Assembly (NCBI GenBank): GCA_009781725.1
Contig: WQVF01000013.1
Span: 1 to 64,000 of the forward strand
Origin: Defluviitaleaceae bacterium
Lineage (GTDB): Bacteria > Bacillota > Clostridia > Lachnospirales > WQUN01
Length of the DNA: 64,000 nucleotides
Direction of reading: 5' to 3'
Position numbers and translations under genes: made by a program. The notes under the pieces were generated by a model, which was given only the letters and a program-made list of their open reading frames with translations, was not told the origin of the DNA and ran no database searches. Positions 1 through 64,000 of this stretch are shown here, one piece after another. Within the stretch, counting starts at the first letter, position 1, and each line of letters starts with the position of its first letter.

Positions 1-499
1 GGTTTTTAAAAAGGTTTTTTAAATAAATCACCTATTTGGTTTCTTTTTTTTTCCCTGATGCACCCTTTAAAAATAAAAAACCTAAAAAAACCCCCCCCCC
101 CCCCGTCAACTCATTACACAAACAGTGTGTGTTTTATCGTGTGTTTACACGATGCGACAAAAAGCAGCATGTCCTCGCCTAAATAATCAATTTTCTAGTC
201 TATAAGATTACACACTGTAAAACATCTGCTCTTAGAAAGAAAAAGACAGCAAAAATATCCATACTCCCATCGGGCTTTGGATTCAATGCAATGTCAGTCA
301 TGGATGATAAAGACATGGATTCATCATGTATAGTTGAAATAAAATTATGACCAATCATAGTGATGGCATGGAAACCATACGTGACAGTATAAAATCTGCT
401 ATAACTAGCAATGTCAACAAGCAATGCCAACACACAGTGTATATGTAGATTTAGCAGCCGGGATTGAACCACAACCAATAGCTGTGTGATTCACTATAG
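1..499. other. Low-complexity left end, no supported gene
   Basis: The first ~115 bases are homopolymer-rich A/T followed by a run of about 14 C residues at 91-104. This looks like a weak assembly end rather than functional DNA. From 116 to 499 I see no reading frame with recognisable protein features. A 92-codon open frame on the minus strand (200-478) has no motif and no convincing ribosome binding site, so it is not called. Confidence 0.5.
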
Positions 500-688
500 C
501 AAGACCGGGACGCATATCATCTCGTCAAGAAGAGAATTAAAAACGTGAACATATATGACCGCTTTGGGGGAGTAAAACATGCCGGTTTTGGCCTGGGCTT
601 CGAGCGTTGCCTTATGTATATCACTGGGATGAAGAATATCCGGGATGTGGTGCCATATCCTAGGACTTTTGGGCAGATGGGGTATTAA
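500..688 (+). pseudogene. asnS: Remnant of the 3' end of asparaginyl-tRNA synthetase
   Basis: Read on the plus strand, the frame ending in TAA at 686-688 encodes [19 protein letters not shown] followed by [11 protein letters not shown]. This is the class II tRNA synthetase motif 3 region and C-terminus typical of AsnRS. Only about 45 residues align cleanly, from codon 554 onward. Upstream residues ([11 protein letters not shown]) resemble the preceding helix, but the stretch before the conserved YLDLRRFGG block seems to have lost residues, and an in-frame TAG lies at 497-499. The rest of the gene is absent, so this is a truncated, internally deleted copy or the edge of a badly assembled gene. 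A strong terminator follows. Confidence 0.75.
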
Positions 689-712
689 TACTCGTAGGAA
701 AGTAGCATAAAC

Positions 713-750
713 AAAACCCGTCATCATGAGCCATGATGACGGGTTTTATT
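713..750 (+). terminator. Rho-independent terminator after the asnS remnant
   Basis: A perfect 16-bp stem (AAAACCCGTCATCATG with its complement) closes over a 3-base loop and is followed by TTTTATT. It lies 25 bases after the asnS stop codon. It could also act for the minus-strand XRE gene that ends at 761, because the A-rich left flank gives a U-tract in that direction. Confidence 0.85.
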
Positions 751-760
751 TATGTGTTTT

Positions 761-1828
761 TCACTTTTTTAACGCCCAAGAGTTTGCCTTTAGAAGCTCA
801 AGGCATTCCAAAAATCGTTTATCATTTCTTACAATATCAAATGAAGGTTTTGTCAGATAATCCTCCCATAAAATCCAAGGCAAATTACGGGGTGTTGACC
901 AGGGCATATAATTGCTCCCATCTTCCCTGGTTTTATCCATATGGTCTGTATGGTGCATTGAGTTTTGCGTCGCTATTTCTACATGGCTTAACGCATTTTC
1001 AGTATCCTGTGCCTCACAATACAGCTCAGCGATTAGTATATTTCTTAGGGCAAGCTCCAGATAATTGACTGGGAAAATTGTATTATCATCAATTACTGTA
1101 CATATCAAACTTGATATCTGTAGCTGGGATTTAAGAATTTCAATCTTTTTCAGAGGGCTTAAACTCCCCATATGGGCATATCCGCCCAAAAGATAATCTA
1201 GCAGCATAGTCGCCCTGATGATGCTGTTTATTTGGTTTTTCAGCCAGTCGTCACCATCCAACACAAGTCCGGCCCAAGGTTCCTTCGTATCCCATATTTC
1301 GGATGGCAATGTATCCAGGATTTTTTTCGCTTCTTCCTTCATACCCCATTTGGCATAATGCCTGATAAGCTGGACTCTGTGCCTCAAAGATGATTTATAG
1401 TCTGTCAGGTCAATTATTCTCTCACTGATAGCAATAATCTCATCCTTGTGTGCAACCTCGTTTTTGGTTCCCAATGCTTGCGCTAGAAGATAGTGCAATC
1501 CGGAGTTTAAAGGATATTTCTTTGTAGCTTTTTGTGCAGATTCAATAGCATCATGAACTTGGCCGCTGTTAAGGAAATTACGGATATCCCTTGTATAGTT
1601 TTCCACATCCTGCTCTCCCCGTATTGCTTCCGTACCGAGAAGTTCATCCACAGTAATCTTAAAAAATATTGCAATATGGGGCAGTAGTGCTATATCTGGG
1701 AATGTGGCACCTGTCTCCCAGCGGCTGACTGCTTGGGGAGATACATGAAATACATCCGCGATTTGTTCCTGGGTCAGATTGCGGGCTTTTCTAAGGTTCT
1801 TAAACTTCTCGTTAAAATATGCTGACAT
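761..1828 (-). CDS. XRE-family regulator with a long helical C-terminal domain
   Basis: A 355-aa DNA-binding protein. Residues ~5-60 form a classic Cro/C1-type helix-turn-helix (FNEKFKNLRKARNLTQEQIA, then VSPQAVSRWETGATFPD). The remaining ~290 residues are helical and TPR-like, a layout seen in Firmicute regulators that bind peptides or protein partners; the ligand is unknown. The ATG at 1828 is preferred over the upstream TTG at 1870 because it has an AAGAGGTG ribosome binding site 7 bases away, whereas the longer start would translate through a hairpin. That ribosome binding site lies in the arm of an 18-bp inverted repeat (1835-1886), which suggests translational control. It is monocistronic, ending at the 713-750 terminator. 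Confidence 0.85.
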   Translation of the reverse strand: MSAYFNEKFKNLRKARNLTQEQIADVFHVSPQAVSRWETGATFPDIALLPHIAIFFKITVDELLGTEAIRGEQDVENYTRDIRNFLNSGQVHDAIESAQKATKKYPLNSGLHYLLAQALGTKNEVAHKDEIIAISERIIDLTDYKSSLRHRVQLIRHYAKWGMKEEAKKILDTLPSEIWDTKEPWAGLVLDGDDWLKNQINSIIRATMLLDYLLGGYAHMGSLSPLKKIEILKSQLQISSLICTVIDDNTIFPVNYLELALRNILIAELYCEAQDTENALSHVEIATQNSMHHTDHMDKTREDGSNYMPWSTPRNLPWILWEDYLTKPSFDIVRNDKRFLECLELLKANSWALKK

Positions 1829-1834
1829 AAATAC

Positions 1835-1893
1835 ACCTCTTATACAATGTTTTTGGAGTCGGCTCTGCAAACATTGTATAAGAGGTTTTTTTT
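1835..1893. promoter_or_regulatory. Inverted repeat sequestering the SD of the XRE gene
   Basis: Arms 1835-1852 and 1869-1886 are perfectly complementary over 18 bp (ACCTCTTATACAATGTTT), with a 16-base loop. In the minus-strand mRNA the 3' arm contains the AAGAGGT ribosome binding site of the XRE gene, so the folded leader would hide it. On the plus strand the same stem is followed by eight T residues and would work as an intrinsic terminator, although no plus-strand gene precedes it. Confidence 0.7.
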
Positions 1894-1939
1894 AATGCCA
1901 ACCAATCATTATGAGGGATATTTTCAACCAAAGTGAGGA

Positions 1940-2902
1940 TTAGAATGACTCAACAAAGCTAATAAAATAGTCCTCAAAGGGCTTGGAACATTCTTTTTGA
2001 TTTTCACATAGATAGTGATAAAAATGTGGCGATATAACGTGAGAGCCGCCATCATGATTTTTGAAGTATTCATAGGGCTGAATACCCGCCCCCAGTTTGA
2101 TTGCAACATAAATGCCCAAAGCCTCGACGATATTCTCTTCTATAAAGCCTTCCATTGTATTGTAGCCCGAGTTAGGGTCTTGATTATCGAATGCGTCCTT
2201 TACCCAGGGCATATCAAAAAGTTTTTGCACATAATCCCTGACTCTTTTTATTTTGTAGGGAGGATGAAAAAGCTCATGGGTTGCATTTGATAAAATAATA
2301 TCAAGAGAATATGAGGCATCTGTTATCAAGTTATTCCCACATAGTTTTATTCCAAGAGGGTCTGCAAAGGAGCATAGGAATATAGTGCAATCAGAATTAT
2401 CTATATCCCCAAAACGGCTCATTATTTCATCGATTTCATAATCACCCAAACGCCTATCTATCTCTGTACATTTTTCTCTTATTGCCGGCAACCTGTTCTT
2501 CACCCAGAAGTCATAAAATCCTTTTTTCTCTAATTCTGATATTACCGGAATAACTGTACTTGTGAAAAATGAAAAGTATGCTTCAAATTCTTCTTTACCA
2601 AAAATATAAGGTGTCATATTCATTGAATTTTCGATTTCTTGAAAGCATCCAAGCATATCAACGAGGTTTCTGTTATTAAAATCATTGAGAGAGGAAGTAA
2701 ACAGTGTAATTGTAGGCGAAAGCATCGAATTTCCACGCTTTGCAGTAAACTCATTTATTTTTGTTTTTATTGTATTGCTAAGCTGTGGATACCATCTCTC
2801 AAAAGCCTCTTTGTGTCTTGTGACATAAAATTCATCCCCGGTCATAATATTAAGAAAGCAAAGCATGTCCATGTTATAGCTTATTCCTGTTTGTAATTTC
2901 AT
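1940..2902 (-). CDS. Putative zincin-like metallopeptidase, uncharacterised
   Basis: A 320-aa protein with no signal peptide or membrane segment. Its key feature is HELFH at residues 209-213, matching the HExxH zinc-binding and catalytic motif. Glu residues follow in EGFIEENIVEALG (~251-263) and could supply the third zinc ligand of a gluzincin-type site. The N-terminal 200 residues are helical and unrecognised. This supports a cytoplasmic metal-dependent peptidase, but the substrate and family are not assigned; it could also be a structural relative without activity. The start ATG at 2902 follows a GGAGGGCAGG-type ribosome binding site. It is transcribed alone between the MerR gene and the XRE gene. 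Confidence 0.65.
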   Translation of the reverse strand: MKLQTGISYNMDMLCFLNIMTGDEFYVTRHKEAFERWYPQLSNTIKTKINEFTAKRGNSMLSPTITLFTSSLNDFNNRNLVDMLGCFQEIENSMNMTPYIFGKEEFEAYFSFFTSTVIPVISELEKKGFYDFWVKNRLPAIREKCTEIDRRLGDYEIDEIMSRFGDIDNSDCTIFLCSFADPLGIKLCGNNLITDASYSLDIILSNATHELFHPPYKIKRVRDYVQKLFDMPWVKDAFDNQDPNSGYNTMEGFIEENIVEALGIYVAIKLGAGIQPYEYFKNHDGGSHVISPHFYHYLCENQKECSKPFEDYFISFVESF

Positions 2903-2957
2903 TTTCCTGCCCTCCTACAAAAACTTTTTCTAGTGCAGGTAATTATACTATAATATT

Positions 2958-3929
2958 TCAGCCAAAATCCTCTTTTAGCTTAATTGGCGCATATAGAACT
3001 AACTGTTCATATCCAAGACCTTTAATGATATCGGGATTGTTATCATGGGTATATATCATATGCCCCAGCATCTCCCGGTTACTGTCCACTATAAAATTCG
3101 TGGTTTCGAGCCATTTTGCAGTCTTGCTTCGTACTTTGTCGTGGCTTTCACCATCGCCGTCCATGCTTACCGAAACCGCATACAGTCCACCTATGAACTC
3201 GGTAATCGCGAAAGGATGCGTATCTGCTTCCGTCGCTTCGTCTTTTATTCGCCAAATCCATGCGGCTTTCCCTTCTTTTCCATACAAAAAATCATAGCCG
3301 TCAAAGAGAATAGGCATAATTAAACCCTGGGCCGATAACTCACTTGCCTTAGCATCAATTCCCATATCGAAGACTTCGTCCCAGCCGACAAGGCCTGTCG
3401 TCAACGCCCGAAAATTGGGAACTCGGACAATCATCACATCAGGTATTTTTTTATCAAGCTTTTCGGTTACTTCCAACAAGCGATTTATGCGGCTTGGATT
3501 GCCAATATAATCGACATTTTTAAGGCTAGTCTCAATTTCTCTTGTTTTATCGTAGAGCCGTTTCACGTCCGCATCTTTGCTAAAGTCAGATTGCTTTACA
3601 TAATCAATAAATGCCAAAACAATCTCCCTTAGTTCGTGAAGCAAAGCAACCTCTTCATCAATGTCATTGACCTTTCCCTCCAGTACATCAAGCACTACCT
3701 CTGAACCTGGAGTAGCGAAAATGCGCTTTATGTCCTTTACACTGATGTTTAGCTTACGTAAAACTAAAATTTGCTCTAGCTTTTTTATGCTGTTATCGTC
3801 ATATAGCCTGTATGCATAATCCTCGCTCCGAGTGCTGGCAATCAGCCCCATATCTTCGTAGTATCGAAGACTACGGGCAGAGATATCATACCTTGATGAT
3901 ACGTCTCGTATTTTGATTAAATTGCCCAT
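2958..3929 (-). CDS. MerR-family regulator with effector-binding C-terminus
   Basis: A 323-aa transcription factor. The N-terminal winged helix (residues ~4-75) carries the MerR signature ARSLRYYEDMGLI and YRLYDDNSIKKLEQI. A helical dimerisation stretch (~75-130) follows, then a GyrI/BmrR-like ligand-binding region (~160-323). It lacks the Cys pattern of metal sensors, so a small organic ligand is more likely. The ribosome binding site GAGGAG lies 8 bases before the ATG. A 104-bp repeat element (3949-4052) begins only 20 bases upstream of the start, so any promoter is inside or beyond it. It is a paralogue of the MerR protein at 5648-6574. No clear target operon is adjacent apart from the DUF3795-like gene upstream. 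Confidence 0.85.
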   Translation of the reverse strand: MGNLIKIRDVSSRYDISARSLRYYEDMGLIASTRSEDYAYRLYDDNSIKKLEQILVLRKLNISVKDIKRIFATPGSEVVLDVLEGKVNDIDEEVALLHELREIVLAFIDYVKQSDFSKDADVKRLYDKTREIETSLKNVDYIGNPSRINRLLEVTEKLDKKIPDVMIVRVPNFRALTTGLVGWDEVFDMGIDAKASELSAQGLIMPILFDGYDFLYGKEGKAAWIWRIKDEATEADTHPFAITEFIGGLYAVSVSMDGDGESHDKVRSKTAKWLETTNFIVDSNREMLGHMIYTHDNNPDIIKGLGYEQLVLYAPIKLKEDFG

Positions 3930-3948
3930 TACAAAGCCTCCTCAAAGG

Positions 3949-4052
3949 TATAGCGAATTAATTCGAAATCAGTCCAGCCTGTCGCCGAAAACGCGTAGAA
4001 ACGTTCGCGATTTTCGGCTCGGTCTGGACTGTTTCTCATTTAATTCGCTCTA
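3949..4052 (+). repeat. 104-bp TATAG/CTATA element, copy A
   Basis: First of four near-identical 104-bp elements (others at 26631, 47640 and, inverted, 53339). It starts TATAGCGAATTAATTCG and ends TAATTCGCTCTA. Internal arms AGTCCAG/CTGGACT and CCGAAAA/TTTTCGG flank an asymmetric loop (CCTGTCG opposite CTCGGT), and an inner ACGCG/CGCG hairpin follows. No protein is encoded. The TA-flanked ends are compatible with a Tc1/IS630-type miniature element. It abuts the ribosome binding site of the MerR gene. Confidence 0.85.
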
Positions 4053-4104
4053 TTTGAAAATAGTTTAATCCCTTCCCTAACGGCAGAGTCAATTGCTATA
4101 GATG

Positions 4105-4743
4105 TTAGTTCCCATACTGCCCATGCACAAAAGGCAGAATCGCCCATGTTACATCATCAGCTAAGATAATCTTTGTATGGACTTCAGGGCGCAACCCTGC
4201 CATCGCCTGACTACAGGAAGCATTACTACTGCATTCCATACATGAGTTTACACTTCTTTGAGCGGCACATTTCATTGGTCCGCAATCAAATCCGTTATTA
4301 ATACCACCTTTATCGCAACCACCACATTTTCTGTCTATACCATCAATACTGCCATATACCCGTTGGGCCCGTTCTTTGGATATGGAGCGGATATCCTCGC
4401 TGTAGTTGGTTTTGCCACTGTAATGCCAGCAAAGGTCGCATCGTTGACCGCATTTGCCAAAGATGGCACCTTCTTTAGGGAAGGGTTTGCGGTTGGGTTT
4501 TCTCTTTTCTTGTATCTTCTGCTTTACAATTTCAAGGGTATGCAAGTCTACAACTGAAATGCAATCCCCATCAATATGAAAGTCGTAGCGGTCATCATAT
4601 ACCCGGATGGAAAAAACCGTTTCCTCATTCTCGCAAAACTTTAACTCATCTGCGCCATTACCTATTTCATCAAGGGCGTACTTCCCGCGCATAAAGCGCA
4701 TGATTTCCCCGCTAATACTCTGCATGTGCTCAGTTTTGTTCAT
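4105..4743 (-). CDS. Cys-rich DUF3795-like protein
   Basis: A 212-aa cytoplasmic protein. The C-terminal half has many paired cysteines (CGQRCDLCWHY, KCGGCDKGG, CGPMKCAAQ, CMECSS), a pattern typical of DUF3795-type small metal-binding proteins of anaerobes. The N-terminal ~90 residues form a separate small alpha/beta domain. Function is unknown; zinc or Fe-S binding is inferred only from the cysteines. The ATG at 4743 (MNKTEHM) is chosen because an AAAGGGG ribosome binding site precedes it; the frame stays open 12 codons further upstream without a better site. It is flanked by the MerR gene and the Fpg-like gene on the same strand. Confidence 0.7.
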   Translation of the reverse strand: MNKTEHMQSISGEIMRFMRGKYALDEIGNGADELKFCENEETVFSIRVYDDRYDFHIDGDCISVVDLHTLEIVKQKIQEKRKPNRKPFPKEGAIFGKCGQRCDLCWHYSGKTNYSEDIRSISKERAQRVYGSIDGIDRKCGGCDKGGINNGFDCGPMKCAAQRSVNSCMECSSNASCSQAMAGLRPEVHTKIILADDVTWAILPFVHGQYGN

Positions 4744-4826
4744 GTGTATAACCCCTTTCAGACAATTGCAGGTGAGCAATGTGTTATTTTTCTGGTTTTA
4801 TCAAAAATGACAAAAGCGGTCTTGCA

Positions 4827-5645
4827 TTAAATTTTCTGACAAACAGGGCAAATAAAAGTCGATGTGCTCCCGGTTTTGACTGAAATAATTTTTTCGCCGC
4901 AAACCGGGCAAGGCTGGCCATCTTTATAACCGATTAGAAAATCATCCATAGAATACCCGCCCTTTTGCCCAAAGAAGTCGCTCTCGTATGAAAACGAGCC
5001 TTTGCTCCTAGATAAATCCAGCACCGCCATAATTGCATCGTATACGCCATTGATTTCATCGTCACTCATATCGGATATTTTCTTCTGGGGATGGAGTTTT
5101 GCCTTGAATAAAATATCATGCATGTACATATTGCCGATGCCGCCGATGTTTTTTTGATTTATCAGAAAGGCCTTGATTTGTGTTTTTTTGCCTTTTAGCA
5201 ACTCGGCGAAATATTCTAGGGTAAATCTCTTATCAAAGGGGTCCATGGCAATGTCCTTTGTGCTTGGCTCCGATTCAAGTTCTACATTGTGTACCAGCAA
5301 AAACTTCCCAAACCACCAAAAGCGAGCAGTATAGCCGCTGCCATCTGTAAAAAGCACCTTTATCTGATATTTTTCCGGCAAGCTGTCTTCATTTTCGAAA
5401 TAAAAAATATCACCCCCCATGCCCAAGGATAGGAGAATATTCTCACCGTTGGCAAGGCTTGTGATAATCCATTTCCCCTTGTGGTATACATCCACGACTT
5501 TCGTGCTCATAGTCCGTTTTTGGAATTCCACCTCAGGAATATTGGCGCATTTTTCTTGCAGAAGATTAATCTCCTTTAAGGTTTTCCCCTGTAAGGTACT
5601 CTTCATTTGTCCCGCAAGTTTTGTGATTTCCGGTAATTCGGCCAT
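4827..5645 (-). CDS. Fpg/Nei-family DNA glycosylase-like protein
   Basis: A 272-aa member of the formamidopyrimidine-DNA glycosylase / endonuclease VIII family, which removes oxidised bases. It shows the N-terminal ELPEI motif, the helix-two-turn-helix with the conserved NIGGIGNMYMHDILF block (~165-180), and a C-terminal zinc finger with two CPVC pairs. Family length matches. Canonical Fpg has Pro2 as the Schiff-base nucleophile; here the protein starts M-A-E-L-P, so the mature N-terminal residue is Ala or Met. That implies altered or lost lyase chemistry, or a different subfamily. The start is 2 bases after the stop of the upstream MerR gene, so the two are one transcript and the MerR protein probably controls it. 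Confidence 0.85.
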   Translation of the reverse strand: MAELPEITKLAGQMKSTLQGKTLKEINLLQEKCANIPEVEFQKRTMSTKVVDVYHKGKWIITSLANGENILLSLGMGGDIFYFENEDSLPEKYQIKVLFTDGSGYTARFWWFGKFLLVHNVELESEPSTKDIAMDPFDKRFTLEYFAELLKGKKTQIKAFLINQKNIGGIGNMYMHDILFKAKLHPQKKISDMSDDEINGVYDAIMAVLDLSRSKGSFSYESDFFGQKGGYSMDDFLIGYKDGQPCPVCGEKIISVKTGSTSTFICPVCQKI

Positions 5646-5647
5646 TG

Positions 5648-6574
5648 TTATAGCTCCTCTCGTACTTTTATTGGTATAAATATATCTTGCTGATATCTGT
5701 TAAATTTTATGGCGATATCCCAAGGTAGGATTTCTTCAATCATTTCGATTCGCTCAGGCTCTGTATCAAGTTTGTACTCGCTGCTTCTTGTAATCCATTC
5801 TCTAAGCAAGGTAAATGTATCGTCCATGTCTTCAAAAAAAGTACTTGCTATTGCATATAGCCCACCAGAGAAAATTTCATCCGTGTATATGGTGAGATTT
5901 TCATAATTATGGGGGATTTTTATCATCATTATCCACTCGGTTTTCTCCATGGCAAAAAAGCAGTTTCTCATACCCGGAGTGGGAATAAAGCCATATTCGG
6001 CAAATAAGTTCTGCATTTTATCTCCATCCATTTCTTCTATCTGCCCCGTTTTCAAGCGAGATGTAAGCATTCTCATGGATGGAAGGCGTATAACCCGGGT
6101 ATCGTGCAGCCTTAATGTCTCTCGGCTTATTTCCGACAGCTTTTCAAAGGAAATCGGCTCAGTTTCCGGAACTGTTGCAAGGCGTTTTTCCGTTTCTTCA
6201 TACAGCAATGTAATGGCCGAGATTTTCTTGATACCGCTCATTAACATCTTGTGCAGAAAATCATCCACAAGCTGCCTTAGTTCGGATAGTGCCGCAATCT
6301 CCATATCAAGGGATTCCAGTTTGTCTACAAAGGCTTGAATCAATGCTGTGGTGCTTTCACCTTTGAAAATTACTACCATATCCCTGATAGGGATTTGTAG
6401 CTTTCGCAGGACGATAATTTGCTTTAGCCGTTCCAGGGCAGATTCGTCGTAATATCGCTGGGCCTTATTGTCGGGATGTTGGCTCCAGATTAACCCTTTT
6501 TCCTCGTAATAGCGAAGGGTCCGGCTGGATAAGCCGAAAGATTCTACGACCTGGTTTATTCTCATTAGTTCCAT
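5648..6574 (-). CDS. MerR-family regulator, autoregulated, upstream of the Fpg-like gene
   Basis: A 308-aa protein with an N-terminal MerR winged helix (SSRTLRYYEEKGLIWS; QRYYDESALERLKQI), a coiled dimerisation helix, and a C-terminal effector-binding-like domain (~155-308). It has no metal-binding cysteine cluster, so an organic ligand is likely. Its promoter has the 19-bp -35/-10 spacing with a dyad in the spacer that is diagnostic of MerR-controlled promoters, so self-regulation is well supported. The Fpg-like gene follows 2 bases after its stop codon and is probably the regulated partner. Confidence 0.88.
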   Translation of the reverse strand: MELMRINQVVESFGLSSRTLRYYEEKGLIWSQHPDNKAQRYYDESALERLKQIIVLRKLQIPIRDMVVIFKGESTTALIQAFVDKLESLDMEIAALSELRQLVDDFLHKMLMSGIKKISAITLLYEETEKRLATVPETEPISFEKLSEISRETLRLHDTRVIRLPSMRMLTSRLKTGQIEEMDGDKMQNLFAEYGFIPTPGMRNCFFAMEKTEWIMMIKIPHNYENLTIYTDEIFSGGLYAIASTFFEDMDDTFTLLREWITRSSEYKLDTEPERIEMIEEILPWDIAIKFNRYQQDIFIPIKVREEL

Positions 6575-6591
6575 GGTTCACCTCTGCGCCC

Positions 6592-6622
6592 ATTATATAG
6601 GTTGACGTTGCGTCAATGTCAA
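6592..6622 (-). promoter_or_regulatory. MerR-type promoter with 19-bp spacer and operator dyad
   Basis: On the minus strand TTGACA (6622-6617) and TATAAT (6597-6592) are separated by exactly 19 bp. The spacer contains the dyad TTGACG-CAA-CGTCAA (6602-6616). Over-long spacing with a central palindrome is the hallmark of promoters that MerR proteins twist into an active shape. It lies 17 bases upstream of the MerR start codon. Confidence 0.85.
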
Positions 6623-6628
6623 CTCTGT

Positions 6629-6746
6629 TATAATGAAATAATTCGAAATCGGCCTCGCCTGTCGCGGCAAAATCGCCCTAAACGCCTTATGTCGGCGTTT
6701 CAGGGTGCCGCTCGGGCGAGACCGTTTCTCATTGATTTCACTATAT
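6629..6746 (+). repeat. 118-bp divergent relative of the 104-bp element, copy B
   Basis: Same outer plan as the 104-bp family (TATAATGAAATAATTCGAAATC start, GTTTCTCATT near the right end, CACTATA terminus), and the CCTGTCG internal-loop motif is kept. The stem arms differ: GGCCTCGCC pairs with GGCGAGACC, and CGGC with GCCG. Both sides of the stem changed while pairing was kept. The inner hairpin is also different and longer. It abuts the MerR promoter. Confidence 0.75.
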
Positions 6747-6835
6747 GTAACAAAAAACCGCCCTGGTGGGCGGCTCTGACTTATCCTGTTTACCATATGG
6801 TTTTGACATCATATTTTGAAGTTGCACAATCGCAA

Positions 6836-9800
6836 TTAGTACTTCTTAACCCATTTCTCAACAGTATCAATCCGGCTGGCTGTGGCTCTTTCGATATCAT
6901 AGCAGACCTCGCTGTAAAACCTTGCGGGTACTTCATAAAGGGGTATCCTATCCTCCGGTTTTACCTCGTCGTACACATAGGAGCCGTATTGCACAGTACC
7001 TGCCTTGTAGAATACTGCGTCATAAACCGTCACTTCTTCGCTATGGTCCGCTCCGATATATGAACCGCTAAAATACAGCATTACCCCAAGGCCCTGCTTA
7101 GCGTCCTCTTTATAGAAATTGAAAAACCCGCCAGCGTCTGCTACCGAGCCTCTGTACCAGCCCATCTTTTGCAGCTTACCCCAAAGGGAAATTACATACA
7201 CCACCGCTCCGCCGAACTCTGTTACGGCGTCGGCTTTTTTATCCGTTGGGAGTAGGAATACCTTCCGGGCCAACTGCTCCACCGGCTGGGTGATTTCGTA
7301 ATCTTCTAGCTGCTGTTTCCACTGAGCGGTTAGGTCGTCGCCTAAGTCGAGAGGATGGCAGAGCCCTACCTGGGCGTCTTCTGGCAGGTCAAAGTCCTCT
7401 TCTTCCGCAGTCACAAAGCTGCCGTCTTCCATGTACCTAAAGCATGTGGTAAGACTACCTGTTTTGTCGTATGTCCCCCATACTAGGCCGATTGCGAACA
7501 TATTCATTATTGGATTCTCAACAAAGAGCTGTGTCCATGCTTCCTTTGACCAGGTGCGGTTATTGGAAAGGGCTTGCTCAAGGCGTAAGCATTGCAAGGA
7601 AGCCACAGCTTTTAGGCTCTTTTTCATGGCAGCGAAGTCAGCCCTTGCGGCGGTTGCTTTTTCTTTATCGTCAGTGACACCCACGGCAGGTAAAGATTTT
7701 ATGGCCTTGCCTTGGTCGTTCTTGAGACTGATTTGCAAGTCAGGGGTTATGGTTGCAGTAAATTGGCGGTTGCCATAATCAATTATCTGCTCTCCCCGAT
7801 TATCAAAACCCAGATTGGGTACAATGCGGTCCCCTAATACCTCAGGGTCAATCCCAAGCTGCTCGGCTGCAAATTTGAAAGCCTCTTCCGCTACACGTTT
7901 GACCTGTTTATTTTTAAACTTCTTTGAAAATGCGTCTATGGTCATAAGTGCCAGGGAGCCCCCTTGAAGTGCTAAGGCCCGGGTTGCCTCAGCCGCAAGT
8001 GCCCCACGGGAAGCATCTGCCCATGCGGTGATATCCTTGACAAGCTCACGGACGAAGTTATCATCCCCATCTATTGCAGCTAGGGCAAGTACAGTCCGAT
8101 GTTTGGACACCGCGCCTTTATTTTTCCATACATGGCAAAGCTGAAGCCCTAGGGCTTGCAGGTCGGTTTTGTTAAGGGCTTCCCGAATCATAATCGCTGG
8201 GCGTGGCAGGGCCATTTCATTTTGGCTTACCATTGTGTAGATATAGCCGATTATTATACGGTCATCAGCTATGTCCTCAGAAGCTGCAAGACGTACCTTG
8301 GGTAAAGTTTCAAAGTCTGTCCATTCTATTGTCTTTGATGCTTTTGCCGGGATGTTTTGGATACAGTAAGCCAACGCGTCAAAATCGTTGTTTTCGCCAG
8401 CAGTGGTACCGGTTGCGTTGAAATTGGCCAGTATTTTTTCGGTAGCTTCCCGGATGGCTTTTTTCTTTGCCTTGGTCAGCTCTTCGATTTGGGGCTTTAG
8501 CTCTGTCCTGGTTGTGAGGAGAGCGATAGCAGTGTCCCGTACTTTTTTTGAGCTATCTCCTAGGCAGTCAAGGAGCCAATCCGGGTTATATCCCGGTTCT
8601 TGGTTGTATGCCATTGACAAAATTTCAGCCCTGGCATCTGCACCAGCTATCTTAAAAGCATCTTCGTAAAGTGCGGTATTGCCTTTTGCCAACCGTCGCG
8701 CTTCTTGCTTTAGTAATGGCTCTGGGTTGGTTAAATAATGACCGGCTGTAGCACTAACTAACGCGGTGATTTTTTCACCATCAGGTATGTTTATCTCATC
8801 CACAAGGTTTGACACCGTATCTGTATCAAAATACTCATTTATATTTGCGATAAGGCTACCAAAAAAATTGGGGATATTGGCCCACTGGTCAAAGGAAATT
8901 GCAAAGGTTGCTAGTCGTGCAGGTAGCTTGCTATATGAAGCCATATGCGCTGCGATTTGAGACAGTACATAGACATTTACCTTGGTGTTAGGCACTCGCT
9001 GGGGCAGCCCGGCTTTCCCTCGGAAATATGCCCTTAGGACTTCATCATCCTTCTCAATGGTTGCGATGACCTTCTCCTCATATACGGGCAGAAGCTCCAT
9101 TTGTAAGCCCTTTTCCCAGTATGGACTAAGGAGAATAATTGCACTTTGCAAGCTGGTTATCTTTATCGCCTTAAGGACTTTATCCTCATTGTTAATGGCC
9201 AGCTCTCTGATTTCCCCTAGGATATCTTTGATAATATGAAGGGACGCACCTGCGCGAGCAAGAAATTGCGCCATTGGGAAGGTACCCTTGTGTACACATG
9301 GCAATAAAGCACCGAATATTTTGTTGTGTTCTATGCCGTTGATAGACCGATTGGCATTGGAAAAACTGGTAAAAGCAGCCGTAGTCTCACTGTATAAAAG
9401 CAGGTAACTGATAGTATCCAGCAACATCGGCGGCGATGGCTGCAAGGTATAGGCAATATAAAACATATCCATTATATGCTTGTCGCATTCGGTACCTTTG
9501 ATTTTTCGTAGGGGTTTGATATGGGGGCAGTTAGCAAAAAAGGACTCCCTTGTGATTGACTCGAAGGCCCCTGCGTCAAGATTTTTGCTAAAAAGCTGCT
9601 TTGACAGATTGATTATTCTATCCTCAAGCTTAGCATGTGCGGCCGGCTCCATTGCGTAAATGTAAGAAGCCGCAAACAGGGCATATCCTGGTTTGCTACC
9701 ATCCCGAGCCAGCTTTTCGAAAGCCTCAGGATGGGATGTGTATATGTTCTCAAAAAACTGTTGATATGTTTTTGCACCAAGCAGCTTGGGGGCTATGTGC

Positions 9801-10192
9801 CAATACTCCGGTAAGGTATCCAGAATATCTGTTATCAGCTCCTCAGGCGCAAGCCCCCCTGCGGCATAAATCTCAGGAGTGGTAGAGGCACTTTTCACTG
9901 TGTTGGCAAGAAAGCTAAAAAGTGGTTGGAGCCCTCTTGTATGCCGAATAATGCGGCAATATCGCCCTAGAGGCGGTAGAATTTTTTCTTTATCCCGGGC
10001 AAGGTTATGAAGTATCTTTCGTAAATCCGAATCATTAGAAAAGTAATACCGGTTTTTATTGACCTTAAGGCGCGGGACCACTTTATTAAAGTCCGTCTCC
10101 CCGACCAGGTAACTAGCTAAAGTCAAATTGTCAAAGTCAGAATAGGGCTGAGGGGCTTGCTCATTGACTAGTTGTAATAATAGCTGTTCCAT
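6836..10192 (-). CDS. Large DUF4132-domain protein
   Basis: A 1118-aa cytoplasmic protein. The N-terminal ~700 residues are helical and HEAT-like (for example AIALLTTRTELKPQIEELTK near 570). The C-terminal ~350 residues match the DUF4132/MolR-YehI type, with the landmark NPIMNMFAIGLVWGTYD and a later DLGDDLTAQWKQQLEDYEI. Members of this family are often found beside regulatory or defence-like genes, but no activity is established here. It is the last gene of a run GRE - activase - dut - 96-aa protein - DUF4132, starting 10 bases after the 96-aa gene. The family is fairly secure; the role is unknown. Confidence 0.75.
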   Translation of the reverse strand: MEQLLLQLVNEQAPQPYSDFDNLTLASYLVGETDFNKVVPRLKVNKNRYYFSNDSDLRKILHNLARDKEKILPPLGRYCRIIRHTRGLQPLFSFLANTVKSASTTPEIYAAGGLAPEELITDILDTLPEYWHIAPKLLGAKTYQQFFENIYTSHPEAFEKLARDGSKPGYALFAASYIYAMEPAAHAKLEDRIINLSKQLFSKNLDAGAFESITRESFFANCPHIKPLRKIKGTECDKHIMDMFYIAYTLQPSPPMLLDTISYLLLYSETTAAFTSFSNANRSINGIEHNKIFGALLPCVHKGTFPMAQFLARAGASLHIIKDILGEIRELAINNEDKVLKAIKITSLQSAIILLSPYWEKGLQMELLPVYEEKVIATIEKDDEVLRAYFRGKAGLPQRVPNTKVNVYVLSQIAAHMASYSKLPARLATFAISFDQWANIPNFFGSLIANINEYFDTDTVSNLVDEINIPDGEKITALVSATAGHYLTNPEPLLKQEARRLAKGNTALYEDAFKIAGADARAEILSMAYNQEPGYNPDWLLDCLGDSSKKVRDTAIALLTTRTELKPQIEELTKAKKKAIREATEKILANFNATGTTAGENNDFDALAYCIQNIPAKASKTIEWTDFETLPKVRLAASEDIADDRIIIGYIYTMVSQNEMALPRPAIMIREALNKTDLQALGLQLCHVWKNKGAVSKHRTVLALAAIDGDDNFVRELVKDITAWADASRGALAAEATRALALQGGSLALMTIDAFSKKFKNKQVKRVAEEAFKFAAEQLGIDPEVLGDRIVPNLGFDNRGEQIIDYGNRQFTATITPDLQISLKNDQGKAIKSLPAVGVTDDKEKATAARADFAAMKKSLKAVASLQCLRLEQALSNNRTWSKEAWTQLFVENPIMNMFAIGLVWGTYDKTGSLTTCFRYMEDGSFVTAEEEDFDLPEDAQVGLCHPLDLGDDLTAQWKQQLEDYEITQPVEQLARKVFLLPTDKKADAVTEFGGAVVYVISLWGKLQKMGWYRGSVADAGGFFNFYKEDAKQGLGVMLYFSGSYIGADHSEEVTVYDAVFYKAGTVQYGSYVYDEVKPEDRIPLYEVPARFYSEVCYDIERATASRIDTVEKWVKKY

Positions 10193-10202
10193 ATTGTCCT
10201 CC

Positions 10203-10493
10203 TTATGGGATTGTTTCTATTATCAGTTTATTGGCAACAAAGTCATAATAAGCTGTAAGTGTACTGTAAATGGAAGCCGCCTTGCAAAACTCAACTTGCC
10301 CTGCTCGCAGCGCACTTAGTTCGTCAGGAAACTGCCCTAGCAGTTCGCAGCCAGTATCAAGACCCAAGGCTAATGCAATATTTTTGCATTCACTAAGCTC
10401 TTCTTCGAAGCCTCGACCTGTCAGGAAACCGCTTTCCAGCAATTGATGTAGGATATATTTTGTTTGCCGGATATGGTCAAATACGGGAGTCAT
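10203..10493 (-). CDS. Hypothetical 96-aa protein between dut and the DUF4132 gene
   Basis: A small helical protein with no signal peptide, membrane segment or cysteine cluster, and I do not recognise a family. Its ATG overlaps the dut stop codon by 4 bases (ATGA-type coupling), and it ends 10 bases before the DUF4132 gene. This strongly supports a real translated gene in the same operon. The position suggests it may work with the DUF4132 protein, which is inference only. Confidence 0.65.
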   Translation of the reverse strand: MTPVFDHIRQTKYILHQLLESGFLTGRGFEEELSECKNIALALGLDTGCELLGQFPDELSALRAGQVEFCKAASIYSTLTAYYDFVANKLIIETIP

Positions 10494-10942
10494 GATGTTA
10501 CCCCCGTGCTGCCATAGCCGCCATCTCCCCGTGGGCTATCCGGCAGGCTGTCTACCAAGGTAAATTCCGCCATCTCCACTTTGGCAATCATCAGTTGTGC
10601 CACCCTATCCCCTCGATTAACTATAAAGTCATCTTCGCCTAAATTAACGAGTAGTACTTTAAGCTCCCCACGGTAATCTGCATCCACTGTCCCGGGTGTA
10701 TTGAGCACGGTAATCCCATGCTTAAGAGCAAGACCGCTACGGGGCCTGATTTGCGCCTCATAGCCAAAAGGCAACGCAACTTTTATCCCGGTGGGGATTA
10801 AACATCGGCTACCTTTTTTTATACAAATTGGCTCATATACATTAGCATGTAAATCCATCCCCGCCGCCGCCATAGTATGGCGTTTTGGCAGGGGTAAGTC
10901 TATTGCGTTTTCCTCACGCATTATCAAAAAATCCGTATGCAT
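10490..10942 (-). CDS. dut: dUTP diphosphatase (dUTPase)
   Basis: Hydrolyses dUTP to dUMP and PPi, keeping uracil out of DNA and supplying dUMP for thymidylate. All five motifs of the trimeric family are visible in the 150 residues: AAGMDLHA (motif 1, Met where Tyr is common), RPRSGLA (2), GTVDADYRGEL (3, with the catalytic Asp), GDRVAQLMI (4) and RGDGGYGSTG (5, the flexible C-terminal lid). Length is normal. It starts 18 bases after the activase gene and overlaps the next gene by 4 bases, so it is translationally coupled. Its presence downstream of a glycyl-radical enzyme and activase is unusual. Confidence 0.95.
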   Translation of the reverse strand: MHTDFLIMREENAIDLPLPKRHTMAAAGMDLHANVYEPICIKKGSRCLIPTGIKVALPFGYEAQIRPRSGLALKHGITVLNTPGTVDADYRGELKVLLVNLGEDDFIVNRGDRVAQLMIAKVEMAEFTLVDSLPDSPRGDGGYGSTGVTS

Positions 10943-10960
10943 TGGAAGTCTCCTTGATGC

Positions 10961-11854
10961 CTAACCTATCTTTACCGCAATATTTGTATCTCGTCTGATT
11001 GCATTAACCCAATCGTTAACTTGCTCATCTGCAGGAAAACCTATATCAGGCATTAAATATTCCTGACCGATACGCGTAGCCTTTGACGAGCCCATGGGGT
11101 GATAGGGCATGATATTTATCTCAAGTATGTTGTTTAATGTATTTGCTGTTCCTGCAATTGCGTAAAAATGCTCCGCATTATCGTTGCAGGTGGGAATTAT
11201 GGGGCATCGCAATATTATTTTCGCGCCAGCTTTGTCTATAGCAAATAAATTGTCCATTATCAACTGCTGGGAAACAGAGGTGAATCTTTTATGTGCGTCA
11301 TCATTACTTGCCTTGAAATCGTATAAAAATAAATCCACATATGGCACAAGGGATAGTAATTTGTCCGTATCCATGTATCCACTGGTTTCTAGGCAGGTAT
11401 GAATCCCGCTTTCCTTAGCCATGCGGAGCAAAGATAGCGTAAAATCTAACTGGGCCAAAGGTTCGCCCCCTGATATTGTCAGCCCGCCTCCGGAATGCTC
11501 GTAATAGCAGGCATCCTTTAGGACAACGTCCATTACATCATGTGCCTTCATTTTTATGCCCTTTATTTCTATGGCAGATTTATGGCAGACTTCGGCGCAT
11601 TTGCCACAGGCATTACAATCGGCTCGGTTTATCGTATGAGAATCAGCAAAAAAGTGGTTTTTGCAGATATCTCCACATGCGCCGCATCGGGCGCATTTTT
11701 CTTCCAAGAAAAATAACTCCGGTTTAAAGGATTGTGATTCCGGGTTATGGCACCATAGGCATGAAAGGGGACAACCCTTTAGGAAAACGGTTGTCCGCAA
11801 GCCTGGGCCGTCGTGCAGTGAGCATCGTTCGATTGAGAGAATTGTACCTATCAT
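10961..11854 (-). CDS. Glycyl-radical enzyme activase (radical SAM)
   Basis: A 297-aa enzyme that uses S-adenosylmethionine and a [4Fe-4S] cluster to install the glycyl radical on its partner. The radical-SAM motif CxxxCxxC is at C28-C32-C35. An inserted double ferredoxin domain follows (C54/57/60/64 and C80/83/86/90), as in activases of the PflA-like type outside pyruvate formate-lyase itself. GGEP for SAM binding is seen in SGGEPLAQ. It lies directly downstream of the GRE at 11908-14013, so that is its probable substrate. It might also serve the second GRE at 53691, which has no local activase. Confidence 0.93.
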   Translation of the reverse strand: MIGTILSIERCSLHDGPGLRTTVFLKGCPLSCLWCHNPESQSFKPELFFLEEKCARCGACGDICKNHFFADSHTINRADCNACGKCAEVCHKSAIEIKGIKMKAHDVMDVVLKDACYYEHSGGGLTISGGEPLAQLDFTLSLLRMAKESGIHTCLETSGYMDTDKLLSLVPYVDLFLYDFKASNDDAHKRFTSVSQQLIMDNLFAIDKAGAKIILRCPIIPTCNDNAEHFYAIAGTANTLNNILEINIMPYHPMGSSKATRIGQEYLMPDIGFPADEQVNDWVNAIRRDTNIAVKIG

Positions 11855-11865
11855 TATTAAAATCC

Positions 11866-11906
11866 TTCGAGTGGGGGTAGCTTTGCCGCCCCCACGTACT
11901 CCTTGG
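11866..11906 (+). repeat. Partial copy of the GC-hairpin repeat (family 3)
   Basis: The stretch CCTTCGAGTGGGGGTAGC to CCCCCACGTACTCCTT matches the core of the family seen fully at 28100, 43602 and 57890. It forms a GTGGGGG/CCCCCAC hairpin in the 53-base gap between the GRE stop and the activase start. Confidence 0.55.
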
Positions 11907-11907
11907 A

Positions 11908-14013
11908 TTATTGGTGCAGCGTCCTTGTCAATATTTCCTCTTGGATAAAGGGCTCCAGGTCTATAAACCTGGCTGTCCAGCCTCCCATTCTTATCATGAG
12001 ATGGGGGTATTTTTCCGGCTCTTTCTGCGCGGCTTCCAGGTCACCTTTGTTTAATATCGCAAAGCTTGCTTGCTGTCCGCCACTTGCCCAATATGTCGCG
12101 AACAGTGCCTCAAACTTGCCGCGCTCCTTTGATATGAAGTCGTGGGATATTTTGAAATTGGTTGTTGCGCCGCCATTTGCGGGGGTTCCTCTTATAATGG
12201 AGTTCATCAGGGCGGTAAGGCCGTTTTTATCATTTCCAGCAGTGGGGGCGTTGCAGATTGCGTAGGGTATACCCTTTAGTCGCCCATCAGCGGTTGCGCC
12301 CATTTCTTTGCCCATAAAGTGACCGTGTGGGTTTGCGCTGGCCATGGTGTGGAAATCCAGACCGCATTCCTCGCCGGCTTTTTTTGTCTCAGCACCCATA
12401 TCGCGCCATAATCTTGCCACCATCATATCTGCAATGGCATCGTCATTTCCGTACTTTGGTATGGCAAGTATTTCTTTGTGCAAATCTTCATATCCGATAA
12501 AGTTTGCGTCCAGTGCCTCTGTTATTTGGTTGAGAGTATATTTTTTCTCATCGTATACAAGCTTCTTAATCGATGTAAGACCATCCGCGGTGTTGGTATA
12601 ACCATGTCCCATAATGCTCACACCAATATAGCGCGCACCTCCGTCTAGCAGTGGCTTATTTCTTCTTATGCAATCGTTGATGACTAAACTTGCCATTAGA
12701 AACGCGTTTTTCTTGTTATGGACTTCGGTAACCACGTTGATATAGCGGGCAAGTTTCATGGCATGGATTTTTATATGGGCCATTATTGCTTCATATAGCT
12801 CTTCGAATGTGTCTGGGGCACCCGCGGCACGTATAGCTTGATCAACGGTTTCTGGTATATTCCAGTTTGTGATAAGAAGCGCAGGCCCATGAGGGGCAAG
12901 AATAAACTCACCGCATCCGACAGGATAATAGCTTTCTGCTTCTTTAAGCGAAACGCCAAATGCCTCCGCTACTGCGGGAATAATCGCGTCGTCGTTATAG
13001 AGAAGGGGCATGGTACCTGTTTCGCAGATTGTATCATATGCCAGCTTTAGAATATCGGGGTTCATATCTCCATAAATACGGAGTGTAACCTGAGGCGTGA
13101 CTCGCTTATGGAGCTGCTCGGCTTTCAAAGCAGTTTCGATAAAGCGGTTAGCGTTTTTCTCATTGCGTCTGCCCTTGCCCCCCATTACGAGGCGGCAAAC
13201 TGTTGCATCGCCGTTTTCATTGATTGTCTCGTAGAATGCACGTATTAGGGCAATTGCCTGCTCTTGAGTGAGATTACCCTCATCGATTTCTTTTGCGTAT
13301 ACATCCCCTAAGGCAACGTCTAGTTGATGGATTTCATAATGTCTTTCATGGAATAACAGTTCAAAAATCAAGATTATCTGCAATGCTTCGGCAACGGTTT
13401 TTGGCGGGTGATTCATTATTCCGTCGATGTTTTTTGCAATATCCTCACGCCCCATTTCCTTAGCACTTTTTAAGTAAAAAAGACAAACATTTTCCACTGT
13501 CTCCAGAGTAAGCAGTAATCCGTCTTTAAATTCCCCCTCGGGCATTGCAAGGACATCATCTTTGATACCGGGCAATCCCTTTGTAACCAGCATATCCAAG
13601 TCCGTGGCACCGGAAAAGCCGCCGTCAAACTTTATGTCTGTATTTTCACGGATTATGGCTTGATTGGACTCGGTTTTCCAATAAGCAGCCAGTTCCTCCA
13701 CGATTTTCCGCTCCTCATCGGTGAGCTTCATATTGTAGGGAGCGGAATAATCAAAGGAGTACCCGCCATTTTTACCGACAAAATTATTTTCCGGCGTATA
13801 ATCGGGCATCCCAAAAAAGGCCATTGTCCCAACATGAACAATACGTCTTTCTCGGCATCGTCCGCAGAAGATGTCGCCCTCCTGTGGTCCGGGTAGCATT
13901 CCGGGATACTGTATCTTGTTGCACAATGCCTCACGGATAGGGATGGGTTCGTTTTCGTACCTCTTGTAGGCTTCAGTAATTTCTACTGCTTGGGCTATAA
14001 TAGGATTTATCAT
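11908..14013 (-). CDS. Glycyl-radical enzyme with noncanonical active-site motifs
   Basis: A 701-aa protein of the pyruvate formate-lyase-like superfamily, acting in the anaerobic cytoplasm. Fold markers are clear: ATADGRLKGIPYAICNAPTA near 600, and a C-terminal glycyl loop. However, the active-site Cys motif is GCGE (C367, E369) where most members have GCVE, and the radical site reads RMGGW (Gly678) where most have RVxGY or RVSGF. Residues 1-60 also carry CGRCRER. This suggests a subfamily with an unassigned substrate. The adjacent activase supports it being active. A TATAAT-like -10 at 14051-14046 lies upstream, after the terminator of the previous operon. Confidence 0.88.
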   Translation of the reverse strand: MINPIIAQAVEITEAYKRYENEPIPIREALCNKIQYPGMLPGPQEGDIFCGRCRERRIVHVGTMAFFGMPDYTPENNFVGKNGGYSFDYSAPYNMKLTDEERKIVEELAAYWKTESNQAIIRENTDIKFDGGFSGATDLDMLVTKGLPGIKDDVLAMPEGEFKDGLLLTLETVENVCLFYLKSAKEMGREDIAKNIDGIMNHPPKTVAEALQIILIFELLFHERHYEIHQLDVALGDVYAKEIDEGNLTQEQAIALIRAFYETINENGDATVCRLVMGGKGRRNEKNANRFIETALKAEQLHKRVTPQVTLRIYGDMNPDILKLAYDTICETGTMPLLYNDDAIIPAVAEAFGVSLKEAESYYPVGCGEFILAPHGPALLITNWNIPETVDQAIRAAGAPDTFEELYEAIMAHIKIHAMKLARYINVVTEVHNKKNAFLMASLVINDCIRRNKPLLDGGARYIGVSIMGHGYTNTADGLTSIKKLVYDEKKYTLNQITEALDANFIGYEDLHKEILAIPKYGNDDAIADMMVARLWRDMGAETKKAGEECGLDFHTMASANPHGHFMGKEMGATADGRLKGIPYAICNAPTAGNDKNGLTALMNSIIRGTPANGGATTNFKISHDFISKERGKFEALFATYWASGGQQASFAILNKGDLEAAQKEPEKYPHLMIRMGGWTARFIDLEPFIQEEILTRTLHQ

Positions 14014-14045
14014 AAATGTCCGCCTCTCGATGGCATTTTTCTATG

Positions 14046-14051
14046 ATTATA
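14046..14051 (-). promoter_or_regulatory. Probable -10 box for the GRE operon
   Basis: TATAAT read on the minus strand, 33 bases upstream of the GRE start codon and just after the pnp-operon terminator. No good TTGACA-type -35 is seen at 17 bp, so the promoter may need an activator. Confidence 0.4.
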
Positions 14052-14070
14052 CATGATTTTATGTAGAAAT

Positions 14071-14117
14071 AAAAAACGGGCATAAGCTTCCGCAAATTGC
14101 GGCAACCTATGCCCGTT
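14071..14117 (-). terminator. Terminator of the rpsO-pnp-M16 operon
   Basis: The arms AACGGGCATAG and CTTATGCCCGTT close over an inner TTGCCGCAA/TTGCGG stem, followed on the minus strand by TTTTTTATTT. It begins 11 bases after the stop codon of the M16 peptidase gene. Confidence 0.9.
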
Positions 14118-14127
14118 GATTTTATAC

Positions 14128-15390
14128 TTAGATATTACCTAAAACCTTATTTTGCTCAAGCCCCTCTACATCCTTACCCACCAAACTCAGACTCATCTCA
14201 TCCAGCCGGAAAATCCTATCACAAACATCGTAGAATGCATCTAAATCAACTGCGTCGATTTTAGCGATAATCTCATCCGGGGTGACAACCTTGTCCATCG
14301 TCAACATTACGCTACCAATTGAGTTCATCCGGTTATAGGTGCTTTCCAATCCCAGCAGCACACTGCTTTTTAGCTGCTCTCTGGTCTTGGCCAGTTGGTC
14401 CGCTGTGACCTTTTCTGTAAACATCCTGCGTATCTCGTCGGTGATATGATGCAGTACTTCTGAGATATACTGGGGGCCTAGGCCTGCGTAGATTACAAAC
14501 ATCCCTGTGTCTTTGTAACTGGCGTTATAAGAATAGACAGAGTATGCCAGACCGTGCTCTTCGCGGATTTTTTGGAAGAGTCTTGAGGACATTCCTCCGC
14601 CGAATACTGTATTGACACAGCTTAGGGCGTAGGTGTCGCTGCCGGAGCCTGTTGGTAATCCCGGGAATCCTACACATAGATGGATTTGCTCTATGTCTTT
14701 TTCCCGTAGGGAGAAGCTGGGCTGGTAGACTGCCGGGGTGATTGGTTTGAGGCTTCCCTTGGTCTCGAATCGGGAGAAGGCGGCTGTGATTTTTCCTATG
14801 ATTTCATCTTCATTAATATTACCGGCGATGGCTATAACCGTATTGCTTGGCTGGTAACGCTTGGTGATAAAATCAATAAAATCCTGCCGTTTTAGTGACC
14901 CTATGGTCTCGGGGGTGCCGAGTATGGTCATCCCAAGAGGATTATTTTTATAGGAGTTATACTCCAGCATAGACATTGCCACATTTTCTGGCGTGTCTTC
15001 ATACATATTTATTTCTTCAAGGATTACGCCCCGCTCTTTCTCAATTCCCGCCTCATCGAAGCTGGAATTAAAGAACATATCCGACAGTACATCAAGTGCC
15101 ACATCAAAGTGGGTGTCCAGAGTACGGGCCATGTAGCAGGTGAATTCCTTTGAGGTAAAGGCGTTTAACTGCCCTCCTACTGCGTCCATAGTGTCTGCGA
15201 TATCTTTGGCAGTGCGGGTTTCCGTTCCCTTAAAATATAAATGTTCAAGAAAATGAGAAATGCCGTTATTGGTTTCGGTTTCATCACGGGAACCGTTTTG
15301 TACCCATATGCCGAAGCTTACAGATCGCACAAAGGGGATAGGCTCCATTACCACCCTTAGTCCGCTTGGTAAACTGTGTACCTTAATCAA
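14128..15390 (-). CDS. M16-family zinc peptidase downstream of pnp (YmxG-type)
   Basis: A 420-aa member of the insulinase/processing-peptidase family. The inverted zinc motif HFLEH is at residues 46-50 (two His ligands and the catalytic Glu), and EEINMYEDTPENV near 125 supplies the third ligand region. The C-terminal inactive half has the usual GGGMSSRLFQKIREEHGLAY block. It is cytoplasmic, with no signal peptide. Its ATG overlaps the pnp stop by 4 bases, and the rpsO-pnp-M16 order is common in Firmicutes. The in vivo substrate of these proteins is not settled. Confidence 0.92.
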   Translation of the reverse strand: MIKVHSLPSGLRVVMEPIPFVRSVSFGIWVQNGSRDETETNNGISHFLEHLYFKGTETRTAKDIADTMDAVGGQLNAFTSKEFTCYMARTLDTHFDVALDVLSDMFFNSSFDEAGIEKERGVILEEINMYEDTPENVAMSMLEYNSYKNNPLGMTILGTPETIGSLKRQDFIDFITKRYQPSNTVIAIAGNINEDEIIGKITAAFSRFETKGSLKPITPAVYQPSFSLREKDIEQIHLCVGFPGLPTGSGSDTYALSCVNTVFGGGMSSRLFQKIREEHGLAYSVYSYNASYKDTGMFVIYAGLGPQYISEVLHHITDEIRRMFTEKVTADQLAKTREQLKSSVLLGLESTYNRMNSIGSVMLTMDKVVTPDEIIAKIDAVDLDAFYDVCDRIFRLDEMSLSLVGKDVEGLEQNKVLGNI

Positions 15391-17597
15391 CGGCGGTCGC
15401 CTCGCGGCCTGTCGCCGCCGCGTCGGTCTCTATCTCCACCGCGATCCCTGGGGCGTGATTCTCGTTCCCTTGGGGTGTAAACAGCGTCTGGGTCCAGTAC
15501 GGCTTTTCGGCTTAGGTTGATTCGGCCTTGGTCGTCGATTTCCACTACTTTGACTTGCAGCTCGTCCCCAACCTTCACAAAGTCCTCCACGTTTTCCACT
15601 CGCTTAACATCAAGCTGGGATACGTGTACCAGGCCTTCTTTTTCCGGTGCGATTTCTACAAAGCAGCCAAAGGTCATAAGTCTGGTGACTTTGCCTGTAT
15701 AGATTGCGCCGACTTCCGGTGGATTTACGATGGCCTTGATAATCTCTACGGCACGGTTGACTTTTTCGATATCACGGTCGGATACGAAAATTCTGCCGTC
15801 ATCCTCTGTGTCGATTTTCTCAACACCAGATTCCTCAATGATACGCTTGATAACCTTGCCTCTGGAACCGATAACCTCAGCAATTTGATCTACATTAATA
15901 CGAAGTATTGCCATCTTGGGAGCGTATGGGGAAATTTCCGCCCGGGGTTCCGCAATAGCTACATTCATAGAAGTATCCAAGATATGCATCCGACCCAGCT
16001 TACACTGGGATAGTGAGTCACGGATTATATCCATGGATATCCCGTCGACCTTCATATCCAACTGAATGGCTGTAATACCCTCGGTAGTCCCGGCTACCTT
16101 AAAGTCCATATCCCCAAAGAAGTCTTCAAGACCTTGAATATCTGTAAGGAGCACGTATTCCTCCACGGTCTCACCGGTAACCATGCCCACGGAAATACCT
16201 GCAACAGGGCGTTTGATGGGTACACCGGCGGCCATTAGACTTAGGGACGAACCGCAAACACTGGCCTGGGAAGTGGAACCGTTGGAGCTAAGCACCTCGG
16301 ATACAAGACGGATAGAGTAGGGGAAATCGTCCTCGGTAGGTAGCACCGGGATTAGTGCCTTCTCCGCAAGGGCACCATGGCCGATTTCTCTGCGGCCTGG
16401 GCCTCTGGATGGGCGGGTTTCGCCTACGGAGTAACTAGGGAAATTATAGTGGTGCATATAGCGTTTTGTTTCTTCCATTAAGTCAAGACCGTCCAGACGT
16501 TGGGTATCGCCGCTGGAACCTAGAGTTGTTACGGTCATAACCTGGGTTTGACCACGGGCGAAGATTGCTGAACCGTGGGTCCGTGGAAGTATATCCACCT
16601 CGGATACGAGGGTACGGATATCTTCCTTGCCCCTGCCGTCGGGGCGTTTCCCTTGCTTGAGAATCATCCTGCGGACTGTTTCCTTTTCCAGCTTATATAT
16701 CGCCGGGCCGAACATTGCGGTGTATTCTTCAGCCACTTCCTCAGGGAAGTTGGGCACCAAAGCTTCACGGGCCTCATCGGCGAGGGCGGAGACATTGGCG
16801 TCTCTTTCCTGCTTCTGATCTGTGAAAACAGCCGCTTCCATACGTGCGTCGGTGATATATTCGGCAATTTGATTGTACAATTCCTTGGGGATTTCATGCT
16901 TGGTGTATTCCCGTCTAGGCTTGTTGTTTTCCGTTACAATTGAGTCAATCCAAGCGATGATTTTTTTATTTTCCTCGTGAGCAAGTTGTATAGCGTCGAA
17001 CATGATGTCCTCAGGTACTTCATCTGCACCTGCTTCCAGCATCATTACACGGTCGCGATTTGAAGAAACGGTGAGGGTAAGCTTGCTGGTTTCACGCTCT
17101 TCTGCGTTGGGGTTTACCACAAGCTTGCCGTCTACAAGGCCGATATTTACCCCGGCAGTTGGGCCGTTGAAGGGGATATCGGAGATGCAAATGGCAATTG
17201 CGGAACCAATCATCGCGGTGATTTCCGGGCTGTTGTCTTGATCCATGGAGAGAACCGTGGCAACAACGGCTACATCATTGCGATAGTCATCTGGGAAAAG
17301 AGGTCTAATGGGTCTGTCAATCAGGCGAGAGGCCAAGATGGCCTTCTCGGTTGGGCGGCCTTCCCGTCTAAACCAGGAACCTGGGATTTTGCCCACGGCA
17401 TAGAACCGCTCTTCGTAGTCTACGCTCAGTGGAAAATAATCAATTCCCGCACGGGGTTTATCCGATGTTGTGGCTGTGACCAGCACAACGGTGTCGCCAT
17501 AGGACATCATAACGGAGCCCCCTGCGAGCTCGGCCACCCGGCCTATTTCGCAGGAAAGGGTGCGTCCGCCAAGAGTCATGGAGTATGTCTTTTGCAT
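15387..17597 (-). CDS. pnp: Polyribonucleotide nucleotidyltransferase (PNPase)
   Basis: A phosphorolytic 3'-to-5' exoribonuclease that degrades RNA to nucleoside diphosphates. The 736 residues show two RNase PH domains (the second with THGSAIFARGQTQ and SNGSTSQASVCGSSLSLMA), a helical linker, a KH domain (IGSRGKVIKRIIEESG, ~555-615), an S1 domain (YTGKVTRLMTFGCFVEIAP, ~620-690), and a highly basic Arg/Gly/Asp tail after ~705. The tail is longer and more RG-rich than in Bacillus and may help RNA binding or degradosome contact. It starts 7 bases after rpsO, a conserved arrangement. Confidence 0.97.
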   Translation of the reverse strand: MQKTYSMTLGGRTLSCEIGRVAELAGGSVMMSYGDTVVLVTATTSDKPRAGIDYFPLSVDYEERFYAVGKIPGSWFRREGRPTEKAILASRLIDRPIRPLFPDDYRNDVAVVATVLSMDQDNSPEITAMIGSAIAICISDIPFNGPTAGVNIGLVDGKLVVNPNAEERETSKLTLTVSSNRDRVMMLEAGADEVPEDIMFDAIQLAHEENKKIIAWIDSIVTENNKPRREYTKHEIPKELYNQIAEYITDARMEAAVFTDQKQERDANVSALADEAREALVPNFPEEVAEEYTAMFGPAIYKLEKETVRRMILKQGKRPDGRGKEDIRTLVSEVDILPRTHGSAIFARGQTQVMTVTTLGSSGDTQRLDGLDLMEETKRYMHHYNFPSYSVGETRPSRGPGRREIGHGALAEKALIPVLPTEDDFPYSIRLVSEVLSSNGSTSQASVCGSSLSLMAAGVPIKRPVAGISVGMVTGETVEEYVLLTDIQGLEDFFGDMDFKVAGTTEGITAIQLDMKVDGISMDIIRDSLSQCKLGRMHILDTSMNVAIAEPRAEISPYAPKMAILRINVDQIAEVIGSRGKVIKRIIEESGVEKIDTEDDGRIFVSDRDIEKVNRAVEIIKAIVNPPEVGAIYTGKVTRLMTFGCFVEIAPEKEGLVHVSQLDVKRVENVEDFVKVGDELQVKVVEIDDQGRINLSRKAVLDPDAVYTPRERESRPRDRGGDRDRRGGDRPRGDRR

Positions 17598-17604
17598 GTA
17601 TGAC

Positions 17605-17862
17605 CTACTTTCTTAGTCCAAGTTCGCCGATAAGGGCGCGGTATTTTACGATGTCTTGCTTGCGGATATAATCCAGCAGTCCTCTGCGTTGACCTACCAG
17701 CTTGAGAAGGCCCCGGCGGGAGTGGAAATCCTTTTTGTGAGTCCTTAAGTGTTCGGTAAGATGGTTGATACGGGCGGTCAGAAGAGCTACCTGTACCTCA
17801 GGGCTGCCAGTGTCATTGTCGGCACGGCCATGTTTTGAGATGATTTCTTTCTTGTCAATCAT
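17605..17862 (-). CDS. rpsO: 30S ribosomal protein S15
   Basis: An 85-aa primary-binding protein of the small subunit platform, contacting 16S rRNA helices 20-22. The conserved [19 protein letters not shown] and [19 protein letters not shown] blocks are present, and length is near the usual 88-89. The ATG follows AGGAGGATT. A 5' hairpin (17890-17935) starts almost at the predicted transcription start and may be an S15 autoregulatory leader, since S15 represses its own mRNA in several bacteria through unrelated structures. Confidence 0.97.
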
Positions 17863-17889
17863 GTAATCCTCCTAGAATATTTTATTATC

Positions 17890-17935
17890 CCCACACGCTA
17901 AGTAAGGGTTGGAGCCACCGCTAGCTGAGCGTGGG
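17890..17935 (-). promoter_or_regulatory. Candidate S15 leader hairpin
   Basis: In the minus-strand mRNA CCCACGCT pairs with AGCGTGTGGG across a bulge, with AGCTAGCGGTGGCTCC inside. It begins about 4 bases after the predicted +1 and ends about 28 bases before the rpsO start codon. The position fits ribosomal-protein autoregulation, but binding is not shown. Confidence 0.45.
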
Positions 17936-17945
17936 ATAGAAGGCG

Positions 17946-17973
17946 AGTATAGCATAGCGGATGGTTGTGTCAA
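17946..17973 (-). promoter_or_regulatory. SigA-type promoter for rpsO-pnp
   Basis: TTGACA (17973-17968) and TATACT (17951-17946) are separated by 16 bp on the minus strand, which predicts a start near 17939. Confidence 0.75.
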
Positions 17974-18161
17974 GGCGGGGTATTTTCAAGAAAGTTTTTA
18001 ACAATTTTGGATTCCAGACATTTCACAAAATTGCATCGTAAATGTTAATGGCAAAAGGCCCAGGGGCAGGCACCCATGATAAAAAACAGCGGTTGCGAAT
18101 CAAATGAAGGCGAGTCCGATTCTGAATTAATTCGCATAAACCTTTGCCAAAGGAGTCAAAC

Positions 18162-18962
18162 ATGAAAAAACTCATCGTCTTATACGACGAAAATAACGAA
18201 AGGGTAGGAGAAACATATCCCCGCCGGGCCAAGCAGTTAATACGTAGCGGCCGGGCAACCTGGTCAGTAGACGGCGAAAGCCTAATACTAAACATGACAT
18301 ATGATTCCTGCCCCATCCCGAAGGAGGATGACCTAATGTCAGATTATTATTATCAAAATAACGGCACCGCGGTAGCACCGCCACCCATCACCCCAGGAGC
18401 CGGTGAATCAAACGACCTGTTGCTATACCTAGCCAAGGAAAACGTAGCCAAAAAGAAGAACCTGGTCAGGCATGTAATTGCCTATGTGCTTGTATGGGCG
18501 GTAGTTTTAACTGCAAGCTCTGTGCACTTTGTTCAGCCCCAAGGCCGGAATGCTTCAGTGGAAGAGTCCCATACGATATTCGGATACGTGCAGATGCCGG
18601 ATATGTACTGGCTTAATGAGCTTCCCTATCATTTTCAGCAATGGGAGTTGCCTGTTGTCAATAGATGGGAGTTTAACAACACCAATTTTATAGAAGTGCT
18701 CGAAGCCCGAACAAATGATGTGATAATGAACGCTGGCTCTATCTCCCCAAATATTACGGTAGTCGCCAACACTCACTATGCTCGTAACCCCTTCTGGCAT
18801 TTTATTTTTGGGATAATGGCAGCTTGGGGAGCATGGATTTTATTTTCCGGTATAAAGGTTTATCGTAAGTCTTTACGTAGCAGACCACCAAAAGCACCAA
18901 AGCCCGACCCTGTGGTACAGGAGTATCAAAGATTGCAGGCACTGATTGGTGAGGGAGCGTAG
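18162..18962 (+). CDS. Two-TM membrane protein with an N-terminal cytoplasmic motif
   Basis: A 266-aa protein. The N-terminal ~35 residues (LIVLYDENNERVGETYPRRA then QLIRSGRATW) form a small conserved-looking cytoplasmic motif found on assorted Firmicute proteins. After a Pro-rich linker there are two hydrophobic segments, about residues 104-122 (VIAYVLVWAVVLTASSVHF) and 212-230 (HFIFGIMAAWGAWILFSGI). The ~90-residue stretch between them is probably outside, and the tail is basic and cytoplasmic. Function is unknown. The ATG at 18162 has AAAGGAG 6 bases upstream, so the frame's earlier start is not used. It is the only plus-strand gene in this half. Confidence 0.75.
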   Translation: MKKLIVLYDENNERVGETYPRRAKQLIRSGRATWSVDGESLILNMTYDSCPIPKEDDLMSDYYYQNNGTAVAPPPITPGAGESNDLLLYLAKENVAKKKNLVRHVIAYVLVWAVVLTASSVHFVQPQGRNASVEESHTIFGYVQMPDMYWLNELPYHFQQWELPVVNRWEFNNTNFIEVLEARTNDVIMNAGSISPNITVVANTHYARNPFWHFIFGIMAAWGAWILFSGIKVYRKSLRSRPPKAPKPDPVVQEYQRLQALIGEGA

Positions 18963-18980
18963 TAAAATTTAAGGAAAAGG

Positions 18981-19123
18981 GGCTGTCACGTTAGGAACAC
19001 CGTTATATCAAGGCTCGTCATCCCGGCCTTGAGCCGGGATTCCCTGTCCTTAATCGAAAGGCTATGGGGACCCCGGGTCAAGCCCGGGGTGACGGGCTTC
19101 GGTAGTGCTTCTTAACGTGACAG
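18981..19123. repeat. Composite inverted repeat with CGTCATCCCGG arms (family 2)
   Basis: The outer arms GGCTGTCACGTTA and TTAACGTGACAG enclose inner arms GTCATCCCGGCC and CCCGGGGTGACGG, with a central CCGGG pair and an ATCGAAAGGCTATGGG linker. Related copies lie at 28387, 32356 and 36671. It stands just after the membrane-protein gene and could act as its terminator. Confidence 0.7.
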
Positions 19124-19225
19124 ACATCATGACGCCTGCGTCACCCAAAGAAATGTAATTTTTTGGTGCCGCGAGTTCTTGATGCCTGTCATTTACAGGA
19201 CAGCCCTTCTACATATTGAATAGCA

Positions 19226-19915
19226 TTAGAAATCTCGCTTAGCGTATGTCCTTAACGATAGCGCATACGAAGCCACAAAAAACAGTGCTGTCACGCCCAA
19301 TATCGCAACGGATGCCAATACAGCATTTCCAAGTGCCCACTGTAAAGCTGAATCCATAAATTCACCAACAGCCTCCACACGGGCTGCTACTAAAATGAAT
19401 ACTACAATCAAAATTATCGAACCATACATCGGCAATGCATAACCAAGAATCTTAGCCTTTGCATAACCAAACTTATGCAATATCGGATGTATTACCAGGC
19501 TCAATACGGCGCAAAACAATAAGCTGGCGCATACAATTAAAGCCAGTGACTCAGGGGTCGGTATGAAATTATGTTCATTGATTATCGCCCTGCCATACAT
19601 TATTCTGGAAGAGACAACTGTAAAAACGACTCCAGCTACGATTCCGATAAACTGTAAAATCAGTGACAGTATATATCTTGCGCTGATAAGGGTTTTCCGG
19701 GAAATGGGTAGCGTCAGATAGAGCTGGTTGAGCTTTCCCTTTTCCTCAGCATCAAAGCAATAAAGAGAAGCATCAAACATGCCCCACACCAAATATGGGA
19801 TTACTAACCCGGTATGAAACAGTATACCCCATGCAACAGAGGAAATCGCCGAAATGACAAATCTGCTACGGTATGTTCTCATGCCTAGCCAGTCGAGGCG
19901 CATCATGTTAAGCAT
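19226..19915 (-). CDS. ABC-2 type exporter permease
   Basis: A 229-aa integral membrane protein with about six hydrophobic segments (for example near residues 22-45, 82-103, 127-145, 160-180 and 200-222), with no ATPase motifs. It pairs with the ATP-binding protein encoded just upstream (8-base overlap) to form a small efflux or immunity-type transporter. The substrate is unknown. The GntR/YtrA-type regulator at the head of the operon resembles arrangements that respond to cell-wall antibiotics, but this is inference. Confidence 0.85.
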   Translation of the reverse strand: MLNMMRLDWLGMRTYRSRFVISAISSVAWGILFHTGLVIPYLVWGMFDASLYCFDAEEKGKLNQLYLTLPISRKTLISARYILSLILQFIGIVAGVVFTVVSSRIMYGRAIINEHNFIPTPESLALIVCASLLFCAVLSLVIHPILHKFGYAKAKILGYALPMYGSIILIVVFILVAARVEAVGEFMDSALQWALGNAVLASVAILGVTALFFVASYALSLRTYAKRDF

Positions 19916-20756
19916 ATCGTGACCTCCTCTCCATATAAACTACCACATCGTTAATAGTCGCGCGTTCGGTCATTGCGTCAGGCGGCAGCCCTCCTATATT
20001 ATCTACTTCCATCAGGCACTCATAACCGTCTTTATACTCCCGCAATCCGATGGCGTGTTTCCGTTTTACTTCCGGCAATTTACCGCCGCGAACGACGCAA
20101 TGCTTAGAAAGAAGCACATCTTTATCTCCGCTGAAAGACACGGCTCCATCTGAGATATACACAATCATATCGGCGATTCTCTCCAAATCGCTTGTGATAT
20201 GGGTGGAAAAAAGAATTGTCCGATCCTCCTTCACAAGATGCTCCCGCATTATATCCAACACCTCGTCTCGAGCCAGAGGATCAAGGCCGCTTGTAGGCTC
20301 GTCTAACAGGAGTAGCTTAGCCCCATGAGAGAGATGAACCGCAAAAGAAAGCTTCATCTTCATACCTCGGGAAAATGCACTGAATTTCTTGTTATGGTCA
20401 AGGCCAAACTGGGTTAAATATCTGCGGTACTGAGCACTATCCCATCCTCTGTAAAAGGGTTTTATGCCCTTCTCTATATCAAAAGGAGTCCAGTCCTCTT
20501 GAAAGTATGGCTGGTCAAACATAACCCCGATATCCTCTTTCGCTGTAATATCACCGTCCGGTTTGCCAAGCAATCGAATCTCGCCCCTGCTCTTGTGTAC
20601 CATACCAAGCATCGCTTTGAGAGTTGTGGTTTTCCCTGCCCCATTAGGCCCGACAAACCCGCAGCATAAGCCCCTGGGGACGCTGAAACTTACGTTTTTA
20701 AGGGCGAAGCCAGGATATTCTTTACATAAATTATTTATTTCAATCGCATTGCTCAT
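19908..20756 (-). CDS. ABC transporter ATP-binding protein
   Basis: A 282-aa ATPase. Walker A GPNGAGKTT is near residue 36, Walker B LLLLDEPTSGLDP near 155, and the H-loop is in STHITSDLERIADM. The signature region reads FSRGMKMKLSFAV rather than LSGGQ, a variant common in exporters of the YtrB/BcrA type. The C-terminal ~70 residues are outside the core. It overlaps the permease gene by 8 bases and the regulator gene by 17 bases. Confidence 0.93.
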   Translation of the reverse strand: MSNAIEINNLCKEYPGFALKNVSFSVPRGLCCGFVGPNGAGKTTTLKAMLGMVHKSRGEIRLLGKPDGDITAKEDIGVMFDQPYFQEDWTPFDIEKGIKPFYRGWDSAQYRRYLTQFGLDHNKKFSAFSRGMKMKLSFAVHLSHGAKLLLLDEPTSGLDPLARDEVLDIMREHLVKEDRTILFSTHITSDLERIADMIVYISDGAVSFSGDKDVLLSKHCVVRGGKLPEVKRKHAIGLREYKDGYECLMEVDNIGGLPPDAMTERATINDVVVYMERRSRYA

Positions 20757-21126
20757 TAAATTTTTCCTCCAGTTTATTTTGTAACTCTGGCAAGGTTAGA
20801 CCCGTCGCCTTGCCTTTTTCTACAGCTGTTTTTAGGGAATCGTCAATAGAGCGCAGATACTGCTCGCGAACCAGCTCTGTGTTGCCTTTGACGAAACACC
20901 CGCGCCCTTGAACGGTATAAATCAACCCTTCTGCTTCAAGGTCGCCATATGCACGGGTTGTCGTGATAACACTTACTCGTAAATCCCGGGCGAGCTGGCG
21001 CATAGAAGTCAGCGGCTCGTCAGCCGGCAGTTCCCCCGATAGAATTTGCCCTTTGATTTGCGCCTTGATTTGTTCATAGGCGGGAATCTCACTCTGTAAT
21101 GAAACAATAATCGCCAGTTCAAACAC
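20740..21126 (-). CDS. GntR-family regulator, YtrA subfamily
   Basis: A 128-aa repressor-type protein. The N-terminal winged helix (residues ~15-80: AYEQIKAQIKGQILSGELP, MRQLARDLRVSVITTTRAYG, then AEGLIYTVQGRGCFV) is followed only by a ~45-residue helical tail, the short form characteristic of YtrA regulators that control adjacent ABC genes. The start is taken as GTG at 21126, but the GAGG ribosome binding site sits directly against it, so the true start is uncertain. It heads a three-gene operon with a well-formed promoter and operator. Confidence 0.88.
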   Translation of the reverse strand: MFELAIIVSLQSEIPAYEQIKAQIKGQILSGELPADEPLTSMRQLARDLRVSVITTTRAYGDLEAEGLIYTVQGRGCFVKGNTELVREQYLRSIDDSLKTAVEKGKATGLTLPELQNKLEEKFNEQCD

Positions 21127-21136
21127 CTCGCTTTAC

Positions 21137-21176
21137 TGTATATGTATAGTATATACAATATTGGCGGTTTTGTCAA
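21137..21176 (-). promoter_or_regulatory. Promoter and probable GntR/YtrA operator
   Basis: TTGACA (21176-21171), a 17-bp spacer, and TATACT (21153-21148) on the minus strand. The near-palindrome TGTATATGTATAGTATATACA (21137-21157) covers the -10 and start region, where a repressor would block transcription. This fits autorepression by the GntR protein. Confidence 0.75.
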
Positions 21177-21231
21177 CAAAAAAATAAGAGCTTCCCAGAG
21201 TGAGGGACGCTCTTATAACAGCTTCATATAT

Positions 21232-21273
21232 TATAGCAATTTCAATCCAAAGTGCGGGATTGAAATCGCTATA
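21232..21273. repeat. 42-bp palindrome with TATAG/CTATA ends
   Basis: TATAGCAATTTCAATCC and GGGATTGAAATCGCTATA form a near-perfect stem over a 7-base loop, 10 bases downstream of the nucleoside hydrolase stop codon. A sister copy in the opposite orientation lies at 48205-48246 and differs at paired positions. It may act as a terminator or RNA stabiliser. Confidence 0.7.
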
Positions 21274-21283
21274 GTTCGCTTAT

Positions 21284-22177
21284 TTACTTAAGCTTTGTGT
21301 ATAAATCAAGAAAAATCCTATCTCTGTTTACATGATAGGCGACCTTCATCAGATGTCGGTCTGGGTGGTGAATATACCCTTGGTCATATGAAGGGATAGG
21401 TGCCGGTGTCAGGGTATCCAACACCATGTCACCCAGTAGCCATGCCACAACGGAGATATCCCATATAACCCGGCTCCAAGCCAAATTCCCGCCATCCTTA
21501 ATAGCCTCCCTACAGGTGATATCGTATAAATAATCCCCTAGTGGAGATGTCCCCTTAAGATGATGCTTAAGTTCCGGCTCCGTGGTGGAAAGATGGGAAA
21601 CCACACCCATGCAGGGCAATTGCACCAAGGGCACTCCACAGCCAAAAATCACACGCCCTGCCGCCACATCCTGTGCCATATTATACTCACCCCATGGGGG
21701 CCAATAGTGCGCATGGCCACCCAACCATACCACTACGATTTTGTTGATGATTTCAGGCTCCAGCAAAATAGCCGATGCTACATTGGTTATTGCCCCAATT
21801 GCCAATACATACAGCGGTTCCCTCGAAGACATAGCGCGTGTAATCAAGTCCCTGGCAGCAGGGGAGTCAACCGGGGTTTTCTCGTCAGGGAGGTAATTTA
21901 TACTCCCCCGATATGCTGTGACATCAGGCCGGTTACAAAGGTTCATTATGTTGAGAATTTCTTCATAGCTTCTCTCCATGCCTAAAGCAGGAGTTGGGAA
22001 CTCGGGCTTGCTGAAAGGGGCGGCATATACCGCCAATGGGTTGATTTTTTCCGAGGATTTGAGGAAGTAAGCCAAGGCATACTGGTCATCTATTTCGTTG
22101 TAGGTGTCGGTGTCTAAGATGGCGTTTACTTTCCCGGTGGGATATTGCAAACGTGATAGTAGATTTTCTGGGGTCAT
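21284..22177 (-). CDS. Nucleoside hydrolase (inosine-uridine type)
   Basis: A 297-aa enzyme cleaving the N-glycosidic bond of ribonucleosides to base and ribose. The N-terminal DTDTYNEIDDQYAL carries the calcium-binding Asp cluster of the IUNH family (usually DTDxGxDDAxA). Later landmarks are AIGAITNVASAI and GGHAHYWPPWGEYNMAQDVA, with the Glu-x-Asn-x-x-x-Asp active-site strand. The ATG at 22177 has a strong AAGGAGG five bases upstream and lies 10 bases after nrdG, so it belongs to the nrdDG transcript. That suggests nucleoside salvage coupled to anaerobic deoxynucleotide supply. Confidence 0.9.
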   Translation of the reverse strand: MTPENLLSRLQYPTGKVNAILDTDTYNEIDDQYALAYFLKSSEKINPLAVYAAPFSKPEFPTPALGMERSYEEILNIMNLCNRPDVTAYRGSINYLPDEKTPVDSPAARDLITRAMSSREPLYVLAIGAITNVASAILLEPEIINKIVVVWLGGHAHYWPPWGEYNMAQDVAAGRVIFGCGVPLVQLPCMGVVSHLSTTEPELKHHLKGTSPLGDYLYDITCREAIKDGGNLAWSRVIWDISVVAWLLGDMVLDTLTPAPIPSYDQGYIHHPDRHLMKVAYHVNRDRIFLDLYTKLK

Positions 22178-22187
22178 GGTAGCCTCC

Positions 22188-22751
22188 TTATTCACTAAAC
22201 AGCACAATCTCCCTGGCGGCCCGGGTTTTATTCATATCAATGATACGCTGATTGCTTGAACCGCGGAATTTTAGACTTATATCTCTTTTTTCATGGATAT
22301 ATCGGCCGTCTATCAAGTAATCCGTGAGGCTTAGCAGAGCTTGCACCCCTTCATCGGAGCTAGGACTGAGTTTTTCATAGGTATTGCCGGTATAGGTTGT
22401 GATATCCAATCCCAATTTTTTAACCGCCTCAGCCACCTGCGCCAGCTCAGTTGCCTGCAAAAAAGGCTCGCCACCTGAGAAGGTCACACCTGTGACCTTC
22501 CTTTCGGGAGCCTTTTTATATCCATTAGAAGCAAGAGGTAGCATATTATTCCTTGTGTGGCCCGATGCTTTTTTTATTTTTTTGATAATATCCTTGACGC
22601 CATATTCTTCTCCGCCGGACATATCCCAACTATCGGGATTATGGCAATGCTCACAGGCATTGTCGCAGCCCTGAACAAAGACCACAACCCGGATTCCGGG
22701 ACCGTCTACGACGCTTTCATTGGTGAAGCCGTATATCCGCAAACTATTCAT
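22188..22751 (-). CDS. nrdG: Class III ribonucleotide reductase activase
   Basis: A 187-aa radical-SAM protein that generates the glycyl radical on NrdD. CxxxCxxC is at C29-C33-C36, preceded by VDGPGIRVVVFVQGC; FSGGEPFLQA is the SAM-binding GGE motif. Length is typical. Its start overlaps the end of nrdD by 8 bases. The Cys-rich ferredoxin insert of the other activase (10961) is absent, as expected for NrdG. Confidence 0.95.
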   Translation of the reverse strand: MNSLRIYGFTNESVVDGPGIRVVVFVQGCDNACEHCHNPDSWDMSGGEEYGVKDIIKKIKKASGHTRNNMLPLASNGYKKAPERKVTGVTFSGGEPFLQATELAQVAEAVKKLGLDITTYTGNTYEKLSPSSDEGVQALLSLTDYLIDGRYIHEKRDISLKFRGSSNQRIIDMNKTRAAREIVLFSE

Positions 22752-24861
22752 CGTGCTTATGCCTGTTTTTTATCTCCGCCAGTTTGTAATCATTAAATCT
22801 ATCCAAGGTTGATAGGTATCCTGTTATCCTACGCACCCGGCTAATCTCAGTGCTGCCGCACTTGGTGCAGAATTCTTCGTTGAGCAAGCCGCTGGTGCCG
22901 CATTTTTTGCATATATCCACAGGGAAGTTTACAGCCCCGTATCCCATGTCCGCTTCAGCCATTGCCCGGATAATCCGTTCATAAGCTTCGATATTATTCC
23001 CTGGAGCGGATTCCAATTCTATATATGAAATATGCCCGGCATTGCAATACTTATGATAGGGGCCCTCTAGGGCGATTTTGTCCAGAGCAGTTACTTCAAA
23101 TTCCACGGGAACATGGAATGAGTTGGTGTACCATGCCTTGTCTGTGACACCAGGAAGTACACCAAAGCGTTCCACATCCAGCTTGGTAAACTTGCCGCTT
23201 AGCTGCTCCGCCGGGGTTGCCAGGAGAGAAAAGTTAAGACTATGCTTTTTGCTTGCCTCATCGCAGCGGCGGCGCATATGGCTGACTATGGATACCCCAA
23301 GGGCTTGGCTGGCCTGGCTTTGCCCATGGTGGGTTCCGGTTAGGGCCACAAGACATTCCGCAAGGCCGATAAAGCCGATGGTAAGGGTGCCGTGTTTTAT
23401 GGCTTTTTCGATTTTATCATTGGGGCCGATATCTTCGCTGTTCATATACAAATGCTGGCCCATTAGGAAGGGGAAATCCTTGCCCTTGAGGTTTTTCTGT
23501 ATATTGTAACGGGTCATTAGCTGCTTGACAGCAAAGTCCATGGTTTCGTCTAAGTATTTCCAAAAATGGGCCATATCCCTCCCTGCACGAATGCCCAGGC
23601 GAGGCAGATTAATAGAAGTGAAACTTAAATTTCCACGTCCGTCGGTTTCTTGTGGCCCATTAACATTGGCAATAACCCTGGTGCGGCAGCCCATATAGCC
23701 CACTTCTTCTTCACCATAGACATTATTAAAACTAGCATCCAGGAAAGAGAACGACGGGAATAGCCGCTTACACGCAACCTGCATGGCTAGCTGGAACAAA
23801 TCGTAGTTGGGGTCCTCCGGCTCGAAGTTAACTCCATCCTTGAGCTTGAAACAAAGATTTGGAAAAATGGGGCTTTCTCCCTTGCCAAGCCCACGCTCAT
23901 AGGCCTTTAAAAAGGTCTCTGTAATCATGCGGCCTCCGGGGCTGGTATCTGTACCCAAATTTATACTGGAAAAAGGCACCTGTGCTCCTGCTCTGGAGCT
24001 CATGGTGTTCAGGTTATATATGAAGGCTTCCATGGCCTGGAAGGTCTCGTTATATGTGTGTTTGTTTACAAGGGAGGATATTTCTTCCTCGGATGCGGTC
24101 AAGCCAAGCTCCTCAAGATTACCCCTGAGAATTTTATCTTGACGAGCCCGTTCTATCTCTACATAAACAGAAAGGTCCCGGTCAAAATATGCATAGCTTT
24201 GCCCACCATGCATATCATTTTGGTTACTCTGGAGAATAATCGCCGAAAGAGCCGCCGCCGAACGGATGCTCTTAGGCGTTTTGATAGTCCCGTGACCACT
24301 GTTGAACCCGTCCCTAAGCAAACGGGCTAAGGGGATTTGCAAGCAGGTCAGAGTCTTGCCATACCAGCCAAGGTCTTGGATATAAATATCCCCGTCCAGA
24401 TGTTTCTGGGCTTCCTCTGGTGGCAACATACGTTTGAGATAGTAGCTCTTGCTTGCGGCTTCGGATATTTGTAAAACTTTGGCGGATGGAGAGTTGCCCA
24501 CATTGGCGTTGTCCCGTGTGGTTTCTTTTACAATTTCCGCTACAGCATCCATAAGTTCGCTTCTGGCTTCACGGATATCCGTTCGCCGTTGGCGATACAG
24601 GATATATGATTTTGCTTCCTTGGCAAATCCTTTTTCTATAAGTACTGTTTCTACTAAATCCTGGACATTTTCCACTGTGAATGGGTGGCCGTTGTATTCG
24701 GCTTCCAGCTTTTTTAGTACATCCAAAGTAAGTGACATCATCAGACTGCGATTATCTCTTTCGTCACTTTGGGCGGCCTCAAAAGCCTTGTCTATACAGG
24801 CTGTAATCTTGCTTTCGTCAAAAGGCACCTGCCTTTTATCCCGCTTAATAATGTATTTCAC
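22744..24861 (-). CDS. nrdD: Anaerobic (class III) ribonucleoside-triphosphate reductase
   Basis: Reduces ribonucleoside triphosphates to deoxynucleotides under anoxia. It is 705 aa from the GTG at 24861, which has GGGGAG upstream. The frame stays open for 46 more codons without a family match, so the longer start is rejected. It has an N-terminal ATP-cone (KYIIKRDKRQVPFDESKI), the 10-stranded barrel core, a C-terminal zinc site (CKKCG and CTKCG) and the radical loop RITGYLS with Gly681. Promoter elements TTGCCC and TATAAT lie upstream. Operon order is nrdD-nrdG-nucleoside hydrolase. Confidence 0.95.
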   Translation of the reverse strand: MKYIIKRDKRQVPFDESKITACIDKAFEAAQSDERDNRSLMMSLTLDVLKKLEAEYNGHPFTVENVQDLVETVLIEKGFAKEAKSYILYRQRRTDIREARSELMDAVAEIVKETTRDNANVGNSPSAKVLQISEAASKSYYLKRMLPPEEAQKHLDGDIYIQDLGWYGKTLTCLQIPLARLLRDGFNSGHGTIKTPKSIRSAAALSAIILQSNQNDMHGGQSYAYFDRDLSVYVEIERARQDKILRGNLEELGLTASEEEISSLVNKHTYNETFQAMEAFIYNLNTMSSRAGAQVPFSSINLGTDTSPGGRMITETFLKAYERGLGKGESPIFPNLCFKLKDGVNFEPEDPNYDLFQLAMQVACKRLFPSFSFLDASFNNVYGEEEVGYMGCRTRVIANVNGPQETDGRGNLSFTSINLPRLGIRAGRDMAHFWKYLDETMDFAVKQLMTRYNIQKNLKGKDFPFLMGQHLYMNSEDIGPNDKIEKAIKHGTLTIGFIGLAECLVALTGTHHGQSQASQALGVSIVSHMRRRCDEASKKHSLNFSLLATPAEQLSGKFTKLDVERFGVLPGVTDKAWYTNSFHVPVEFEVTALDKIALEGPYHKYCNAGHISYIELESAPGNNIEAYERIIRAMAEADMGYGAVNFPVDICKKCGTSGLLNEEFCTKCGSTEISRVRRITGYLSTLDRFNDYKLAEIKNRHKHDE

Positions 24862-24928
24862 AGCACTTCTCCCCTTTTGTGTTTTTTCTGTCTTTTGTTT
24901 GACGGCGTTTTTAGAGCCGATTATTTTG

Positions 24929-24957
24929 ATTATAGACTCGCTTAGAAAAAGGGGCAA
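24929..24957 (-). promoter_or_regulatory. Probable nrdD promoter
   Basis: TTGCCC (24957-24952) and TATAAT (24934-24929) with a 17-bp spacer on the minus strand, giving a leader of about 60 bases to the GTG start. No convincing NrdR box is seen. Confidence 0.6.
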
Positions 24958-25040
24958 GCAATCCCTCGCAAAGAAAAGAAAGGTAAAATAGTTGCACATG
25001 AGGGATAATCGAGAATGAATTACACGTTCGGTTGAGATGT

Positions 25041-25610
25041 CTAAGAACAGGATTTCATATACTCCATTTGTTCTTTGAGAGCGGCTATTTCGCTGCGCAT
25101 GGATGTCTCGAATTGTGTATTTCGACTTGGCTCTCCTACGACAGTGCTGCCATCAGGTACATCTTTAATCACCAGAGCACCGGCACCTATCTTTGTACCA
25201 GCCCCTATTTTTATGTCCCCAAGAACGATTGCGCCGGCTCCGATTATGGCACCCTCACCTACGGTAGGATGGCGTTTGCCGGAAGTCTTTCCCGTACCTC
25301 CTAAGGTCACACCATGGTAAATAAGCACATTATCGCCGATTACACAGGTCTCTCCGATTACAACCCCTGCTCCATGGTCTATAAATAAACCCCGTCCGAT
25401 GGTAGCTCCAGGGTGTATTTCTATTCCCGTGCGCCTCCTGGCCCATTGGGAAACCAAGCGCGCTAAAAAAAAACGGCCCCTACGGTACAGCCAACCGGCA
25501 AATTTATGGTAAATCACGGCCCATAATCCGGGATACAGCCATGCCTCGGATGTGCTACGGATGGCAGGGTCATTTTGCTTTATTGCATTTACTGTGGATT
25601 TAATTTTCAT
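25041..25610 (-). CDS. cysE: Serine O-acetyltransferase
   Basis: Makes O-acetylserine from serine and acetyl-CoA, the first step of cysteine synthesis. The 189-aa protein is the short, EpsC/CysE-type form. An N-terminal helical part precedes a left-handed beta-helix of hexapeptide repeats, with [19 protein letters not shown] and [17 protein letters not shown] holding the catalytic His and substrate loop. The C-terminal tail, which in CysE docks into CysK, extends beyond the helix. It starts 12 bases after cysK. Confidence 0.94.
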
Positions 25611-25622
25611 GTTGTCATCGCC

Positions 25623-26534
25623 TTATTCGTTCATTGACAAGTATCTCTCCCCGGTATCCGGCAGGATTATCACAATATTTTTCCCTGGGAAAGATTGTGC
25701 CGCTATCTCCGCCGCAGAGACCGCCGCTCCGGAGGATATACCTACCAGCAACCCTTCTGTATGTGCCAGTGCTCGTGCGGTGCGAAGGGCATCCTCGTCA
25801 GCCACTGTGATAATTTCGTCGTAGATTTCCGTATCCAATACTTCAGGAATAAACCCGGCACCGATACCCTGTATTTTGTGAGGCCTGGGCTTTCCGCCAG
25901 AGAGCACGGGAGAGCTTGTCGGCTCTACAGCTATTATATGAAGCTTGGGCTTTTTTGACCGTAAAAATCTACCGGCCCCGGTAATGGTACCACCGGTGCC
26001 CACCCCCGCGATAAAGATATCAATTTCTCCACCTGTCGCCGTCCATATCTCTGGCCCCGTGGTTGAAAAATGAATAGCAGGACCGGCAGGGTTGGCAAAC
26101 TGCCTGGTAAGAAAGGCATTGGGAGTAGAAGCGGCCAGTTCTTCCGCAGAGGCAACCGCTCCGGCCATCCCCTCTTGTCCTGGAGTCAGAATTAACTCCA
26201 CTCCGTATGCCTTGAGCAGATTGCGTCTCTCCAGACTCATGGTCTCCGGCATTGTAAGGATAATCCTATACCCCCTGGATGCGGCAATTGCCGCGAGGCC
26301 GATACCCGTATTACCGCTGGTTGCTTCGATTATTACGGACGAAGGAGATAGAAGCCCCCGAGCCTCGGCATCATTAATAATAGAAAGAGCCAGCCTGTCT
26401 TTGACACTACCGGCAGGGTTGGCTTTTTCCAGCTTGCCGAAAAACTTCGCTGGCATATTTCGGCTATGGGCGAAGCGAGAGAGCTCCACGAGGGGGGTAT
26501 TGCCTATTAGGTCAGATATATTTTTATGAATCAT
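25623..26534 (-). CDS. cysK: Cysteine synthase (O-acetylserine sulfhydrylase)
   Basis: A PLP enzyme converting O-acetylserine and sulfide to cysteine. The Schiff-base Lys is in NPAGSVKDR (~residue 45), the substrate-binding loop is SGNTG, and the phosphate-binding loop is GVGTGGTITGAG. The C-terminal SSGAAVSAA completes the PLP site. At 303 aa it is the normal length. It is the first gene of cysK-cysE. The upstream gap carries copy C of the 104-bp element about 100 bases before the start; I see no T-box or SAM riboswitch there. Confidence 0.95.
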   Translation of the reverse strand: MIHKNISDLIGNTPLVELSRFAHSRNMPAKFFGKLEKANPAGSVKDRLALSIINDAEARGLLSPSSVIIEATSGNTGIGLAAIAASRGYRIILTMPETMSLERRNLLKAYGVELILTPGQEGMAGAVASAEELAASTPNAFLTRQFANPAGPAIHFSTTGPEIWTATGGEIDIFIAGVGTGGTITGAGRFLRSKKPKLHIIAVEPTSSPVLSGGKPRPHKIQGIGAGFIPEVLDTEIYDEIITVADEDALRTARALAHTEGLLVGISSGAAVSAAEIAAQSFPGKNIVIILPDTGERYLSMNE

Positions 26535-26630
26535 ATTATCACTCCTGATGGTTAGTATATGCAGCAGTGCAATAGTGATGTGTTTATTGGAGGATAAGCG
26601 GTTTCCGCCAAAATGGCAAAACGGGAATAG

Positions 26631-26734
26631 TATAGCGAATTAATTCGAAATCAGTCCAGTCTGTCGCCGAAAACGCGTAGAAGCGTTCGCGATTTTCAGC
26701 TTGGTCTGGACTGTTTCTCATTTAATTCGCTATA
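26631..26734 (+). repeat. 104-bp TATAG/CTATA element, copy C
   Basis: Same length and layout as copy A with a few substitutions (for example TTTTCAGCTTGG in the right arm). It lies upstream of cysK in the intergenic gap and shows both intact termini, TATAGCGAATTAATTCG and TAATTCGCTATA. Confidence 0.85.
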
Positions 26735-26798
26735 TCTTGTTAGTAATGGACAATGCCTCGTGGCACAAATCCAAGTCCCTTCATATACCTGACAACAA

Positions 26799-26826
26799 CC
26801 CCCACCCACTCCTTATTTCGTATTAA
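26799..26826 (+). repeat. Fragment of the family-3 repeat
   Basis: CCCCCACCCACTCCTTATTT and the following CGTATTA match the right end of the element found in full at 57890-57974. It sits 10 bases beyond the stop codon of the zinc-ribbon gene. Confidence 0.55.
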
Positions 26827-26836
26827 AGAAGAGGGC

Positions 26837-27457
26837 TTAAACCACTCGTTTCGCCAACACCTCACCACCATTGGCCCGCTCTATTATGCTACGCCAATGG
26901 CGTTTTCCATGGGAATATTCTTCTATGGCCGATAGGTCGTCCAAAAATAGTATAACTTCCTTTAGAGAGCCTTCGATTAGGTTGGCCGCCGTAGGCCGGT
27001 TAAGGGCTACATTCTCGTTGGCCGGGTCTGTGTCTTCCAGGTCTCTGTAATATGACATTTTTACATGAAAAGAATGAATCAGGATATCTATGCATATTAA
27101 TTTTTCACTATATGTTTTAGCTTTGGGGAAGTTTTTGTGAAAAGCAAGGAACACGGGCAAAGCATTGGAGGCGTGGAGCTGCTTGCCCTTATAGGATTTG
27201 CGGAATGTTTCCCATGTAGCGGAAAAACCGCAGGGGCAGGTAAAGCACTGGTCTACAAGGGGGATATCCTTGCCGCAGTATAGGCATATCATGCGCTTTT
27301 CTTCAAAGCCGTATGTTGCCGATATTATACTTTCGCAGCGGGCAAATAGCGCACAGCCTACCTCATCCGCCAGCTCGTCATCGGCAATACCGGATACGCT
27401 TTGGTTATAGAGTTTGGCGATTAATGCCTGGGGGACTCGTTTGCTCCATTTGATCAT
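26837..27457 (-). CDS. Stand-alone zinc-ribbon module protein
   Basis: A 206-aa cytoplasmic protein of unknown function. The N-terminal ~50 residues (KWSKRVPQALIAKLYNQS, then IADDELADEVGCALFAR) are followed by a zinc ribbon (C58xxC61 and C71xxC74xC76) and a C-terminal helical region with PKAKTYSEKLICIDILIHSF. All three parts align, in order, with residues ~306-500 of the acetamidase fusion at 45998-47527. That shows a mobile module of about 200 aa that is used both alone and fused. The ATG follows GGAGGTATATAC. The candidate ncRNA lies upstream on the same strand. Confidence 0.75.
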   Translation of the reverse strand: MIKWSKRVPQALIAKLYNQSVSGIADDELADEVGCALFARCESIISATYGFEEKRMICLYCGKDIPLVDQCFTCPCGFSATWETFRKSYKGKQLHASNALPVFLAFHKNFPKAKTYSEKLICIDILIHSFHVKMSYYRDLEDTDPANENVALNRPTAANLIEGSLKEVILFLDDLSAIEEYSHGKRHWRSIIERANGGEVLAKRVV

Positions 27458-27587
27458 GTATATACCTCCACAGGCTCATGTGAAACCCAATAATTACCAT
27501 ATGAAAAACCCACTAAAACATGTTGAAGAAAAATGTAAAATTTGGTACCATGGTGTGGCAACAAAAAAGCCAGCGGTAATATTAGCA

Positions 27588-27765
27588 ATAAAATAACCAC
27601 GGAGCCGTGGTCGTGCCTGGAAACACTTCCACGAGCTTAGGGATGCAGAACCATCCAAAAGCACAGGTTACCCTGCCACCGCGGCAGCCCTAGTTTACAA
27701 CATTTCACCAACACCTTCAAGGCGGGACACCCCTAACCCGCCGCAGAGATAAGGTGGGATTTTGT
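27588..27765 (-). ncRNA. Probable structured non-coding RNA with terminator
   Basis: Read on the minus strand, this ~175-base segment has several stable hairpins in a row: GGCGGG/CCCGCC, CTGCC-GCGGT-GGCAG, GGATG-GTTCTG-CATCC and CGTGGAA/TTCCAGGCACG. It ends in AACCACGG-CT-CCGTGGTT followed by ATTTTATT, an intrinsic terminator. No open frame covers it, and the purine loops and single-stranded TGTAAACTAGGG look conserved. The layout reminds me of the raiA-motif class of Clostridial ncRNAs; 6S RNA is another possibility. I cannot assign it from sequence alone. Confidence 0.6.
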
Positions 27766-27821
27766 TATGCATGGATAAAGCGGCAAAGCGGCGAGTTTCT
27801 GTGTACTACGCTTGAATTTAT

Positions 27822-27865
27822 ACGCGTAGGTGAGATGGATTAGTCCATTTCCCTACGCGTTTTTT
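27822..27865 (+). terminator. Strong plus-strand intrinsic terminator
   Basis: ACGCGTAGG and CCTACGCGT close over an inner ATGGA/TCCAT stem and are followed by TTTTTT. No gene ends just upstream on this strand, so it may belong to an unrecognised transcript. It also insulates the ncRNA from the region to the right. Confidence 0.6.
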
Positions 27866-27930
27866 ATTTCCGCAGATATTCCGCTGGCCTTTTACTATAA
27901 AATGATACGAAAACAGCTCCCAAAGTCAGC

Positions 27931-28075
27931 CCCCTTCCTTCGGAAGGGGGAGCCGCGCAAGTGGCGGGGGGTTGCCAGCTTGCGTAGCGCGATGACTAAA
28001 AACCGATATTTGCGGCTTGCGTACACAACCCCTCGCCGCTGACCGCGTCTTTTCCCTTCCACGGAAGTAAACCCA
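27931..28075. repeat. GC-rich palindromic repeat (family 4)
   Basis: It begins CCCCCTTCCTTCGGAAGGGGG, continues with GGCGGGGGGTTGCCAGCTTGCG, and ends AACCCCTCGCCGC...CTTCCACGGAAG. Related sequence in two opposed halves occurs at 34478-34700, and a bare palindrome at 29997-30019. It is non-coding; open frames across it are shadows of the hairpins. Confidence 0.6.
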
Positions 28076-28099
28076 CCGATTTATGCTCGTAATGGGTGA

Positions 28100-28173
28100 T
28101 AATACGAAAGAAGGAGTGCGCAGGGGCGGCGAAGCCGCCCTGCCTCGAAGAGCTCTCATGCTCGGTTGGTGAC
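28100..28173 (-). repeat. Family-3 GC-hairpin repeat, inverted copy
   Basis: The reverse complement reads GTCACCAACCGAGCATGAGA, a GGGCGGCTTCGCCGCCC hairpin, then CACTCCTTCTTTCGTATTA, matching 43602-43688 and 57890-57974. It lies just upstream of the AbrB-like gene. Confidence 0.7.
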
Positions 28174-28210
28174 GGAAAATGCCCGTAATGGGTGGATAGG
28201 AGGAACATAA

Positions 28211-28378
28211 ATGGAATTTGTAGCAGAGAAGAAAATTGACGAACTGGGACGGATTGTTGTGCCAACGGAAGTAAGGCAGGCCAAAGGCTGGGGTGAAGGT
28301 ACAACACTCGCAATTTATACTCAAAACGACTGCGTAGTGCTTATGCCTTGCAAGTCGGATTATGAGCAAGAGACATAG
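28211..28378 (+). CDS. AbrB/SpoVT-type DNA-binding protein
   Basis: A 55-aa protein comprising one swapped-hairpin AbrB domain: KKIDELGRIVVPTEVRQAKG followed by a beta-hairpin and CVVLMP. This is the DNA-binding core shared by AbrB, SpoVT and MazE-type antitoxins. No C-terminal domain or partner toxin gene is seen, so a small transition-state or sporulation-linked regulator is the best reading. The ATG has AGGAGG 7 bases upstream. It was recognised by direct translation; it is shorter than 60 codons. A CGTCATCC repeat with a trailing T-run begins 8 bases after its stop and probably terminates it. Confidence 0.85.
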   Translation: MEFVAEKKIDELGRIVVPTEVRQAKGWGEGTTLAIYTQNDCVVLMPCKSDYEQET

Positions 28379-28386
28379 TGTTTAAG

Positions 28387-28475
28387 CCCGTCATCCTGGG
28401 CTTGACCCGGGATTCCCCGTCTTTTTACGAAAGGCTAATGGGATCCCGGATCAAGGCCGGGATGACGGTTTTTTT
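28387..28475. repeat. CGTCATCC/GGATGACG inverted repeat (family 2) acting as terminator
   Basis: CCCGTCATCCTGGGCTTGAC to GGCCGGGATGACGG, with an internal CGGGAT/ATCCCG pair, followed by seven T residues. It sits directly after the AbrB-like gene on the plus strand and before the GH29-like gene end on the minus strand. Confidence 0.7.
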
Positions 28476-28502
28476 ACTATAGTGAATAATTCCGCTATTT
28501 TA

Positions 28503-29969
28503 TTACGACAACTCAATTACAGTGTTGAGATTATCCCACTGAGTGCCTTTCGGTAGTGATATTTTTATGCCTGCATCATCCTGTGCCAATAACAGTGACA
28601 TACCATCAATCAAAAGCCGTGCCCTTGAAAATAGCTTCCCGTCAGCCGGGAGGCTTAGTACAAGGGTATTGCCGTCAATGGCCGATACACTAGGGTTGAG
28701 CACATGCATATAAGTAACTCCGCCATCAATAGACTCAGTAGCGACGCCATAGATGCCCTTTTCTTTGAGGATTTTTATGTTGATTCCACATGCGTCGATA
28801 TTGTCCCACGACTTATACTCTGGATTATCGTATCTTAGACTCAAATCGGTGGGATATGATTTGCTTGGGACTGTGCCTTTTATGGATTTTTCGATGGGGT
28901 GGATATAGCTGTATACCTTGGTCATTAATTCATATACGCCGGGCTCCCATATGCTGCATTCAAGTCCCGCAAAGTTTCCAAAGGCCCAAGCCATACCGCC
29001 GCCGCGAGTGTTGGTACCAGCTTGTAAAACCGTATAGCGGTACAAATCCTCTGCCTTTGGGAGATATTTCGCCGCTTCGGTTTCTTGGGTGATTCTCGCA
29101 ACCCAACTGAAACCATAGGTAAGGCAATCCCCTTCGCTAAGCCGGGACCATCCGGGATAATCCGAAGCCAGCCACCAGTCGGCGTCCTTTGGATTGCTGT
29201 TTTCGGAGCCTGGGCTATGCCATGAGATAACATCTTCGATTATGCCGTTATCACAGGAATAGGTGCTGAATCGGTAATTCATAATCATTATAAGTGACGG
29301 GTCAATGGATTTTACAATTTCTCGTATTTCATCAAGTGGTATGTTGTGTGCGGTGTTTTCCGCTGTGTCCGCCAGTGGGTCGTCTACGATTATGCCGATG
29401 ATATACTCATGGTAATTTGAAATAAGTTCCCTATACATAGACAAAATATAATTTTTAAGCAGCTCATAGTCATAGGTTCCGCCATAATTATCAGCGTAGA
29501 ATGTCCCGGCTCCATGTGTCTCGGTTCCTCTTTTGAAGGCGGCTTGGTCTTCAGCGGATATACCGTGGAGGAGTTGGGGATGGGTGTATAACAGTAGTTT
29601 TATGCCGTGTTTGCCTAGGGCAATGGAGAGCTCTTTGATTAAGTCCTTCTCCGTTGAGACAATATTTCTTGGGTTGGTCTTTGATGGGCGGATGCTATTT
29701 TTGTAAACATTACTTTTGTAGATGGGTATCCAACCGGCATGATGGGATGTAAAGGATACATACTCCACGCCAAAGGCGGCGCAGTCTGCCGCGAACTGCT
29801 CTACATTGAAATTATCTATAACCTCGTCCACGCTTTGGCACATAGTGCCGTCGGGATATCTGGCACCAAATCCCCCTTCCGGGATAATACCGTCGGTATC
29901 CTCTGGGCTTACCCCGCCGAAAAGGTAGTGGATTGCTATTCCGTACTTGAGATTATTGTATAAATACAT
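28503..29969 (-). CDS. GH29-like alpha-L-fucosidase family protein
   Basis: A 488-aa cytoplasmic protein whose core resembles the GH29 barrel: KYGIAIHYLFGG at the start, FGVEYVSFTSHHAGW (the family's A-K-Y-x-x-x-T-x-x-H-H motif) and IIGIIVDDPL where the nucleophile Asp is expected. The C-terminal ~100 residues form a beta-rich domain, as in fucosidases. Substrate specificity cannot be read from this, and related proteins act on other sugars. The ATG at 29969 with GGAGGG upstream is preferred; the open frame extends 63 codons further into the preceding gene. It is last in module A. Confidence 0.7.
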   Translation of the reverse strand: MYLYNNLKYGIAIHYLFGGVSPEDTDGIIPEGGFGARYPDGTMCQSVDEVIDNFNVEQFAADCAAFGVEYVSFTSHHAGWIPIYKSNVYKNSIRPSKTNPRNIVSTEKDLIKELSIALGKHGIKLLLYTHPQLLHGISAEDQAAFKRGTETHGAGTFYADNYGGTYDYELLKNYILSMYRELISNYHEYIIGIIVDDPLADTAENTAHNIPLDEIREIVKSIDPSLIMIMNYRFSTYSCDNGIIEDVISWHSPGSENSNPKDADWWLASDYPGWSRLSEGDCLTYGFSWVARITQETEAAKYLPKAEDLYRYTVLQAGTNTRGGGMAWAFGNFAGLECSIWEPGVYELMTKVYSYIHPIEKSIKGTVPSKSYPTDLSLRYDNPEYKSWDNIDACGINIKILKEKGIYGVATESIDGGVTYMHVLNPSVSAIDGNTLVLSLPADGKLFSRARLLIDGMSLLLAQDDAGIKISLPKGTQWDNLNTVIELS

Positions 29970-29996
29970 AAAGCCCTCCATGGGATATTTTGATAA

Positions 29997-30019
29997 GCCC
30001 CCTTCCTCCGGAAGGGGGC
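29997..30019. repeat. Short CCCCCTTCC palindrome (family 4 core)
   Basis: GCCCCCTTCC-TCC-GGAAGGGGGC forms a 10-bp hairpin between the DUF4185-like gene stop and the GH29-like start. It is similar to the start of the 27931 repeat and may be an intercistronic stabiliser. Confidence 0.5.
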
Positions 30020-30049
30020 ATGATACTGTGAACCACTTCCATGGTGTTA

Positions 30050-31222
30050 TTATGCTAAGGTACGAAACGCAAATTTTCTTATCTGAGGAATATAGTATGG
30101 CGAGGCCCATTTGCCGGATTGCAAGATATAGCCCTCGAGGGACTGCTGGTTGAACCACTTAAGTGGTATTCGTGGGGTATACGGGCAATTATCACGGGTG
30201 TACCACATCCAGTCATAATGCGCCAAGGAAAAAGGCCCCCATGGGTTATCCCCTTCCAGAATGGTCAGCTCACTGCCTGCTGAGGCATCGAAATCCTTGT
30301 GCAGTGCCCAGGTCAGTAAAATATATTTTTTAAGAGACTTGATGTACACCATCTCCGGCAGTCCAATATGGCCATCTATATCCAGGATTGGGCTGGACTG
30401 ATTTATATCTTTTTGCCAGCTATCATGGGTGAAAAATTCCCATGCATCCCTATCCATAATTTTATCCTTGGGAACCCTGCCAAGGCGTAGAAATCTGCCA
30501 TTATCCCATTGGTCGCCGGAAACGGCATATACATATCCATCGACTGCATCTTCGTTATTTTTTCCAAATTGCACAAAGGAAGGGCCGCCGAATGTTGACC
30601 CTGGGAACATAGGCTGCCAGCCATTGAAGCTCTCCCGCTCCTGCTCTGTCGTCAGCCACTGGGTTGTCCATTCATGGTATGTTACTTTGTGGGTTTCATT
30701 GTCAAAATCCTTGAATAACTTGCTGTGGTCAGGTAGCCAGGTCTTGCCGTAATCCTTTGTATATATAATCGTGGCATCGGAGCCATGCTGGGATTTTGGA
30801 CGGTTTGGGGGTATTTTTATTCCCAGTAAATTGTGAATGGCATAGTAAATTACCCCATCCACGCAAACCATACCGCAGGGCTTTGCGCCATTGCCGGCAA
30901 AACCTGTGTACTCCGGCATATCGTTGACTCTATATACTTCGAATGTCTCGGGCTTGCCTATGATTTTTTCGAAAGCCGCGCCGGACATAGCCGGATAATG
31001 CTCCGCTGACATCGGGGCTGCGGATTCCCAGTTTTCGTTTTTATCGTTTATGACTCTCCAGCATGGGTCGCCGACTCCTGTGTAAAGCTCGTCGTCATCG
31101 GCCCATGTGACGGGGTAGGTGTCCCCGTGGACGTTGGAGCTTGCAGTGTAGATTAGCTCACCAATCCATTCGAAGGAAAGGGCTTTGCTCATGGGTATGT
31201 CTGTTGGGTGATTATATTTCAT
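30050..31222 (-). CDS. DUF4185-like beta-propeller-type protein, paralogue 1
   Basis: A 390-aa protein without signal peptide, one of six related proteins in this window. Shared landmarks are GDTYPVTWADDDELYTGVGD near the N-terminus, KPCGMVCVDGVIYYAIHN, an FVQFGKNNEDAVDGYVYAVS block with GDQWDNGRFLRLGRVPKD, LPEMVYIKSLKKYILLTW, and NPWGPFSLAHYDW near the end. The repeated Trp/Asp turns suggest a BNR/sialidase-like propeller, and DUF4185 proteins are usually described as glycan-related. This copy has an extra ~35-residue insert before residue 95. The start has GGAGAG upstream. It is in module A between the Gfo-type gene and the GH29-like gene. Confidence 0.75.
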   Translation of the reverse strand: MKYNHPTDIPMSKALSFEWIGELIYTASSNVHGDTYPVTWADDDELYTGVGDPCWRVINDKNENWESAAPMSAEHYPAMSGAAFEKIIGKPETFEVYRVNDMPEYTGFAGNGAKPCGMVCVDGVIYYAIHNLLGIKIPPNRPKSQHGSDATIIYTKDYGKTWLPDHSKLFKDFDNETHKVTYHEWTTQWLTTEQERESFNGWQPMFPGSTFGGPSFVQFGKNNEDAVDGYVYAVSGDQWDNGRFLRLGRVPKDKIMDRDAWEFFTHDSWQKDINQSSPILDIDGHIGLPEMVYIKSLKKYILLTWALHKDFDASAGSELTILEGDNPWGPFSLAHYDWMWYTRDNCPYTPRIPLKWFNQQSLEGYILQSGKWASPYYIPQIRKFAFRTLA

Positions 31223-31234
31223 GATATCACTCTC

Positions 31235-32332
31235 CTATGGCCAAATTGGTTTATTATCGCTTCGAAACTTCTCGCGAGCTGTTTTATCTCGAAAGTCCGG
31301 CATTTCCTGGGGCATGCCTCCTGACTTGATGCTTCGGTCTAATAAAATCCCAACGGTGGACATTGCCACCCCACGATACACATCTAAAAATGGCTGGGTG
31401 CCCGTGCGGATAGCCTGGGCAAAATGGTAATCCACCCAAAAATCTCCACCCCCATGGCCTGCATCTGCGGGCATTGCCACATCGGTAGGAAAATCCGGTA
31501 CATATGCTCGTTCCAATGGTGAATCAAAGGGATTATTCCAATGCTCATGCCATACCCGCACTTGCTCCGGACCAAAATACCCCGGCCCATGGACACTTTC
31601 GGCGGCACCCTTGGTGCCATGTATCCGATAGAAACATGAATGCCCTGGCATTCCGCCGCCGATTAGTCGAAATACCGCCCCTTCTTCCATTTGGACCATC
31701 CCGGCCCAGCCGCCACCTGTCTCACCTGCGGCAAAGCCGGTCACGATTTTTGGCATCAAATCCGTGATGAACATAAGAGGCGCCAATGCATGAGTACAGT
31801 AATACCCCCGTGGCAGCCAAGCGCGCCAATGGTCGGGGGAGGGGATATATGGCGCATACTCCTCTTCTGACATGGGGTGATTATACTCTCCTTCGGCATA
31901 AACGGCCTTGCCTAGTTCCCCGGATAAGTATAGCTTTTTGAGCTCTTGGTTCACCTTGGTATATGGGTAGTTTTCCGCCAGCATATAAATAAGCCCGGTG
32001 TCTTCTACGGCCTCGCAGAGCTCTATTCCTTCGGCGATTGTGAAATTGGAGTTGCATTCGCTCATTACATGTTTGCCTTTTTTCAGTGCCTTAATGGCAA
32101 AAGGAGCGTGCTCGTGGAAATAGTTGGCCAAAATGACCGCGTCCATGTCGTGATTCAGGAATTCGCCATAATCCGAATACCGGGCTACATCTGAGCTTAT
32201 TTCATCTGTATGAAGCCGCTCTTCCCAGCTATCGCAAAGGGCTACCAGCTTCATACCGGTGTGCTTGGCGTTGCCCACAAAGGACATACCCCTGAAAAGG
32301 CCGATTATGCCTACCTTTATCTCTTTAATCAT
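31235..32332 (-). CDS. Gfo/Idh/MocA-family oxidoreductase
   Basis: A 365-aa NAD(P)-dependent sugar or inositol-type dehydrogenase. The N-terminal Rossmann fold starts KVGIIGLFRGMSFVG, and the family marker EKP is replaced by ECN in KKGKHVMSECNSNFTIAEG, so the usual catalytic Lys is absent at that place. The C-terminal alpha/beta domain shows HDxGG-like GHGGGDFWVDYHF. The ATG at 32332 has AGGAG upstream; the upstream in-frame extension runs into a repeat and is rejected. It probably oxidises a sugar released by the neighbouring hydrolases, but the substrate is unknown. Confidence 0.85.
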   Translation of the reverse strand: MIKEIKVGIIGLFRGMSFVGNAKHTGMKLVALCDSWEERLHTDEISSDVARYSDYGEFLNHDMDAVILANYFHEHAPFAIKALKKGKHVMSECNSNFTIAEGIELCEAVEDTGLIYMLAENYPYTKVNQELKKLYLSGELGKAVYAEGEYNHPMSEEEYAPYIPSPDHWRAWLPRGYYCTHALAPLMFITDLMPKIVTGFAAGETGGGWAGMVQMEEGAVFRLIGGGMPGHSCFYRIHGTKGAAESVHGPGYFGPEQVRVWHEHWNNPFDSPLERAYVPDFPTDVAMPADAGHGGGDFWVDYHFAQAIRTGTQPFLDVYRGVAMSTVGILLDRSIKSGGMPQEMPDFRDKTAREKFRSDNKPIWP

Positions 32333-32355
32333 GTCAGCACTCCTGTAAACCTCCA

Positions 32356-32432
32356 CGTCATCCCGGGCTCGACCCGGGATCCCCCGACCTTTGCCTACGC
32401 AGTGGGGATTCCGGGTCAAGCCCGGAATGACG
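32356..32432. repeat. CGTCATCCCGG inverted repeat (family 2)
   Basis: CGTCATCCCGGGCTCGACCC paired with GGGTCAAGCCCGGAATGACG. It fills the gap between the URO-D gene stop and the Gfo-type start, inside an otherwise compact operon. Confidence 0.7.
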
Positions 32433-32455
32433 GAAGGGGGATATTCGTATTTGTG

Positions 32456-33625
32456 TTAGTCATATAACCGTGGAAAGGTTCCTTCCGGGTTTTCCGTTAT
32501 TTCATGAAGCCATGTCATAAACCGGCGCATCCCTTCAAATGTGACATCAGGCTGGATGCCGTGGTCGCCATTGGGGAAGTACCGGCCTTTTTTTATTAAA
32601 TCCCTTTTTTCAAGCACCAGGGACTTTATTGTCCCTTCGTTGCCGGCGTTGACGCATTCCTTTTCTATGCCCCCCAGCATAATAAGCTCTGGGTATCGCT
32701 CTCTTACTCGATATAAATCGTTACCAGACTTTACTTCCCAAGGGAATACAGCGTTAAGCCCATGGGGGATCAAAAGGGGTAGAGCCGGTTCCACAAAACC
32801 GTCGCAATCCAGCAGAAACATGGGAATATCGTTGGCCTTTACCACATCGCCGATTTCCGCGTATGTCTTGGCGCAAAACTTATTAAAATGCTCGCCGGAA
32901 ATAAACATACCATGGTTGTAGCAAAAATCTTCGCTTACAGCTACGACCTCCGGCTTTAATCGTTTAATTAACGGAAACAGAAATGTCCTGTTTTGGTGCC
33001 GTATCCAATCCATATAGTCCATTACCAGCTCCGGGTCGTCATATAAAATGGTGCTGGCCAGATACGGTCCCATTAGATTGCGCATTTGTCCCCAAGTGGC
33101 ACCGCAGGTAATCCATAGGGGCTGGGTTCTGTTATCGTATTTTTTGCAAGCCTCGTCCAGTTCCTCGTCTGTCCAAGGATCCGAAGGGGTGCATAGGTAT
33201 TTGTAATATTCAAAGCTGTCCCGGTCCCGGACATCATAGATAATATGCTCAGGCATACTGTAGGTGATGTCATTGTCTACCACTTGCTTGGTCAGTGCTC
33301 CGGTATTAAATTCGATATATTCAAAGCCGTCTTTGATGGTCTTGGTGCCGGTTATCCCCGGGCTGTATTTTTTTGCCGGATAGAAGTCAATGGATAAGGG
33401 CCCTTCCGTCCCCCAATAATCCTGCCAGCCCTTTAAATTGAATTTATCCATAGCCGCCGGGTCCCAGCAGCCGCCTATATCGGGCATACCTGTGGCCAAA
33501 AGATTATAATAGGCCGACCGCTGACACCCTCCTGCCATGCCCGGTGCCCATGGGAAGCCGATTATCGGTACATAATCCGGCTTTTCGCCTCGGCATACGG
33601 CTATGAAGCGTTCCCTCCGGGTCAT
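32456..33625 (-). CDS. Uroporphyrinogen decarboxylase (URO-D) superfamily protein
   Basis: A 389-aa TIM-barrel protein. It starts TRRERFIAVCRGEKPDYVPI, the usual opening of the URO-D/MtaA-like family, and shows FLLDCDGFVEPALPLLIPHG and LGGIEKECVNAG in the C-terminal half. The context (sugar uptake, oxidoreductase, hydrolases) does not suggest haem synthesis. Non-haem members act as methyltransferases on corrinoid or thiol carriers or have unknown roles, so function is left open. The gene overlaps the nucleotidyltransferase by 4 bases, giving coupled translation. Confidence 0.85.
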   Translation of the reverse strand: MTRRERFIAVCRGEKPDYVPIIGFPWAPGMAGGCQRSAYYNLLATGMPDIGGCWDPAAMDKFNLKGWQDYWGTEGPLSIDFYPAKKYSPGITGTKTIKDGFEYIEFNTGALTKQVVDNDITYSMPEHIIYDVRDRDSFEYYKYLCTPSDPWTDEELDEACKKYDNRTQPLWITCGATWGQMRNLMGPYLASTILYDDPELVMDYMDWIRHQNRTFLFPLIKRLKPEVVAVSEDFCYNHGMFISGEHFNKFCAKTYAEIGDVVKANDIPMFLLDCDGFVEPALPLLIPHGLNAVFPWEVKSGNDLYRVRERYPELIMLGGIEKECVNAGNEGTIKSLVLEKRDLIKKGRYFPNGDHGIQPDVTFEGMRRFMTWLHEITENPEGTFPRLYD

Positions 33626-34443
33626 TGGCTCACAATTTTCCTTTGCAATTCATCCCTTACCTGACGCAAGATAAGGCGTTGTTTTTGTAAAATCTCTACA
33701 TCGGCGGGTGCAGAGAACAGGGACTCCAGGTTTTCCAGTAGTAAGGCCGGGCAGTAGGGTAACTTCTCCAGTGCGGCTCCAATTTTTTTATCCCCGGTAA
33801 AATACACCTTATTTATAGCAAAAATTACCTGGGCCATATTCAGCACCGTTTGGATAACAATTGGCCCGGTATAAATAAAATCCTTACGGGCTATGGCGGA
33901 CTCATAATGGAAATTATCCAGCCATATCCCTGCTCTGTCCATGAAGCACTCGATAATGGACTTGCGAAGCTTCTCGGGGTACACTTTGATTTGCTCCTTG
34001 TACGCCGCCAGCACACCATCAGGGTCCCATATCGGCTTAATAAAATCCAACTCGCTGAGATAGACATAAGTATAGTACCCACCTATGGTCCATATCTCCG
34101 GGAAAATCTCAAACCTACCCTCAAGGGACTCCTCTACGCGCTGTTTTACTCTGGCAACCGTATGAACAGTGGTTTCAACAGGGGTGCCCTTGTAGCGGAA
34201 GTCGATAACACCTCCATAGACAGTCATGTCAAAATCCGGAGTGATATACCAAGGTGCATCTTTATCGGCTACCGTAAGCAGCAAGGCCTGTAGCTCTTCG
34301 TAGGGCAGCACCTCATCCACAAGCAAGTAATAGTCCAAGTCCGAGTGCTCATCGGATACACCTTTGGCGTGAGCTCCTGCAAGAGCAATGGCGCATGGGC
34401 CTATGGACATTTTTTTGTACATTTCGATGATTTCGTTAATCAT
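33622..34443 (-). CDS. Nucleotidyltransferase-fold protein
   Basis: A 273-aa protein with the pol-beta type motif GAHAKGVSDEHSDLDYYLLV near residue 20 (G-x-x-x-G...D-x-D) and a third acidic residue in VIDFRYKGTPVETTVH. The C-terminal ~140 residues are helical, as in aminoglycoside-type adenylyltransferases. It could adenylylate a small molecule or sugar; resistance is not implied by the context. The ATG at 34443 has GGAGG 5 bases upstream. It is in module A, coupled to the URO-D gene. Confidence 0.8.
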   Translation of the reverse strand: MINEIIEMYKKMSIGPCAIALAGAHAKGVSDEHSDLDYYLLVDEVLPYEELQALLLTVADKDAPWYITPDFDMTVYGGVIDFRYKGTPVETTVHTVARVKQRVEESLEGRFEIFPEIWTIGGYYTYVYLSELDFIKPIWDPDGVLAAYKEQIKVYPEKLRKSIIECFMDRAGIWLDNFHYESAIARKDFIYTGPIVIQTVLNMAQVIFAINKVYFTGDKKIGAALEKLPYCPALLLENLESLFSAPADVEILQKQRLILRQVRDELQRKIVSQ

Positions 34444-34477
34444 ATTAGCCTCCATATCATGTATTTTGTTATGCCCC

Positions 34478-34700
34478 TTCCAAAGGAGGGTGAGTCATCG
34501 TTAGGCGTCGGGGGTGTTAGCTTGCGTAGGATGATAGGCTAATCAGCTATAGCACATCGCCAAGCTGGGACCACCCCTCGCCGCCTTCGGCGTCTTTCCC
34601 CTCCCCGGAGGGGAAGTATTATGCACTTCGCATTTAATTCCCCTCCGGGGAGGGGAGGTGCGAAGCACCGGGGGTGGTCTCAGCTTGGCAACATCATACA
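34478..34700. repeat. Two opposed copies of the GC-rich repeat (family 4)
   Basis: The first half runs from CCCCTTCCAAAGGAGG to CCCTCCCCGGAGGGG, and the second starts CCCCTCCGGGGAGGGGAG and reads back through GCACCGGGGGTGGTCTCAGC. The shared words GTTAGCTTGCG/AGCTTGG and ACCCCTCGCCG match the 27931 copy. The region fills the gap between the six-hairpin glycosidase gene and the nucleotidyltransferase gene. Confidence 0.6.
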
Positions 34701-34702
34701 AA

Positions 34703-36613
34703 TTAAGCTGGTGTGTTGCATAAATAACTTATTATTGCCTCAATATTCAACCCGCTTTCCCAAGGCCGTGACCGGCAATTCCACGGTGTATCTCCATCGT
34801 AGTATTCAACCCAAGCAAGGGTTGGGTCAAGGATTGACATCATTTTATTAAGAACATCCTTTGCTGCCGGGTGACCCAGTTTGGTCAAATTAAAGAGCAG
34901 GAAACCATAATCATATCCCAGGGACCGGGTACCCTCTACATGTGAAGGCACATACCCCGTCGCCATAAACTTCTCTACAACGGGCTCTATAAAACGCCGG
35001 ATTTCATCATTGGTAAACATTTCACTGCCCATATGCATTGGCACCATTGCTACAGATGACAATAAAAATCTCTTTTTTGCATCGGCAAATGGCTCCATTA
35101 CGCGGTCCTTGCAATCCGGGCATACATAAAAGCCCCATTCGTTTTTCTCACACCAGGTGAAAACATACTTCCCATCAATATTTAAGTGCGCGTCACACAC
35201 AAAATATCTGAAGTCGGGTTTGCCTGCGAGTTCTTCACGCTTGGGGTTATTGGCGTAGAATAGTCCGTTTTCGACGAAGTTATGTTTATACAGATTTCGG
35301 GTTTCGCCAATAATTTTTTCGTAGGCAATCAGCTTTTCATTGCCGGTTTCTTTGCCATAATCCACAAGCATCTGCCCGGTTTCTATAAAGAGAAGAGTAG
35401 CCTCTGCCGAGCCTTGATACATACAAAACCGGGGGAAGGTATTCCCGGCGATATAAGTCTCATCCCCACTAAACTCAATCATGCCTCCAGCCAGATGGCT
35501 AAGCTGTATTTCAAAGGCAAATTCCAGCATGGGAAGCATCCGCTTAATGAGCTCAGCGTCGCCGGTTTTCTTATAATAGAAAAAGCAGCTAAAAATTATA
35601 TATGCGGGTATTTCCGCCTCATCATTGCCGGAAAACAGCCTTGACCCGTAATTCCCCATGCCCTCGGCATTAAGAATATCCCCATATACCTGCCATTTAT
35701 GGAACCAGAATTCCAAAATAGCCTTGGCTTCGTCCTTATGCCCTAAGGCCAGTAACCCACGTAGCACACCAGTCATGTCTCGGACATAGGCCATTGGATA
35801 ATGATGTCCGGCCATAACTCCGCCGCAGGTGGATTGCTGGGCTTTTATAAGTACCGCAACGCTGTCGATTGTCTCCAGGATTTTACCCCGTAAGGGATGG
35901 CTTGCGGGGATAAGGGATTCGAAATCCCGGCCTTTGTTTTTATATGTGTACCAGTAATCCCTTGTATGGGAAGTAAGCTCATCCTTTGAGGTGGACAGTG
36001 CATTATTAATCGCCTTTACCGTTTCACCATACTCATAATGGCTTCCGATTAATATCCGCCCGGTACCCTTGGAAATATTAATAGCGAACCCATTATCCAA
36101 ATATTCAAGCTTAGCTGCTCCCTCAGCTACAACCAGCATACAAATCTCCCGGTCAGAGGAATAGCCGTCGCCAAAGCGGGTAGATTTATATGTCTTAAAT
36201 AGCGCAGCATCCCGGCTGCCAATGGTTTTATACTTAGGCATAAAATATGCCTGAGTATGATACCCAAGGCCTATCTGGAGTTTGGTTTCCCCATGGGAAT
36301 CTATATCCCGTACAAAAATATTGGAGTCAGGAAGGACATAATCCCACATCTCCCCCAGCATATCCTGCCTGGTAAAAAAGGTATGATGCCATATAGCAGT
36401 TTTAGGCTCGCGCTTAGATTCGCATATTATTTCACGCTCATCTTCGATGGTCACGCCAATCATGCTGGGGGATGTATAAGGAGGGCCGAAAATATGAACT
36501 ATTTCCGGCCCTTCTTCGTATACAAGCATTTCTCCGTTACCTAGTGGATGCTTGCAGCCGTCGTCTTTGTTTTGCTGCCGTATATGGTTATTCCAATGTC
36601 GTATTGCACTCAT
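34703..36613 (-). CDS. Six-hairpin (alpha/alpha-barrel) glycosidase-like protein
   Basis: A 636-aa cytoplasmic protein. The N-terminal ~230 residues are a beta-rich domain. From ~250 to the end the helical pattern and motifs (HHYPMAYVRDMTGVLRGLLA, then ILNAEGMGNYG, EFSGDETYIAG, ASHVEGTRSLGYDYG-like) fit the (alpha/alpha)6 barrel shared by GH15, GH63, GH78 and relatives. The Asp and Glu in YVRDM and SGDET are candidates for catalytic or sugar-binding residues. I cannot fix the family. It has an AGGAGG ribosome binding site and lies between the permeases and the nucleotidyltransferase gene in module A. Confidence 0.7.
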   Translation of the reverse strand: MSAIRHWNNHIRQQNKDDGCKHPLGNGEMLVYEEGPEIVHIFGPPYTSPSMIGVTIEDEREIICESKREPKTAIWHHTFFTRQDMLGEMWDYVLPDSNIFVRDIDSHGETKLQIGLGYHTQAYFMPKYKTIGSRDAALFKTYKSTRFGDGYSSDREICMLVVAEGAAKLEYLDNGFAINISKGTGRILIGSHYEYGETVKAINNALSTSKDELTSHTRDYWYTYKNKGRDFESLIPASHPLRGKILETIDSVAVLIKAQQSTCGGVMAGHHYPMAYVRDMTGVLRGLLALGHKDEAKAILEFWFHKWQVYGDILNAEGMGNYGSRLFSGNDEAEIPAYIIFSCFFYYKKTGDAELIKRMLPMLEFAFEIQLSHLAGGMIEFSGDETYIAGNTFPRFCMYQGSAEATLLFIETGQMLVDYGKETGNEKLIAYEKIIGETRNLYKHNFVENGLFYANNPKREELAGKPDFRYFVCDAHLNIDGKYVFTWCEKNEWGFYVCPDCKDRVMEPFADAKKRFLLSSVAMVPMHMGSEMFTNDEIRRFIEPVVEKFMATGYVPSHVEGTRSLGYDYGFLLFNLTKLGHPAAKDVLNKMMSILDPTLAWVEYYDGDTPWNCRSRPWESGLNIEAIISYLCNTPA

Positions 36614-36670
36614 AGTATCCTCCTGTGGGGTGCCGTCTGAGCGGCTTTACCAGAAATGACAAAATTAAGG

Positions 36671-36824
36671 GGGCTGTCACGCTAAGAATACTGTAATATC
36701 AAGGCTCGTCATCCCGGATTTAATCCGGGATTCCATAACCATTGTCGAAAGGCTGAGAGAATCCCGGGTCAAGCCCGGGATGACGGACTTTTTAATATGC
36801 CCTAATGTGACAGCCCTTTTTTTA
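36671..36824. repeat. Composite CGTCATCCCGG element with outer CTGTCAC arms (family 2)
   Basis: Outer arms GGGCTGTCACGCTA and CTAATGTGACAGCCC enclose CGTCATCCCGGATT and CCCGGGATGACGG, and eight T residues follow on the plus strand. It has the same design as 18981-19123 and sits between the permease stop and the glycosidase start. Confidence 0.75.
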
Positions 36825-36828
36825 TTTT

Positions 36829-37725
36829 CTAGCCCTTTACGGCACCAATCATAATACCCTTGACGAAATACCTCTGCATAAAGGGATAAACCATCATTAT
36901 CGGTATAACAACAATTACAGCCATTGTTACTTGTACAGTAAATGAAGTCATAACCCTCGCCCTGGCAAACTCGGCAGTACCAAGTCCGGTCCGCATCATA
37001 ACGGCAAGAGCCTCTGCCTCAAGGAGTATTTCCATCAGGAATAACTGGATGGTCTTAAGGGCAGGGTCGCTTACCAGGAAAAAGTTATCCTGCCAAGAGT
37101 TCCACTGCCCTACTGCAGAAAATATAGCAACCGTTGCCAAAATAGGTATGCTTAAGGGCATCATTATCCGGTAAAAAATCTTGAAATACCCCGCGCCGTC
37201 AATCAGTGCCGACTCCTCCATTGATGGAGGTATGGATTCCATGTATGTCTTTATTAATATAACATTCCAGGCAGAGATGGCACCGGGTAATACATATAAC
37301 CAAAAACTGTTGTTTAGGTTATATGCCCGCATTACAAGGAACCACGGGATAAGCCCTGCACTTACATACATAGTACCGACGGTCATTCGATACATGAATT
37401 TGCGGAATTTCATCTTGTATTGGGTCATGGTGTAGGCAAACATGGCACTAAAGAATACGGTGAAAAGCGTACCCACAACAGTCCGGGCAGTAGAGATGAA
37501 AAACGCATTGGCAATACCGGGTCGCGTTAAAATCTGCCGGTAATAATCCAAAGTAAAGCCAACGGGCCTCCAGACCACATTACCCCTTTGGACCTCCGCC
37601 GCATCGCTTATAGAAACGATAACCAAATAGTAAAATGGAATCGTGCATATCAACATAAATAGGAAGAAAAACAAACCTGCTGTGATTGAGAATGCCCTAT
37701 CTCCCTTGGTTCTAATTTGAGTCAT
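36829..37725 (-). CDS. Carbohydrate ABC permease, YtcP/MalG type (module A)
   Basis: A 298-aa inner-membrane protein with six predicted helices, first at ~15-40 (ITAGLFFFLFMLICTIPFYY). The EAA cytoplasmic loop that contacts the ATPase reads MEESALIDGAGYFKIFYRIM (~185-205). The C-terminal ending VKGIMIGAVKG is typical of the YtcP branch. The ATG at 37725 follows GGGGAG; the longer open frame starts in the inter-gene region. It partners with the permease encoded upstream and the lipoprotein at 38833. No ATP-binding subunit is encoded in the window, so a shared MsmX-type ATPase is likely. Confidence 0.93.
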   Translation of the reverse strand: MTQIRTKGDRAFSITAGLFFFLFMLICTIPFYYLVIVSISDAAEVQRGNVVWRPVGFTLDYYRQILTRPGIANAFFISTARTVVGTLFTVFFSAMFAYTMTQYKMKFRKFMYRMTVGTMYVSAGLIPWFLVMRAYNLNNSFWLYVLPGAISAWNVILIKTYMESIPPSMEESALIDGAGYFKIFYRIMMPLSIPILATVAIFSAVGQWNSWQDNFFLVSDPALKTIQLFLMEILLEAEALAVMMRTGLGTAEFARARVMTSFTVQVTMAVIVVIPIMMVYPFMQRYFVKGIMIGAVKG

Positions 37726-37798
37726 ACAAATCTCCCCAATAATGGAATAGAATGTGGGACTTCCCCCGCCGCAGGCGGGGAAGTCCCCACTCATGTTT

Positions 37799-38710
37799 TT
37801 AGAATATGGATGTTCCTCTGATTTTCTTTGAGAAAAGATTTGCGCCCGTCAGTAGTGTAAGGCCGATAACCGTCCTTATCATGCCAACCGCGGTTGCAAA
37901 GGCAAAATTATGCCGCACAATTCCCTGCTCGTAGATAAATAAATCAAGCACCATAAGCCTTTCCCTGGTCATGGGATTGGAAAACATGAAATACTGATCA
38001 AATCCACTTGCCAGTATCCAACCGATACTGATTATCAGCAATGTAAAGTATGTTATCGCCAAATTCGGCAATGTAATATACCGCATTTTTGCAAAGCGGC
38101 CTGCGCCGTCAATAGATGCGGCTTCATACTGTTCCTGGTCTATCCCGGCTATGGACGCAAGGTAAATAATCATACTCCAGCCAAGGCCTTTCCATGTGCC
38201 AACAAACCACTGGAAAACCCACTGCCCTGGGCCGCGATTGGCCAAAGGGTTAACAATGGGTAAGCCCAATGACCTGAGCACATTGTTGACCATGCCATCC
38301 CTTGATGCAAACATGGCAAAGAATATCGCATATACTAAAACCCAACTGATAAAATTGGGCAGAGTTGTTGTGGTCTGAATAAATCTCTTGTACTTGGTAC
38401 TGCGGATTTCGTTAAGTAAAATTGCAAATACCATGGGCAGCCAGGATGTAGCAAGGCCAAGCCCGGCCATTACCAAGGTGTTCCTAAGAGCGTTCCACAC
38501 AGTCGGCAGCCGAAATACTTGAAGAAAGTAGAAGAAGCCCACAAACTCCATTTGGGCAAAAGAAAGCCCCGGTCTATACCGGAAAAATGCGATGCTCCAT
38601 CCGGCAAGGGGGACATAATTAAATAAAATAATTGCGATAAAGCAGATACCGCTCATTACATACAGTGAAAAAAAGCGGGGTAGCCGCCATCCTTCTTTCC
38701 GTTTTAACAC
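37799..38710 (-). CDS. Carbohydrate ABC permease, LplB/MalF type (module A)
   Basis: A ~303-aa six-helix membrane protein of the LplB branch, which imports oligosaccharides with its YtcP partner. The EAA loop is YEAASIDGAGRFAKMRYITL (~200). Start choice: an ATG at 38734 has only AAGGA one base away, while the GTG at 38710 has GGGGG 7 bases upstream, so GTG is preferred with moderate confidence. Two intercistronic hairpins separate it from the binding-protein gene. Confidence 0.92.
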   Translation of the reverse strand: MLKRKEGWRLPRFFSLYVMSGICFIAIILFNYVPLAGWSIAFFRYRPGLSFAQMEFVGFFYFLQVFRLPTVWNALRNTLVMAGLGLATSWLPMVFAILLNEIRSTKYKRFIQTTTTLPNFISWVLVYAIFFAMFASRDGMVNNVLRSLGLPIVNPLANRGPGQWVFQWFVGTWKGLGWSMIIYLASIAGIDQEQYEAASIDGAGRFAKMRYITLPNLAITYFTLLIISIGWILASGFDQYFMFSNPMTRERLMVLDLFIYEQGIVRHNFAFATAVGMIRTVIGLTLLTGANLFSKKIRGTSIF

Positions 38711-38751
38711 AGGGGTGCCCCCTTTACATTTCATGTCCTTATACCTACATT

Positions 38752-38807
38752 AAAGGGGGTGTGAGTACCCCCCCTAAGAATCGGGGGGAGGCATAACGCC
38801 ACCCCCC
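38752..38807 (-). promoter_or_regulatory. Two intercistronic hairpins after the binding-protein gene
   Basis: GGGGGGTGGC/GCCTCCCCCC (38807-38783) and AGGGGGGGTACTCACACCCCC (38775-38752) are consecutive stems with no U-run. Such stems after a solute-binding protein gene usually stabilise its mRNA or limit read-through, which explains higher lipoprotein than permease levels. Confidence 0.6.
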
Positions 38808-38832
38808 ATATCGAATTGTAAAGCTTTAAAGA

Positions 38833-40626
38833 CTATGATTCAATTCTTGCTCTTGTCTCATTGACTAAGTTTACAACATATTCAAAGAAATCGTCGGAAC
38901 CAAGTGCGATAAACTCGGCAATAGCAGCATCTCTGATTTGCTCAAATTCTGCCTGTGACCTGGCAAGTACTGCGTCAGCCAGTCTTAGCTCGAGGAGGTC
39001 ATACAAGACGGAGTAAAGTTCTTGTATTGCTGGATCCCAGTCATGCACAGGAGGCAATGCAACAGCAGTATCAAATGTAACATTCTGTACAATACGGCTA
39101 CCGGGAGGCACAAGAGCTTCGACTAAGTTGGCACCGCCAAAGCGTTCAAATACATCGCCTTCTGGCCATGTTACAACTCTGCGGTTGTTAATCGGGGAGT
39201 CACTACCTTGTGATGGGAAGTTACGGCCGGGAAGCATGGAGGAATTGGCTGTACCCGCTGCGTTGATATACTTAAGATTACCATTCCACTCTGCCCAAGT
39301 CATGCCTACATCAAGGCGATTGGTTACGATATCAATAAAGCGGTCTGTCATATACTTTTCGCCTTCATCAGTCCAGCGCCAGTTTTCATATTCACCGGTC
39401 CATTGTGTACCAGTTACAAGAGTTGCAACACCATGTGCGGAATAGAAGAAGTTTATGAGCTCCATTGAGCGTTCGGGGTGTTGGTTGTTGGTTGTAATAA
39501 AGTAGCCCCATCCGCCTCCGCCGACATTGGCACCGCCAATCCTAAAACCACGGGAACCATAAACTGGGATGGGGCCGGTATAACCAGCTTCTTCATATCC
39601 CATTGCCAATAGCTCAGCAGTTGCAAACCAGTTTCCTACCCAACCGATGTTGGAAATAAGAACCTGATTAGTATTGTGTTTTGCTTCCATGGTTGCATAT
39701 GACTGAATTAACCAGTCTGGGTCAACAAGACCACGGTTATTGGCTTGCTGCCAAAAATCCGCTCCAACCCACATGGGAGAAGCCGGGTCAGTAAAGAGGT
39801 TCATTGGCTCAAAGGTTTCTATATCCCAATATACATGGCCGATTTGATGCAAGCCATAAAACTCTGCAAAGGTGTTAGCCACCATAAACTGCATACCCCA
39901 TTCAGCCATTGGTGAGAATGCCATAAATGGAATACCTGCTTCATTAATAGGTTGGAATTCCAGCATTTGCTCTGCTAAATCCATAATTTCATTTGGGTGT
40001 TGAAGCAGAGGATATCCCAATGCTTTAAAGAAATCCCAACGTACATACCAGCCTGACCAAGGACGGTCTGGCATTGATGGAGCATGGAAAACATGGGCAG
40101 GGAGCCCCCACAATGTTCCGTCATTGTCTGGAGGGAAGTTGTTTCTCATAAACTCTAAAGTTGGCTGGTAGTATGTTGTAATATCGGGTGCCAAATCAGC
40201 TACTAAACCATCAAGAGGGATAACGTGCCCGCCCTGCACAAGAACATCAGCATCAGTCAGTGGTCTAAAAATAATGTCTGGTAAGTCACCCGCCGCAAGC
40301 ATTGCCATAAAGCGTTCATCACTTGCGCTCAAGTCCCAATCAATGGTTATATTAAACATATCGTGAAGATATTGTGCTACTGGGTCGGTTTGTACACCAC
40401 TGGCTCCACCAACAGTATGCCACATTGTAAGAGTTACATGCTCAGCAAAGGGGTCATCATCACCTGGGGTGACCTCCTGTTGGTCTTGATTGCCAGTATC
40501 AGCGGCTGGTGTTGGTGTTGCTGCTGTTTCGTCGCCTCCATTACCACGTCCGCATGCTGTAATAAGCAGCAGCGACAAGGCAACAATAAGACAAATTGGT
40601 ACAATTCTCTTGATTGTTAGTTTCAT
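38833..40626 (-). CDS. Sugar-binding lipoprotein (module A)
   Basis: A 597-aa extracellular solute-binding protein. The signal peptide ends in the lipobox LITAC, with Cys25 as the lipidated residue, and is followed by a Thr/Pro/Asp-rich linker to about residue 60. Length and pattern (VTLTMWHTVGG, AAGDLPDIIFRP, DLLELRLADAVLARSQAEFE near the end) fit the LipO/LplA-type large binding proteins that deliver oligosaccharides to LplB/YtcP permeases. It is first of the transport genes in module A. A TTGACA is seen 92-97 bases upstream of the ATG. Confidence 0.93.
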   Translation of the reverse strand: MKLTIKRIVPICLIVALSLLLITACGRGNGGDETAATPTPAADTGNQDQQEVTPGDDDPFAEHVTLTMWHTVGGASGVQTDPVAQYLHDMFNITIDWDLSASDERFMAMLAAGDLPDIIFRPLTDADVLVQGGHVIPLDGLVADLAPDITTYYQPTLEFMRNNFPPDNDGTLWGLPAHVFHAPSMPDRPWSGWYVRWDFFKALGYPLLQHPNEIMDLAEQMLEFQPINEAGIPFMAFSPMAEWGMQFMVANTFAEFYGLHQIGHVYWDIETFEPMNLFTDPASPMWVGADFWQQANNRGLVDPDWLIQSYATMEAKHNTNQVLISNIGWVGNWFATAELLAMGYEEAGYTGPIPVYGSRGFRIGGANVGGGGWGYFITTNNQHPERSMELINFFYSAHGVATLVTGTQWTGEYENWRWTDEGEKYMTDRFIDIVTNRLDVGMTWAEWNGNLKYINAAGTANSSMLPGRNFPSQGSDSPINNRRVVTWPEGDVFERFGGANLVEALVPPGSRIVQNVTFDTAVALPPVHDWDPAIQELYSVLYDLLELRLADAVLARSQAEFEQIRDAAIAEFIALGSDDFFEYVVNLVNETRARIES

Positions 40627-40835
40627 CTGCTTCTCCTTTCATACATATTGTGCAGCTGACATTTTATTATCAGAGTTGCTTTCCACCAAATAAACATAGT
40701 TGATTGCTACTCTAACTTGTCAAAACGGCACAAAAATTATTTATTGTTACTATCGTATTAGGCTTTATTGCTCAAGTCAATGATTTGCAGCCAAATACGT
40801 AGAATCAGATAAAATCATTGGAGATTTAGATAAAT
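40627..40835 (-). promoter_or_regulatory. Leader and possible promoter of the module A transport genes
   Basis: The region holds the AAGGAGAAGCAG ribosome binding site and a TTGACA (40723-40718) with a weak TATGTT 19 bp downstream (40698-40693). The over-long spacing and poor -10 suggest control by an activator. No other gene is seen. Confidence 0.4.
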
Positions 40836-42461
40836 TTATACTCTTTTCATAATCTCGTGGTTGACACGGTTGCGCAAGTCCAAAAGATATGTGTCATTGC
40901 GTGGGTACTCCGTCAACGAAATCGGCTCATCAAGCCCTTCTTCAATTATATCTATTACGAAATCCCTGTTTGTAAGGCCTTCCAGCATTTGAAGGGCACG
41001 CAAATCCTGCATGGAGTGATGCACAACCATAAGCCTTATGGACTCCTCAGGAACACCGCCCCTGCCTGGGTATACCTGATAGGAATTACCTGCAGGAAAT
41101 CCTCCATTATCCAACGCGCGATACGGGTCAAGCTGCGCAAAAGAATTGTAGGTATTGTAAAAATTAAAGCCCCAATACAAAAATCCCTGTATAGCATATT
41201 TATATAACTGTACCCCTAGGATTCGATTGCGCGCTGATGGAAATTGCACAAAGAGGTTGCTGACCTTGTTAAGCTCCCCACAGGCATAGTATAGCCAAGG
41301 TTCTTTCATTCCCACATCGAAAAACGGTGCCGCTAGACTGGTAGCCGGTATGGGGATATCGGCAACATCCGGGCGGAAATATTCGATTTCCGACATTGCA
41401 TCAATTATCTTAAAATCTTTCAAATATGGGGCGACAATTTGCCTGCAAGCCTTATACCGCTCGAAATGGTCTTTTTGGGGTTCATCAGAAATGTGGAAAT
41501 AGCACTTATCCCCTATACCCATTTCTTTCAAAAATGCAGTCAGTTCTGTTAAGTATGCCCCTAAAAATATTTTATACTCCTCACCGATAGAGTCTGTTTC
41601 CCAGCCGAAAATACGCTTGTACTCCCCATCCACAGTAGCCATTACCTTAGGCGCGTGTTTTGCTCCCCATTGGGAAAACAGATGGGCGATTTCGAAATAT
41701 TCCCCACCGCATTCATGACACATATCTACCCAACGGCGCAGCCTCTCAAAACCGAAACTGTATTGGTCATTGTTGACTTCCACATCTACAAGCTGAGTTG
41801 TAATTCGCTCAAGACCCGGCTCGGTATCCAATGGCAACGTAAATGTGGGAGTGGTTATCATATTGGTGCCCCGCTTTACGGCTACCTCTATGAAGTTACG
41901 GACAATGCGCCAATGCTCCTCACTCCATACTTCTACCTGGTAATACCCAGCCAAACAGTCTGCATGGAACCAATCTGTACGGATTAGCTTTTGCTTGGGT
42001 AGCTTTGCCGCATGAATGGTTGCTGTAAGGCTGGTTGTACTCTTGGGATTATCTCCCCCATCTACAATCTGGACTTCTATGGGATAGGTGCCTGGGGGCG
42101 CGTTTTCTATATCAAACCATATACCGCGCCAAATGTCGGCGGAAACATAGATTACGTTATTATCCAGCTCTGTAAGTAAATCCGGATACAGGCCTGGGGT
42201 ACGGCGTAATACATAATCATCTGAAGGTCGCAAGTTTGATAAAACAGGAATTGTTTGTACGTCACGCACCCGAATAAACTCCTGGATAGGTGAGATAATC
42301 TTGACCATTAGTACACAATTGCCGTAATTATTCCCTTTATGAGCGGACTGGAAGGAGATTGTTTCGTTAATGAATCCTTCCACATGGCTTATTTTCCCAG
42401 CTGGTTTTTCATCAGAGAAAACCTTAATTAGGGAACTCAGAATCATACTAGTAACTTCCAT
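40836..42461 (-). CDS. DUF4091 / GH123-like glycoside hydrolase
   Basis: A 541-aa cytoplasmic protein. An N-terminal beta-sandwich (~1-155) precedes a barrel (~160-440). ISDEPQKDHF places an adjacent Asp-Glu pair at D326-E327, the catalytic pair of GH123 beta-N-acetylgalactosaminidases, many of which are annotated as DUF4091. The C-terminal LQLYKYAIQGFLYWGFNFYN-type segment and PYRALDNGGFPAGNSYQVYP belong to the DUF4091 unit. A retaining, substrate-assisted hydrolase is plausible, but the exact sugar is unknown. The ATG has AGGAGGG 4 bases upstream. It starts module A ahead of the binding protein. Confidence 0.75.
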   Translation of the reverse strand: MEVTSMILSSLIKVFSDEKPAGKISHVEGFINETISFQSAHKGNNYGNCVLMVKIISPIQEFIRVRDVQTIPVLSNLRPSDDYVLRRTPGLYPDLLTELDNNVIYVSADIWRGIWFDIENAPPGTYPIEVQIVDGGDNPKSTTSLTATIHAAKLPKQKLIRTDWFHADCLAGYYQVEVWSEEHWRIVRNFIEVAVKRGTNMITTPTFTLPLDTEPGLERITTQLVDVEVNNDQYSFGFERLRRWVDMCHECGGEYFEIAHLFSQWGAKHAPKVMATVDGEYKRIFGWETDSIGEEYKIFLGAYLTELTAFLKEMGIGDKCYFHISDEPQKDHFERYKACRQIVAPYLKDFKIIDAMSEIEYFRPDVADIPIPATSLAAPFFDVGMKEPWLYYACGELNKVSNLFVQFPSARNRILGVQLYKYAIQGFLYWGFNFYNTYNSFAQLDPYRALDNGGFPAGNSYQVYPGRGGVPEESIRLMVVHHSMQDLRALQMLEGLTNRDFVIDIIEEGLDEPISLTEYPRNDTYLLDLRNRVNHEIMKRV

Positions 42462-42526
42462 TTTGCCCTCCTGTATTATGTTAACCTCAATAGCCGATGA
42501 AATGCATTTGTTTCAATCAGCGACTA

Positions 42527-43579
42527 TTATTGTTCCAACATCACCTTTTGCACAGTAAAGTTATAATCATCAAAGGAACCGGAGGAGACCATATGCATAG
42601 TAAGCCCATCGTCGCTCATCCATTTCACAGGGAAGCTGGGCTGATACCCGCCGTATGTCCCCCAATTGTCATCCATATGAAAAATAGACCAGGGCCCCCA
42701 TGGCTCAGGTGCCTCAAACAGAGAAAGCTGGCTGGGATATCGGGTGTACTCACCGGTATAATCCCCTTGGTGGTATGGACGGGGGACACCTTCCTCTGTT
42801 GTAAAGGAGTAATTACCCATGATATATCGCTTAAGACCCGGATTGTATTGAATAAAATCCTGGCCGGTCATTTTTGGGTATTCGAAAATAGGGATAGCCC
42901 TTTCGCCGTCGCTGCTCCAACTCTCATTGCCGATATAAAACTCCCATGCATCCCGCACCAAAATTTTATCTGACGGCACACGCCCCATTAGTAAAATATC
43001 GGCATTTTCCCAATAAGAAACCCTATCGTAAGAGCAGGGAAAACAGGCATATACATATTCATCCCGGGCACCGGCATTATTTTTCCCAAACTGCACAAAA
43101 GTAGAACCACATAAGCCCCCACTGAAAAAATTATAGGGGGTAGCATTGGTATCCCAAGTCTTGCCGTAGTCATCGCTGGTAATAATCCAGCTATTGGGAT
43201 AACGCTGGCGATACCAGTAATCCGGCTCTGCATAATTCATGGAAGAAACACTCATATACATGCGCCCGTTTACATAAATCACACCAGCTGGTTTGAGATT
43301 ATTTTTTGGATGGGTTTCCGGTAAGGTTTTGGCATACTCGGGGTCGATTGGAGTAAAATTGACCATGTCCACAGACAGCCCAGCAAAATGGGGAATGCCA
43401 GTAACTTTCCAAAAATTAAGTACACTGCCGGGGATATCACCGGAGGCGGTGTACAAGTTATCATCATCAGCCCAGGTAGAGGGCCACATATCGCCATTGC
43501 CTTTGTGCAGACGATATTTATCAAAAGTAATCCCCTTGATGAAAGTACTTTTTGGGTAATTAGGTCTTGGGAACTTCAT
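42527..43579 (-). CDS. DUF4185-like protein, paralogue 2
   Basis: A 350-aa cytoplasmic protein and the most divergent of the single-domain copies. It keeps WPSTWADDDNLYTASGD, LKPAGVIYVNGRMYMSVSS, STFVQFGKNNAGARDEYVYA and PEPWGPWSIFHMDDNWG. The ATG at 43579 (MKFPRPN) is used because GGAGG lies 9 bases upstream; the ATG three codons earlier touches the ribosome binding site. It follows paralogues 3 and 4 and precedes the GH123-like gene. Role as for paralogue 1: sugar binding, or hydrolysis without an identified catalytic set. Confidence 0.75.
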   Translation of the reverse strand: MKFPRPNYPKSTFIKGITFDKYRLHKGNGDMWPSTWADDDNLYTASGDIPGSVLNFWKVTGIPHFAGLSVDMVNFTPIDPEYAKTLPETHPKNNLKPAGVIYVNGRMYMSVSSMNYAEPDYWYRQRYPNSWIITSDDYGKTWDTNATPYNFFSGGLCGSTFVQFGKNNAGARDEYVYACFPCSYDRVSYWENADILLMGRVPSDKILVRDAWEFYIGNESWSSDGERAIPIFEYPKMTGQDFIQYNPGLKRYIMGNYSFTTEEGVPRPYHQGDYTGEYTRYPSQLSLFEAPEPWGPWSIFHMDDNWGTYGGYQPSFPVKWMSDDGLTMHMVSSGSFDDYNFTVQKVMLEQ

Positions 43580-43601
43580 AATTCTCATCCTCCTAACAGT
43601 T

Positions 43602-43688
43602 CATTAATGATATCTTCACCAACCAAGCATGAAAGATTTTCGAGTGGGGGCGGCTTCGCCGCCCCACTCACTCCTTCTTTCGTATTAA
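43602..43688 (+). repeat. Family-3 GC-hairpin repeat
   Basis: CATTAATGATATCTTCACC leads to GAAAGATTTTCGAG, then a GTGGGGCGGCTTCGCCGCCCCAC-like hairpin and CACTCCTTCTTTCGTATTA. It is a close match to 57890-57974. It occupies the gap between DUF4185-like paralogues 3 and 2, just upstream of the latter's ribosome binding site. Confidence 0.75.
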
Positions 43689-43691
43689 GGC

Positions 43692-44747
43692 TTAATACAT
43701 ATCCAACCTAAACGGCCGTACATTAGAACGATAATATGGATTGCCTTCCTCAAAAGGCCTCCAGCTTCCGGAAAATTGCAACCATCCCTCACATTTGTCT
43801 TGATTGAACCATTTCAATGGAAGGCGTGGGCAGTATGGGTTAAAATCTTTCCCTTGCCAATATTCCTCATAGTGAACCAAGGAAAACGGTCCCCATGGCT
43901 CAGGGGATTCAAACACGATTAAATCTGTACCATCGTATGGAGAAAAATCCTTGTGTAATCGCCATGTGAACAATAGATAGCGCTTGATTCCCGCAAGATA
44001 TACCATCTCCGGCAACCCAAGGCTGCGGTGTAAGCTGAGTATGGGAATAGCTTGTTGTAGGTCCCGAGTCCATGCGGGGTTACCGCATATATCAAACGAA
44101 CACACCCACTCCCAGGCATCTCCCCTGGTTATACTATCATTTGGGACCCGCCCAAGCCTTAGATTGCTTCCGTTATCCCATTGGTCTCCCGACACGGCGT
44201 AGACATAATCGTCACGGGCATTTTCATTATTTTTGCCGTGATTAATAAACGCCGGCCCTCCGAACAGATAACCCGGGAAGGTCGGCTCTTTGATATTTGC
44301 GTGAATAGGGGTCCAGACCAATCCCTTCCATGGAGAGCTTACTTGATTGCTCACAATTATTACGGCATCGCTGCCATGTTGAGATGCGCATGTAATAGGC
44401 GGTATCTGCATTCCACAAAAATTCTGAAACGCGAAATACAGATTTTTATTTACGCAAATCATACCGGTTGGTTTCGGGCCAAGCCCGCCGAACCCGGTGT
44501 AGGCAGTCATTCCGTTGAGCTGGGTGATTTTGTAGTCCTCAGGCCCACCATCAATAGCCTCAATGTCAAGCCCATCTTTTGAATCACCCCAATGGGGATC
44601 CCCTGATGAAGTATAAATCCTGTCGTCGTCAGCCCAAGTCATGGGGTAGGTATCACCCTTGATTTCCTCTTCGGGATAAGGGATATGCTCCCCTAGCCAT
44701 GCCAGGCCTTTAATGATTTTGCTCTTTGGAAAAATAATTTTTTGCAT
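43692..44747 (-). CDS. DUF4185-like protein, paralogue 3
   Basis: A 351-aa cytoplasmic protein, very close to paralogue 4 immediately upstream (13-base gap), so the pair is a tandem duplication. It begins IIFPKSKIIKGLAWLGEHIP and has GDTYPMTWADDDRIYTSSGD, GPAFINHGKNNENARDDYVY, AVSGDQWDNGSNLRLGRVP, and WGPFSLVHYEEYWQGKDFNP. Aromatic- and Asp-rich turns repeat along the protein as in a beta-propeller. No signal peptide is present. Confidence 0.78.
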   Translation of the reverse strand: MQKIIFPKSKIIKGLAWLGEHIPYPEEEIKGDTYPMTWADDDRIYTSSGDPHWGDSKDGLDIEAIDGGPEDYKITQLNGMTAYTGFGGLGPKPTGMICVNKNLYFAFQNFCGMQIPPITCASQHGSDAVIIVSNQVSSPWKGLVWTPIHANIKEPTFPGYLFGGPAFINHGKNNENARDDYVYAVSGDQWDNGSNLRLGRVPNDSITRGDAWEWVCSFDICGNPAWTRDLQQAIPILSLHRSLGLPEMVYLAGIKRYLLFTWRLHKDFSPYDGTDLIVFESPEPWGPFSLVHYEEYWQGKDFNPYCPRLPLKWFNQDKCEGWLQFSGSWRPFEEGNPYYRSNVRPFRLDMY

Positions 44748-44760
44748 AAAGCACCTCTTT

Positions 44761-45816
44761 CTAATATAAATCCAGTCTAAACAGCCTTACATTGGAACGA
44801 TAATGGGGGCGGCCTTCCTCGAAGGGCCTCCAATTTCCGGAAAACTGTAGCCAGCCTTCGCATTTGTCTTGGTCGAACCATTTAAGTGGGAGCCGCGGGC
44901 AGTATGGGGTGACATCTTTACCTTCCCATAGTTCCTCATAATGCACCAAAGAAAAGGGTCCCCATGGCTCGGGGGACTCAAACACAAACAAATCCGTGCC
45001 GTCATATGGGGAAAAATCCTTGTGAAGCCTCCATGTAAACAGCAGATAACGCTTAAGCCCCGCAAGATATACCATCTCAGGCAAACCCAAGCTATGGTGC
45101 AAGCTGAGTATAGGAATAGACTGACTAAGGTCTCGGGTCCATGCAGGGTTGCCATACATATCAAAAGAAAACACCCATTCCCATGCGTCTCCTCTCATTA
45201 TCCGGTCATTGGGCACTCGCCCCAGCCGCAGATTGCTGCCATTATCCCATTGCTCCCCTGACACGGCGTATACATAGCTGTCACGGGCGTTTTCGTTATT
45301 TTTGCCATAATTAATAAAAGCCGGCCCTCCGAATAGATATCCAGGGAAAGTCGGCTCAGTGATATTCTTAAAATCTGGTGTCCAAGATAGACCCTTCCAG
45401 TACGGGCTTATATGGTTGCTCACAATAATTACGGAATCGCTGCCATGTTGGGAGGCACAGGATATGGGAGGTACTTGCATTCCTTTGAAATTTTGGAATG
45501 CCAGGTAGAGATTTTTGTCTACACAAATCATACCGGTTGGCTTTGGCCCATGCCCCCCATGTCCTTTGTAGTCATTCATATGGCTGACCTTGTAAATCTT
45601 GTAATCCTCCGGCCCTCCGTCAAATACCTCCATATCCAGGCCGTCTTCGGATTCCCCCCAATGGGGATCCCCTGATGAGGTATAAATCCTGTCATCGTCT
45701 GCCCAGGTCATGGGGTAAGTGTCACCCATTATCCCCTTTTCGGGATATGGGATATGGTCACCCAGCCATGTAAGGCCCTTGATGATTTTGCTCTTTGGGA
45801 AATTGAGTTCAGGCAT
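44761..45816 (-). CDS. DUF4185-like protein, paralogue 4
   Basis: A 351-aa cytoplasmic protein, the near-twin of paralogue 3 with the same block order and substitutions scattered along its length. The ATG at 45816 (MPELNFPKSK) has AAGGAGG 6 bases upstream; the frame extends 17 codons further without support. It is first of the three consecutive DUF4185-like genes and diverges from the acetamidase fusion gene, with a 180-base gap that should contain both promoters. Confidence 0.78.
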   Translation of the reverse strand: MPELNFPKSKIIKGLTWLGDHIPYPEKGIMGDTYPMTWADDDRIYTSSGDPHWGESEDGLDMEVFDGGPEDYKIYKVSHMNDYKGHGGHGPKPTGMICVDKNLYLAFQNFKGMQVPPISCASQHGSDSVIIVSNHISPYWKGLSWTPDFKNITEPTFPGYLFGGPAFINYGKNNENARDSYVYAVSGEQWDNGSNLRLGRVPNDRIMRGDAWEWVFSFDMYGNPAWTRDLSQSIPILSLHHSLGLPEMVYLAGLKRYLLFTWRLHKDFSPYDGTDLFVFESPEPWGPFSLVHYEELWEGKDVTPYCPRLPLKWFDQDKCEGWLQFSGNWRPFEEGRPHYRSNVRLFRLDLY

Positions 45817-45997
45817 AAAGCCACCTCCTTTGTATCGCATTTTAGTGAAGATTATTCCAAAGAACAACCACCGGACAGAATTAGAATGGAAATAGATAAC
45901 AAAATGGAGATTTAGATAACTACGAGCTGAGAGGCCCCCCCCCTTGTGCTAATATAGCTGTTGTGTCATTCTATTTAAAATAATAAGGGGGATACAT

Positions 45998-47527
45998 ATG
46001 AGGATAAAGAGGGAAAGAGACAAGAATTACTACAGTTTTCGGTCTGAAATAGTGCCGAATTATTCCATAAAATCCGGTGATAGGCTGATTGTCGAAACCT
46101 TTGATGCTGCAGGTGGCATGTTTATGGAGGGTTGGGAGTATGTCCGCCCCAATCCGGTTTCAGGCCCTTTTTATGTAAAAGGGGCAATGCCGGGAGATAC
46201 TCTGGAAATTGAAGTCCATGACATAAAACTGGTTGGTACAGGATATATGCATATCCCCAATCCCGGTGAGCCGACAAAGTATACACGCAATGGTCATGAG
46301 TTTGTAAAAGCGGAAGCAATGCCTGACGGAAATCTGCGGGTTATTAACAATGACGGTTTGTTACTGCCCTCAAGCCCAATGGTTGGTGTCATAGGCGTTG
46401 CGGTACCTCCTGATTTGGAAGGGGACTTCTACAGTACAGATGCAGGAAATCATGGCGGCAACATGGATAATATGCTTATAAAACCTGGAGCAAAGGTATA
46501 CTTGCCTGTCTACAATGAAGGCGCGTTGCTTGGTATAGGCGATGCCCATGGAATCATGGGAGACGGCGAAATATTTGACCAAGGTATGGAAATGTGCGCC
46601 GATATAGATATCACTGTCACTGTCAGAAAAGACATGAAAATAAGCAGACCCCTTGTCATATCAGAAGATATTATCGCAACCACCGCAACTGCGGAGACCG
46701 TAGAAGAAGCATGTAACCTAACCGTCTCAGATATGCGCTATATACTAGAGACATACTATGGGTTGTCACATGTTGACGCGGGGCTAGTAATAGGCTTTTA
46801 TGGCAATCTGCGAATATGTCAGATTGTGAACAAAACAATGCGTATGGAAATCCCAAGGGAAGCTATAAAGAGATTTAATCCGATGCAAGGAGTGAATAAA
46901 TTGGAACATAGAAAACCAAAATGGGCAAAAAAAGTACCGCCTCATAAAATTAAACGACTGTATGAACTGGACGCAAAGGGCATACAAGATAACGAGCTTG
47001 TGGATGATGTTGGGATAAGCCTGTACACAAGAGTAGACAGTATGCTCCAAGTTACATCTTCAAACCTGGCGAAAGCCATATGTATAGAATGCCGGACAGA
47101 AATTCCTCACACCTATAGGAGAGAATTTACACTTGTATGCTCAAAATGCGGCTGGTCTATGAATTATGGGGAGTTTAACGATTCCCATAAAGGACAGACT
47201 TTGCATGGACTAGGTGCATTGGCAGAGCTTCAGGAGTTTTATGATAGGTATCCAAAGGCAAAAACATATGCAGAAAAAATGATAATTATTGACTGGCTTA
47301 TTCACACCTTTCACGGAAACCTAGCGGAGCGGCCTTCCAGACCGGTGGCGTCTAATGTAATTGATGGCAGCAACGCTGCAGTTGCCAAATTGATTTATGA
47401 TTTAGCGTATGACGAAGGTAGTACAGTTGCACGGGAGGAATTGGATATATGGCTGGATAAATTCCATCGTTCAATTCATCGGCATATCGACCCATCTACT
47501 GGCAAAGTAAAAACGAAAAAGACGTAA
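45998..47527 (+). CDS. Acetamidase/formamidase fused to the zinc-ribbon module
   Basis: A 509-aa two-part protein. Residues 1-~300 are an FmdA/AmdA-type amidase that hydrolyses short amides to acid and ammonia: GNHGGNMD (150-157) and GDAHGIMGDGE (181-191) are the metal-site motifs, and PGAKVYLPVYNEGALLGIG links them. Residues ~306-500 repeat the whole module of the stand-alone protein at 26837: KWAKKVPPHKIKRLY, a zinc ribbon (C362xxC365, C381xxC384) and PKAKTYAEKMIIIDWLIHTF. I know of no standard fusion of this kind. AAGGGGG lies 6 bases before the ATG. It is on the opposite strand to its neighbours. Confidence 0.85.
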   Translation: MRIKRERDKNYYSFRSEIVPNYSIKSGDRLIVETFDAAGGMFMEGWEYVRPNPVSGPFYVKGAMPGDTLEIEVHDIKLVGTGYMHIPNPGEPTKYTRNGHEFVKAEAMPDGNLRVINNDGLLLPSSPMVGVIGVAVPPDLEGDFYSTDAGNHGGNMDNMLIKPGAKVYLPVYNEGALLGIGDAHGIMGDGEIFDQGMEMCADIDITVTVRKDMKISRPLVISEDIIATTATAETVEEACNLTVSDMRYILETYYGLSHVDAGLVIGFYGNLRICQIVNKTMRMEIPREAIKRFNPMQGVNKLEHRKPKWAKKVPPHKIKRLYELDAKGIQDNELVDDVGISLYTRVDSMLQVTSSNLAKAICIECRTEIPHTYRREFTLVCSKCGWSMNYGEFNDSHKGQTLHGLGALAELQEFYDRYPKAKTYAEKMIIIDWLIHTFHGNLAERPSRPVASNVIDGSNAAVAKLIYDLAYDEGSTVAREELDIWLDKFHRSIHRHIDPSTGKVKTKKT

Positions 47528-47639
47528 TTTATTATCATAATATTTTTAGCAAATGCGAACAGGATTTTATCGGTTCGCATTTGTTGTTTTTAGGCAGATA
47601 ATTATTGAATACATTAAGAACCCATTCATGAAATGAAGT

Positions 47640-47743
47640 TATAGCGAATTAATTCGAAATCAGTCCAGCCTGTCGCCGAAAACGTGTAGAATCGTTCACG
47701 ATTTTCGGCTCGGTCAGGACTGTTTCTCATTTAATTCGCTATA
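47640..47743 (+). repeat. 104-bp TATAG/CTATA element, copy D
   Basis: Same 104-bp length and arms as copy A, with ACGTGTAGAATCGTTCACG in the inner hairpin, where both strands of the stem have changed together. It lies immediately before the ISAs1 transposase remnant. Confidence 0.85.
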
Positions 47744-47751
47744 TCTATCAA

Positions 47752-47958
47752 GCAAACCGCTTACTGCCGAAGAATTACTGACTCACGCACGCATGGAATG
47801 GGGCGTTGAGACTATGCACTGGCTACTTGATGTTCATTTTTCCAAAGACAAGACCCGTGTTTGGGACATGAATCTTCAAAGAACCTTAATATTATGCGTA
47901 AGACGGTCTTGAACTTGGGCAAAGTTTATAAAGCGAATGTATTGTTTCTTTTCCCATA
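47752..47958 (+). pseudogene. ISAs1-family transposase remnant
   Basis: The frame reads LTAEELLTHARMEWGVETMH, then WLLDVHFSKDKTRVWDMNLQ, the C-terminal catalytic block of ISAs1 (DDE) transposases, which normally reads HW-x-IE-x-x-x-HW-x-LDV-x-F. It then needs a frameshift near 47880 to continue NLNIMRKTVLNLGKVYKA and stops at 47956-47958. The rest of the transposase is missing, so it is inactive. Confidence 0.8.
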
Positions 47959-48142
47959 GAACCAATTTATTGCTTTTTTCGCCTTTTATCTCTTTATTTC
48001 AACCCTTGATTGGCGTATCATCAAGAGTATTATGGAAGGCTCCTATGGTACTGACTTTACCCAGCACGACCTAAGCCTTGCCATCCCAGGCTAAGCGCGA
48101 GATAACAGGCTTCTGTTTTATGACCATTGTCTAACCTTCAAC

Positions 48143-48196
48143 TATAGCGATTTCATCTGAGAGTGACGGCTTTTGTCACTCTCAGGTGAAACGCTT
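48143..48196. repeat. 54-bp palindrome with a TATAGCG end
   Basis: TATAGCGATTTCATCTGAGAG pairs with CTCTCAGGTGAAACGCTT through GTGAC/GTCAC over a short CGGCTTTT loop. It shares the TATAGCG start with the 104-bp family and lies 45 bases from the 42-bp palindrome. Confidence 0.6.
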
Positions 48197-48204
48197 CCCG
48201 AAAA

Positions 48205-48246
48205 CATAGTAATTTCAATCCCGCATTTTGGATTGAAATTACTATA
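48205..48246. repeat. 42-bp palindrome overlapping the sigK stop codon
   Basis: Reverse-oriented sister of 21232-21273. TATAGTAATTTCAATCC and GGATTGAAATTACTATA pair fully, with compensating G/C-to-A/T changes relative to the first copy. Its TATAG end supplies the TAG stop codon of the sigK gene on the minus strand. Confidence 0.7.
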
Positions 48247-48928
48247 ATTCCACCATTTCTTTTCCTAGCTTACCAAGTGCTTTCTTTTCTATCCTAGAGA
48301 CGTAACTCCTTGATATTTCTAGCATAGTGGCAATTTCTCGCTGGGTCATTTCATCTGCTTCTGCCAGCCCATACCGCAACTCAATAACGGTTTTTTCCCG
48401 GCCATGGAGTACCCGTCGTATTACGTCGTATAGGCGTCTTATTTGCATTTTAAGATTCACTTGATCATCTACCGGGTCTGTATCATCGGCTATTTTGTCC
48501 TCTACCCGCACTTCATTACCTTCACGGTCTACTCCTACTATGTCTTGTAGGTATACATCGCTGCTGTATTTTTTTATGGCTCTTATATGCATTAGGATTT
48601 CATTATCAATACACCTAGCAGCATAGGTAGCCAATCTAGTCCCCTTATCGGGCTTGTATGATGTTATTGCTTTGATTAGTCCTATTGTGCCTACGGATAT
48701 AAGATCCTCGTTGTCCTTACTGTGGTTTGAGTATTTTTTAGCTACATGGGCTACCAGTCGTAGATTGCGCTCTATTAGTATATTTTTGGCGTCATCATTG
48801 CCTTTTGCGTATTCTTGTAAGTATTTTTGCTCGTCATCTGGTGATAGAGGCATTGGGAAGGAATTGCCTCCAGATAGATATCCAAACAAAAAAAAGCCCC
48901 TCATAAGGTGCAATAGCCCAGAAATCAC
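48242..48928 (-). CDS. sigK: Sporulation sigma factor SigK, uninterrupted
   Basis: A 228-aa late mother-cell sigma factor. The N-terminal ~25 residues (LLHLMRGFFLFGYLSGG then SFPMPLS) are a hydrophobic pro-sequence like that removed by SpoIVFB in Bacillus. Region 2 is ERNLRLVAHVAKKYSNHSKD and DLISVGTIGLIKAITSYKPD; region 4 ends TQREIATMLEISRSYVSRIE. There is no skin element interrupting the gene. The start is GTG with AGGGAGGT upstream, and that ribosome binding site can pair with an upstream arm. It is flanked by sugar-utilisation genes rather than sporulation genes. Confidence 0.93.
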   Translation of the reverse strand: MISGLLHLMRGFFLFGYLSGGNSFPMPLSPDDEQKYLQEYAKGNDDAKNILIERNLRLVAHVAKKYSNHSKDNEDLISVGTIGLIKAITSYKPDKGTRLATYAARCIDNEILMHIRAIKKYSSDVYLQDIVGVDREGNEVRVEDKIADDTDPVDDQVNLKMQIRRLYDVIRRVLHGREKTVIELRYGLAEADEMTQREIATMLEISRSYVSRIEKKALGKLGKEMVEL

Positions 48929-48931
48929 AAA

Positions 48932-48970
48932 AACACCTCCCTGCGGTTCATCTTATGCGTAGGAGGTGTT
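48932..48970 (-). promoter_or_regulatory. Inverted repeat covering the sigK ribosome binding site
   Basis: In the minus-strand mRNA AACACCTCC (48970-48962) is perfectly complementary to GGAGGTGTT (48940-48932), with a 21-base loop. The second arm is the ribosome binding site of sigK, 3 bases before its GTG. Folding would block translation. Confidence 0.65.
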
Positions 48971-49033
48971 AATCGTGCGTGTACCTTAATTAATCAATGA
49001 AATAAAAACATTTTTCACTGTCGTTCACTATAC

Positions 49034-51679
49034 TTAATACGTAAATCTGTAAAGCCCCGGCATAAGTTTGCAACGGACATGATTATCCCCTTGAGTTGCT
49101 TCTGTGCTGTCCAATCCATGTGTGGAATCCAGATAAGCCCCTGGCAGAATGATAATAGCCTTCGTGTTAAAGGGTATCTCTGCCTCGATGGTTATGCTGC
49201 CATTATCATTATAAGCCCAGCCGCATTTCACTAATCCCATTGAAGTTTTTACCTCTGCCTTTGCAAAGCTAAGCTGTGGGTTTGGCTCCGGTTTTAAGAT
49301 TACTTCCTTAAAACCCGGTGCCATTTCTACAGGGTTAATCCCGCACATATTGCGGTACATCCATTCCGCAATAGAGCCATATGCATAGTGGTTTAAAGAG
49401 TTCATCGCGGTACCGGAAATAAGGCCATTTGGCAATACGCTGTTCCAGCGTTCCCATATCGTCGTAGCATCCATCCCAACAGGGTATAGCCAGCTGGGAT
49501 AATCCTCTTGGAAAAACAAACGGTATGCAGAATCCGATGCGCCATTATCCGAAAGAACACGGCAGAGATAGGGCGTTCCGATAAAGCCCGTTGTAAGATG
49601 CATATTGTTTTGTTCAAGGAGCGCGCCTAAATCCGCGGCTATCCGCGGCCGCACCGACTCTTCAACCAAATCGAAATGCAAGGCCACTACATGAGCCGTT
49701 TGCGTATTAATGGTGCAACGGCCATCCGGAGTAAAATATTGTTTCCGCATAGCTGTTTTTATACAAGCAGAAAGGTCGGCATATATTTTTGCGTCGTCAT
49801 CATTGCATAAAATGGAAGCGGCCTTAGACACCAACAACGCAGACAACGAATAATAAGCCGAAGCAAGATATCCGGTATCAGTGCCACCAAAATTGCTATC
49901 TGGGTCCGGATTATCAAGTGCAAGCCAATCACCGTATTGAAAGCCCTCCGTCCAAAGTAGCCCCGTCCCATCCTCCTTGCATTTTTGAGTTATCCAATCC
50001 ACCCAAGACTTCATGCTCTGATACTGCTTTTTTAGGATGGTGGTATCCCCGGTGTGCAAATAGGCTTCCCATGGCACGATAGTCGCACAATCGCCCCAGG
50101 CGCAGGCTCCTCCATTCTTAAATGATGGAGAGAGGCCTCTTTCATTGACAAATTGGGGTATTATACTAGGTACGAGGCCTTTGCATATTTTTTGCTCCTC
50201 AAATAAATCATGCATAAACTTTACATAAAATGCGTAGGAATGCATATTAAACATGGCTGTGCCAGCAAAGATTTGGGTGTCGCCGGTCCACCCCATACGC
50301 TCATCCCGTTGTGGGCAATCGGTGGGTATGTCAAGGAAGTTTCCTTTTTGCCCCCAGAGGATGTTTCTAAACAAGCGATTAACCTTTTCGTCGGAAGTTA
50401 TTATATTTCCCGTCGTTTCCAAATCCGAATACAGCACACAGCCGGTAAAATCATCTTTTTTAACGGGATATGGCAATCCTTCTATTTTTGCAAAGCGGAA
50501 GCCATAGAAGGTAAATCCCGCCTCTACCTCCTGGGCCGTCCCATTGGAGATATATACATATTCCGCTTTGGCACTGCGAAGATTATCATTGTAAAAGTTG
50601 TCATGCTGCAATATCTCTCCATGACTTATTGTTATGCGCGTACCCTTGGGGACATCAATCCGCATACGAAGCCAGCCCACCATATTTTGTCCCATGTCCA
50701 AAACCGTTTCGCCGGCGGGAGTCTTTATGACTGCGATGGGCTTAATTTTCTCCATAATTTTTACTGGGAGTGACATTCTGGCCATAAGCTTGCCAAGTTC
50801 GCGGGGTACGGTGACCTGCATCTTTTCCCAGTTGCTTTCATCTATATTATTTTTACACCAGTTGGGGATTTCTGCATTGGCATCATAAATAATTCCGTCA
50901 TAAATATTGTCAAATAGGATAGGAGAGGATGTGCAGAGCCAATCTTCATCCGTGCCAATTATATCAACTGAGCCGTCACTGTATTCCACATGTATTTCGC
51001 AAATTAGTAAGAAGCGATTGGTGTATGGTACATGATGATTTTTAAAAGTGCCGAAGCGGCCTTTTGCCCAACCGTTTGCCATCATAACACCTATTGTATT
51101 ATCGCCATTTAACATTGACTCTGTGATGTCAAAGGTCTGGTACTGCACCCAGGCATCATAGGTGTTGCAATCGGGTGTCAAATACTCATCGACTATTCGG
51201 CTACCGTTAATATGCAGCTCATATATCCCCATGCCGGTGATATAAGCCCTGGCCTTGGCTACTTTTTTGTCAACTGAAAATTGCTTTCTTATATAAGGAT
51301 GGGTGCAGTCATCTCCTGTTTGATTCCAGGGGGGAGTAATCCACATGGCTTCCCATGGACTGTCCATTTTAGCTGTTTCAAACCAGTTGATATCGGATGT
51401 GGCGGTGTCACCTTTATCTCCCTCAACAGTGATGGTCCAAAAATATCGGGTCATAGGGGCCAGTGAAAAGGGAAGGTTAACCCCTCTGCTATCCAAGGAT
51501 GCATTCATACCGCTGTCATATACTATCTCTTCCATGTTAGCATCTGCAGCAACTATGATTCGGGCAGATTTTTGTTGTTGTGAATAAGTATCACAAACAA
51601 CCCATGAGACAACAGCTTCTTCCATATGAAAACCCAATGGATTTTCGATATGGTTGGTTTTACATGAAGTAATTTTCAT
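49034..51679 (-). CDS. Alpha-L-rhamnosidase, GH78
   Basis: An 881-aa enzyme that removes terminal alpha-L-rhamnose from glycans or glycosides by inversion. N-terminal beta domains (~1-400) include a Bac_rhamnosid_N-like segment (YITGMGIYELHINGSRI). The (alpha/alpha)6 barrel carries the family motif DCPQRDERMGWTGD at 454-467, containing the catalytic acid region, and a C-terminal beta-sandwich ends the protein. No signal peptide is present, so it acts inside the cell on imported oligosaccharides. It follows DUF4185-like paralogue 5 by 5 bases. Confidence 0.95.
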   Translation of the reverse strand: MKITSCKTNHIENPLGFHMEEAVVSWVVCDTYSQQQKSARIIVAADANMEEIVYDSGMNASLDSRGVNLPFSLAPMTRYFWTITVEGDKGDTATSDINWFETAKMDSPWEAMWITPPWNQTGDDCTHPYIRKQFSVDKKVAKARAYITGMGIYELHINGSRIVDEYLTPDCNTYDAWVQYQTFDITESMLNGDNTIGVMMANGWAKGRFGTFKNHHVPYTNRFLLICEIHVEYSDGSVDIIGTDEDWLCTSSPILFDNIYDGIIYDANAEIPNWCKNNIDESNWEKMQVTVPRELGKLMARMSLPVKIMEKIKPIAVIKTPAGETVLDMGQNMVGWLRMRIDVPKGTRITISHGEILQHDNFYNDNLRSAKAEYVYISNGTAQEVEAGFTFYGFRFAKIEGLPYPVKKDDFTGCVLYSDLETTGNIITSDEKVNRLFRNILWGQKGNFLDIPTDCPQRDERMGWTGDTQIFAGTAMFNMHSYAFYVKFMHDLFEEQKICKGLVPSIIPQFVNERGLSPSFKNGGACAWGDCATIVPWEAYLHTGDTTILKKQYQSMKSWVDWITQKCKEDGTGLLWTEGFQYGDWLALDNPDPDSNFGGTDTGYLASAYYSLSALLVSKAASILCNDDDAKIYADLSACIKTAMRKQYFTPDGRCTINTQTAHVVALHFDLVEESVRPRIAADLGALLEQNNMHLTTGFIGTPYLCRVLSDNGASDSAYRLFFQEDYPSWLYPVGMDATTIWERWNSVLPNGLISGTAMNSLNHYAYGSIAEWMYRNMCGINPVEMAPGFKEVILKPEPNPQLSFAKAEVKTSMGLVKCGWAYNDNGSITIEAEIPFNTKAIIILPGAYLDSTHGLDSTEATQGDNHVRCKLMPGLYRFTY

Positions 51680-51684
51680 TTAAA

Positions 51685-53325
51685 TCACCCTGCCTTTTCA
51701 TTTGCATAATATACTTCCAGTTCACTGATAGAGGTAAATGCCGCAGCACCTCCCGACGCACCGATTATTCGCAATCCATCGCCTGCTATTACATCAAACA
51801 TGAATATATATGTCAGGTTGGGGCCGGCAGTATTGTTGTAGGGGTATGCTGGACTGACGCGCAAATTGGATACGTCAATCCATTTAAAGTCTTGCCGTAC
51901 CTGCAATCTTAACTCCCTGTCAAACCACCCGCCGTCCTCATACATCATTCCTGTTGTATAGACGACTTTATTCATCATATAAGGCCGAGTCCAATGGTAT
52001 CCCCACCAGGATAATGGCTTTCGCTCTCCGTCCCAATCGTCTTCGGTATCGGTGATATCGCCGTTGTTTATATGCGACAAGCGTGCGTTGTGGGCCGATT
52101 TTGAGATAGGCATTACATCTGTGCCGACAACAGCTAAATTTGCCGTATCGTCTACACTGTTTTCGGCTTGTTTTGGGGTATGGCATTTCACCTTGATTTG
52201 CCGCAAAGAAAAGTCATAATCGTTTTGCTTATTATAAAAGCAATTGGATTGTAGCCACATAGTCATGCCGTCTTCGCTGATATATTTTGAAGGGATTGTG
52301 GGAGCGTAGCCACCATAATGATTATTCCAAGAATGAGGGAGCCCGTAATCCTTGGACATAATGAAAGACCATGGCCCCCATGGATGTGGTGCTTCATAAA
52401 ATTCATGGGTTATAGATCCTGTTGTAGCCGATCCGGAAAAGCTTGTTAAAATATACCGGTCTAGTGGCTTATTGTATACCACGCCTCCTTGGGATACAAC
52501 CGAAACATCTTTAAGATGTGTTTCAATTACAACATCCTTATACAACCTGCGTGTATCTATTAGAATCGGTATCTTTTGATTAATGTCCTGTGTCCATATA
52601 GGTGTGGAGCCACCGCAATAAAACTCCCAGGCATTGCGGTCAAGTATGGCTGTGCATGGAACCCTCCCTAAAAATATCTCTGTAGGATCGGGAACCGTAC
52701 GGTAGTAGGCCTGTGTCCAATTGCCGTCAATTCCATATGCGTATACATAAGAGTCCTTTGCGTTTTCGTAATCCCTACCATAGTCCAAAAACATAATCGT
52801 AGTAAACTTAAAGCGATTTGGATTAGCCTCGTCAATACTTCCAAACATTGGTCCGCTGTTGTCTGTTGTCCATGTCTTTCCTTTATCTGTTGACATATAG
52901 ATAGTCGCTGCCGGTGCATTGTCATAGGGCTGTGGTTTCACATCTCTTCGCAAATCTTGGACGGCTAAATATAAGTTGCTGTCTACACAGGCCATTCCTG
53001 TAGGTTTTCGGTTATATTCTTCTGTGCCATTCCAAGGGGGGCCTAAGTCTGCTGTTAAAAATGTTCCGGTCAATCCGCATTCGATAGCACCCTCCACCCG
53101 TCCTACGGCCACGTCATAATATGCGAAGCCGCCAAAGTTATGGCCGTCACCATTTGCGGTATATACATGTCCGTCGTCTGCCCAGCAGCTAGGAAATAAA
53201 TCACCGTTGCCGCCGACCCTTACAGTTGCTGTGTTGCCTACGTCAAATATAGAAAAAAAGGTGCTTGCAGGTGCTTCGCCAGGTTTGGCGGTTCCATATC
53301 CAGGGTTACTCGGTTGAATTATCAT
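51685..53325 (-). CDS. DUF4185-like protein with extra C-terminal domain, paralogue 5
   Basis: A 546-aa cytoplasmic protein. The N-terminal ~385 residues share the family blocks (GDLFPSCWADDGHVYTANGD, KPTGMACVDSNLYLAVQD, AKDSYVYAYGIDG, HPWGPWSFIMSKD). Residues ~400-540 form an additional beta-rich domain with WWGYHWTRPYMMNKVVYTTG and DGGWFDRELRLQVRQDFKWI, resembling an F5/8-type (galactose-binding-like) carbohydrate-binding domain. GGAGGGG lies 6 bases before the ATG. The 104-bp element E ends right at this ribosome binding site. Confidence 0.75.
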   Translation of the reverse strand: MIIQPSNPGYGTAKPGEAPASTFFSIFDVGNTATVRVGGNGDLFPSCWADDGHVYTANGDGHNFGGFAYYDVAVGRVEGAIECGLTGTFLTADLGPPWNGTEEYNRKPTGMACVDSNLYLAVQDLRRDVKPQPYDNAPAATIYMSTDKGKTWTTDNSGPMFGSIDEANPNRFKFTTIMFLDYGRDYENAKDSYVYAYGIDGNWTQAYYRTVPDPTEIFLGRVPCTAILDRNAWEFYCGGSTPIWTQDINQKIPILIDTRRLYKDVVIETHLKDVSVVSQGGVVYNKPLDRYILTSFSGSATTGSITHEFYEAPHPWGPWSFIMSKDYGLPHSWNNHYGGYAPTIPSKYISEDGMTMWLQSNCFYNKQNDYDFSLRQIKVKCHTPKQAENSVDDTANLAVVGTDVMPISKSAHNARLSHINNGDITDTEDDWDGERKPLSWWGYHWTRPYMMNKVVYTTGMMYEDGGWFDRELRLQVRQDFKWIDVSNLRVSPAYPYNNTAGPNLTYIFMFDVIAGDGLRIIGASGGAAAFTSISELEVYYANEKAG

Positions 53326-53338
53326 AGATTACCCCTCC

Positions 53339-53442
53339 TATAGCGAATTAAATAAGAAACAGTCCAGACCGAGCCGAAAATAGCGGATGCCTCAACGCTT
53401 TTTCGGCGACAGGCTGGACTGATTTCGAATTAATTTGCTATA
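53339..53442 (-). repeat. 104-bp TATAG/CTATA element, copy E (inverted)
   Basis: Reverse-complement copy of the family with identical length. It lies between the GRE-side orphan frame and DUF4185-like paralogue 5, ending 14 bases before the paralogue 5 start codon. It would therefore form the 5' untranslated region if the gene is transcribed from upstream. Confidence 0.85.
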
Positions 53443-53449
53443 TGATTAA

Positions 53450-53677
53450 CTAATGTACAGATGTAATCGCCTTTGTCGGTATCATCAAAACCGAATTGGC
53501 ACACCATTGGGGCGGCTGCGCAATCCTATAGAAACTGTTGCTCATAGGATTAACCGCAACGCTTTCCATATTGCCATAAAGCACTTCGGTTTCCCATTTT
53601 CTTTCGCCGGTCTTTGGGTCTGTTTTTGCCTGTATATTCCCAGCACATCCCTGTACCGAAGAATGTCGAAAAATCAT
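53450..53677 (-). CDS. Orphan 75-aa open frame, possible gene fragment
   Basis: The frame encodes TDPKTGERKWETEVLYG, a PQQ-propeller-like strand pattern, then ESVAVNPMSNSFYRIAQPPQ. Composition is protein-like, but there is no ribosome binding site and no family match. It lies between the GRE stop (13 bases away) and the 104-bp element, so it may be a remnant. It is listed with low confidence. Confidence 0.3.
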   Translation of the reverse strand: MIFRHSSVQGCAGNIQAKTDPKTGERKWETEVLYGNMESVAVNPMSNSFYRIAQPPQWCANSVLMIPTKAITSVH

Positions 53678-53690
53678 CCTATGATTTGCC

Positions 53691-55910
53691 TCATAGATTT
53701 TTATGCTTTGCTCTACTGATGATATGATTCTGCATGGCTTTGTCTAGTTGATTGAATTTTTGACTAAACCCGGATACTCGCACAGCCAGATTCCTATGGT
53801 TTTCGGGGTTTATTTGTGCGTCTTCCAAAGTTTGAACGTTTACGACATTAAACTGGGCATTGCACAGTCCGTATCTTGCGGCTTCCTGCATAATAACCAT
53901 GAGGTATTGTAAGTTTTTCTCGCTAAATAATTGAGGGTCCACTTCTATAATGGCAGAAGTAGAACCTGCTGCCTTTTTTGTCGGAAGCTTGGTAAGCGAA
54001 TTGAAGAGAGCAGTTAGACCGGAAAAGTCCCGTCCCTGCATAGGAGAGACGCTGTATGCCATAACCTCACCCTTGCGTCGGCCATCCGGTGTTGCAGCCG
54101 TAGCTTTGCCAAAATCAATCATCCATATAAAAGTAAATGGCTGGGCGTGAAAGTCATATCCATATGCTTGGGATATCTCGTTAAGATAATCGCATCCAAC
54201 TTCCATGATTTCGGCGGCAATATCATCCACATCATCTTGGTCATTGCCGTATTTAGGGGCTTTATTTAAAAAGTCCAACCGTATGGCCTCATCTGACCAG
54301 TTGTGGCGAAGCTGGTCTATCAATGCTTCCAAAGTATATTTTTTCTCATGGAATACAAGTTTGCGCACCGCCGCAAGAGAATCTGCCAGGTTGGGTATCC
54401 CAAGAAAAAACATCTGATAAAAGTCATATTTTGCACCTTGGGCGTTATAATCCTTCCCTGATTCAATGCAGCCTTCGGTCAACAGTGATTTATAAGGCTT
54501 GGGATTGTTGCTTTCCGCATAGGGAATAAAGGCCAAGGTATATCTGTATGCGCTGTCTATAATACGTTTAACATGTCTGAATACAGCATCTTTGAATGCA
54601 TCGAAAGTATCCGGTACATCCTCCGAAAACAGCACATATTCAATTGATTTAAGTAGGTTGGCCAATGACGCTACGGGGTGGGGGTTGGATTTGCCAGGGA
54701 TTACCGTTTCCACACATCCGATTTGCGTATAGTCACGTGCATCCTCCAGGGATATTCCTTTTGCTGTAAGGGCGGGTATCAACACACTATCATTAAAGAA
54801 AAAAGGGATGCCTTTTTGTAAGCGTCCCACTACTTCTAATGCCCGGCGCAAAAACAATGGGTCTGTATTTTCATCGTATCGCACCGATAGATAACGGATA
54901 AAATCACAGGCCTCGGTAGCATCAAGCATAAGCCAGGATAAATCGTTAATAGCTTCATTGCCCTTTGCATCACAGCCACCGATACATGATTGCTGGACAT
55001 CGTAATCTCGGTAAAGCTTTATCCATAATGCGCAAGTGAGGTCAAAAGCCTTTTGTTTTGTGATAGAGCCTTTTGCTATGTCAGCTTTGTAATATGGATA
55101 CAAAATCTGATTCAGTCGTCCAAGGGAGTTGGCATTGATACCATCCTCCCAAGTATTAAGCATATGGGCAAACCATAGACTTTGCACCGCTTCACGGAAG
55201 TTTGCCGCCGGTTTCCTGGGAACATTACGGCATACTGCGGCAATGCCCTCGTACCGCTTCATAGAGTTATCATCTAGGGCTGTTTTTGCAAGACGTTCCG
55301 TTTCCTGGGCATAACGTAGCCCCAAATTACAGCCTGCCCGGCATACTAATTTAAGTGACTCATACCATTCGCTCTTACCGTTTTGCTCTTCATACCTCTT
55401 GACTTTTGTAAACAATCCCTCAAAGCCCAATTGCAAAACGGCTTCGTAACCCAAGACCGTGTGATTGTCAGCTACAATTCCCCAACCACCAATACCACCG
55501 TCCTTGTATATATCAGCCAATTCCTTTTCTACTATCGGCGGTGCACCCCAATTGTAAATATCACAAGCCGATTGGTAGAGACTGCGCAATTCAACAGTCT
55601 CTTCAGGGGTTACCAAACCGCGTTTCACCATATCGTCTAAGACAGGAAACCCCCGGCCACCACAATAGTAGTCCTGGATACCGTAATTGTGACCGACGAT
55701 GGTTTCACCTTCTTGAATCAGTACAGTAGCGTTATTGATTACCGATTCAATGCCTGCTGCTATTAGATATGCTTTGCCATAGCCTTTGCCTGCTTGGTAC
55801 ATCCCATTAAAAAACCAACGTAACCGCTCGGTTTCCATAGACTTTGCATGTGATTTTATGTTAAAAACGTCATCTCTCAACTTGCGATTATCGTCTGATA
55901 ATTTATACAT
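53691..55910 (-). CDS. Canonical glycyl-radical enzyme in the rhamnosidase locus
   Basis: A 739-aa member of the pyruvate formate-lyase-like family. The active site is GCVE (C399, E401) and the radical loop RVSGFS (Gly714), as in dehydratases, decarboxylases and lyases outside PFL itself; PFL has a Cys-Cys pair, which is absent. It needs a radical-SAM activase, and none is encoded nearby. It lies between DUF4185-like paralogues 6 and 5 and upstream of GH78. If the locus releases rhamnose or a derived diol, a diol-dehydratase-type role is possible, but nothing in the sequence proves it. AAGGAGA precedes the ATG. Confidence 0.9.
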   Translation of the reverse strand: MYKLSDDNRKLRDDVFNIKSHAKSMETERLRWFFNGMYQAGKGYGKAYLIAAGIESVINNATVLIQEGETIVGHNYGIQDYYCGGRGFPVLDDMVKRGLVTPEETVELRSLYQSACDIYNWGAPPIVEKELADIYKDGGIGGWGIVADNHTVLGYEAVLQLGFEGLFTKVKRYEEQNGKSEWYESLKLVCRAGCNLGLRYAQETERLAKTALDDNSMKRYEGIAAVCRNVPRKPAANFREAVQSLWFAHMLNTWEDGINANSLGRLNQILYPYYKADIAKGSITKQKAFDLTCALWIKLYRDYDVQQSCIGGCDAKGNEAINDLSWLMLDATEACDFIRYLSVRYDENTDPLFLRRALEVVGRLQKGIPFFFNDSVLIPALTAKGISLEDARDYTQIGCVETVIPGKSNPHPVASLANLLKSIEYVLFSEDVPDTFDAFKDAVFRHVKRIIDSAYRYTLAFIPYAESNNPKPYKSLLTEGCIESGKDYNAQGAKYDFYQMFFLGIPNLADSLAAVRKLVFHEKKYTLEALIDQLRHNWSDEAIRLDFLNKAPKYGNDQDDVDDIAAEIMEVGCDYLNEISQAYGYDFHAQPFTFIWMIDFGKATAATPDGRRKGEVMAYSVSPMQGRDFSGLTALFNSLTKLPTKKAAGSTSAIIEVDPQLFSEKNLQYLMVIMQEAARYGLCNAQFNVVNVQTLEDAQINPENHRNLAVRVSGFSQKFNQLDKAMQNHIISRAKHKNL

Positions 55911-55919
55911 AGGCTCTCC

Positions 55920-56969
55920 TTAATATACCTCAATCTCAAACTTCCTAATCGCCGAACGATAATATCCTGCATCTCGCCCATAAGTTGACCAATTTCCAGA
56001 AAACTGGATATACCCGGATTTATGATCTTTTGACATCCATTTAAGGGGTATACGCGGGCAGTACGGCGTATAATCCATTCCTTCCCACAACTCCTCATAA
56101 TGCACCAGGGAAAATGGCCCCCAGGGCTCCGGCGCATCCAAAATCAATAAATCGCTGCCAGTATCGGGATTGAAATCTTCTTTCATGTGCACGGTAAGAA
56201 GGAGGTATCGGTCTAATTCTTTTAGGTAAACCATTTCGGGAAGGCTGATGAAGCGGTGAATTGATAGGACTGGGATGGCCAAGTTCAAATCAGTGTTCCA
56301 TACAGGGGTCCCGTCCGGATTGAACGCAGAGATAAATTCCCAGTAGTTGCGATTAGGGATATGCTCCTTTGGCACACGGCCAACACGAAGATTACTGCCA
56401 TTATCCCATTGGTCACTGGAAACAGCGTAAACGTAATTGTCACGTGCGTTTTCGTTATTTTTTCCGAAATTGATAAAGGCCGGGCCTCCAAAATGGGAAC
56501 CGGGGAACATTGGCTCTTTGATGGCGGCATAAGATGGATTCCATTGGTGCCATCGGGGATTGGCATAAATAATATGGGCGTCTGCACCTGGTTGACATCG
56601 GATGCTATGAGGAGATTTAGCACCTTTCATTAGGTTTTGAAAGGCTAAATATAAAATTCCGTCCACGCATATCATGCCGGAGGGCTTGGGTCCATTGCCC
56701 CCCCATCCAAGATAGTCATTCATATGGCTGGCTTTGAAAATTTTGTAATCCTCCGGGCCTCCGGTAAAATATTCGATGTCCAATCCGCTTATGCTTTCCC
56801 CCCAAAACGGGTCCCCTGACGAAGTGTAGATATTATCATCATCGGCCCATGTCATGGGGTAGGTATCCCCCATGATTTCATGCTCAGGGTAGCCGATACG
56901 TTCACCTACCCATTTGAAACCTTTTATAACTGTGCTTTTCTTAATATTGTGAAATTCCATTGTTTTCAC
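55920..56969 (-). CDS. DUF4185-like protein, paralogue 6
   Basis: A 349-aa cytoplasmic protein close to paralogues 3 and 4: GDTYPMTWADDDNIYTSSGD, KPSGMICVDGILYLAFQNL, GPAFINFGKNNENARDNYVY, AVSSDQWDNGSNLRVGRVP and EPWGPFSLVHYEELWEG. It follows the YtcP-type permease by 15 bases and is followed by the GRE after 9 bases, so it is transcribed with the module B transporter. Confidence 0.78.
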   Translation of the reverse strand: MKTMEFHNIKKSTVIKGFKWVGERIGYPEHEIMGDTYPMTWADDDNIYTSSGDPFWGESISGLDIEYFTGGPEDYKIFKASHMNDYLGWGGNGPKPSGMICVDGILYLAFQNLMKGAKSPHSIRCQPGADAHIIYANPRWHQWNPSYAAIKEPMFPGSHFGGPAFINFGKNNENARDNYVYAVSSDQWDNGSNLRVGRVPKEHIPNRNYWEFISAFNPDGTPVWNTDLNLAIPVLSIHRFISLPEMVYLKELDRYLLLTVHMKEDFNPDTGSDLLILDAPEPWGPFSLVHYEELWEGMDYTPYCPRIPLKWMSKDHKSGYIQFSGNWSTYGRDAGYYRSAIRKFEIEVY

Positions 56970-56984
56970 CCTTTACTGTGTTTA

Positions 56985-57887
56985 TCAACCCTTAACGCTT
57001 CCCAATACTAGCCCTTTTACAAAGTGCTTTTGCAAGAATGGGTACACCATGAGTATAGGTACGGTGGCGACAAATATATTGGCAGCTCTTACCGTTTGGT
57101 TGGAAATCCGCATCATCATTTCGGCTTCCTCGCGGGTTAATGCAGTCGCTTGATTGACAAATAAAAGATTTTGCAAATAGGTCTGAAGGGGCCAATTTTG
57201 TGTGCGGTTCATAAGAACCATACCGTCAAACCATGCATTCCAGTGGCCTACAGCCGCAAACAAAAACAATGTGGCTAGTGCCGGTTTTGCCAGCGGCAAT
57301 ACTATCTGGAGTAGGGTTCTAAAATGTCCTGCTCCGTCTATATATGCCGATTCAAATAATTCCTTCGGCATACCCCGTATAAAGTTCATCATGATAATCG
57401 TACTCCATACCGGGACGGCACCGGGCAATATCAACGCCCAAATGCTGTCTATAAGCCCGAGAGCACGGATGGTCATAAACCAAGGTATCAAGCCACCGCT
57501 AAAAAGTATCGTAATGACAAAGAACCAAGCGTACACGGTGCGGAAGCGGAAGTGACTGCGCTCTTTTGAAAGGGGATAAGCTGCAAGGCAAATCAGTGTC
57601 ATATTAAGAGCTGTTCCCATTGCCGTCCTTTGCAGCGATATCCAAGCAGCTCTTAGCACCCTTACATCACTTAAAACATATTCATAGGCGGCTATGGTAA
57701 AGTCCACTGGGAATACCGAAACTCGACCTGCGGCAGCAGGTGTACTATGGCTAAAGGAGACTGCTAAAATGTGGATTACCGGAAACAAGCAAAGAAATGA
57801 TAGAAGAATAAAGAAAATACCGTTAAATGTTTCGAAAACCCTGCGGGATGCTGTTCTATAATGAATTTTAATCCCCTCCCCTAACAT
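56985..57887 (-). CDS. Carbohydrate ABC permease, YtcP/MalG type (module B)
   Basis: A ~300-aa six-helix membrane protein. The EAA loop is PKELFESAYIDGAGHFRTLL (~175-195), and the end VKGLVLGSVKG marks the YtcP branch. The start is uncertain. The ATG at 57887 lacks a good ribosome binding site; a strong GGGGAGGGG lies just inside, followed 6 bases later by ATT CAT TAT AGA, so initiation may occur at ATT or slightly elsewhere. The longer frame from 57959 is made only of the family-3 repeat and is rejected. Confidence 0.9.
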   Translation of the reverse strand: MLGEGIKIHYRTASRRVFETFNGIFFILLSFLCLFPVIHILAVSFSHSTPAAAGRVSVFPVDFTIAAYEYVLSDVRVLRAAWISLQRTAMGTALNMTLICLAAYPLSKERSHFRFRTVYAWFFVITILFSGGLIPWFMTIRALGLIDSIWALILPGAVPVWSTIIMMNFIRGMPKELFESAYIDGAGHFRTLLQIVLPLAKPALATLFLFAAVGHWNAWFDGMVLMNRTQNWPLQTYLQNLLFVNQATALTREEAEMMMRISNQTVRAANIFVATVPILMVYPFLQKHFVKGLVLGSVKG

Positions 57888-57889
57888 TC

Positions 57890-57974
57890 CATTAATTGTT
57901 ACTTCACCAGCCGAACATGAAAGTTTTCGAGTGGGGATGGCTGCGCCGTCCCCACCCACTCCTTATTTCGTATT
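57890..57974 (+). repeat. Family-3 GC-hairpin repeat, full copy
   Basis: Starts CATTAATTGTTACTTCACC, then GAAAGTTTTCGAG, a GTGGGGATGGCTGCGCCGTCCCCAC-type hairpin and CACTCCTTATTTCGTATTA. It forms the entire spacer between the two module B permease genes. Confidence 0.75.
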
Positions 57975-58893
57975 AAAATATTCTATAATCAGCGAAACGA
58001 TAAGCTAAATAATATGAGATTGAGATTAAAACGCATGATACAATCGATCTAAACAAACCTGCAGCGGCAGCCAGTGAAAACCTGGCATCTGCCATACCCA
58101 ACCTAAAGATAAAGGTGTCCAATATATCGCCGACATGGAATACTTGCGGGCTGTAGAGATTAAAAATCTGGTCAAAACCGGCATTAAGCACATTGCCCAA
58201 GGCCAGAGTTGCCACCAATATGATTATAGGAGTAATACTGGGTAGGGTGATGTGCAGCATCTGCTTCCAACGGCCTGCTCCATCTACTATGGCGGCTTCG
58301 TACAATGTTAAATCCACGGCGGTAAGTGCCGCCATAAAAATAATTAATCTCCAACCAAACTCACGCCAGACATCGGTAACAACCATGGTCGTACGGAACC
58401 AGCGCGGGTCACCCAAAAAGAAGATAGGCTCGAAGCCTAAGAACGATATAAACTGATTAACAATCCCCGTCGAAGGCGATAATATATCAACTAAAATACC
58501 TCCCAAGATAACCCATGATAGAAAGTTAGGGAGATACAAGGTCAATTGAACACCCCGTGCAAAGCGTACGCGGCGAATTTCATTAAGCAATAAGGCAATA
58601 ATTATCGGTACAATTAAACCCGCGATGATTTTACTGACGGCAATAATGATAGTGTTTTGCAACACCTGCATTGTATTGGGCAAAGAAAGGAGAAACCTGT
58701 AATTATCAAGGCCGACAAAAGCTGAGTTAAATATGCCCTGGCCTAATCGAAAATTCTGGAAGGACATTATAATCCCTGCCATGGGTACATAGCTGAAAAT
58801 AATCAGCAATACAACGGCAGGTAACAGCATCACATGTAATGCGCCTTCTCTTTTTATTCTACTCCATCTTTTGCCACTGCGGGGTTTAACCAT
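57973..58893 (-). CDS. Carbohydrate ABC permease, LplB/MalF type (module B)
   Basis: A 306-aa six-helix membrane protein, first helix ~20-42 (VMLLPAVVLLIIFSYVPMAG). The EAA loop is YEAAIVDGAGRWKQMLHITL (~195). It pairs with the YtcP-type permease downstream and the lipoprotein upstream to import an oligosaccharide, with the ATPase missing from the window. A hairpin (58927-58976) separates it from the lipoprotein gene. Confidence 0.93.
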   Translation of the reverse strand: MVKPRSGKRWSRIKREGALHVMLLPAVVLLIIFSYVPMAGIIMSFQNFRLGQGIFNSAFVGLDNYRFLLSLPNTMQVLQNTIIIAVSKIIAGLIVPIIIALLLNEIRRVRFARGVQLTLYLPNFLSWVILGGILVDILSPSTGIVNQFISFLGFEPIFFLGDPRWFRTTMVVTDVWREFGWRLIIFMAALTAVDLTLYEAAIVDGAGRWKQMLHITLPSITPIIILVATLALGNVLNAGFDQIFNLYSPQVFHVGDILDTFIFRLGMADARFSLAAAAGLFRSIVSCVLISISYYLAYRFADYRIF

Positions 58894-58926
58894 ATTCTAC
58901 AACTGCCTTTCATTTTGTCTGTTTAT

Positions 58927-58976
58927 AGAGGCTGTATTCAATTCAGATTAGGATTGTCTTCTATTGCGCAGCCTCT
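58927..58976 (-). promoter_or_regulatory. Intercistronic hairpin after the module B binding-protein gene
   Basis: AGAGGCTG and CAGCCTCT pair over a ~34-base loop. Its position matches the stems at 38752-38807 in module A, which suggests the same kind of expression step between lipoprotein and permeases. Confidence 0.45.
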
Positions 58977-59002
58977 TAAAATATGTCACTTCTGGTAAGA
59001 TG

Positions 59003-60724
59003 CTACCTATTCGAATCAAACCACTCATTCACTTCAGCGGTCATTTGCTCACCGCCTAGATTCCACCAATGCTCTGCAAATTCATCAAATGCATCAAGGT
59101 CGTCGATGCCCATGATAATCCTTGTAAACGCCTCAAGCTTCATGGTATTTAAGAAAGAACCATAATTCGCCATTGCAGGTGTCAATGCGCCGGTAAATGC
59201 ATTGGAGAGGATTAAGCTGTTTTCAACATAGTGATTAACAATGCTCATCGCACCGCCTGGACCTACCCATTTATAGAAGCCAAAGGACCCGGTTCCCTGT
59301 TCGCCACGGTAATACATCAACCAATTAAATCCGTCGATGTCGCCCTGAGGGAATCCTTCCGTATTGCCTGTGCGGAACATATAATCATAGCGTCGGAACA
59401 TATCCACGTTCTTACGGGAGTCATCTGTAAAGAACGGTGGGAGCTGGAAGATATGGAACTGCATATGTGTTTCTTCACAGTCGTAAACCATAAATTGCTC
59501 GTTGTAACCGCCGCCAAAGGCTCTTACACAGAAATGGTTGGCCAAACGCATGAGTACATCGTTTTGCTCCAGGCCTCTTCTTTGTACAATGTAACTAGTG
59601 GTTGCAAGACCTACTACAGGGGTAGCCGGTGTACCAGTTGCCGAAACGATAGGTACGGGAACCCAGTTTGCACCATCAAGATCGTTGCTTGGGTGAAGGG
59701 GGTTATACGCGATATGATGCAAACCGTAGGTCATACCGATACGGCCTTGTACAATCAGCTCATTTACTCTTGCGTTGTCCTGTACACCAAATTCTGGGTC
59801 AATCTGACCTGCGGCAAACATTCTTGCTACTTCACCGAGGGCAGTCTTTATTTCCGGTTGGATACCGCCATACATCAAACCACCTTGCCCGTCATCAATC
59901 CAGGCATTTACATATCCGCCAAAGCCTTCAAAGAAACCTCTTAGCACATTGTGAGAACCTTCGAAGATGTTCATGTTAAGCCCTAGGCCAAAGGTGTTGT
60001 TATAACCAGTACCGGCTGGATTATCTTCGGTAAAGGCTCTTGCGATTTCGAATACATCATCCATGGTCCTCGGCAAATCAAGTCCAAGGTTGTCAAGCCA
60101 ATCCTGACGTACCCACAGCATAATGGCCTGGTCAAAGTTACTGGTGATTACGGGTAGCCCCATCAATCTGCCACCGATATGAGCACTCCTAAGGGCATAA
60201 CCGCCGTCCGAGTTCATGACATCTCTTGTGGAATACATAGCAAGCTCTTCCCACATGTCTGTCAGGTCCTCAATCAGGTCTGCTTCTGCCAATTGACTAA
60301 GCTGGGCGGAATTGACCCGGAAAATATCCGGCAAATCCCCTGATGCGATACGAACATTAATCATTTGCTCGGCAGCATCACCGTGAATATTACTGCCTAG
60401 TACCGACCAAATTGTGTCAATGCGGATGCCTAGGTCTTGGTAAATCCAGTCAAGCCATTCATTTTCTTCCATGCTTTCCCCTGGACGGAATTGATACGCC
60501 GTGGAGAGGAATTTGCCTTGAGTAATGGTGATGGGCGGGTAAAACCTCTCAAATATATAGTCGGGACCCTCTACTTGCATCGTGCCTGCGGGTAAATCCG
60601 GCCTGATGACATTGGCACCGGCTCCGTCTGCGGCATCGTCGCCCCTACATCCGACAAGTAATAACATTGCCAAGACGATGGCTAATGCCAAAACAACGAT
60701 GTACTTCCTAGAAAATCTTTGCAT
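59003..60724 (-). CDS. Sugar-binding lipoprotein (module B)
   Basis: A 573-aa extracellular solute-binding protein. Signal peptide with lipobox LLVGC (Cys26) and a short Asp/Ala-rich linker. Internal landmarks are LDWIYQDLGIRIDTIW, RIASGDLPDIFRVNS and WVRQDWLDNLGLDLP, of the LplA/LipO-type large family. GAAGGAGG lies upstream of the ATG. It is the gene next to the YesN/YesM pair, which most likely regulates it. Confidence 0.93.
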   Translation of the reverse strand: MQRFSRKYIVVLALAIVLAMLLLVGCRGDDAADGAGANVIRPDLPAGTMQVEGPDYIFERFYPPITITQGKFLSTAYQFRPGESMEENEWLDWIYQDLGIRIDTIWSVLGSNIHGDAAEQMINVRIASGDLPDIFRVNSAQLSQLAEADLIEDLTDMWEELAMYSTRDVMNSDGGYALRSAHIGGRLMGLPVITSNFDQAIMLWVRQDWLDNLGLDLPRTMDDVFEIARAFTEDNPAGTGYNNTFGLGLNMNIFEGSHNVLRGFFEGFGGYVNAWIDDGQGGLMYGGIQPEIKTALGEVARMFAAGQIDPEFGVQDNARVNELIVQGRIGMTYGLHHIAYNPLHPSNDLDGANWVPVPIVSATGTPATPVVGLATTSYIVQRRGLEQNDVLMRLANHFCVRAFGGGYNEQFMVYDCEETHMQFHIFQLPPFFTDDSRKNVDMFRRYDYMFRTGNTEGFPQGDIDGFNWLMYYRGEQGTGSFGFYKWVGPGGAMSIVNHYVENSLILSNAFTGALTPAMANYGSFLNTMKLEAFTRIIMGIDDLDAFDEFAEHWWNLGGEQMTAEVNEWFDSNR

Positions 60725-60828
60725 TGATTGCCTCCTTCTGACTAAAATATAAATAACTCCGTATGGAGATTACATCACGAAAAAGGCAACTTGCACACAT
60801 GTCAATTTTCTACTATCTTATCCTTTGT

Positions 60829-62481
60829 CTACATTGCTATTTTTTTTTCATCATTTAGTACCATATGTCGGTAATCTTGGGGTGATATTTGCGTCGCGCG
60901 CTTAAACATTCTGGTAAAATAGGGTGGCGACGGATACCCTACCATTTTACCAATAGTATGTATTTTGTTTTTTTTGTCGGCGAGCAACTCCTTTGCCCGG
61001 GCTAATCGCACATCATGGATGTAGTCAGAAAGGTTATAATTTTCCATTTGTTTAAACATACGGGAAAGGTATTTGGGATTGTAGTGGACAACACTTGCCA
61101 AGCGCGTTAGGGAGAGGTCGCCGTCCATGTGGTTGTGAATATACGCCTTTATGATTATTGATGTATTTTCCCATAAGCGTCTTTCTTCACTTCTGCGCTG
61201 TTTAAAAATATAATTCGCAAGATTTGTATATTGCAGATATGCTTCATCGAGGTTATCAATGGTTTCAGCACTATGCATTGATGATATATCTATAACCCCC
61301 GCAAGGTCCTTGGTAAGCTTCCAGCGGTTTACATATGAAATAAAGAATAATGAGAAGGCCATATTTATTTCACGCTTAAGGTCGCAATCATTTTCGGCAA
61401 TGGCTTTACATTGTTCAAAAATGTTATTGTAAGTGGACATAAACTCCGTATGATTATTGAGATCAAGTAGTGCTTCTAGCTCATGCAGTTTTCTGAGTTT
61501 TAATTTTAGCAACTGTCCCCGTGCGTTCAAATGGTAAACTTGCTCATATTCGCCACTGTCCTCAACTGCGATTTGCTCGTCGTCCTGGCGTATAACTCGG
61601 TTGAGCAAGGATTGCAGCATGGCGTGCCTGTGAGCAAGATGTTTCCATGGGATGGGCTTTTTGCAAATCACAAAAACAGCGCGTACATCCAGGGTTTCTC
61701 TACCCACAGCCTGGACTGTTTCGAGTTGTGCCATGGTTTGTGCAACCTTAATATCTTTTGCTTGTAAAAGGCATAGCAATTGTCCACCCCTGTAAACATG
61801 GGCATAAACGAACCGCCCCTCACCGCCAAGATATTTTTCCAAGGCAAGGCAAAACGCCGCATCTGCTAGCATCTTTTTCTTTTTGTCCTTATGATTATCG
61901 CCTCGATATGTTAAACGCCCTGTTAGTACCATAACGGGGTTATCTGCATCAAAACACAAAGACAGGTCCACAAACGCCTGGTTAATTGCCTCAGTATCAT
62001 ATTCCGCTCCGGCAATCAACTGATACAAAAATTCCCTTTGTTGCCATGGAAGGGTTAGTGGTAATAATTCCGTGGCGTTTTCTACCAACTCGCTAGAGCG
62101 TATGTCCTTTTCGATTTCACGCATCACCTCGGCAATTTTTGTCTTTATGGTGTCATAGCTTTCGATTTTTAGCAGGTAACTGACATTTTTATGTTGGATA
62201 GCCTGGTATACATATTCAAACTCAAGGTGCCCGGTTAGTAATATCACCCTACATAATGGCCATTTTTCGACGACTGCCTCCATAAGGTCAAGTCCTGATT
62301 TCCCTGGCATTTTGATATCTGTAAGTACAATGTCAAAGCGGTTTTTTTGAATATACGTAAGGGCTTCACAAGAGGAATAGACCTTGACGATATCAAGCTC
62401 CACGTCTTCCCATTCCTGTAGCTTATGATACATGCCCTCTACAACAGTAGGCTCATCGTCAACTATCAGTAGTTTGTACAT
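60829..62481 (-). CDS. YesN-type response regulator with AraC domain
   Basis: A 550-aa transcription factor. The receiver domain (1-~125) has DD at 8-9, phospho-acceptor Asp55 in VLTDIKMPG, and Lys in LLKIE near 104. A ~280-residue middle region is helical. The C-terminal ~100 residues are a double AraC helix-turn-helix (LTRLASVVHYNPKYLSRMF; TIGKMVGYPSPPYFTRMFKR). The ATG at 62481 has GGAGGG 7 bases upstream. It is encoded 17 bases after the sensor kinase gene and expected to activate the module B genes. Confidence 0.95.
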   Translation of the reverse strand: MYKLLIVDDEPTVVEGMYHKLQEWEDVELDIVKVYSSCEALTYIQKNRFDIVLTDIKMPGKSGLDLMEAVVEKWPLCRVILLTGHLEFEYVYQAIQHKNVSYLLKIESYDTIKTKIAEVMREIEKDIRSSELVENATELLPLTLPWQQREFLYQLIAGAEYDTEAINQAFVDLSLCFDADNPVMVLTGRLTYRGDNHKDKKKKMLADAAFCLALEKYLGGEGRFVYAHVYRGGQLLCLLQAKDIKVAQTMAQLETVQAVGRETLDVRAVFVICKKPIPWKHLAHRHAMLQSLLNRVIRQDDEQIAVEDSGEYEQVYHLNARGQLLKLKLRKLHELEALLDLNNHTEFMSTYNNIFEQCKAIAENDCDLKREINMAFSLFFISYVNRWKLTKDLAGVIDISSMHSAETIDNLDEAYLQYTNLANYIFKQRRSEERRLWENTSIIIKAYIHNHMDGDLSLTRLASVVHYNPKYLSRMFKQMENYNLSDYIHDVRLARAKELLADKKNKIHTIGKMVGYPSPPYFTRMFKRATQISPQDYRHMVLNDEKKIAM

Positions 62482-62498
62482 GTGCTGTCCCTCCAACT

Positions 62499-64000
62499 TT
62501 ATTCTTGTATTTTCTTGGGTAATGTGATAATCAGCTCTACCCGTAGGCCGCCGCCTTCCCTTGAGATAAGACGCAGCCCGTTATCTTCCCCATACATAAG
62601 GACAATCCGCTTATGTATGTTGACAAGTCCTGTTATTTCTTCTGTTCCGCTGCTGTTTGCCAGTTGTATATTGAGATCGCTTATTTTATTGCTATCAATC
62701 CCTTGTCCGTTATCCTCAACAACAATTTTTAGTCTATCCTCATGCACCGCAAAACTAAGATGCAGCTCACCATCCCATGTGGTCTCTGAGAAGCCATGTT
62801 CAAATGCATTTTCTAGTAAGGGTTGTAATATCAAGCGCGGCACAAGGAGCCACTCGTACTTAGATGGGATTTTTCCATAATGCACACATATGCGGTTGGA
62901 GAATCGCATCTCCTGTATTTCCCCGTAAGCACGAGCATGTTCGATTTCTTCCCTTAGCGGTACTTCATCGTTTGCATCCCGTGTGATATACCTAAAGTAC
63001 CTGCCAAGACGTTCAGAAAGGTCTACAACGCTTTCGCTCCCCTCCGCTTGGGCTATGTTATACAGTAGAAAGAAGCTGTTATATAGAAAATGGGGATTTA
63101 TCTGAGATTGGAGATGTTTTAGCTCGGCTCGCTGAATCATAATTTTCTGTGTATATACTTGTTCTACCATGCTGTTTAGGCTACCAAGCATTTGATCAAA
63201 TCGGGTGTAAAGATAGCCGAACTCGTCGGATCTGTTGATGCTGATGGTTGTAGTCAAATCCCCTTCCTCAACTTGTTTGAAAGCCTGAATCAGCCTATAT
63301 ACCGGTTTGTAAATCAACCAATGTGATGAAACCCAAAGCACAAAGATGATTAGCGCGGACCCCACCAAAAAAAGCCAGAGCCAAAACCTGTAATTACTAA
63401 TTGCTGTGTATACCATGTCGGCAGGGGAATATTTTATGACCGACATATTCAACCATGGCGAATGGACATAGGATGTCAGAAATTGTGTGCCTTCGATTTC
63501 AATCATTTGAGTCTGGCTATGTATACCGCTTCCGCCTTGGAAATGGTTGCTTATCCCTTGGATATCTTCGGCACACTCGTAAAAGGCGGCGACCACTAAA
63601 TCATTATCGTACATCATGAAGACACCGCCACCATTGTAATCCGTAAACTGCCGTAAAGCCGCTCCTATTGCCCCATGGGAAAGGGTAACGGTAATCATGT
63701 ATCTGATAACACTTTCATTCCTGAGTGCCTGTCCGGTTATGGGAAAGACAATTGCCATCGTAAGGTCATCTTCAGCAAAGAAAAGTATTCTGCCAAGGTC
63801 GTAAATTTCAAGACAAGTTCTAAAATGCTCAGTGTCAAATGGCCCAATGCCACCATTAGCGGATATTGTCCTGTCAATGGCTGTAATATGTATCCTTACG
63901 TCAGAGATATAAGGGCTTGCGTTATTTATGGTTAATAGAACTTGAGAAAAACGGCGCATGGCACGGATTTGTTCATAGTTATTCATAGGTCCCGGCAAAA
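62499..64000 (-). CDS. YesM-type sensor histidine kinase, 5' end beyond the window
   Basis: At least 499 residues. The frame is open to the right edge, and the usual N-terminal membrane helix and cytoplasmic start are missing, so the gene is cut by the window. Visible parts are an extracellular dCache-like sensor domain (to ~200), a membrane helix near 210-230 (FWLWLFLVGSALIIFVLWVS), HAMP (YKPVYRLIQAFKQVEEGDLT), His_kinase (QSQINPHFLYNSFFLLYNIA) and HATPase (LLENAFEHGFSE; VVEDNGQGID). It senses an extracellular sugar-like signal and phosphorylates the YesN partner. Confidence 0.93.
   Translation of the reverse strand, partial: LPGPMNNYEQIRAMRRFSQVLLTINNASPYISDVRIHITAIDRTISANGGIGPFDTEHFRTCLEIYDLGRILFFAEDDLTMAIVFPITGQALRNESVIRYMITVTLSHGAIGAALRQFTDYNGGGVFMMYDNDLVVAAFYECAEDIQGISNHFQGGSGIHSQTQMIEIEGTQFLTSYVHSPWLNMSVIKYSPADMVYTAISNYRFWLWLFLVGSALIIFVLWVSSHWLIYKPVYRLIQAFKQVEEGDLTTTISINRSDEFGYLYTRFDQMLGSLNSMVEQVYTQKIMIQRAELKHLQSQINPHFLYNSFFLLYNIAQAEGSESVVDLSERLGRYFRYITRDANDEVPLREEIEHARAYGEIQEMRFSNRICVHYGKIPSKYEWLLVPRLILQPLLENAFEHGFSETTWDGELHLSFAVHEDRLKIVVEDNGQGIDSNKISDLNIQLANSSGTEEITGLVNIHKRIVLMYGEDNGLRLISREGGGLRVELIITLPKKIQE

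What the first reader, a model, noticed from the sequence alone, without database searches (positions are those of the whole stretch)
27588..27765. Highly structured candidate ncRNA with its own terminator
Four or more consecutive stable hairpins, conserved-looking single strands and a terminal intrinsic terminator, with no reading frame. It resembles the raiA-motif class in layout but is upstream of a zinc-ribbon gene instead of a ribosome-hibernation gene.
Basis: partly seen in the sequence, partly recalled or inferred. Interest (0 to 1): 0.5.

Follow-up and report, generated by a model that had tools for sequence, protein, structure and literature searches.

The report
Antisense RNA switch with barcode loop
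The stretch encodes a small folded RNA of a family that I could not find described, which lies opposite the start of small regulator or toxin-like genes in several groups of related bacteria and carries a different loop sequence in nearly every copy examined, as if each copy recognises only its own partner.

Summary
The minus strand of 27583-27691 encodes a ~100-nt RNA with its own sigma-70-type promoter, a four-way junction (closing stem P1, hairpins P2-P4) and a U-rich 3' end. Covariation over 71 copies supports the fold; G-U pairs fix the strand (243 G-U, 27 A-C cells). No Rfam family reaches its threshold; the zinc-ribbon gene is incidental. The genome holds 21 copies; 17 have an AbrB/MazE-like gene divergently placed within 700 nt (0.05 expected). 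Relatives lie beside SymE, Spo0E-like, DUF6809 or helix-turn-helix genes in other families of the class and one genus beyond it. A convergent promoter motif follows the RNA's 3' end in 32 of 37 copies outside the family (1.8 expected); its transcript would be the RNA's complement and then meet an intrinsic terminator before the gene. In the termite-gut family the terminator's 5' arm repeats RNA hairpin P3, suggesting antisense-controlled attenuation. P3's apical loop differs in 71 of 71 family copies and 48 of 49 further copies, even between copies otherwise 99-100% identical. Best reading: a cis-antisense RNA family with a self-recognition loop controlling its neighbour's leader. The window copy looks partly decayed. 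No expression data were available.

The parts
27715..27720 (-). -35 box TTGAAG of the RNA promoter
   Evidence: best promoter-like site ends within 3 nt of the model start in 76 of 78 copies with enough upstream DNA
27692..27697 (-). -10 box TAAACT of the RNA promoter (17-nt spacer)
27586..27685 (-). structured RNA, four-way junction (model match 27583-27691)
27679..27685 (-). closing stem P1, 5' strand GCCGCGG
27596..27602 (-). closing stem P1, 3' strand CCGTGGT
27663..27676 (-). hairpin P2 (GCAGG-GUAA-CCUGU)
27635..27662 (-). hairpin P3, with hypervariable apical loop GUUCUG at 27646-27651
27606..27633 (-). hairpin P4
27586..27595 (-). U-rich 3' end after P1
27523..27528 (+). -35-like box TTGAAG of the convergent promoter
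   Evidence: position matches the promoter motif of paralogues
27546..27551 (+). -10-like box TACCAT of the convergent promoter, weak here (TATAGT or TATAAT in many relatives); the window copy does not pass the motif rule
27558..27865 (+). inferred leader transcript, complement of the RNA up to a terminator
   Evidence: inference
27822..27865 (+). intrinsic terminator, arms ACGCGTAGG / CCTACGCGT plus T6
27806..27811 (+). CTACGC, can pair with terminator 5' arm GCGTAG (candidate local anti-terminator)
   Evidence: sequence; in the truncated leader the arm pairs outside the antisense region (0.86)
27928..28205 (.). dispersed repeats between terminator and partner gene (27928-28067 and 28097-28205)
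   Evidence: 44 matches in own genome including itself
28211..28378 (+). partner gene, AbrB/MazE-like 55-aa protein (PF04014)
   Evidence: E 2.1e-5, 24.8 bits, cut-off 24.7; genome search 23.9 bits, just under it

Best explanation
The RNA is a cis-encoded antisense RNA. Two convergent promoters flank it: one makes the ~100-nt folded RNA, the other makes a leader whose first part is its exact complement and which continues towards a small regulator or toxin-like gene (here AbrB-like). The hypervariable P3 loop gives each copy private recognition of its own leader, so that 20 or more copies in one cell do not cross-react. In the termite-gut family the bound RNA probably hides the leader segment that would otherwise pair with the terminator's 5' arm, so transcription stops before the gene (attenuation). 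Shown by sequence: the fold, its strand, both promoter motifs, the terminator, the partner gene, loop hypervariability. Inferred: expression, pairing in the cell, direction of the effect. The window copy may be a decaying example.
For: Covariation (71 copies; 56 copies including other families). Strand: G-U 243 against A-C 27, and 210 against 14. Promoter at a fixed place before the RNA (76 of 78). Convergent promoter motif: 32 of 37 outside copies against 1.8 expected and 2 on the other strand; 37 of 77 family copies against 2.8 and 6. Terminator in the leader: 61 of 72 family copies and 38 of 38 outside copies with at least 230 nt upstream; shuffles 40/360 and 13/190. Terminator 5' arm pairs best with the complement of P3 in 50 of 61 family copies, median z -2.1, 35 of 61 below -1.5; core identity 397 of 490 against 373.6 +/- 4.1 shuffled, 0 of 5000, in the 49 of 52 copies with a recognisable core (relatedness is not removed by this shuffle). 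With the leader cut before the 3' arm, the 5' arm pairs with the antisense region with mean probability above 0.5 in 34 of 64 copies. Divergent AbrB-like gene 17 of 21 against 0.05 expected. RNA and AbrB distances correlate, Mantel r 0.62 (n 27) and 0.67 (n 17), 0 of 5000 each. P3 loops: 71 of 71 distinct; repeated within a genome 0 of 68, against 6 (P4) and 18 (P2); in 22 close paralogue pairs mean identity P3 loop 0.31, P4 loop 0.77, P2 loop 0.82, rest of core 0.94. In 49 further copies 48 P3 loops are distinct; repeats within a genome 1 of 38 (P3), 2 (P4), 13 (P2).
Against: No transcript was seen. Full leaders fold into the terminator at equilibrium without the RNA (median 0.89), so attenuation must be kinetic. 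The P3-terminator match is not above shuffles outside the family (median z -0.4, 2 of 38 below -1.5, 22 of 38 centred on P3) and fails for the window copy (z -0.3; 0.00). The window's convergent -10 box is TACCAT, and repeats separate terminator and gene. The second family f22 shows no convergent promoter motif (0 of 4) and no terminator by this rule (0 of 4). With only 170 nt upstream and other settings 8 of 38 outside copies showed no terminator. A looser promoter score barely separated the convergent site from shuffles (8.93 against 8.47, other strand 8.77). L190 and L192 of one genome share the same P3 loop (their P4 loops differ), and G400's three loops differ at few positions. Partner genes are diverse, and some copies have no clear partner.
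Confidence: 0.6

Rival explanations
1. SymE/SymR-like type I toxin-antitoxin: the RNA is the antitoxin that blocks translation or triggers decay of an AbrB-fold toxin mRNA; the terminator is incidental.
For: SymE (PF08845) over cut-off in five scanned partner proteins: L189, L190, L215, L216 (second gene), L232. SymR is a cis antisense RNA to an AbrB-fold protein (PMC1891008, passages). Most own-genome partners are AbrB-like.
Against: The RNA lies in the leader and does not cover start codon or ORF in the loci read, unlike SymR whose promoter lies within symE. Many partners are not SymE: Spo0E-like, DUF6809, HTH, response regulator, secreted-looking proteins. The terminator is widely conserved.
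Confidence: 0.2
2. Trans-acting small RNA family: each variable P3 loop is a seed for a different distant mRNA.
For: Variable loop on a constant scaffold.
Against: No P3 loop is shared among the 71 family copies, so no conserved target shows; the convergent promoter and terminator would be unexplained. No target search was made.
Confidence: 0.1
3. A stand-alone protein- or ligand-binding RNA, such as a relative of raiA or 6S.
For: Elaborate four-way junction with conserved P2 and P3 stems.
Against: No Rfam match at threshold; many copies per genome; loop divergence; divergent neighbours.
Confidence: 0.06
4. A mobile or repeated DNA element whose hairpins act as DNA.
For: Many copies per genome; resolvase gene beside a SymE copy (L215).
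Against: G-U to A-C bias of 9:1 to 15:1 and promoter conservation point to RNA; paralogues are diverged and co-inherited with AbrB.
Confidence: 0.03

Closest known systems
pIP501 RNAIII / repR leader (antisense attenuation of plasmid replication)
   Same: Structured antisense RNA of 136 nt, convergent promoters, premature termination in the leader, a small DNA-binding protein nearby (PMC4981023, passages including the abstract)
   Different: Here chromosomal contigs, many copies per genome, no Rep gene, partner genes vary, four-way junction, loop different in nearly every copy
SymR / SymE of E. coli
   Same: cis antisense RNA beside an AbrB-fold gene; SymE itself is a partner in several relatives
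   Different: SymR overlaps symE and has its greater effect on protein level; here the RNA faces the leader, with a terminator between in most copies
RnaG / icsA and pCF10 Anti-Q
   Same: Antisense RNA and premature termination (PMC5394118 seen only in the search listing; Anti-Q recalled, papers seen only in a listing)
   Different: As I recall, single loci on plasmids; no family of self-specific copies known to me
raiA motif RNA (ModT)
   Same: Structured bacterial ncRNA (PMC11706538, listing and abstract start)
   Different: No covariance-model match; different neighbours and copy number

Membership tests
raiA motif / 6S (Rfam) | Match to the family covariance model | tested here: not met
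   no such match
Antisense-RNA attenuator (pIP501/pT181 kind) | Antisense RNA from a promoter convergent to the target promoter | tested here: met
   motif in 32 of 37 and 37 of 77 copies; f22 0 of 4; the window copy itself does not pass (weak -10)
Antisense-RNA attenuator (pIP501/pT181 kind) | Terminator in the leader between antisense region and gene | tested here: met
   61 of 72 and 38 of 38; f22 0 of 4; window yes; 30 of 38 outside with shorter leaders
Antisense-RNA attenuator (pIP501/pT181 kind) | Antisense-covered segment can pair with the terminator 5' arm | tested here: inconclusive
   clear in the termite-gut family, not above shuffles outside it, not in the window copy
Antisense-RNA attenuator (pIP501/pT181 kind) | RNA-induced premature termination | not testable with these tools
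   needs in vitro transcription
SymE/SymR type I toxin-antitoxin | Partner is SymE | tested here: not met
   window partner matches PF04014, no PF08845 match listed up to E 1; met in L189, L190, L215, L216, L232
SymE/SymR type I toxin-antitoxin | Antisense RNA overlaps the toxin gene | tested here: not met
   window RNA starts 519 nt from the AbrB start; SymE or SymE-like ORFs start 88-249 nt past the RNA where they are the first gene
SymE/SymR type I toxin-antitoxin | Protein is toxic, RNA relieves it | not testable with these tools
   needs expression

The most novel reading that the evidence does not exclude
A family of portable antisense switches, spread over more than one class of a phylum, with built-in self/non-self recognition: the scaffold is constant, and a 4-10 nt apical loop is driven to be unique in nearly every copy, by diversifying selection or by an active rewriting process, so that one cell runs 20 or more private switches. 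Three copies in one genome (L077-L079) are 99-100% identical over the rest of the RNA yet differ at half or more of the loop positions.
Probability: 0.4. Interest if true: 0.88.

Novelty: new variant of a known kind. Interest (0 to 1): 0.75.

Why it matters
If right, this is a natural set of orthogonal antisense riboregulators, many per genome, attached to toxin-like, AbrB-like and sporulation-related genes. It would show that plasmid-style incompatibility logic (new recognition loops after each duplication) operates on chromosomes, and it makes loop diversification directly testable. It also supplies a conserved RNA family that the Rfam release searched does not hold.

Tried and rejected
raiA, 6S or other Rfam membership: no match at threshold. 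Zinc-ribbon gene as partner: rejected, since by eye downstream ORFs differ among the loci. Plus-strand RNA as the functional fold: the wide plus strand folds better than chance, but G-U pairs show that the minus strand is selected. Phage or plasmid origin: no blastn match for the queries tried (phages; plasmids); viral contigs pattern scans gave 0, 6 and 0 stretches, and one of the 6, L248, carries the RNA, with a SymE-like and a recombinase-like frame nearby by eye. Equilibrium switching of the full leader: rejected, the terminator dominates with or without the RNA. U-turn (YUNR) loop motif: 26, 27 and 39 of 71 in P2, P3 and P4 loops against 16, 19 and 29 in shuffles; modest, not used. Pattern hits outside Defluviitaleaceae: 11 of 61, none confirmed by the model; 50 of 61 loci are confirmed, all titled Defluviitaleaceae. 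Two weak extra matches (L197, L076) were left out before building R3 by tightening the threshold; the L076 one lies over the leader on the other strand. In one search, 3 of 52 copies without a recognisable terminator core were dropped; copies whose P3 core was not 10 nt were dropped before that.

Literature: searches listed nothing that I recognised as this RNA; only listings and passages were seen, subscription journals and preprints are not held, and supplementary motif lists of the large surveys could not be opened.

Full report
The starting stretch. On the minus strand of 27583-27691 there is an RNA with a sigma-70-type promoter directly before it (TTGAAG, 17 nt, TAAACT), a closed four-way junction and a U-rich end. 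The exact RNA folds to -44.3 kcal/mol, z -3.58, 0 of 200 shuffles as stable. No Rfam family reaches its threshold in the window; around the RNA only chance-level matches appear.

Copies and covariation. A DNA search found six places in the window's own genome, one of them in two pieces. A covariance model (R1, 11 copies) found 21 copies there and matches in 22 of 38 genomes of the same family at E up to 0.01; R2 (71 copies) again gives 21 at E up to 4e-6 plus two at E above 0.1. Named records of relatives are Defluviitaleaceae bacteria assembled from guts of higher termites (collection described in PMC7024585, passages). On 71 copies the structure has 92.4% paired cells, 24 of 31 pairs changed on both sides and 309 such cells against 97.3 in shuffles; sliding the partners destroys it. 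G-U cells outnumber A-C cells 243 to 27, so the selected molecule is the minus-strand RNA.

Wider spread. In a sample of the order 25 of 295 genomes match R2 at E up to 1e-4, 23 of them in the same family and two in a second family, f22 (f22 alone: 2 of 22). R2 matches 8 of 391 sampled genomes of the class. R3, built from 56 copies including f22 and other class members (95.1% paired; model), matches 16 of the 391 at E up to 1e-5 and 3 of 398 of the phylum; the own genome is counted in each of these. The two others in the phylum sample are of one genus outside the class, one with eight matches. In 15 loci no Rfam match up to E 0.5 overlaps the RNA. Copy numbers in large samples are lower bounds because only the best candidates are scored.

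The neighbour. In the own genome 17 of 21 copies have a PF04014 (MazE/AbrB-like) match divergently placed within 700 nt upstream; 0.05 are expected, and 17 of all 24 PF04014 matches at E up to 0.01 in the genome lie there (15 of the 24 are over Pfam's cut-off). The others: C31 ends 99 nt upstream; both C22 copies face a secreted-looking protein, one with what looks by eye like an AbrB remnant; C60 has none. RNA and AbrB distances correlate (Mantel r 0.62 for 27 pairs that I picked by motif, 0.67 for the 17 of the own genome, 0 of 5000 permutations). Elsewhere the gene in the same place is SymE (L189, L190, L215, L232; second gene in L216), Spo0E-like (L205, L224), DUF6809 (L097, L204 over cut-off; L200, L216 below it; L201 E 0.019; L220, similar by eye, no match), Spo0A C-terminal domain (L024), helix-turn-helix (L084, L226), a response regulator (L218) or proteins with signal-peptide-like starts. 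AbrB, Spo0A and Spo0E all belong to the control of sporulation (recalled); I note this as a lead only.

Convergent promoter and terminator. On the opposite strand a promoter motif lies past the RNA's 3' end: 32 of 37 copies outside the family (1.8 expected, 2 on the other strand), typically TTGCAN, 16-18 nt, TATAAT, ending 6-18 nt from the RNA in 30 of the 32; 37 of 77 family copies (2.8 expected, 6 on the other strand); 0 of 4 in f22. A looser score showed little difference from shuffles (mean 8.93 against 8.47, other strand 8.77, 81 copies), because it took the best of many weak sites. The transcript would be the exact complement of the RNA, then reach an intrinsic terminator before the gene: 61 of 72 family copies and 38 of 38 outside copies with at least 230 nt upstream; shuffled leaders 40/360 and 13/190; f22 0 of 4; five family copies were too near a contig end. 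With 170 nt and other settings 30 of 38 outside copies had one.

Why attenuation. In the termite-gut family the terminator's 5' arm (GCGYGUAGGUGAUG) repeats the 5' strand of P3. The complement of P3 in the leader can therefore pair with that arm. Best pairing falls on P3 in 50 of 61 copies, median z -2.1; the matched cores agree at 397 of 490 positions against 373.6 in shuffles, 0 of 5000 (49 of 52 copies with a recognisable core; relatedness between copies is not removed by this shuffle). When the leader is cut before the terminator's 3' arm, the 5' arm pairs with the antisense region with mean probability above 0.5 in 34 of 64 copies. Against this, the complete leader forms the terminator at equilibrium with or without the RNA (medians 0.89 and 0.93), so only a kinetic effect is possible. 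Outside the family the match is not above shuffles (median z -0.4).

The barcode loop. P3's apical loop is different in all 71 copies (P4 62, P2 47 distinct). Among 68 copies from genomes with two or more of them none repeats a P3 loop of its genome, against 6 repeats for P4 and 18 for P2 loops; in 22 close paralogue pairs of one genome (at least 0.82 identical outside the loop) the P3 loop is 0.31 identical, the P4 loop 0.77, the P2 loop 0.82, the tail 0.77 and the rest of the core 0.94 (pairs are not independent). L077, L078 and L079 are 99-100% identical over the rest of the RNA yet have loops AATGTCT, AGGTTTA and AGGGTTGT; their upstream DNA differs slightly too, and these contigs end near the copies, so assembly should be checked. 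In 49 further copies (six of the family, 43 outside) 48 P3 loops are distinct; repeats within a genome are 1 of 38 for P3, 2 for P4 and 13 for P2. The one repeat is L190 and L192 of f22, whose P4 loops differ; the three copies of G400 differ at few loop positions. Eight copies of G1001 have eight P3 loops. Outside the family the P4 loop is nearly as variable within genomes as P3. A loop that is almost never shared fits recognition of the copy's own complement better than conserved distant targets.

The window copy. Its RNA and promoter are intact, but its convergent -10 box is TACCAT, its P3 does not match the terminator arm (z -0.3; 0.00), and two dispersed repeats (44 matches in the genome, itself included) lie between terminator and AbrB gene. 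A local segment CTACGC could pair with the terminator arm instead. It may be a partly decayed member, so the mechanism is argued from its relatives.

Comparison. The logic resembles pIP501 RNAIII, a 136-nt antisense RNA that causes premature termination in the repR leader from a convergent promoter (PMC4981023, passages), and the partner recalls SymE/SymR, where an antisense RNA represses an AbrB-fold toxin (PMC1891008, passages). It is not filed as a member of either: no Rep gene, no overlap with the gene, and no test of toxicity or termination. I rate it a new RNA family and a new variant of antisense leader control.

Noticed in passing
L202:2514-2597: skipping-rope RNA (RF02924), 65.4 bits, about 900 nt from an RNA copy of this family; the two do not overlap.
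   Followed up: no
window 27928-28067 and 28097-28205: Two dispersed repeat families, together 44 matches in the own genome including the window.
   Followed up: partly
window 28388-28475: 29-nt inverted repeat (86% complementary) followed by a T-run, a likely terminator of the AbrB-like gene.
   Followed up: no
L215, L225, L248: SymE-like gene followed by a resolvase-type recombinase frame on the same strand, next to the RNA; only the L215 proteins were scanned.
   Followed up: partly
L189-L192: Second gene after SymE looks like a ribbon-helix-helix protein by eye; the one scanned (L190) has no Pfam match over its cut-off.
   Followed up: partly
L063 and L066: Two copies on contig C22 face secreted-looking proteins with similar starts; L063 also shows what looks like an AbrB remnant.
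   Followed up: no
L207:1291-1395: Sub-threshold group II intron match (30.8 bits against 49) about 100 nt from an RNA copy.
   Followed up: no
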